This document shows positions 1 to 21,474 of a stretch of 21,474 nt of DNA, piece after piece (within the stretch, counting starts at the first letter, position 1; every line of letters starts with the position of its first letter). The position numbers and the translations under genes are program-made. The stretch comes from a virus. The stretch lies in the IMG/VR virus record IMGVR_UViG_3300030110_002513, positions 1-21,474 of that record, one strand, 5' to 3'. Below the pieces are notes generated by a model. It was not told the origin of the DNA. It saw only the letters and a list, made by a program, of their open reading frames with translations, and made no database searches.

Positions 1-98
1 TTGATTTAAATAAAAATCATCTTAGGTTTTCCAACTATGAACTTCATTATAGAGAAGAGGTGTACACCAAACAAGAAGAAGATGCTAAAGATAAGTAA
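1..98 (+). CDS. 3' end of an unidentified upstream gene (partial)
   Basis: The reading frame beginning at base 3 is open from the window edge to a TAA at 96-98, giving about 31 C-terminal residues that are charged and hydrophilic (Tyr, Glu and Lys rich, ending Asp-Ala-Lys-Asp-Lys). The other two forward frames contain stops within the first nine bases. This makes it the likely tail of a gene that started outside the window. It would overlap the next gene (ATG at 82) by 17 bases, much as the next two genes overlap by 14 bases. No function can be read from so short a piece. The alternative is that bases 1-81 are non-coding and the next gene starts at ATG 37. Confidence 0.55.
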
Positions 99-885
99 TA
101 TCCTACTGAAAGATAAATCCGATTTAGTAGGTGTTGAGAAATTCATTCCCAACGCCTACATTCTCGGTGCTATGGAAAAACCAAACATACCATTTGAAGA
201 TATCAAAGTTATCTCTACTAAGTTTAGCAAAGTTGGTAAAACAACTTTAGAAAGATTTCCTAATTTAGAATGGGTAATTTATCGTGGACATGGAACTGAT
301 GGTATAAATTTAAAACTATGTAGTCAATATAATGTTGGTGTTGTAACTACCAATCCAAACATTGAAGGTTGTGCACATTGGATAAATGATAAGTTAGACC
401 CGAATGGTCACACTCTGATATTCGGTAGAGGTTCTATCTCAAACAGATTACAAGAACTTATAGTTACAACATATGTTGCAATCGATAGTAAAACTAAGAT
501 TGACAATATATCCAATGAATATAAAAACATAGTTTCATGTGTACCACTAAATAATTCTACAGAACAAATGTTTAATTATGAATTGTTTAAAAATACAAAT
601 GATGTAAACTTTGTTTCTATCAGTAGATCAAAATGTCATAACAATAAAGATTTACTTAAACTTATTAACGATGGTAATATTAAAGAAGCTCACATAGACA
701 CATTAGATACAGAACTTAGAGATGAACTATTATCAACTAATAAAGTTTTTTACTACAAACATATGTCTTGGGATTTCTTAGGTCATACAAACGACCATCA
801 AAAATTAAAAGAAATAGTAGATAGTTGTTTAGAAGATAATGTTAATAATCCTATACTAAAAAGAAAAAAGAATGCTTGGTTTTAA
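82..885 (+). CDS. Shortened D-2-hydroxyacid dehydrogenase homologue
   Basis: This 267-aa protein follows the order of signatures of the NAD-dependent D-2-hydroxyacid dehydrogenase family (phosphoglycerate dehydrogenase-like). There is a substrate-domain segment (residues 61-95, [16 protein letters not shown], like the family's 'vGvDnIDl' region). A degenerate nucleotide-binding loop follows at 114-120 (FGRGSIS, third Gly replaced by Ser), then [15 protein letters not shown] (151-165), which matches the family's 'vPLTpeT..li' stretch. VSISRSKC has the expected Arg at 182, and the HMSW segment has the expected His at 227. The family usually runs 310-330 aa. Here the linker between the substrate and NAD domains (about residues 95-110) is missing roughly 30 residues, so activity is uncertain. 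An in-frame ATG lies at 37, but residues added by it do not resemble the family and would lie inside the upstream gene, so 82 is preferred. It overlaps the PLP-enzyme gene by 14 bases, suggesting a shared pathway. The substrate is unknown. Confidence 0.72.
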
Positions 886-1702
886 TTTCGATACACCTTT
901 AGAAAAACACAGATGTGGTGAACAAGACGTTTGGGTAAAACGTGATGATTTATTGAATGGTGATTTAGACTTACCGCCTTGGGCTAAGATGGAAGGTATC
1001 AAAAGAATATTAGAAAGTGGTTACATGGATAAGTCACGACCAATACTACACCTTTCCGTTAGGGTTAGTTATAGTGGATGGGCACTGGCTTACATTGGTA
1101 GAGAATTGGGATATGATATTAAGATAGCTTATCCTAATAGTAAAAACTATCCACAAGAAGCTTTAGAGAAAATAAAAAGTTTTGGAGCTGAGTTAGTACC
1201 AGTAAAACCTAACTTACTAGATATTGTTACATCATACACTAAACGAGTGGCTGAAGAAAATAATTACCAAATGATGCCATATGCATTTAATCATCCTATC
1301 TACATAAATTACTTTAGTGATAGAATGAAAGAAGTTATTAAAGAAAAAGATTTTGATAACTTAGTTATAAATGCTGGTAGTGGAGTAACTGGTTCAGGTT
1401 TACTAAAAGGTTTTATGGACTATGATAACTTTATACCACAAAAAAATTCTTACTTAATTACTACAGCTGGAGAAAAATCTATTACTAGAATGTTGAAGAA
1501 GTGGGATGTTTACCATCACAGTAATATTCATATTCATGAAGCAGAACATGATTTCTTTGATAATATGGAATGGTTAGAAACACCATTTCCGTGTAACGGC
1601 AATTGGGATAAAAAAGCTTGGTATTGGTTAGAAAGAAATAACCTAAAAGGTAAGACACTTTTTTGGAATTTAGGTGGAAAAGTGCTTGACTTTTGTATAT
1701 AA
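872..1702 (+). CDS. Fold-type II PLP-dependent enzyme homologue (ACC deaminase / D-cysteine desulfhydrase-like)
   Basis: The 276-aa protein has the landmarks of the tryptophan-synthase-beta (fold type II) PLP superfamily. TPLEKH and VWVKRDDL occur near the N-terminus (8-26). [13 protein letters not shown] (35-47) aligns with the 'GGNKxRKLE' region and puts the Schiff-base Lys at K39. [16 protein letters not shown] (65-80) matches the 'SSGNxGxALAxxAxxLG' substrate loop. The glycine-rich [12 protein letters not shown] (166-177) matches the PLP phosphate-binding loop. A Gly-Gly stands near the C-terminus (NLGGKVL). Usual length is 310-340 aa, so it is compact, and the loops are non-canonical (Asn of the substrate loop is missing). 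The reaction cannot be named: amino-acid beta-elimination/replacement or deamination are family options. It overlaps the hydroxyacid dehydrogenase homologue, so a two-step conversion of an amino acid or a base-modification precursor is an inference only. The start lacks a strong SD (A/G-rich aaaagaaaaaag). Confidence 0.72.
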
Positions 1703-1714
1703 GTTTTGTATATT
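1686..1714 (+). promoter_or_regulatory. Sigma-70-type promoter
   Basis: TTGACT (1686-1691), a 17-base spacer, then TATATT (1709-1714): five of six consensus bases in both hexamers with optimal spacing. It starts inside the last codons of the PLP-enzyme gene. It sits 41 bases before the ATG at 1756, so transcription would begin near 1721 and give a short leader with SD AGAGG. It probably drives the 1756-3767 group with host RNA polymerase before the phage late sigma factor is made. Confidence 0.7.
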
Positions 1715-1755
1715 AAGTAGGTTGAAAAGTACAAATAATTTAAAAGAGGTTACAT

Positions 1756-1980
1756 ATGTTAGTAACAATAATATATAATATAGATTTCAGAGATGAGGCT
1801 GGTAGTTTAAAAAACGATATACTTGAAGAGTGGTCTGATGCTAGTGTAAACATGATGGGTATCAGAGATGCTATAAACGGAGCTACATACCAAGTACAAT
1901 TAGATGGTGGTGTAGTCTACACAGGAACTACAGTTGGAGATAATAGTACAATAATTAATACAATTAAAGAGAGGTTATAA
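1756..1980 (+). CDS. Small protein of unknown function (74 aa)
   Basis: Not recognised. The 74-aa product opens with an Ile/Val-rich strand (LVTIIYNIDF), continues as an acidic helix-like segment (DEAGSLKNDILEEW), and ends in a Gly/Val/Thr-rich region (QLDGGVVYTGTTVG), consistent with a small soluble alpha/beta fold. The start is supported by aaagaGG seven bases upstream and by the promoter at 1686-1714. Its stop overlaps the start of the HD-domain gene as TAATG, so the two are translationally coupled. It is the first gene of the probable early/middle group. Confidence 0.75.
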   Translation: MLVTIIYNIDFRDEAGSLKNDILEEWSDASVNMMGIRDAINGATYQVQLDGGVVYTGTTVGDNSTIINTIKERL

Positions 1981-2753
1981 TGAAAGAGTTAACACCACAA
2001 CAAATAGAACAGAATTGGAATAAGTTAAGAAACATAATTCAAAACACATTCGAAGGAGAACGTCTAGACAATCTAAACAAGATGTATGATTACTTTGAAG
2101 ATAGAATGTGTATGGCACCTGCAAGCGGAAAGGAACATTTTCACTACGCTCATGTTGGTGGTTATGTAGAACACGTTTTACATATCATTGATTATTCTCA
2201 ACAGCTAAGAAGTGTTTGGGAAAAGAATGGAGCTACAATAAACTTTACAGATGAGGAATTAATCTTCGCTGCTATGCACCATGACTTAGGTAAGGTTGGT
2301 GACTTAGAACATGATTACTATGTTCCTAATGAATCCGAGTGGCATCGTAAGAATCAAGGGGCTATATACACCCATAACAAAGAGTTACAACATATGACAG
2401 TAACTGATAGGGCTATATTCTTATTAGGTCATTTTAAGATTCCTATGAGTGAATGTGAGTACATTGGACTTAGGTTAACAGATGGTATGTATGAAGAAGC
2501 AAATAAAGCTTACTATGTTGCATATCAACCTGAAAGACAACTAAGGTCTAACATTGCTTACATCTTACATCAGGCAGATATGATGGCAACTCACATTGAA
2601 TATGATGAATGGAAACGTGGTCAAGAACAAGAAGAAGTTCGTGTACAAAGTAACGTAGAAAATATAAAGAAAGCAGTTACATTGGAAGAAACTTCTGAAC
2701 AACTTACTGAAAAATCTAAAGATTTATTTAACGAATTATTTGGAGATGCATAA
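1980..2753 (+). CDS. HD-domain phosphohydrolase
   Basis: This 257-aa protein carries a readable HD-superfamily metal site. A first His lies in AHVGGYVEH (H58, with H65), the signature is MHHDLGKVG (H101-D102, K105), another His is in LLGHF (H151), and a late Asp sits in HQADMMATHIE (D200). This H...HD...D layout is that of metal-dependent phosphohydrolases, including nucleotidases, nucleotide-pyrophosphate hydrolases and YhaM-type 3'-5' exoribonuclease domains. No second catalytic domain is visible. The last 50 residues are charged and probably helical. Likely cytoplasmic, acting on nucleotides or RNA; the substrate cannot be told. TAATG overlaps at both ends couple it to its neighbours. Confidence 0.85.
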   Translation: MKELTPQQIEQNWNKLRNIIQNTFEGERLDNLNKMYDYFEDRMCMAPASGKEHFHYAHVGGYVEHVLHIIDYSQQLRSVWEKNGATINFTDEELIFAAMHHDLGKVGDLEHDYYVPNESEWHRKNQGAIYTHNKELQHMTVTDRAIFLLGHFKIPMSECEYIGLRLTDGMYEEANKAYYVAYQPERQLRSNIAYILHQADMMATHIEYDEWKRGQEQEEVRVQSNVENIKKAVTLEETSEQLTEKSKDLFNELFGDA

Positions 2754-3019
2754 TGATAATAGAAATAATACTTGGAATAGTATCACTTTTATTCGTAACT
2801 TCATGTTATGTAATATGGAACTTAACAAGAAAAACAGAGTTATTAGAAACATGGGTAGAAAACTTTACTCAAATAATAGAGTCTGTAAATAATGAGTTGA
2901 AGATTATAGACTCAACAGGACACTTTGAATCAGATGATGAGATAGGTGCAATATTTAAACAAATTAAAAATACAGTTAACCAATTAAACATATTAAGAGG
3001 AACAGATGTTAATGACTAA
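2753..3019 (+). CDS. Small single-pass membrane protein, unknown function
   Basis: An 88-aa protein with an N-terminal hydrophobic helix (about residues 2-24, IIEIILGIVSLLFVTSCYVIW). A polar, acidic, probably coiled helix follows (about 30-85; heptad-like Leu/Ile in WVENFTQIIESVNNELKII and IFKQIKNTVNQLNIL). The next positive residues (TRK) directly follow the membrane segment, which favours the soluble part staying in the cytoplasm. No catalytic motif. It starts within the HD gene's stop (TAATG) and its end overlaps the late-sigma gene by 14 bases, so it belongs to the same transcript. It could anchor a partner at the membrane; no function is assigned. Confidence 0.75.
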   Translation: MIIEIILGIVSLLFVTSCYVIWNLTRKTELLETWVENFTQIIESVNNELKIIDSTGHFESDDEIGAIFKQIKNTVNQLNILRGTDVND

Positions 3020-3767
3020 TAAATCGAACACACCCAAACCAAAACCAAAATTTAAAAAGAAACGAAAGAAGAAAAGTAAAATTTATTTTGGAACACCAGT
3101 ACAGAATGCTGTTATTAGATATAATAGTACTGATAATCCTGCTATCAAAAATAGAATTTATAAAGAACATATTCAGTTTGCATTTAATAAGTTAGCTGAA
3201 AATCTAATTCATACTTTTAAGTTTTATTATTTTGATTACCCTCTTGATGAAGTTAAACACGAGGTAGTAGCTTTCCTAGTCATGCAGATGCCAAAATATC
3301 AACCAGATAAAGGTAGAGCTTTTTCTTACTTTTCTGTAGTTGGTAAGAATTGGTTAATACTTCATAACAATAACAATTATAAAAAGATGAAGATACATGA
3401 CCAAATAAGTGTATTAGATTATAAAAGAAATATAACATCTGAACAATCTCTTACTGATAATGACACATTTCAAATGGAATTTGTTGACCAGATGTTAGAG
3501 TATTGGGATAACAATATTACAAATATCTTTCGTAGACAAAAAGATATCTTAGTTGCAGATTCTGTTTTAGAACTATTTCGTAGAAGAAAAAATATAGAGA
3601 ACTTTAATAAGAAAGCTCTTTACATTATGATTCGTGAGATGACTGGTTCTAACACTCAACATATTACTAGAGTTATAAACCAAATGAAAAATTTTTATTT
3701 TAATATGATGGAAGAGTTTCAAACAGATGGTAAAATAGATACAGCCAATACAGGTTCAATTTTTTAG
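3006..3767 (+). CDS. gp55-like late-transcription sigma factor
   Basis: The 253-aa protein resembles T4 gp55, the minimal sigma factor that directs host RNA polymerase to late promoters. After a very basic tail (residues 10-25, Lys/Arg/Pro) comes a sigma-region-2-like helical core (about 40-125: IQFAFNKLAENLIHTFKF, LDEVKHEVVAFLVMQMPKYQPDKGRAFSYFSVVGKNWLI). Its layout parallels gp55's 'LAEGLSKRFNF...NFDETKYKNPHAYITQ' stretch. T4 gp55 is 185 aa; this one is longer. The extra C-terminal part has a possible helix-turn-helix (about 205-235, LYIMIREMTGSNTQHITRVINQMKNF). The C-terminus is short and hydrophobic (GSIF); whether it contacts the sliding clamp as gp55's tail does is unknown. A second in-frame ATG at 3012 is an equally good start. 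It overlaps the preceding gene and is followed directly by a terminator. Confidence 0.72.
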   Translation: MLMTNKSNTPKPKPKFKKKRKKKSKIYFGTPVQNAVIRYNSTDNPAIKNRIYKEHIQFAFNKLAENLIHTFKFYYFDYPLDEVKHEVVAFLVMQMPKYQPDKGRAFSYFSVVGKNWLILHNNNNYKKMKIHDQISVLDYKRNITSEQSLTDNDTFQMEFVDQMLEYWDNNITNIFRRQKDILVADSVLELFRRRKNIENFNKKALYIMIREMTGSNTQHITRVINQMKNFYFNMMEEFQTDGKIDTANTGSIF

Positions 3768-3787
3768 GAGAACCTCCCACACAAAAC

Positions 3788-3818
3788 AAAAAAAGGGGAA
3801 CTTTCGTTCCCCTTTTTT
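3788..3818. terminator. Bidirectional intrinsic terminator
   Basis: GGGGAAC (3795-3801), TTTC loop, GTTCCCC (3806-3812): a perfect 7-bp GC-rich stem. It is flanked by seven A on the left and six T on the right, so it has a U-tract on either strand. It sits between the convergent late-sigma gene (ends 3767) and the minus-strand 73-aa gene (ends 3857) and should stop both. Confidence 0.92.
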
Positions 3819-3824
3819 CTTGCC

Positions 3825-3843
3825 TGATAGTGTAGGACTATCA
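3825..3843. other. Second inverted repeat beside the terminator
   Basis: TGATAGT (3825-3831), 5-base loop, ACTATCA (3837-3843): a perfect 7-bp stem with no adjacent T-run. For minus-strand transcripts it lies just after the stop codon and before the strong terminator, so it may be a 3'-end stabilising hairpin. Confidence 0.5.
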
Positions 3844-3856
3844 AACTATTCCGTAC

Positions 3857-4078
3857 CTACTTACGAAATAAACCCACCAACACCAATAAGGCGACAAGCC
3901 CAGCGAAACCCGACTCGCCGAACTTATTAATGATGGATGTGAGGTTACCAATAACATTGACACCGAAAATACCAGTTCCGAATATTACTTCAGAAACTGC
4001 ACCTACGGCAACAAAGGAAACCAATAAATGAACAATGTCATCTATATATCCCTTTACCATTGTTATTACTTCCTTCAT
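3857..4078 (-). CDS. Small two-helix membrane protein, unknown function
   Basis: A 73-aa minus-strand gene, the only one in the window against the prevailing direction. The product has two hydrophobic helices: about residues 17-43 (LLVSFVAVGAVSEVIFGTGIFGV, rich in Gly and Ala) and about 58-71 (FAGLVALLVLVGLF). They are joined by NLTSIINKFGESG, with a short basic end (RK). Start at 4078 is supported by GGGAG seven bases upstream on that strand; a second in-frame ATG seven codons in is less well placed. By hand count its GC is 88/222 (about 40%), well above the two neighbouring stretches sampled (25%). It has its own leader and is closed by the 3788-3818 terminator. A small membrane virion protein, holin-like protein or host-membrane effector are all possible; none can be chosen from sequence. 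Confidence 0.8.
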   Translation of the reverse strand: MKEVITMVKGYIDDIVHLLVSFVAVGAVSEVIFGTGIFGVNVIGNLTSIINKFGESGFAGLVALLVLVGLFRK

Positions 4079-4098
4079 GGTTATCTCCCGTTAGTTAG

Positions 4099-4122
4099 AA
4101 AAAAAGGGTTCAAAAAAACCCT
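4099..4122 (-). terminator. Hairpin plus U-tract in the leader of the minus-strand gene (possible attenuator)
   Basis: AGGGTT (4105-4110) and AACCCT (4117-4122) form a 6-bp stem with a 6-base loop. On the minus strand the stem is followed directly by a run of T (4104 down to 4099), then about 13 bases to the SD of the 73-aa gene. This is the layout of an intrinsic terminator or attenuator inside a 5' leader. It has no U-tract for + strand transcripts. Confidence 0.55.
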
Positions 4123-4164
4123 CGTATATAACTATAAATCCATTGAATAATATTTTTCAGTATA

Positions 4165-4172
4165 TATTTATA
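4165..4172 (-). promoter_or_regulatory. Candidate T4-type late promoter (TATAAATA) for the 73-aa gene
   Basis: On the minus strand these bases read TATAAATA, identical to the T4 late -10 consensus recognised by gp55. Transcription would start near 4158 and run through the leader hairpin to the ATG at 4078. A gp55-like gene is nearby. In such AT-rich DNA this octamer can occur by chance, so support is moderate. Confidence 0.35.
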
Positions 4173-4184
4173 TATTGTGTTTTT

Positions 4185-4214
4185 TTGATAACGATATATT
4201 TATTACTATATAAA
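4185..4214 (+). promoter_or_regulatory. Candidate promoter for the baseplate operon
   Basis: TTGATA (4185-4190) is followed by TATAAA at 4209-4214 (18-base spacer) or TATATA at 4207-4212 (16 bases), a fair sigma-70-like pair. The start point would be close to 4222, leaving a very short leader before the ATG at 4232. An alternative is the late-type element TATAAATC at 4133-4140, one mismatch from T4's TATAAATA. The whole 4123-4231 gap is extremely AT-rich, so precise assignment is unsafe. Confidence 0.35.
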
Positions 4215-4231
4215 AACATATAGGTTCAACT

Positions 4232-4627
4232 ATGAGTATAGATTATGAAATATTTGATGGTAAATCACTATCATCACTTTTCAAAGACATTTATGATAAC
4301 ACACAGTTTAATAGAAAACAACTTGACGTATTGACAAAAGAACTTGTTCAATTTATTAAAGATGGAGATACTGCAGTACAGATAGTACCAATGATAAAAG
4401 AGTATCTTGAAATTAATGTTAAAAACGATGACCAACTTGTTAAGATGGCTGGTATTGTTCAGAGACTTATTTCTGCAGAAGGTAAAGCTGGTTCTGAAGA
4501 TGAGTTTGGATTGTCTGAAGAAGAGAAAACACAATTGTTGTCTGGTATAGAAGATATGGTAGAAGATATACAAGTAGAGTCTGATAAGATACACAGTAAG
4601 ATAGAAAATGTAACCAAAGGTAATTAA
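4232..4627 (+). CDS. Acidic helical protein of unknown function, first gene of the baseplate operon
   Basis: A 131-aa, strongly acidic, probably all-helical protein. No motif is recognised: it reads as an N-terminal helix pair (SLSSLFKDIYDNTQFNRKQ, LDVLTKELVQFIKDGD), a middle helix (IVPMIKEYLEI), and a charged C-terminal helix (SEEEKTQLLSGIEDMVEDIQ). The start has ATAGG eight bases upstream. The next gene begins at the base after its TAA. Its position at the head of the gp5-gp25-gp6 group suggests a baseplate component or assembly factor; that is inference from context alone. Confidence 0.72.
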   Translation: MSIDYEIFDGKSLSSLFKDIYDNTQFNRKQLDVLTKELVQFIKDGDTAVQIVPMIKEYLEINVKNDDQLVKMAGIVQRLISAEGKAGSEDEFGLSEEEKTQLLSGIEDMVEDIQVESDKIHSKIENVTKGN

Positions 4628-5620
4628 ATGGCATATAGAGAAACTAATGACTTAGAAGTTCCAAGTGATATGAAATTAAGTCGTTTGTCAACACCATCTC
4701 AAATTAGTTCTTATATAAAAAAATTAATTAAAGCAACTCAGTACGATTATCGTGAATCAGAAGCATTGGAAGTAAGTGAAGTTTTGTTAAATGATCCTGA
4801 AAACAGAGATAGTATTAGAGGAACTTTTATTGTTAGTGGTGAAGATCCAGGTATCGTTAAATCATTAATACCTCACATCACTGCAGTTCCTGTAGTTGGT
4901 GAGCATGTTGTTTGTACAGAGTACAATGGTCAATATTATTATACAAGTATTATAAACAGAAAAAGTTCTATTAACGAAAATGCTATTTCTGGTGTGGCTA
5001 CTAATTTTGAAGACGATGTTAAATTTGGAAAATCTTTTGAAAGAAAAAAAGTAAGACCATTAGAAATAGGAGAAGGTTGTATTTTATTTGAAGGTAGATT
5101 TGGTCAATCAATTCATTTAGATGGGCATCAAAACAAATCATCTATAAAAATATCATCTCATGATGATGAAGAAAAAGATGGTGCTTTTAGAAAAGAAAAA
5201 ATTGATAATGATGATGCTTCAATATATTTATTATCTCGTGGTATGAGTGACAAGTTCGATGGTCAAGATGTTAAAGGAAAAAAAGTACTAATAAAATCTA
5301 ATGGTATATTTATAAGTGGAGATGATGTTAGATTGGGTAGTTCAGTTGATACAGAAATAGAACCTGTTGTACTTGGTAATAAATTAAAAGAATTATTAGA
5401 TGAAGTGTTTACTGGAACAATAACACAGAATAACACTACCATAGCTGCAAACACTGCTAAGTTAGCAACTTTAGCAGCAATACAACCACCAACACCACAA
5501 ACATTAGAAGAAATAAAATCTTTGACTGAACAAAATGTGGAGTTGGGAGAGATAAATTATAAATTACAAACAGCAATAACAACAGCTACATATTTAAGTA
5601 GCAAAGTAAAAACAGTATAG
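4628..5620 (+). CDS. gp5-like baseplate hub/spike protein, no lysozyme domain
   Basis: The 330-aa protein looks like the central hub/spike OB-fold protein of contractile tails. Residues about 60-125 form the beta-rich OB region (RGTFIVSGEDPG, PVVGEHVVCTEYNGQYYYTSIIN). Then comes the family-typical EGRFGQSIHLDG (about 155-166), aligning with the 'GR.G..I.fg' segment of T4 gp5-type proteins and followed by further strands (SIKISS, IYLLSRG, KVLIKSNGIFISGDDV). The last 80 residues are Thr/Ala-rich and then helical (LEEIKSLTEQNVELGEINYKL). T4 gp5 (575 aa) also has a lysozyme domain and a triple beta-helix; neither is visible here, so peptidoglycan hydrolysis would need another protein. It would sit at the tail tip and pierce the outer membrane. 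Followed by gp25- and gp6-like genes, as expected for a baseplate operon. Confidence 0.78.
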   Translation: MAYRETNDLEVPSDMKLSRLSTPSQISSYIKKLIKATQYDYRESEALEVSEVLLNDPENRDSIRGTFIVSGEDPGIVKSLIPHITAVPVVGEHVVCTEYNGQYYYTSIINRKSSINENAISGVATNFEDDVKFGKSFERKKVRPLEIGEGCILFEGRFGQSIHLDGHQNKSSIKISSHDDEEKDGAFRKEKIDNDDASIYLLSRGMSDKFDGQDVKGKKVLIKSNGIFISGDDVRLGSSVDTEIEPVVLGNKLKELLDEVFTGTITQNNTTIAANTAKLATLAAIQPPTPQTLEEIKSLTEQNVELGEINYKLQTAITTATYLSSKVKTV

Positions 5621-5628
5621 GAGTTATT

Positions 5629-6099
5629 ATGACTAAAAAAGACCTTGTAAAAGTAATACAAGAAGTAGTTAGAAGAGAAGTAAAAAAAGAAGTTAAGAAG
5701 ATATTTATAAAGGAACAAACAACTTCAAAAGATAGTGCACCAGTATTAGCTGACATCGTGGAACAAGAAATTTCACAACCTAAAAAAGAAATACAATACA
5801 CTAAAAATAAATCTTTAAATGACGTTTTAAATGAAACTGTTGGACTAAGTAAAAAACAAAGTGAGTTTGAAGAATATCCAACATTAGGTGGTGGGACTTT
5901 TGACAAGTCAAAAATGCAAGAATTAATGGGGTATGGTCAATCAGACGAGGTAAAACGTGACATGGCTGCAATTGATACTTTAAAGAAAGCTGGTAAATCT
6001 GTTGAGGATGTTCCAGAACACGTAACCAATGCATTAACAAAAGATTATAGTGCGTTAATGAAAGCATTGGATAAGAAGAAACAAGGAGGACTTGGATAA
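5629..6099 (+). CDS. Lys/Glu-rich helical protein of unknown function, probable baseplate-operon member
   Basis: A 156-aa protein with a highly charged N-terminal helix (residues 1-30, repeated EVVRREVKKEVKKIF-like pattern, suited to a coiled coil). A low-complexity middle and a C-terminal part with YPTLGGGTFDKSKMQELMGYG and a helical, Lys-rich end follow. No known domain. The start has GGAG upstream (taggagttattATG), and the stop overlaps the gp25-like start as TAATG. The position between hub and wedge genes suggests a structural or assembly role. The YPTLGGGTFD segment is distinctive and would be the best query for finding relatives. Confidence 0.75.
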   Translation: MTKKDLVKVIQEVVRREVKKEVKKIFIKEQTTSKDSAPVLADIVEQEISQPKKEIQYTKNKSLNDVLNETVGLSKKQSEFEEYPTLGGGTFDKSKMQELMGYGQSDEVKRDMAAIDTLKKAGKSVEDVPEHVTNALTKDYSALMKALDKKKQGGLG

Positions 6100-6527
6100 T
6101 GCCAAGAAGTGCTAGAGAAATAGATGTAGATCCAAGAACATATGTTGGATTATCATTCCCATTACGTGCTGATAATAATAATGATTTTGCGTTGACTAGA
6201 AATTCAATACAACAAGCTGCTCACAATCTAAGAAACTTATTATTAACACATCCTGGTGAACGAGTTGGTAATCCTGAGTTTGGTTCTAGATTAAGAGAAC
6301 TTTGTTTTGAACAAAGAGATGACAAACTACCAGAAAGATTGGAAGAGGAAATTATAGATGCTGTACAAACATGGTTACCTTATATAAACATTGTTGATAT
6401 TGCAACATTATCTGATGAAAGTGCACCTAATAATATTTTTGTTAAAATAAAGTTTTCTACATCACTTAATCCAGAAACTTTTAGACAAATTACAATAGAT
6501 ACTAGTTATACCGCAACTCAATATTAA
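6099..6527 (+). CDS. gp25-like baseplate wedge protein
   Basis: A 142-aa protein of the GPW/gp25 family. Residues 18-35 (GLSFPLRADNNNDFALT) match the family's opening 'fpf...g.ia.t'. LRNLLLTHPGERVGNPEFGSRLRELCFE (44-71) contains the hallmark 'l.t.pGER...p.fGs.l....Fe', including the Glu-x-Arg pair. The rest (EEEIIDAVQTWLPYINI, then an alternating strand NIFVKIKFS) fits the fold. T4 gp25 is 132 aa, so length agrees. It would join the inner baseplate wedge and help start sheath assembly. TAATG overlap with the previous gene; the gp6-like gene follows after 12 bases with SD TAGGA. Confidence 0.95.
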   Translation: MPRSAREIDVDPRTYVGLSFPLRADNNNDFALTRNSIQQAAHNLRNLLLTHPGERVGNPEFGSRLRELCFEQRDDKLPERLEEEIIDAVQTWLPYINIVDIATLSDESAPNNIFVKIKFSTSLNPETFRQITIDTSYTATQY

Positions 6528-6539
6528 TAGGAAAACATA

Positions 6540-8525
6540 ATGGCAAGGACAACGGTAAAGAAAAATTCAGTAAAAACAGTAAATTATCTTAATAAAGATT
6601 TTAATGATTTTAAAGGTAATTTAATTGAGTTTGCTAAACAATATTTTCCAGATACATATAATGATTTTAATGAAGCATCACCTGGTATGATGTTTATTGA
6701 AATGGCTGCATATGTAGGTGATGTTCTTTCGTATTATATAGATTCACAATTTAGAGAATCACTTCTAGCATATGCTGAAGAAAAAAGAAATGTTTATAAC
6801 ATAGCTCAGTCCTTTGGATACACACCAAAAACTACAGCTGCATCAACAGCAGTGTTAGATGTTTTTCAAACTATTCCAGCATTAAACAATAAACCAGATT
6901 ATAGATATGGATTGACTATTAATGCAGGTACTGTTGTAAAAGCATCTTCAACTAATGTAACATTTAGAACACTAGAAGATGTTAACTTTAAATTTTCAAG
7001 TTCGTATGACAAACGAGATGTTTCTATATTTGAAACTAATGCTGGACTTCCAACAAAATTTTTATTAAAGAAAAATATCAAAGTACAAAGTGGAGAAATA
7101 TCAACAGAGTTTTTTGATTTTAATTCTGCAGAAAAATATACTGAAATAAAATTAAGTAATGATGATGTTATAGAAATAATTTCATGTACAGATAGTGATG
7201 GTAATAAATGGTATGAGGTAGATTCTTTGGCAAGAGATACTATATTTGAAGAAATGGAAAACAACACCACAAACGATCCTGCATCAGCTGGAGATAGAGA
7301 AAATGCAGCTTATATTTTAAAACTTAAAAAAGTTTCTCGTAGATTTACAACTTATATAAATGATAAGGATGAAACAGTTTTAAGATTTGGAGCTGGTGTA
7401 TCAGATAATCCTGATGAAGAGATAGTTCCAAATCCAACAAGTGTTGGTTCTAGTTTACCAGGCAGTCCTTCATATTTAACTACCGCTTTTGATCCTTCAA
7501 ACTTTTTAAAGACAAGCACTTTTGGACTTGCACCAGCTAATACCACACTTACTATAAAATATACTCATGGTGGTGGTGTACGTGATAATGTAAACTCTAA
7601 TGAAATTACTAAGATAACTAGTATTAGTTATAACGTAGAAGACAATTTATTAGTTTCTGGATTAGTTCAAGAATCTAAAGATTCTGTTTCTTTTACTAAC
7701 CCAAATCCTGCAACAGGTGGTTCGTCTGGTCAAACTGTTAGAGAGGTTAGAGAAAATGCACTTGCACATTTTCAAGCTCAACAGAGAGCAGTTACTAAAG
7801 ATGATTATATTGTAAGAGCTTATTCTTTACCACCAAAATATGGAACAGTAGCTAAGGTTCATATGTCACAAGATGAACAACTTAGTAAAGCTGGTATGGT
7901 TGAGAATTTAGAAAGGGAAATAACTGAAGATGATGTTGGTACAAGTTTAAAAAATTTACAAGTTAATAAAATACCAAATCCTCTAGCATTAAATATGTAC
8001 ACTCTTGGATTTGATAGTAATAAAAAACTAGCACCATTAACACCGACAGCAAAAGAAAATTTAAAAACATATCTGTCACAATATAGATTAGTTACAGATG
8101 CAATAAATATTAAAGATGCATATGTTATTAACATAGGTGTGAGTTTTGCAATAATAACAAGAATTGGATTTAATAAAAATGATGTTCTATTACGATGTGT
8201 ATCTGTTATTCAAGATTTCTTTGATGTTGATAGATGGCAAATAGGACAACCAATAGTATTGGGAGATATTGCATATGAGTTGTCTTTGGTAGATGGTGTT
8301 GCATCTGTTGTACCACCTGAAGAAAACAATCCTAAAAAAGCACAAATTGTAATAGAAAATAAATATAAAATTGCAGATGGTTATTCTGGTAATTATTATG
8401 ATATAGATTCTTCATTACGAGGTGGGATTTTATATCCAGCACTAGATCCAAGTATATTTGAAGTTAAATATCTAAATTCGGATATCAAGGGTAAAGTTCT
8501 TGGTGATAACTTAGGAACGGAGTAA
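6540..8525 (+). CDS. gp6-like baseplate wedge protein (baseplate J family)
   Basis: A 661-aa protein with the N-terminal signature of gp6/gpJ wedge proteins: NYLNKDFNDFKGNLIEFAKQ (15-34), then DFNEASPGMMFIEMAAYVGDVLSYYIDSQF (43-72) and AQSFGYTPKTTAAS (90-103), the family's 'a...G..p....pA'. The J-type core follows near 410-440 (REVRENALAHFQAQQRAVTKDDYIVRA, matching 'r.nap..l.t..RavT..DYe.l'). A C-terminal repeat-like section (INIGVSFAI, LGDIAYELSLVDGVASV) comes after. T4 gp6 is 660 aa, essentially the same length. It forms the gp6 ring that links wedges around the hub. The gene directly follows the gp25-like gene, the usual order. Confidence 0.95.
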   Translation: MARTTVKKNSVKTVNYLNKDFNDFKGNLIEFAKQYFPDTYNDFNEASPGMMFIEMAAYVGDVLSYYIDSQFRESLLAYAEEKRNVYNIAQSFGYTPKTTAASTAVLDVFQTIPALNNKPDYRYGLTINAGTVVKASSTNVTFRTLEDVNFKFSSSYDKRDVSIFETNAGLPTKFLLKKNIKVQSGEISTEFFDFNSAEKYTEIKLSNDDVIEIISCTDSDGNKWYEVDSLARDTIFEEMENNTTNDPASAGDRENAAYILKLKKVSRRFTTYINDKDETVLRFGAGVSDNPDEEIVPNPTSVGSSLPGSPSYLTTAFDPSNFLKTSTFGLAPANTTLTIKYTHGGGVRDNVNSNEITKITSISYNVEDNLLVSGLVQESKDSVSFTNPNPATGGSSGQTVREVRENALAHFQAQQRAVTKDDYIVRAYSLPPKYGTVAKVHMSQDEQLSKAGMVENLEREITEDDVGTSLKNLQVNKIPNPLALNMYTLGFDSNKKLAPLTPTAKENLKTYLSQYRLVTDAINIKDAYVINIGVSFAIITRIGFNKNDVLLRCVSVIQDFFDVDRWQIGQPIVLGDIAYELSLVDGVASVVPPEENNPKKAQIVIENKYKIADGYSGNYYDIDSSLRGGILYPALDPSIFEVKYLNSDIKGKVLGDNLGTE

Positions 8526-8529
8526 ATAG

Positions 8530-9633
8530 ATGCATTATTTTACATTTGCAGAAAAAGATTCAACTTTATATCAAGCTAGTGGTAGTTTAAACGCTGGATT
8601 AGATGAGATATTAGAAATAAGAAAAGAAGTTAGTGATACTGGAGAAACGGTGAATGTTTCTCGTGTAGTAATGAGATTTAATTTAAATTACATTTCATCA
8701 TCTATAGTACGAAACACAATAACCAATCCATCATTTTTTTTAAATTTATATGATGCTAAATCAACAGAATTAGCAACCTCTCAAAGTATATATGCTTATC
8801 CTCTCAACGGAGCTTGGATAGCAGGACAAGGTAGGTCATATGATAATCCAATAACTGATGAAGGATGTAGTTGGTATTACAAAGACGGAGATACAGATGG
8901 TACTCTTTGGCATAGTGAAATTAGTTCTTCAGGTGGACAATGGCATAGTGGAAGTGGTTATGAAGCTTCACATTCATTAAATCATAGAACTACAGATGTA
9001 AGAATTGATGTTACTGATATTGTTAACAAATGGTTAGATAATTCAATATCAAATGATGGGTTTATAATTAAAAGAAGTGGTAGTATTGGTAATCTAAATA
9101 CTGGTAGTGATGAAGGTAACACAACTAGATTTGGTAACTTAGCATTCTTTTCATCAGATACACACACAAAGTATCCACCCACATTAGAAACAGTTTGGAA
9201 TGATTCTAAATGGTCAACTGGTTCTTTATCACCTATAACAGGCTCAGCTTTAGAAGACTCTGTTATTTACATGAAAGGATTAAGACCTGAATATAAAGAA
9301 AGTTCCAAAGTAAGATTTAGATTAGTTTGTAGAGAAAGATTTCCTGCAAGAACATATTCAACAACACCTTCAAATCTAACTGTAAAAACATTACCAAGTG
9401 CTTCTTCGTTTTATTCTATTAGAGATGCAGAAACACATGATGTGATTGTTCCTTACGGTAGTGGTTCATTAATAAGTTGTGACAGTAATGGTAACTATTT
9501 TAATCTTTGGTTAGATGGATATCAACCTGAAAGATACTATACCTTAGAATATAGAGTTCAAAGTGGTAGTGGAACTGTTGATGAATTAGATCAATATTTT
9601 GATGAGGGATTTACATTCAAGGTAACACAATAA
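8530..9633 (+). CDS. DNRLRE-like beta-sandwich protein, probable baseplate/fibre component
   Basis: A 367-aa protein whose first 180 residues resemble the DNRLRE/CBM96-type extracellular beta-sandwich. There is an opening strand (FAEKDSTLYQASGSLNAG) with a following 'LeI.k' strand. SRVVMRFNLNYIS (42-54) is like the family's 'sR.LLrFdls'. VRIDVTDIVNKWLDNSISNDGFIIKRSG (about 157-184) corresponds to 'iDVT..V..Wl.g...N.Gf.l'. A Gly/Ser/Trp-rich stretch (WHSEISSSGGQWHSGSG) lies between. The C-terminal half is beta-rich with a distinct RFRLVCRERFPARTY segment and may anchor the protein. In bacteria such domains occur in cell-surface and polysaccharide-related proteins; here it could bind glycans on the host surface. 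It sits between gp6- and gp7-like genes, where T4 has no counterpart. Starts four bases after the gp6-like stop. Confidence 0.7.
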   Translation: MHYFTFAEKDSTLYQASGSLNAGLDEILEIRKEVSDTGETVNVSRVVMRFNLNYISSSIVRNTITNPSFFLNLYDAKSTELATSQSIYAYPLNGAWIAGQGRSYDNPITDEGCSWYYKDGDTDGTLWHSEISSSGGQWHSGSGYEASHSLNHRTTDVRIDVTDIVNKWLDNSISNDGFIIKRSGSIGNLNTGSDEGNTTRFGNLAFFSSDTHTKYPPTLETVWNDSKWSTGSLSPITGSALEDSVIYMKGLRPEYKESSKVRFRLVCRERFPARTYSTTPSNLTVKTLPSASSFYSIRDAETHDVIVPYGSGSLISCDSNGNYFNLWLDGYQPERYYTLEYRVQSGSGTVDELDQYFDEGFTFKVTQ

Positions 9634-10226
9634 TGCCATACACAAAAGACGAGTTGCAAAATGTATCTATTTATACTGAGTTTAGAGATAGACTACGAGG
9701 TGAATACATTGAAAATTTAATACAAGCAGCATTAAAAAAATTTAGAAATGAAGATGGAGTTTTATTATCATACGAAGACATTGTTAGTAGAGAAGGTATA
9801 GAAAATGCACAATTAAGTGAACCTGAATACTCAACACTTGAAGGTCAACTTAATAGGGCAACCATAGAAGAAACAACAGGATATACTAACTTTCAAAATT
9901 TAATTGAAGAAGAATCATACTCTATCCAAACAGATGTTATAAAAGCAACTAACAAAGACAGAATGTCAGATAAACTTGTAGATAGAAATATTTCAGAACT
10001 TTTACAAATTGATATAATAGATCCTTTACCAGATGGTTTGGAAAATGGTGATACTATAACATCAGATGATGTAACTGATGTTAGGAAATGGTTAATAGAT
10101 GGAAATCAAAAAAGACCATTTCCTGATTTACAGACTTTTTATGCAATAGGTTCTGAATGGAGAAATGTAAAAACTAAAACTATGGAAATAATAGACAGTA
10201 TACCAGAAGGGGAGCCTGTAGACTAA
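9633..10226 (+). CDS. Acidic protein of unknown function in the baseplate operon
   Basis: A 197-aa acidic protein, not recognised. It is helix-rich at the N-terminus (TEFRDRLRGEYIENLIQAALKK). A Glu/Asn-rich middle follows, then a C-terminal half with DVRKWLIDGNQKRPFPDLQTFYAIGSEW. That segment carries Trp, Phe and Tyr and may be the ordered binding part. No signal peptide or membrane segment. TAATG overlaps at both ends lock it into the operon. A small wedge accessory protein is the likeliest role by context; no T4 equivalent could be matched. Confidence 0.75.
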   Translation: MPYTKDELQNVSIYTEFRDRLRGEYIENLIQAALKKFRNEDGVLLSYEDIVSREGIENAQLSEPEYSTLEGQLNRATIEETTGYTNFQNLIEEESYSIQTDVIKATNKDRMSDKLVDRNISELLQIDIIDPLPDGLENGDTITSDDVTDVRKWLIDGNQKRPFPDLQTFYAIGSEWRNVKTKTMEIIDSIPEGEPVD

Positions 10227-11644
10227 TGTCAAGTAAAATAAACAAAACAGATAAAGAATTATTAATTACTAATACCCCATTTAATTATTCTTCAATAGAA
10301 AATACATATTTTGGTGGATATTTTGGTAATGATTCAGAAGATTATGTTGAAGTATTAATTTATGATACTAACGATAATCTATTGGAGACTTCTGTGGCAG
10401 ATTCTAATGATTACTATTACGATTCTGAAAAAGGTGGTATTAAATTAAAAACTGGTACTATTCTTAGAAAGTTAGGATATGACAGAGGAAAATTTAAAGT
10501 TACATATAACTTTTTAAGAAAATCAGCTGGTTCGTATGAAACTGTTGTAACAGATATAAATGATGAAATTTTTAATGGAGAAGTTGATGTTAATGAAATA
10601 GACAATACATTATTTATAAAAGAAAATAAATATATAGTTCATCAAATATCACCATCTAGAACAGAATTAAGATTAGTTATACAAAATATAAGAGATGAAA
10701 AGTATGTTAGAGATTTTTATAATTTAGCTAGACGAAAGAAAAAAGTTACTGCAGATACTTCAGAATATAGTAAAATAAGATTTGTTGGTTTACCCGCAGA
10801 CCAACCAAGTTCAACACAGATTGAATTTGTGCCTCCTGCAGGATTTGCAGATGTAGGTCATTTTGACCAATCAATGACAGGTGGAACTATATCTATACCA
10901 AATTTTTTTTTAGTAGATAAAATTTTTCCACCACCAGTACTTTCAGCAGAGGATGTAGGTCTTACGGAGTTTGAAGTAATTTCAACTGAAACAGATATAT
11001 ATCAAGCAAGTTTCTTTTTAGATACAAATGCAGGTGGGCCTTTTGAACTTAAAAAAAATAACTCAGGTAAATTTGGTGATACAAAATTTGCTCCTGCTTA
11101 CACTAGATTCAAAGACCTTATACTTGGACAAGAATCACAGACTTTTCAACAATGGGATGATGGTGTTGATTTTGAAGGTGATGGTAGAACCTTAGATGAT
11201 GTTAGAAATTTATCGGATAGTACATTTAATTGTGTTTATTTAAAATGGAAAGATCCTAATCCTGTAATAGATATAGTTAGTAATTCTTTTTTAAGAGCTG
11301 ATGTAGAAACGGAATACATATGGGAAATAACAGGATTTGATAAAGATGGAAATGATTTTAATGCAATACAACCTAGGCCAATAGGTCAAGATGAAGGTGG
11401 TGACTTTCAAATTGTATCCGTGCCAGGTGATGCTAGTTATGCAAATCCTGATTCGCAAAGTATGTTTAGAGCAATACATACCGTAGGTGGTGGTTCAGGT
11501 GATGGTAACACTAGAAGTGGTTCTAGACTTAGATTAACATTTTTTAGTAAAAATTGTCACATAGGAATAAAATTAACAATTAATGATAATGTTGCAAATG
11601 ATTCATCAACACTTCATTTACCAACAATAATTGAGACACACTAA
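10226..11644 (+). CDS. Beta-rich virion protein of unknown function
   Basis: A 472-aa protein, not recognised. The N-terminal 170 residues alternate beta strands and turns (YFGGYFGNDSEDYVEVLIYD, KVTYNFLRKSAGSYETVV). They end in a polar segment (VIQNIRDEKYVRDFYNLARRKKK). The middle contains Pro/Gly-rich loops (SIPNFFLVDKIFPPPVLS). The last 110 residues look like a separate beta domain (EYIWEITGFDKDGNDF, RLRLTFFSKNCHIGIKL). Two regions, ELRLVIQNIRDEKYVRDF and FPPPV, look like conserved anchors. Coupled by TAATG to both neighbours and placed just before the gp7-like gene, so a wedge-periphery protein (the place of T4 gp8-gp10) is plausible but unproven. Confidence 0.72.
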   Translation: MSSKINKTDKELLITNTPFNYSSIENTYFGGYFGNDSEDYVEVLIYDTNDNLLETSVADSNDYYYDSEKGGIKLKTGTILRKLGYDRGKFKVTYNFLRKSAGSYETVVTDINDEIFNGEVDVNEIDNTLFIKENKYIVHQISPSRTELRLVIQNIRDEKYVRDFYNLARRKKKVTADTSEYSKIRFVGLPADQPSSTQIEFVPPAGFADVGHFDQSMTGGTISIPNFFLVDKIFPPPVLSAEDVGLTEFEVISTETDIYQASFFLDTNAGGPFELKKNNSGKFGDTKFAPAYTRFKDLILGQESQTFQQWDDGVDFEGDGRTLDDVRNLSDSTFNCVYLKWKDPNPVIDIVSNSFLRADVETEYIWEITGFDKDGNDFNAIQPRPIGQDEGGDFQIVSVPGDASYANPDSQSMFRAIHTVGGGSGDGNTRSGSRLRLTFFSKNCHIGIKLTINDNVANDSSTLHLPTIIETH

Positions 11645-14600
11645 TGGCTAGAAAACCATACATAGAATTACCAGATATACTAAAACTTTTACCACCGATG
11701 GAGGCTGTTGAAACAGATCCTCAAGTTGGAGGACCTGGTGGTCTATTAAATCAGATAAAAGATTTAAATTTACACGATTATATTTTAATTGATGGTTGGT
11801 ATGATGATGGGAGTTTTATACCATCTAAGCTTGTTTTATATACTGAACCATTCGAAATAGAATTAGATATAACTGATATAACTTTTAATGAACAAGATGA
11901 ATTAAGATGGGAAATACTTAAAGATGGTCAAGTAATTCATTCAGAGGGTGGTAGTCCTAGTAAATCTTTTACGCTGTCAAATTATGTTCAAAACGATGTT
12001 AATCCCTTTAGTACTAATCAAGTTCAACAATTTGAAATAAGAGTGGTTATAGACCATTATAGAGAAGTAGAAACACCTGGAGGTATCGACTATGTGTTGT
12101 TATCAACTAATGCTCAACCAGAAATTGCATTTACTGCAGTTCCAGCACCTGCAGAAGTCGATGCTGATGGAAATATAGCATCAGAAATATTCACGCCAGT
12201 TTATCAACCTTTTGTTGCTAAGATTTTATCTGTAGACGAAAATAAAATTACCATAGATTCAAGTTACAATACTATCGTAGACAGAATACAACCAATAATT
12301 GAAGGTTCTAAAGAACCAATTGAACAATTTGGAAATTGGATAATAAATAGTAAGTATGGAGATAGAAAAGATTTAAATACATATTTACATTTTGGTGATG
12401 ATAAAAGATTTTTGGTAACAAATGTAAAGTATGATACTGATTCAGTGCCAATCTTACCGTATTCAATAGTATATAAAACATATGAACCTTTACCAGATGA
12501 TATATCAGAAAAAGAACAAGTGTATGTTGTAAAAGAAATTTTACCACCATTTACTGAAACTGTTGAATTGTTTCCGTATGAGCAAGAAGACGAAGATGTT
12601 TTGGTATTAATACCACAAGAAAATTTACCAGAAAATTCTCCTATTTCAAATAGACCAACTGAATTACAAAGTTTTGATGATTTAACTACATCTGATGCAA
12701 GGTTAAAACAAGAAATAATTGATAAGTATGTAAGTGGTAGTCAAAAACCTGTAGAGTTGAGTGTAGATTATTCTCAATATAAAAACTTTATAAACTTTTC
12801 ATCTGCAGAAAAAAGATTAGAAAATTTTAAATATAAAATAGAAAAAATAGAACAAAACACAGCGTTAAGTGCATCGTTTGCAGCAACTACTAATGGAGCT
12901 GCTGATGCTGTTATTTACGAGGATGTAATAAGAGACGTTAAAAGTAATTTTGATGGATATGAAAATTATTTATATAACACAAAATCAACTTATGTTTCAA
13001 GTTCAATGGGTGAATTTCACGACTCATCTTGGCCAAAAGGTGGTAGTGGAACATATGCAGATCCATATAAACCATTAAGTTCTTCACACGCAGATTTTAC
13101 TACTTGGTATGGTTCAAATGCATCTAAGACTGGTCAGATATATAGTGCATCTTTATATGACATAGAAAATCCAAACAGATTAGTTAACTTATTACCACAA
13201 CATATTACAAGTGATGTTAATAATAGCCAATTTTCAGATTTTATGGATATGATAGGTCAACAGTTTGATGAACTTTGGTCTTACATAAAAGCTTTATCAG
13301 ATATTTCTGACAGAAGATTAGATTTAAGTGATGGGTTTTCAAAAGATTTAATTTTTAATTTAATTCAATCTTTAGGTTGGACATTTGAGGATGGTAAAGA
13401 TTTATTAGAATTAAGTAGACATGGTTTTGGTCAAAAATTAAGTGGTGATTCATACTCACTATATACGTCTGGTTCTCTTGATTCTCCACCTGAAGGTGAC
13501 GTTTCAAAAGAGATAACTAAAAGACTCATTGCAAGTATGCCATTTTTATTAAAATCAAAAGGTACAATTGCTTCATTACGTGGTTTGTTAAATTGTTATG
13601 GAATACCAGGAACTATTTTAAAAGTTAGAGAATACGGTGGATTGAGTAAACCAAGTCAAAGAGAACCATTTGAAATATCAAGGAGATTTACTAAAGCATT
13701 AGGTTTTAGAGGTAGTCAATATGTTTCAAGTAGTTGGGCTGATGATAGTGATACTAATATGAAACCTCAAACAGTAGAATTAAGATTTAGGTCAGTTAAT
13801 AGTTCAGACCAAGTTCTAGTTCAAAAAGGAACTGATTGGGCTATAAAATTAAAAGACAATGATTCTACTGATAATTATGGAACTGTTGCATTTGTATTAT
13901 CAGGCTCAGATGGATATAAAACAGTAAGTTCTTCATTGTTACCTATATTTGATGGTGATTATTATTCTTTAATGTTAAATAAAGAAAAAGTTAATGTTGA
14001 ATTATTTCCATTTCCATCTTTTGAAACAAATAAATTATTTAATCCACCATTCATCACAGGTTCAGATGGTCAACCTTCCAGTGCAGCGTATGGAAATATA
14101 AAAATAGTTAGTAGTTCTAATGTTGCTAAGATAGGAACAAATAGTTTAAGACATGAAAATAGTTCTGAAAGAGATAACAATCAAACATCGTATACATATT
14201 TATTTAAAGTTGCAGAACCATCTGGTTCTCTTGGTTCACAAAAAGCATCTTTAACTAATATAAGTCAAAATGAAACTTATACATTTTCTGCATTTGCTAA
14301 AGCATCTGGTAGTAGTGTAGATTCTGTTGGTCGTTTACGTCTGTTTGAATTAGATGAAAATGAAAATGTTGTTAATTGGTCTGAAGATACAAACTCTAAT
14401 AATGAATCTATTACTGCATTGGGTGGTATGAAAACTTCACTACCAATTGGATTAGATGAATCAGAGTGGAGACAAATATCAGTAACAAAAACAATAAGAT
14501 TTCCAAATACTGCAAAACTAGGTGTTCGATTTGAAAACCTAAAAGCAAACTCAATTATATTTTGGGATGATGTTTCTTTAAGAGAAGTTGTAGATAATAC

Positions 14601-16185
14601 TGATAACATTGGTGATTCGTTTAGTTATAATTTATTTGTTAAAAAATATGAAAGTGGATTAGATAGAACTATATTTTCTAGTAAAACATCTTTAATTATT
14701 ACAGGATCTAATAATACAGTATCGTCTTCTTATAATGCAGCTTGGACTGGAAGTGATAATTTATTTATTGGTGGTACAGGAACAACTTTTGGAAGTCAGT
14801 TAACAGGTTCGTTAATGGAATTTAGATTGTGGAATGAAATATTAAAAGAACAATATTTTGATAATCATGTAAGTAATCCAAAATCGTATATTGGTAACAC
14901 TCCATCATCTTCATATTACTCACTAGTTACTAGATATTCTTTTGATGATAATACTAGTTTATCCGATGGTACAACTATTAGAGATGTTAGTTCTAATCAG
15001 ACTACAACTTCTCCTGGTTCTGCTAATGGATTTGGTGGAGTAAATACATTTGAATCTGTAGTTGATGACACAAAAACTTTTGTACCTAATCATGGGCCTA
15101 ATAGAAGAAATTCAGATAAAATTAGAATAGAAAATAATTTTATAAGTGGTAGTGGTGCAAATTTAAGTGTAAGTGAAAGGTTCGACCATAGTTCTAATGA
15201 TTTTGCACCAATAGACTCACGTAAGGTTGGTATATATTTTTCACCAACAGATGTAGTAAACGAGGATATAGTATCATCATTTGCTAATTTAGATTTCAAT
15301 CAATATCTTGGTGATCCTAGAGATAATTTTGAACATCAATATTCTGAGTTAAAAAATATATCAAATCAATATTTTCAAAAGTATTCTGATAATAATGATT
15401 TTTGGGATTATATGCATTTAATAAAATACTATGACCAATCAGTATTTAAACAAATTAAAAAATTAATACCAATGAGGTCAAAAACACATTTAGGAACTGT
15501 AGTTGAACCTAACATTTTTGAAAGACCAAAGATTCCAATACAGAGAAATAATCCATCTTTTGATAGAGTAGATTATAGTTCAAAAATTAATTTAACAAAT
15601 TTTCATTTTAATGAAAGTACTAATGAGGCTAGTCATTCTGTATTAAAAATAGAAAGTGATTATCCTTATTATGAAGGTGAGATAGATGCTTCAGATACTT
15701 TCTTAAAACCAGCATTATATAAGTTTGCAGCTAATGACAATTTTGATGATAGAAATTTATATATAAGTGGTTCAGCAAAATATGGATATCCAGATTTTGT
15801 ATATCAAGAACCAACTGGAGCAATGGCTGTGAATCAACGAACTTCATTACGTAATTTAGAATATAAATTCTTTTACGCAAATGCTGCTGATTACGATAAG
15901 AGTTCTAGATATAGTACTAATCCATTTGAAAACTTTTATAGTTCTAGGTCATTACATTCAACAGATTTAGATACTGAATATCAACATAGTACAGCTCAAA
16001 GAAGAATGTTTTTTGAGGGTGTGAAAAACACATCAGAAACCACCATAGACGGTGACTTGCCATTTATCGTAACAACAACTGCACCAACTGTTGCAGTACC
16101 AACTACAAAGGGTATATCTAAACTTTCAGTAGACCAAAAAGGTGGTAAAAAGAAAATAAAACCTAAGAAAAGACCTAAGAGATAA
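11644..16185 (+). CDS. Giant gp7/gpI-like baseplate wedge protein with nested LamG and CBM-like domains
   Basis: A 1513-aa protein and the largest gene here. Residues 1-500: beta-rich modules. Residues about 525-670: a P2 gpI / T4 gp7-like section (SDFMDMIGQQFDELW, GWTFEDGKDLLELS, RLIASMPFLLKSKGTIASL, RGLLNCYGIPGTILKVREYG), with the family-typical 'KGT..slr.ll..yGi'. About 672-1085: a LamG/concanavalin-like fold (QTVELRFRS, FDGDYYSLMLN, DNLFIGGTG, LTGSLMEFRLWNEIL). It appears split by a CBM4/9-like jelly roll at about 790-980 (from SFETNKLFN to IIFWDDVSLREV). About 1245-1310: FWDYMHLIKYYDQSVFKQIKKL and an RSKTHLGTVVEPNIFERPK segment that looks like a conserved tail anchor. The C-terminus is very basic (KGGKKKIKPKKRPKR). 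T4 gp7 is 1032 aa; the excess is the sugar-binding-like insert. Likely a wedge protein that also contacts host glycans. Confidence 0.7.
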   Translation: MARKPYIELPDILKLLPPMEAVETDPQVGGPGGLLNQIKDLNLHDYILIDGWYDDGSFIPSKLVLYTEPFEIELDITDITFNEQDELRWEILKDGQVIHSEGGSPSKSFTLSNYVQNDVNPFSTNQVQQFEIRVVIDHYREVETPGGIDYVLLSTNAQPEIAFTAVPAPAEVDADGNIASEIFTPVYQPFVAKILSVDENKITIDSSYNTIVDRIQPIIEGSKEPIEQFGNWIINSKYGDRKDLNTYLHFGDDKRFLVTNVKYDTDSVPILPYSIVYKTYEPLPDDISEKEQVYVVKEILPPFTETVELFPYEQEDEDVLVLIPQENLPENSPISNRPTELQSFDDLTTSDARLKQEIIDKYVSGSQKPVELSVDYSQYKNFINFSSAEKRLENFKYKIEKIEQNTALSASFAATTNGAADAVIYEDVIRDVKSNFDGYENYLYNTKSTYVSSSMGEFHDSSWPKGGSGTYADPYKPLSSSHADFTTWYGSNASKTGQIYSASLYDIENPNRLVNLLPQHITSDVNNSQFSDFMDMIGQQFDELWSYIKALSDISDRRLDLSDGFSKDLIFNLIQSLGWTFEDGKDLLELSRHGFGQKLSGDSYSLYTSGSLDSPPEGDVSKEITKRLIASMPFLLKSKGTIASLRGLLNCYGIPGTILKVREYGGLSKPSQREPFEISRRFTKALGFRGSQYVSSSWADDSDTNMKPQTVELRFRSVNSSDQVLVQKGTDWAIKLKDNDSTDNYGTVAFVLSGSDGYKTVSSSLLPIFDGDYYSLMLNKEKVNVELFPFPSFETNKLFNPPFITGSDGQPSSAAYGNIKIVSSSNVAKIGTNSLRHENSSERDNNQTSYTYLFKVAEPSGSLGSQKASLTNISQNETYTFSAFAKASGSSVDSVGRLRLFELDENENVVNWSEDTNSNNESITALGGMKTSLPIGLDESEWRQISVTKTIRFPNTAKLGVRFENLKANSIIFWDDVSLREVVDNTDNIGDSFSYNLFVKKYESGLDRTIFSSKTSLIITGSNNTVSSSYNAAWTGSDNLFIGGTGTTFGSQLTGSLMEFRLWNEILKEQYFDNHVSNPKSYIGNTPSSSYYSLVTRYSFDDNTSLSDGTTIRDVSSNQTTTSPGSANGFGGVNTFESVVDDTKTFVPNHGPNRRNSDKIRIENNFISGSGANLSVSERFDHSSNDFAPIDSRKVGIYFSPTDVVNEDIVSSFANLDFNQYLGDPRDNFEHQYSELKNISNQYFQKYSDNNDFWDYMHLIKYYDQSVFKQIKKLIPMRSKTHLGTVVEPNIFERPKIPIQRNNPSFDRVDYSSKINLTNFHFNESTNEASHSVLKIESDYPYYEGEIDASDTFLKPALYKFAANDNFDDRNLYISGSAKYGYPDFVYQEPTGAMAVNQRTSLRNLEYKFFYANAADYDKSSRYSTNPFENFYSSRSLHSTDLDTEYQHSTAQRRMFFEGVKNTSETTIDGDLPFIVTTTAPTVAVPTTKGISKLSVDQKGGKKKIKPKKRPKR

Positions 16186-16264
16186 AAAATGTTAAAAAAA
16201 ATTAATCATCGATATTTATTTATAGAAAAGTTATATCAACACAAAATTCATTGGAGACAATAAT
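16186..16264 (+). promoter_or_regulatory. AT-rich intergenic gap with a possible late-promoter element
   Basis: This 79-base gap is one of the few in the late region. It holds CGATATTTATTTATAG (16210-16225), similar to CGATATATTTATTA in the gap before 4232 (from 4192), and TATTTATA also occurs in the gap before 19090. A GGAG SD follows (TTGGAGACAATAATATG). A secondary late promoter here would let the downstream virion genes be expressed apart from the baseplate operon. The motif also occurs inside genes, so support is weak. Confidence 0.3.
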
Positions 16265-16918
16265 ATGGGATTTTTAGACAACTCAAGTATCACCGTTGAC
16301 GCAATTTTGACCAAAAGAGGTCGTGAAATATTAGCTTCAGGTGGTAATTTAAATATTACAAAATTTGCATTAAGTGACGAGGAAGTAGATTACACACTAT
16401 GGGATGTAACACATCCTAATGGGACTGATTCATATGGAACAGTAATTGAGAATATGTCACTATTAGAAGCTACACCAAACAGAACTGGTTTTCGTAGTCA
16501 TTTAATAAATCAAAGTTTAGCTGGTTCACAATTAAATGTAGACCAAACAAACTATTCAGATGTAGATACAAATACAACCATATCTATTAAACCAACTACC
16601 GAAGGTGGAATTTCAGAACAATATACATTTACTATTGAAAATACCAATATTGTTTCATTTCAAGGTACTGTACAATCAACTAAAACTTTAACAGCTTCAT
16701 CAGTAGATTTAAGAACAATGTCTATAAATCCATCAGCAACAACAAATGTCACTATAACTGGTGTTCAATCAGCTTTAAGTAAAGTAGTCACTATTACTGT
16801 CAAAGCAGATCCTGCATCAAATACAGATCCAAAAGGGCCAAAAAATGTAAACTTTCAAAATCCTCTTGAAGGAGCTCCGGGAGCTTTTGGACCTGGTGGA
16901 AGTCAGAGTAATTACTAA
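16265..16918 (+). CDS. Probable virion protein (tail/baseplate-associated)
   Basis: A 217-aa protein with a conserved-looking N-terminal block: FLDNSSITVDAILTKRGREI followed by ITKFALSDEEVDYTLWDVTHPNG (to about residue 53). I associate this type of block (a mixed alpha/beta start, 'vdaiLTkrGre.la', then 'fal.dd.vdY.l') with structural proteins of marine myophages, from general knowledge rather than a search. The second half (about 95-185) is a Ser/Thr-rich Ig-like beta region (ISIKPTTEGGISEQYTFTIEN, TNVTITGVQSALSKVVTITV). The end is a Pro/Gly-rich tail (GAPGAFGPGG). Strong SD (GGAG, 12 bases before ATG). It precedes two paralogous virion proteins, and together they probably form the outer baseplate or fibre attachment. 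Confidence 0.72.
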   Translation: MGFLDNSSITVDAILTKRGREILASGGNLNITKFALSDEEVDYTLWDVTHPNGTDSYGTVIENMSLLEATPNRTGFRSHLINQSLAGSQLNVDQTNYSDVDTNTTISIKPTTEGGISEQYTFTIENTNIVSFQGTVQSTKTLTASSVDLRTMSINPSATTNVTITGVQSALSKVVTITVKADPASNTDPKGPKNVNFQNPLEGAPGAFGPGGSQSNY

Positions 16919-16935
16919 ATAGGAGAATATGAAAA

Positions 16936-17961
16936 ATGTTTAAAAATTTTACAGCAGAAGATGTAAGTATAGATACTGGAATTGTCACGTCTGGTGTTTG
17001 GCAAGATGGAGATGGAAATATAACCACTTTTTTTAGTTCATCTACACAATATACAAATAACGGTGATTATAATATAGATGTATACAGATATGATCCTGCA
17101 GCAAATGCATCAGCATCAGTTCAGTTTGGAATAGTATATGGTCACAGAGATGGTAGTGGTTCTTTAGGAACTAAAGGTGCTACTGGTGATAGAACTGCAG
17201 CTGCATCATTTGGACAATTTAATAGTTTAATCAATCCTGCTCAAACCACAGATTTTACTTTTCAAGCAAATACAACATCTAAACAGTTTTATGCAATAGT
17301 TCTTAATAGAGCTAGAATGAGAGAAGAAATAGAACCAGGTGGTTGGGAATTACATTTAGGAAATGGTGCTGATAAAAAAATAAAATTAATTGATGATTCA
17401 TCTACTAACGAAGGTGGTAATACATTTGCTAGAAATTTTTCACCAGAATACAATATTGTTAGTGGTTCACTAATTGGTGGTACTAGTATAGATACTGCAG
17501 CTGGTTCTGAAACTGCAGCTCTCGGTGGTTCATATGGAACTTTTTATCCAAGTTTAGGTGTGATAATTTTAAATCCAGAAAGATTAAGTTCAGCACCACT
17601 TGGTTTAGTAACTAAGAGTGGTTCAAATAGTGATGATAGAAATAATAGATTATTATTTAATTCTATTGTGAGTGGTTCTTATTTTCAGATGAAACGACAA
17701 GAACAAATAACATCACAACATTATTTTGTAAGAGCTACATCAGGTGATTTCAATTCAACTTCAAATGAAACTTTTTATACACAGTCAGTTGTTGGAAATA
17801 AAGTCGTAATTCCAGGTCTGGCTTCTGAACCTAAAACATTTATTACATCTGTAGGTTTGTATAATAATTCAAATGAGTTAATTGCAATAGCTAAATTAAG
17901 TAAACCAATATTAAAGTCAAAATCAAGAGAAGCACTTATTAAAGTAAAACTTGATTTTTAA
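16936..17961 (+). CDS. Probable virion protein, paralogue of the next gene (copy 1)
   Basis: A 341-aa beta-rich protein. It starts FKNFTAEDVSIDTGIVTSGVW and contains Gly/Ser/Thr-rich strands, a middle with GVIILNPERLSSAPLG, then QITSQHYFVRATSGDFNSTSN. It ends in a module (TFITSVGLYNNSNELIAIAK, then LSKPI) that recurs in the following gene as TYVTAIGLYDDDNQLVAVGK plus TAKPI. The shared C-terminal module suggests a common docking or trimerisation role, as is usual for baseplate-fibre proteins of T4-like phages. No signal peptide or enzyme motif. SD AGGAG with a normal gap to ATG 16936; an out-of-frame ATG at 16928 runs straight into a stop and is not used. Confidence 0.75.
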   Translation: MFKNFTAEDVSIDTGIVTSGVWQDGDGNITTFFSSSTQYTNNGDYNIDVYRYDPAANASASVQFGIVYGHRDGSGSLGTKGATGDRTAAASFGQFNSLINPAQTTDFTFQANTTSKQFYAIVLNRARMREEIEPGGWELHLGNGADKKIKLIDDSSTNEGGNTFARNFSPEYNIVSGSLIGGTSIDTAAGSETAALGGSYGTFYPSLGVIILNPERLSSAPLGLVTKSGSNSDDRNNRLLFNSIVSGSYFQMKRQEQITSQHYFVRATSGDFNSTSNETFYTQSVVGNKVVIPGLASEPKTFITSVGLYNNSNELIAIAKLSKPILKSKSREALIKVKLDF

Positions 17962-17972
17962 GGGGTTCTAAA

Positions 17973-19058
17973 ATGCAATTCAAGAATCTCGAATCCGATG
18001 ATATCTTAATCTCACCTTTTGAAGTTCACAAAACTTTTACTGTGACAAATTTGGATAGTGGAAGTGGAGTATATGCACTACCGATAACAAAAGGTAATGA
18101 TGCAACACAATATGATTGGACTACGGATTCTGCATCTAAAACTATTTCATCAAGTATATTTTATAATTTACCAAATTACTATACAATCAATACTATGTAT
18201 TATAGAGATATAAATAGTATGGCTGGTAAAATAGATTGGATTAACGGAACACCAAAAGGTGTAAATGCAGTTGTAACATATACAAAAACTAGACATTTAT
18301 ATGATACACCGTATAAAAAGTCTGAGATGAAGTTGAGAAGACCATATACAAGACAATTACATGAAAGTGCTAGTGTAATATCAATTCCACAAAGATTGTA
18401 TGGTGAATCTATTGCATTAGATTCAGTTAGATTAACAGATGATAGTTCTGATTCTACAATAATATTACAAGATGATGGATATGGAAATCTATATGACATA
18501 GCTTTTAGTTCTAGTTATGCTTCTAAAGAACCTGATTCAAATGGTAGTGGTAGTGTTGTTGGTAATGTTTTTTATGATGATGGTTTGATAGTTATTACTG
18601 ATACTGGTTCTTATTCAGGTGTAGGACTTGGTGAAGCTAGTGATGGATTTAGTTTAACTTTTGATTCAACACAAACTATATATGAAAATGAATATGTTTG
18701 TAGAATTGGAGAAAATGAATTTCAACATACTAATAACAGAAGTTTAAAAGTTGGGTATAGTGGAAGTGTTTCGTTTAACGGAAATGATTATAATGATAAT
18801 ATTTATAGAAATACAATTTATGACGACTATCCATATAATTTAACTGGATATGCTACAGGTTCATATAAAAACGAAGAATATAGAATTGGTACTGAATTAA
18901 TTGGTGCAGCTACACATTCTGATTTTGGAACTTATGTAACAGCAATTGGATTATATGATGATGATAATCAATTAGTTGCTGTAGGTAAAACAGCAAAACC
19001 AATTAAAAATGACAAAGATTTAGCATTAACATTTGTGGTCAGATTTGACACAAACTAA
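17973..19058 (+). CDS. Probable virion protein, paralogue of the previous gene (copy 2)
   Basis: A 361-aa beta-rich protein with the same plan as its upstream neighbour. It opens MQFKNLESDDILIS (compare FKNFTAEDVSID). A middle strand region GNVFYDDGLIVITDTGSY corresponds to the neighbour's GVIILNP area. IYENEYVCRIGENEFQHTNN matches the neighbour's SQHYFVRATSGDFNSTSN. The C-terminal TYVTAIGLYDDDNQLVAVGK module is shared. The N-terminal 200 residues have diverged, with Tyr-rich segments (NLPNYYTINTMYYRDINS) that may contact the host or another tail protein. SD AAGGGG. Tandem duplication followed by divergence is the simplest reading. Confidence 0.75.
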   Translation: MQFKNLESDDILISPFEVHKTFTVTNLDSGSGVYALPITKGNDATQYDWTTDSASKTISSSIFYNLPNYYTINTMYYRDINSMAGKIDWINGTPKGVNAVVTYTKTRHLYDTPYKKSEMKLRRPYTRQLHESASVISIPQRLYGESIALDSVRLTDDSSDSTIILQDDGYGNLYDIAFSSSYASKEPDSNGSGSVVGNVFYDDGLIVITDTGSYSGVGLGEASDGFSLTFDSTQTIYENEYVCRIGENEFQHTNNRSLKVGYSGSVSFNGNDYNDNIYRNTIYDDYPYNLTGYATGSYKNEEYRIGTELIGAATHSDFGTYVTAIGLYDDDNQLVAVGKTAKPIKNDKDLALTFVVRFDTN

Positions 19059-19089
19059 TATTTATAATTGTAATTAAGGAGAAAGTAAA

Positions 19090-19374
19090 ATGGCACATTT
19101 TACAGAAGCACAAGCTCAATCATCAAAGTTAGAGTCTTGTAACAAAGAGTTTACCGATGGTAACTTTGCTTATTGGGTATTGAGAGTATCAGGTTCAGAT
19201 GGACAATATCATCAGTATGTTGACCACGAATTAGCAGAGGGTGCAAATCTTACTGCAGTCAAAGCTAGACTGATTGGACATCTAACCGGTTCAGAATTTT
19301 ATGTAGCTCCAACGCCACCTGTAATAAGTGGTTCATCTCATTTTGAAGATGATAAAGGGAGTACAATAGGTTAG
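19090..19374 (+). CDS. Small protein of unknown function (94 aa)
   Basis: A 94-aa protein, not recognised. A helix-prone, Gln/Ser-rich start (TEAQAQSSKLESC) leads to an alternating strand pair (NFAYWVLRVSGSDGQYHQYVDHEL), then a helix (NLTAVKARLIGHL) and a Pro/Ser/Gly-rich flexible tail. This would fit a compact virion decoration or adaptor protein. It has a strong SD (AAGGAG) and a 31-base AT-rich gap ahead with TATTTATA at 19059-19066. Position between tail proteins and the envelope module gives no firm clue. Confidence 0.7.
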   Translation: MAHFTEAQAQSSKLESCNKEFTDGNFAYWVLRVSGSDGQYHQYVDHELAEGANLTAVKARLIGHLTGSEFYVAPTPPVISGSSHFEDDKGSTIG

Positions 19375-19393
19375 TAAAAATAGGAGAAAACAG

Positions 19394-20674
19394 ATGTTAA
19401 AGAAAATTATAATAGGTTTATTAATAACCTCATCTTTGTTTGCTGAAAATGAAATATGGAAATTCTTTAAGTATTCCACAGCTTATGCGAGTTTTAGTTT
19501 AAATGCCCCAAGACACCAAGACGATAGGTTTGCTATTGTCGGTGGTTTGTCTACTGGACAATTAGAGTTCAAGAGGGAAAAACGTGAACTAGAACCTGAT
19601 TTTCAAAAGTCATTAGGTATTAGAAAAATAGGTCGTTTTAAGTACGAACCAAAACGTGGTGTTAAAAATGCTGGTAATGGTGGAACTTGGTACGATGGTT
19701 CTGAACAATCAGCAAATGAAAACGCAACATTCGGTCCTGTAAAGGGTTGGGAGTTTTTAGCTAAATGGTCTGAAGGTAGACAATGGGGTGATGATTACCT
19801 TAATCAAGAATACTGGTTACGATATGTAGGTGAGTGGTTTATGATTAAAGGTGGTTATACCGAACTTGGATTAGAAGATGTTCAGTATGTTCATGGTGAT
19901 TTACGAATAAAGAAATCAATCGGTGGACTAAACATAAGTGCTGGTGTTAAACACAGACAACATCCTGTATATGGATTCGATGCTGCTATATTAGATACAA
20001 CTTGGTATAGAGGACAATGGTGGAACTTTGCTGAAGATGCTTTTGGTATTGATGACAATATGTGGTTTGACCCGACAATGCAAGATGAAGATGGTAATTG
20101 GATTAAACAACAACTATATGAATACGATCCTGTAACTGGAGAACTTAGAGAAATTGAAGGTGCGGGCCCTTTATGGAACGAAGGTGGAGAATATTGGGGA
20201 CATGATTGGTTATGGAGAGATGAGGATGGTAGAATATTTGCTTACACAGATAGAGAGTATTTTCTATATCATTTTCCAGGTATGTTAGAAGAGTATATTG
20301 ATGAAGTCAAGACAGACCTTGGATTTCAACGAGAAACGTCTTTAGTCTTAGGTGGAGATTTTTATCATTATGGTGACAATTGGTGGTTACACGCTTGGGG
20401 TAATTGGATGCCGTATCACTACGGACATGATACATATTCTTATCATAATGCTGATTCTTACAAACAACATAAAGATGATAAAAGATTACCACATTTATTT
20501 GAATTTGCAGAACCTAGTTGGAAAGCTTGGAATGATTATGATATCGGTGCTATCTTTGGTGTAAAGATTAAAGATAACTTAGGTGTATTTTCTGAAGGTA
20601 GATATCTTTACTATTGGGATAAACCAGCATATGATTTAAAGTTTGGTGTTAATTATCAATTTGTGGGGTGGTAA
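19394..20674 (+). CDS. Secreted outer-membrane beta-barrel-like protein encoded by the phage
   Basis: A 426-aa protein with a clean Sec signal peptide (MLKKIIIGLLITSSLFA, predicted cut after A17). It is extraordinarily rich in aromatic residues: 24 Trp by hand count, plus many Tyr and Phe, and Gly-aromatic alternation typical of transmembrane beta strands (EYWLRYVGEWFMIKGGYTEL, WLHAWGNWMPY). The C-terminus KFGVNYQF (416-423), followed by VGW, fits the outer-membrane beta-signal pattern (polar-x-Gly-x-x-hydrophobic-x-aromatic) read by the BAM complex. A long acidic loop lies around 225-300. It is likely inserted in the host outer membrane rather than in the virion. Possible jobs include blocking receptors against rival phages or altering permeability; nothing in the sequence decides. 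SD AGGAG. The next gene starts at the base after its stop. Confidence 0.78.
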   Translation: MLKKIIIGLLITSSLFAENEIWKFFKYSTAYASFSLNAPRHQDDRFAIVGGLSTGQLEFKREKRELEPDFQKSLGIRKIGRFKYEPKRGVKNAGNGGTWYDGSEQSANENATFGPVKGWEFLAKWSEGRQWGDDYLNQEYWLRYVGEWFMIKGGYTELGLEDVQYVHGDLRIKKSIGGLNISAGVKHRQHPVYGFDAAILDTTWYRGQWWNFAEDAFGIDDNMWFDPTMQDEDGNWIKQQLYEYDPVTGELREIEGAGPLWNEGGEYWGHDWLWRDEDGRIFAYTDREYFLYHFPGMLEEYIDEVKTDLGFQRETSLVLGGDFYHYGDNWWLHAWGNWMPYHYGHDTYSYHNADSYKQHKDDKRLPHLFEFAEPSWKAWNDYDIGAIFGVKIKDNLGVFSEGRYLYYWDKPAYDLKFGVNYQFVGW

Positions 20675-20887
20675 ATGCCAGGTATAGAATATATAGTAGT
20701 GTTCGTAATAGCTTTTTCAAGTGGATATGAAACAGGTAAACACAAAAATTGTGGACACCAACATATCATTGTAAAGCATAAACCTTGGTATACATTAAAT
20801 ATTGAAACTTGTTTACATAAACATAAATGTAAACATAAACGTAAATGGAAAAAACAAAAACGTAAACACTTACGTTGGAGATGGTAA
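20675..20887 (+). CDS. Small membrane-anchored Lys/His/Cys-rich protein
   Basis: A 70-aa protein. Residues 4-17 (IEYIVVFVIAFSSG) form a short hydrophobic segment. The rest is very basic and dense in possible metal ligands: H23, C26, H28, H30, H35, C46, H48, H50, C52, H54, H65. It ends in Trp/Arg (LRWRW). Residues 48-59 are a run of X-Lys pairs. Positive-inside rules would place the basic tail in the cytoplasm, where it could touch nucleic acid, membrane lipids or metal ions. ATG directly follows the previous TAA with SD GGGGTGG, and its own TAA is directly followed by the lipoprotein ATG. No family recognised. Confidence 0.7.
   Translation: MPGIEYIVVFVIAFSSGYETGKHKNCGHQHIIVKHKPWYTLNIETCLHKHKCKHKRKWKKQKRKHLRWRW
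20816..20851 (+). repeat. Hexanucleotide tandem repeat within the 70-aa gene
   Basis: Six in-frame 6-base units: cat-aaa, cat-aaa, tgt-aaa, cat-aaa, cgt-aaa, tgg-aaa. They encode His-Lys, His-Lys, Cys-Lys, His-Lys, Arg-Lys, Trp-Lys. The aaa half is fixed while the other codon varies. A cgt-aaa unit recurs a few codons later. Confidence 0.8.
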
Positions 20888-21433
20888 ATGAAAAGATTAT
20901 TATTATTAGTTGGACTCTTATTTTGGAGTTGTGAAGACGAAAGAGTTGAGATTCCTGTTGTAGAAGATATTGGTATGTGGGTTAATGGTGATATTATACC
21001 TGTATACGATTACTATGAGAGTATAACTACTTTTGGTAGAAAGATTACACAAGAAGATGGTTCAGTAAAGAAAATATTTGTTATTCACTTTCAAAAAGAT
21101 TTAGGTCGTATAACACCTGAAAAAGAACATTATGCTTTAATATTCTATGACAATGATGCGGATAACGATAATGACTTAATTGATTTGGGTGTTTATGTAA
21201 ATCCAGATACAGCTTCTTCAAAAGGAATTACTTTAGAAATTGTAGGTGTATCTGATTATACAACAAACGCACAAGGTATCATAAACGAACTTCATAAAAA
21301 TGTTGTTAGTGGATATGCTGAAGGAACTTTTTGGAATCCATACAGAGAAGAATTTCAAAACGGATTAGTGGTATTTGAAAATTTACCAATAAGTACTGAT
21401 ACTACTAATACATTTTATAGTGAATTTTATTAG
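20888..21433 (+). CDS. Phage-encoded lipoprotein, unknown function
   Basis: A 181-aa protein with a short lipoprotein signal peptide: Lys-Arg, a Leu-rich core, then FWSC with the lipidated Cys at residue 15. Acidic residues follow directly (EDE). The FWSC box is looser than the classical L-A/S-G/A-C and is the style seen in Bacteroidota/FCB lipoproteins, where acidic residues after Cys favour surface export. The mature part is beta-prone (KIFVIHFQKDLG, HYALIFYDND) with an acidic Asp-rich loop (DNDADNDNDL) that might bind calcium, and ends in aromatic residues (FYSEFY). Together with the barrel-like and Lys/His-rich proteins it forms an envelope module. It lacks the Pro-rich or coiled-coil look of an outer spanin. 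SD GGAG, ATG directly after the previous TAA. Confidence 0.76.
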   Translation: MKRLLLLVGLLFWSCEDERVEIPVVEDIGMWVNGDIIPVYDYYESITTFGRKITQEDGSVKKIFVIHFQKDLGRITPEKEHYALIFYDNDADNDNDLIDLGVYVNPDTASSKGITLEIVGVSDYTTNAQGIINELHKNVVSGYAEGTFWNPYREEFQNGLVVFENLPISTDTTNTFYSEFY

Positions 21434-21442
21434 GGGAATAAA

Positions 21443-21474
21443 ATGAATGGTGACATTAAAATAGGTAAGTTACT
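21443..21474 (+). CDS. Start of a further gene (partial, cut by window end)
   Basis: An ATG at 21443 has SD AGGGG eight bases upstream. It opens ten codons (MNGDIKIGKL) before the window ends, nine bases after the lipoprotein stop. It continues the same + strand transcript. Too short to identify. Confidence 0.6.
   Translation, partial: MNGDIKIGKL

Follow-up and report, generated by a model that had tools for sequence, protein, structure and literature searches.

Why would a phage carry a tryptophan-rich outer-membrane protein gene beside its tail genes, and what would the product do to the infected cell? The question is raised by a gene near the end of a 21,474-nt viral contig, IMG/VR record IMGVR_UViG_3300030110_002513, which was analysed over its whole length and is referred to here as "the window". 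T4-type baseplate proteins are encoded in the window, and the genes for proteins 162, 164, 165, and 166 of Flavobacterium phage immuto are homologues of its tail genes; the contig represents part of a T4-like phage. Almost no phages of SAR406 or marine Bacteroidota have been cultivated, and the gene and its neighbors offer a handle on how such phages alter the host envelope.

The gene and its export signals

The gene and its sequence signals are as follows:

19382..19386, plus strand: ribosome-binding site AGGAG, read directly
19394..20674, plus strand: outer-membrane beta-barrel protein gene, 426 aa, from the ORF, homologues, and predicted fold
19394..19444, plus strand: putative Sec signal peptide, residues 1–17 (MLKKIIIGLLITSSLFA), from the sequence pattern, conserved in relatives
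20639..20662, plus strand: beta-signal KFGVNYQF, residues 416–423, followed by VGW and the stop codon, read directly and by pattern count

The ORF begins with an ATG seven bases 3' of AGGAG and ends with TAA. Direct counting agrees with the coordinates, the 426 residues, and the 24 Trp originally reported. Trp thus makes up 5.6% of the protein, as against 0–3.3% in the remaining large ORFs of the window; there is no Cys, and acidic residues (66 D+E) outnumber basic ones (46 K+R). The dN/dS of 0.03 relative to a 99%-identical locus (L002), together with at least 579 relatives (see below), indicates that the ORF is a real gene.

Two features suggest export to the outer membrane. First, the N-terminus has the n/h/c layout of a Sec signal peptide, with a cleavage pattern that places MLKKIIIGLLITSSLFA before EN; direct reading shows the same layout in relatives, which favors the signal peptide that had been proposed. 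Second, the C-terminus carries the predicted BAM recognition sequence KFGVNYQF. The sequence is present as claimed, but the fit is not "exact", because the signal ends three residues short of the C-terminus. When scored as polar-x-G-x-x-aromatic-x-hydrophobic within the last 14 residues, the signal was found in 112 of 119 family members, versus 12 of the 1529 remaining ORFs of these loci, and in 2.6% of shuffled versions of the protein. In shorter relatives, the protein does stop close to the signal (e.g., ...FKLGVNYIIF).

Predicted structure

An AF2 model of the mature protein made with 60 sequences has 12 long strands (pLDDT 71.5, pTM 0.64). An earlier model from 26 close sequences was too poor (pLDDT 42), and its quality was mended by adding divergent members. 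The regions of the model are as follows:

19475..19963, plus strand: barrel strands 1–7, residues 28–190, from the AF2 model and family alignment
19634..19744, plus strand: connection between strands 2 and 3, residues 81–117, predicted to be periplasmic, with low AF2 confidence here
19964..20326, plus strand: large Trp-rich insert between strands 7 and 8, residues 191–311, predicted to be extracellular, from AF2 and the alignment
20327..20659, plus strand: barrel strands 8–12, residues 312–422, from the AF2 model

In precursor numbering, strands 1–7 span residues 28–37, 69–80, 118–130, 133–145, 149–157, 164–176, and 179–190, and strands 8–12 span residues 312–326, 330–344, 376–393, 396–407, and 410–422. 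They are 9–18 residues long and even in number, as in a transmembrane beta-meander; a soluble globular fold was not predicted. The long Trp-rich loop region of the original prediction is recovered as an insert of 121 residues, of which 44 alignment columns are invariant among close relatives. By the odd/even rule, with the N-terminus in the periplasm, this insert would be extracellular. In the connection between strands 2 and 3, 17 of 37 columns are invariant among close relatives. The end of strand 2 carries a motif that is invariant across the family, RKIxRFxYE. Invariance within the family is highest in the stretch RKIxRFxYE...YxGxE, which would lie at the periplasmic end of this strand in the model.

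In a Foldseek search of the PDB, the best 50 matches were all outer-membrane barrels, including OprB, FapF, NanC, OmpG, and autotransporter domains. The query TM-scores are low (0.21–0.33), and so the barrel cannot be assigned to any single matched fold. Given the signals at its two ends and the predicted fold, the product of 19394..20674 is very probably a phage-made outer-membrane barrel.

Conservation is higher on the polar face of the strands (3.15 bits) than on the hydrophobic face (2.42 bits). Ten charged residues are invariant (R77, K78, R81, E85, E120, R129, K152, R171, R188, and E401), several of them on the polar face. These residues, together with a weak resemblance in fold to NanC, OprB, and a chitoporin, would suit a specific pore through which the infected cell takes up or releases a solute, i.e., an auxiliary metabolic role. 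We consider such a role improbable: there is no porin family match, the low TM-scores single out no transporter, and obligate inner-membrane and exported partners of the kind described below are atypical of porins.

A family found in phages

The barrel belongs to a previously unnamed family of a known kind of protein. An alignment query confirmed at least 579 relatives in IMG/VR, covering types I and II. Type I comprises close relatives, with 64–99% identity, found at 43 IMG/VR loci (123 relatives with the alignment query). Type II has 45–50% identity and ~16 loci. Type III proteins are shorter (~340–400 aa) with ~30% identity, and 75 loci were retrieved with a pattern built on the invariant motif.

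No family member tested had a convincing match in Pfam, PHROGs, NCBIfam, PDB sequences, or INPHARED (queried with four family members), and the family was without a match in 50,697 phage records. At E ≤ 1, Pfam gave no family for the barrel protein and no porin among 32 family members, in line with the original view that the protein is not a porin. Neither the Ail/Lom family, whose barrels have 8 strands rather than the 12 predicted here, nor the type IX secretion-associated PorP/SprF barrels gave a Pfam match, though very distant kinship with the latter could escape the profile. PADLOC gave no match, and we found no description of the barrel family, or of the three-gene module discussed below, in open-licence papers.

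The homologue search proposed for phages and candidate hosts thus had two outcomes: hundreds of phage contigs carry relatives, but none was found in 245 Marinimicrobia genomes by an HMM search in which a pilin profile, the positive control, did match. Likewise, no relative was found in 395 genomes from the phylum of G026 with a wider family profile, or in GTDB genomes with a two-peptide scan; these host-genome searches used a loose first look that very distant homologues could escape. Among viral structures, the best fold match, BFVD A0A516LKJ4 (342 aa, shorter than the query; E 1e-21, 22% identity), is probably a family member. Many of the top BFVD matches are annotated as phage-made outer-membrane proteins, which speaks against the earlier statement that such proteins are uncommon.

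Some phages encode more than one such protein. In one contig, a type I gene and a type II gene lie in tandem (L030:8001-9302 and 9304-10557), G005 has a partial second copy at the other end of its contig, and the type III phage G667 encodes a further small, exported, barrel-like protein (G667:C1:54393-54806, minus strand).

Two partners rather than the tail genes

The genes around the barrel are as follows:

16936..19058, plus strand: K1, two paralogous tail proteins upstream of the barrel, homologues of Flavobacterium phage immuto_165 and immuto_166
20675..20887, plus strand: small Lys/His-rich ORF, 70 aa, in the closest relatives only
20888..21433, plus strand: putative outer-membrane lipoprotein, 181 aa, with lipobox LFWSC, 3' of the barrel in most close relatives
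21443..21474, plus strand: start of K3 (MNGDIKIGKLL...), the inner-membrane partner, cut by the contig end 32 bases in
L002:10050-10649: whole K3 in a sibling phage, followed by K2 at L002:10656-11033

The conserved neighborhood is a cassette of the barrel, K3, and K2, and not the tail genes. K3 is an inner-membrane protein with a coiled coil, judged by eye from its sequence. It has a single hydrophobic segment in 73 of 91 cases, with ~65 residues C-terminal to it, as in a type II topology. The K3 proteins of types I and II are extended by an N-terminal domain, and that of L003 matches PilF/PilB (E 4e-8). K2 has a thioredoxin fold, is exported, and lacks CxxC; this motif occurs in only three of 95 members of the K2 cluster, two of which are thioredoxins lacking a signal peptide, while in the third it lies inside the signal peptide. 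Among loci with at least five ORFs downstream of the barrel, both partners are present in all of type I (24/24) and type II (9/9), and of 49 such type III loci, 46 have K2 and 43 have K3. A reciprocal search starting from K3 alone found the barrel in all 43 full 12-kb loci. In some type III loci (L252, L246, L285, and L273), K3 and K2 come before the barrel gene (K3-K2-barrel) and not after it, indicating that the three genes stay together despite rearrangement. The barrel, K3, and K2 therefore probably form a three-gene module. No barrel and no K3 were detectable in the immuto and RM378 genomes.

The linkage to a tail operon that was originally noted holds for the present contig and most close relatives, but not across the family: the barrel has no adjoining tail genes in L021, L023, L024, L028, and G667, and in the last of these, a type III phage, the cassette is distant from the tail genes. 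Rates of divergence agree. With L003 as the reference, the median identities are 73% (barrel), 65% (K3), 70% (K2), and 61% (lipoprotein), versus 25–46% for four tail proteins, suggesting that the barrel evolves with its partners and not with the tail. These observations bear on whether the protein is a tail component of the virion. Its gene lies directly 3' of tail genes on this contig, but the signal peptide, the outer-membrane barrel fold, the divergence unlike that of tail proteins, and the loci away from tail genes make this very improbable; in its signal peptide and divergence pattern the protein gives no sign of being a virion component.

The barrel is also under purifying selection. Its dN/dS is mostly ~0.1 (0.02–0.29 in the closest pairs), and in most pairs the large Trp-rich insert is as constrained as the rest. 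Such constraint on the loops counts against a rapidly changing receptor mask.

Possible functions of the module

Because the barrel is almost always encoded beside K3 and K2, we suggest that the products assemble into a structure that spans the envelope of the host as it is being killed. The barrel would be exported by Sec, inserted by BAM into the outer membrane of the infected host rather than packed into the virion, and serve as the outer-membrane part of an envelope-spanning module. K3 would be its single-pass inner-membrane part with a periplasmic coiled coil, and K2 its exported, CxxC-less thioredoxin-fold part. In the window's relatives, K3 also has the domain found at the N-terminus of type IV pilus ATPases (PilB/PilF). 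The remodelled envelope would keep other phages from attaching or entering, perhaps through interference with a conserved envelope machine such as a pilus or secretion system, and not by masking one variable receptor. The PilF/PilB match of K3, the tandem pseudopilins of many sibling phages, and the exported proteins with a type IX sorting domain that type III phages often encode near the barrel all favor such a target. The physical complex, its location, its timing, and exclusion itself are what we infer. Superinfection exclusion or envelope remodelling, the class first proposed, is retained as the likeliest, albeit tentatively and at somewhat less than even odds; the idea of a protein acting alone is given up, since the barrel travels with K3 and K2. 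Several considerations count against exclusion. A pore in the outer membrane could by itself account for the conserved charges. Exclusion proteins matched to a receptor are expected to track the tail fibre, and the barrel does not. Linked genes need not encode a physical complex, and in G667 the cassette is remote from the tail genes.

Known phage proteins provide partial parallels. Lom of phage lambda is a small 8-strand OmpX-like barrel of the Ail/Lom family, and Cor is a small lipoprotein. Like the barrel, such conversion proteins are phage-encoded, exported to the outer membrane, and located beside tail-fibre genes; unlike it, they have no K3- or K2-like partners, and the barrel protein has no Pfam match. 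The lambdoid phage-borne porins, e.g., Lc of PA-2, are trimeric 16-strand general porins; they too are phage-made outer-membrane barrels, whereas the present barrel is predicted to have 12 strands and has no porin match. T4 Spackle (PMC7677548) and T5 superinfection exclusion (PMC9586334) involve phage envelope proteins of the proposed functional class, but these are a small periplasmic protein or a lipoprotein, without a barrel.

The strongest competing explanation is lysis, in which the barrel would take the place of an o-spanin lipoprotein and, with K3 and K2, disrupt the outer membrane late in infection. The topology of K3 is i-spanin-like, and like spanins (Rz/Rz1; T4 PseT.3/PseT.2) the module pairs an inner-membrane coiled coil with an outer-membrane partner, sometimes near holin or endolysin genes: 30 of 75 type III loci have a lysis gene in the same stretch (holin phrog_3427, M15 endolysin phrog_894, or endolysin phrog_33083). 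Some type III barrels have a lipobox (12 of 119 members). Spanins were reported to be missing from 91 of 677 phages, including the FCB-group phages Rm378, B124-14, and P2559S, and the authors of that survey remarked that "an OMP could act as an o-spanin" (PMC6139136). Against this, the outer-membrane part here is a barrel and usually not a lipoprotein, known spanins have no thioredoxin-fold partner, and spanins diverge fast while the cassette is highly conserved. In type I loci, the separate lipoprotein could itself serve as o-spanin; no such lipoprotein was found near most type III barrels. A 126-kb sibling, G006, has an i-spanin-like pair ~56 kb from the cassette and, as read by eye, six genes from an endolysin-like gene. 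On balance, we regard a lysis role as unlikely, though less so than the solute pore.

A further alternative is that the barrel and its partners export or anchor a phage surface protein: K6 in type III, and the lipoprotein or pseudopilins in type I. K6, which is exported and bears a sorting domain for type IX secretion, occurs in 43 of 75 type III loci (Por_Secre_tail above the Pfam cut-off) and directly precedes the barrel in 18; pseudopilins and the PilB-type domain of K3 occur in type I. K6 and pseudopilins are, however, missing at many loci where the full cassette is present, and there is no PorP/SprF-type Pfam match; we think it improbable that surface display is the role.

Whichever function applies, a phage-only barrel with two obligate partners occurs in hundreds of contigs and in none of the phage records searched. 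It bears on how FCB-group phages open the outer membrane where no spanin is found, and on the means by which lytic phages shut out competitors where the host has pili or type IX secretion.

Hosts and other genes

In six sibling phages (L010, L013, L022, L023 at 13343-16489, L024, and L029), three or four tandem type IV/type II pseudopilins lie directly downstream of the cassette. Phage-borne pseudopilins look unusual. Their genome matches (38–72% identity; 78–82% for single proteins) are mostly labelled Ca. Marinimicrobia, and the matched loci resemble a chromosomal pilus/secretion operon. These matches make Ca. Marinimicrobia (SAR406) a likely host of type I phages and, by extension, the presumed host of the present contig. 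Proteins with type IX sorting domains point to Bacteroidota as hosts of type III. In SAR406 phages, the module might dock on host pilus or secretion machinery through the PilB-type domain, serving either exclusion or a barrel-based lysis of the outer membrane; that it is such a novel three-part device of FCB-group phages is a conjecture we hold at a little below even chances. The major capsid protein on the contig of a sibling, L036, has as its nearest named phages Microcystis phage Mel-JY01 (54%), immuto (51%), and RM378 (39%).

Several other genes deserve mention. Three type III loci encode large exported proteins with GCTDPxAFNYNPxAN repeats (L319:6422-9844, L262:9383-11524, and L274:3706-5844, all plus strand), and those of L319 and L262 exceed the Pfam threshold for Por_Secre_tail. 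A Popeye-type domain (POPDC1-3) and a cyclic-nucleotide-binding domain share one protein at L002:11565-12218 and at L003:11198-11863; in L003 both pass the Pfam cut-off. Within the window, TATAAATA was considered as a late promoter, a reading that is unsupported, with nine of its 10 copies on the opposite strand; repeats in the window are probably coincidental. Upstream genes of the window include a dehydrogenase-like gene (37-885), a gene for a PLP-enzyme-like protein (872-1702; phrog_7093 "threonine dehydratase", E 1e-27), and an HD phosphohydrolase-like gene (1980-2753). A membrane-like ORF of 73 aa (3857-4078) lies on the minus strand amid plus-strand genes; it may be real, because G667 has a look-alike ORF at 54138-54365.
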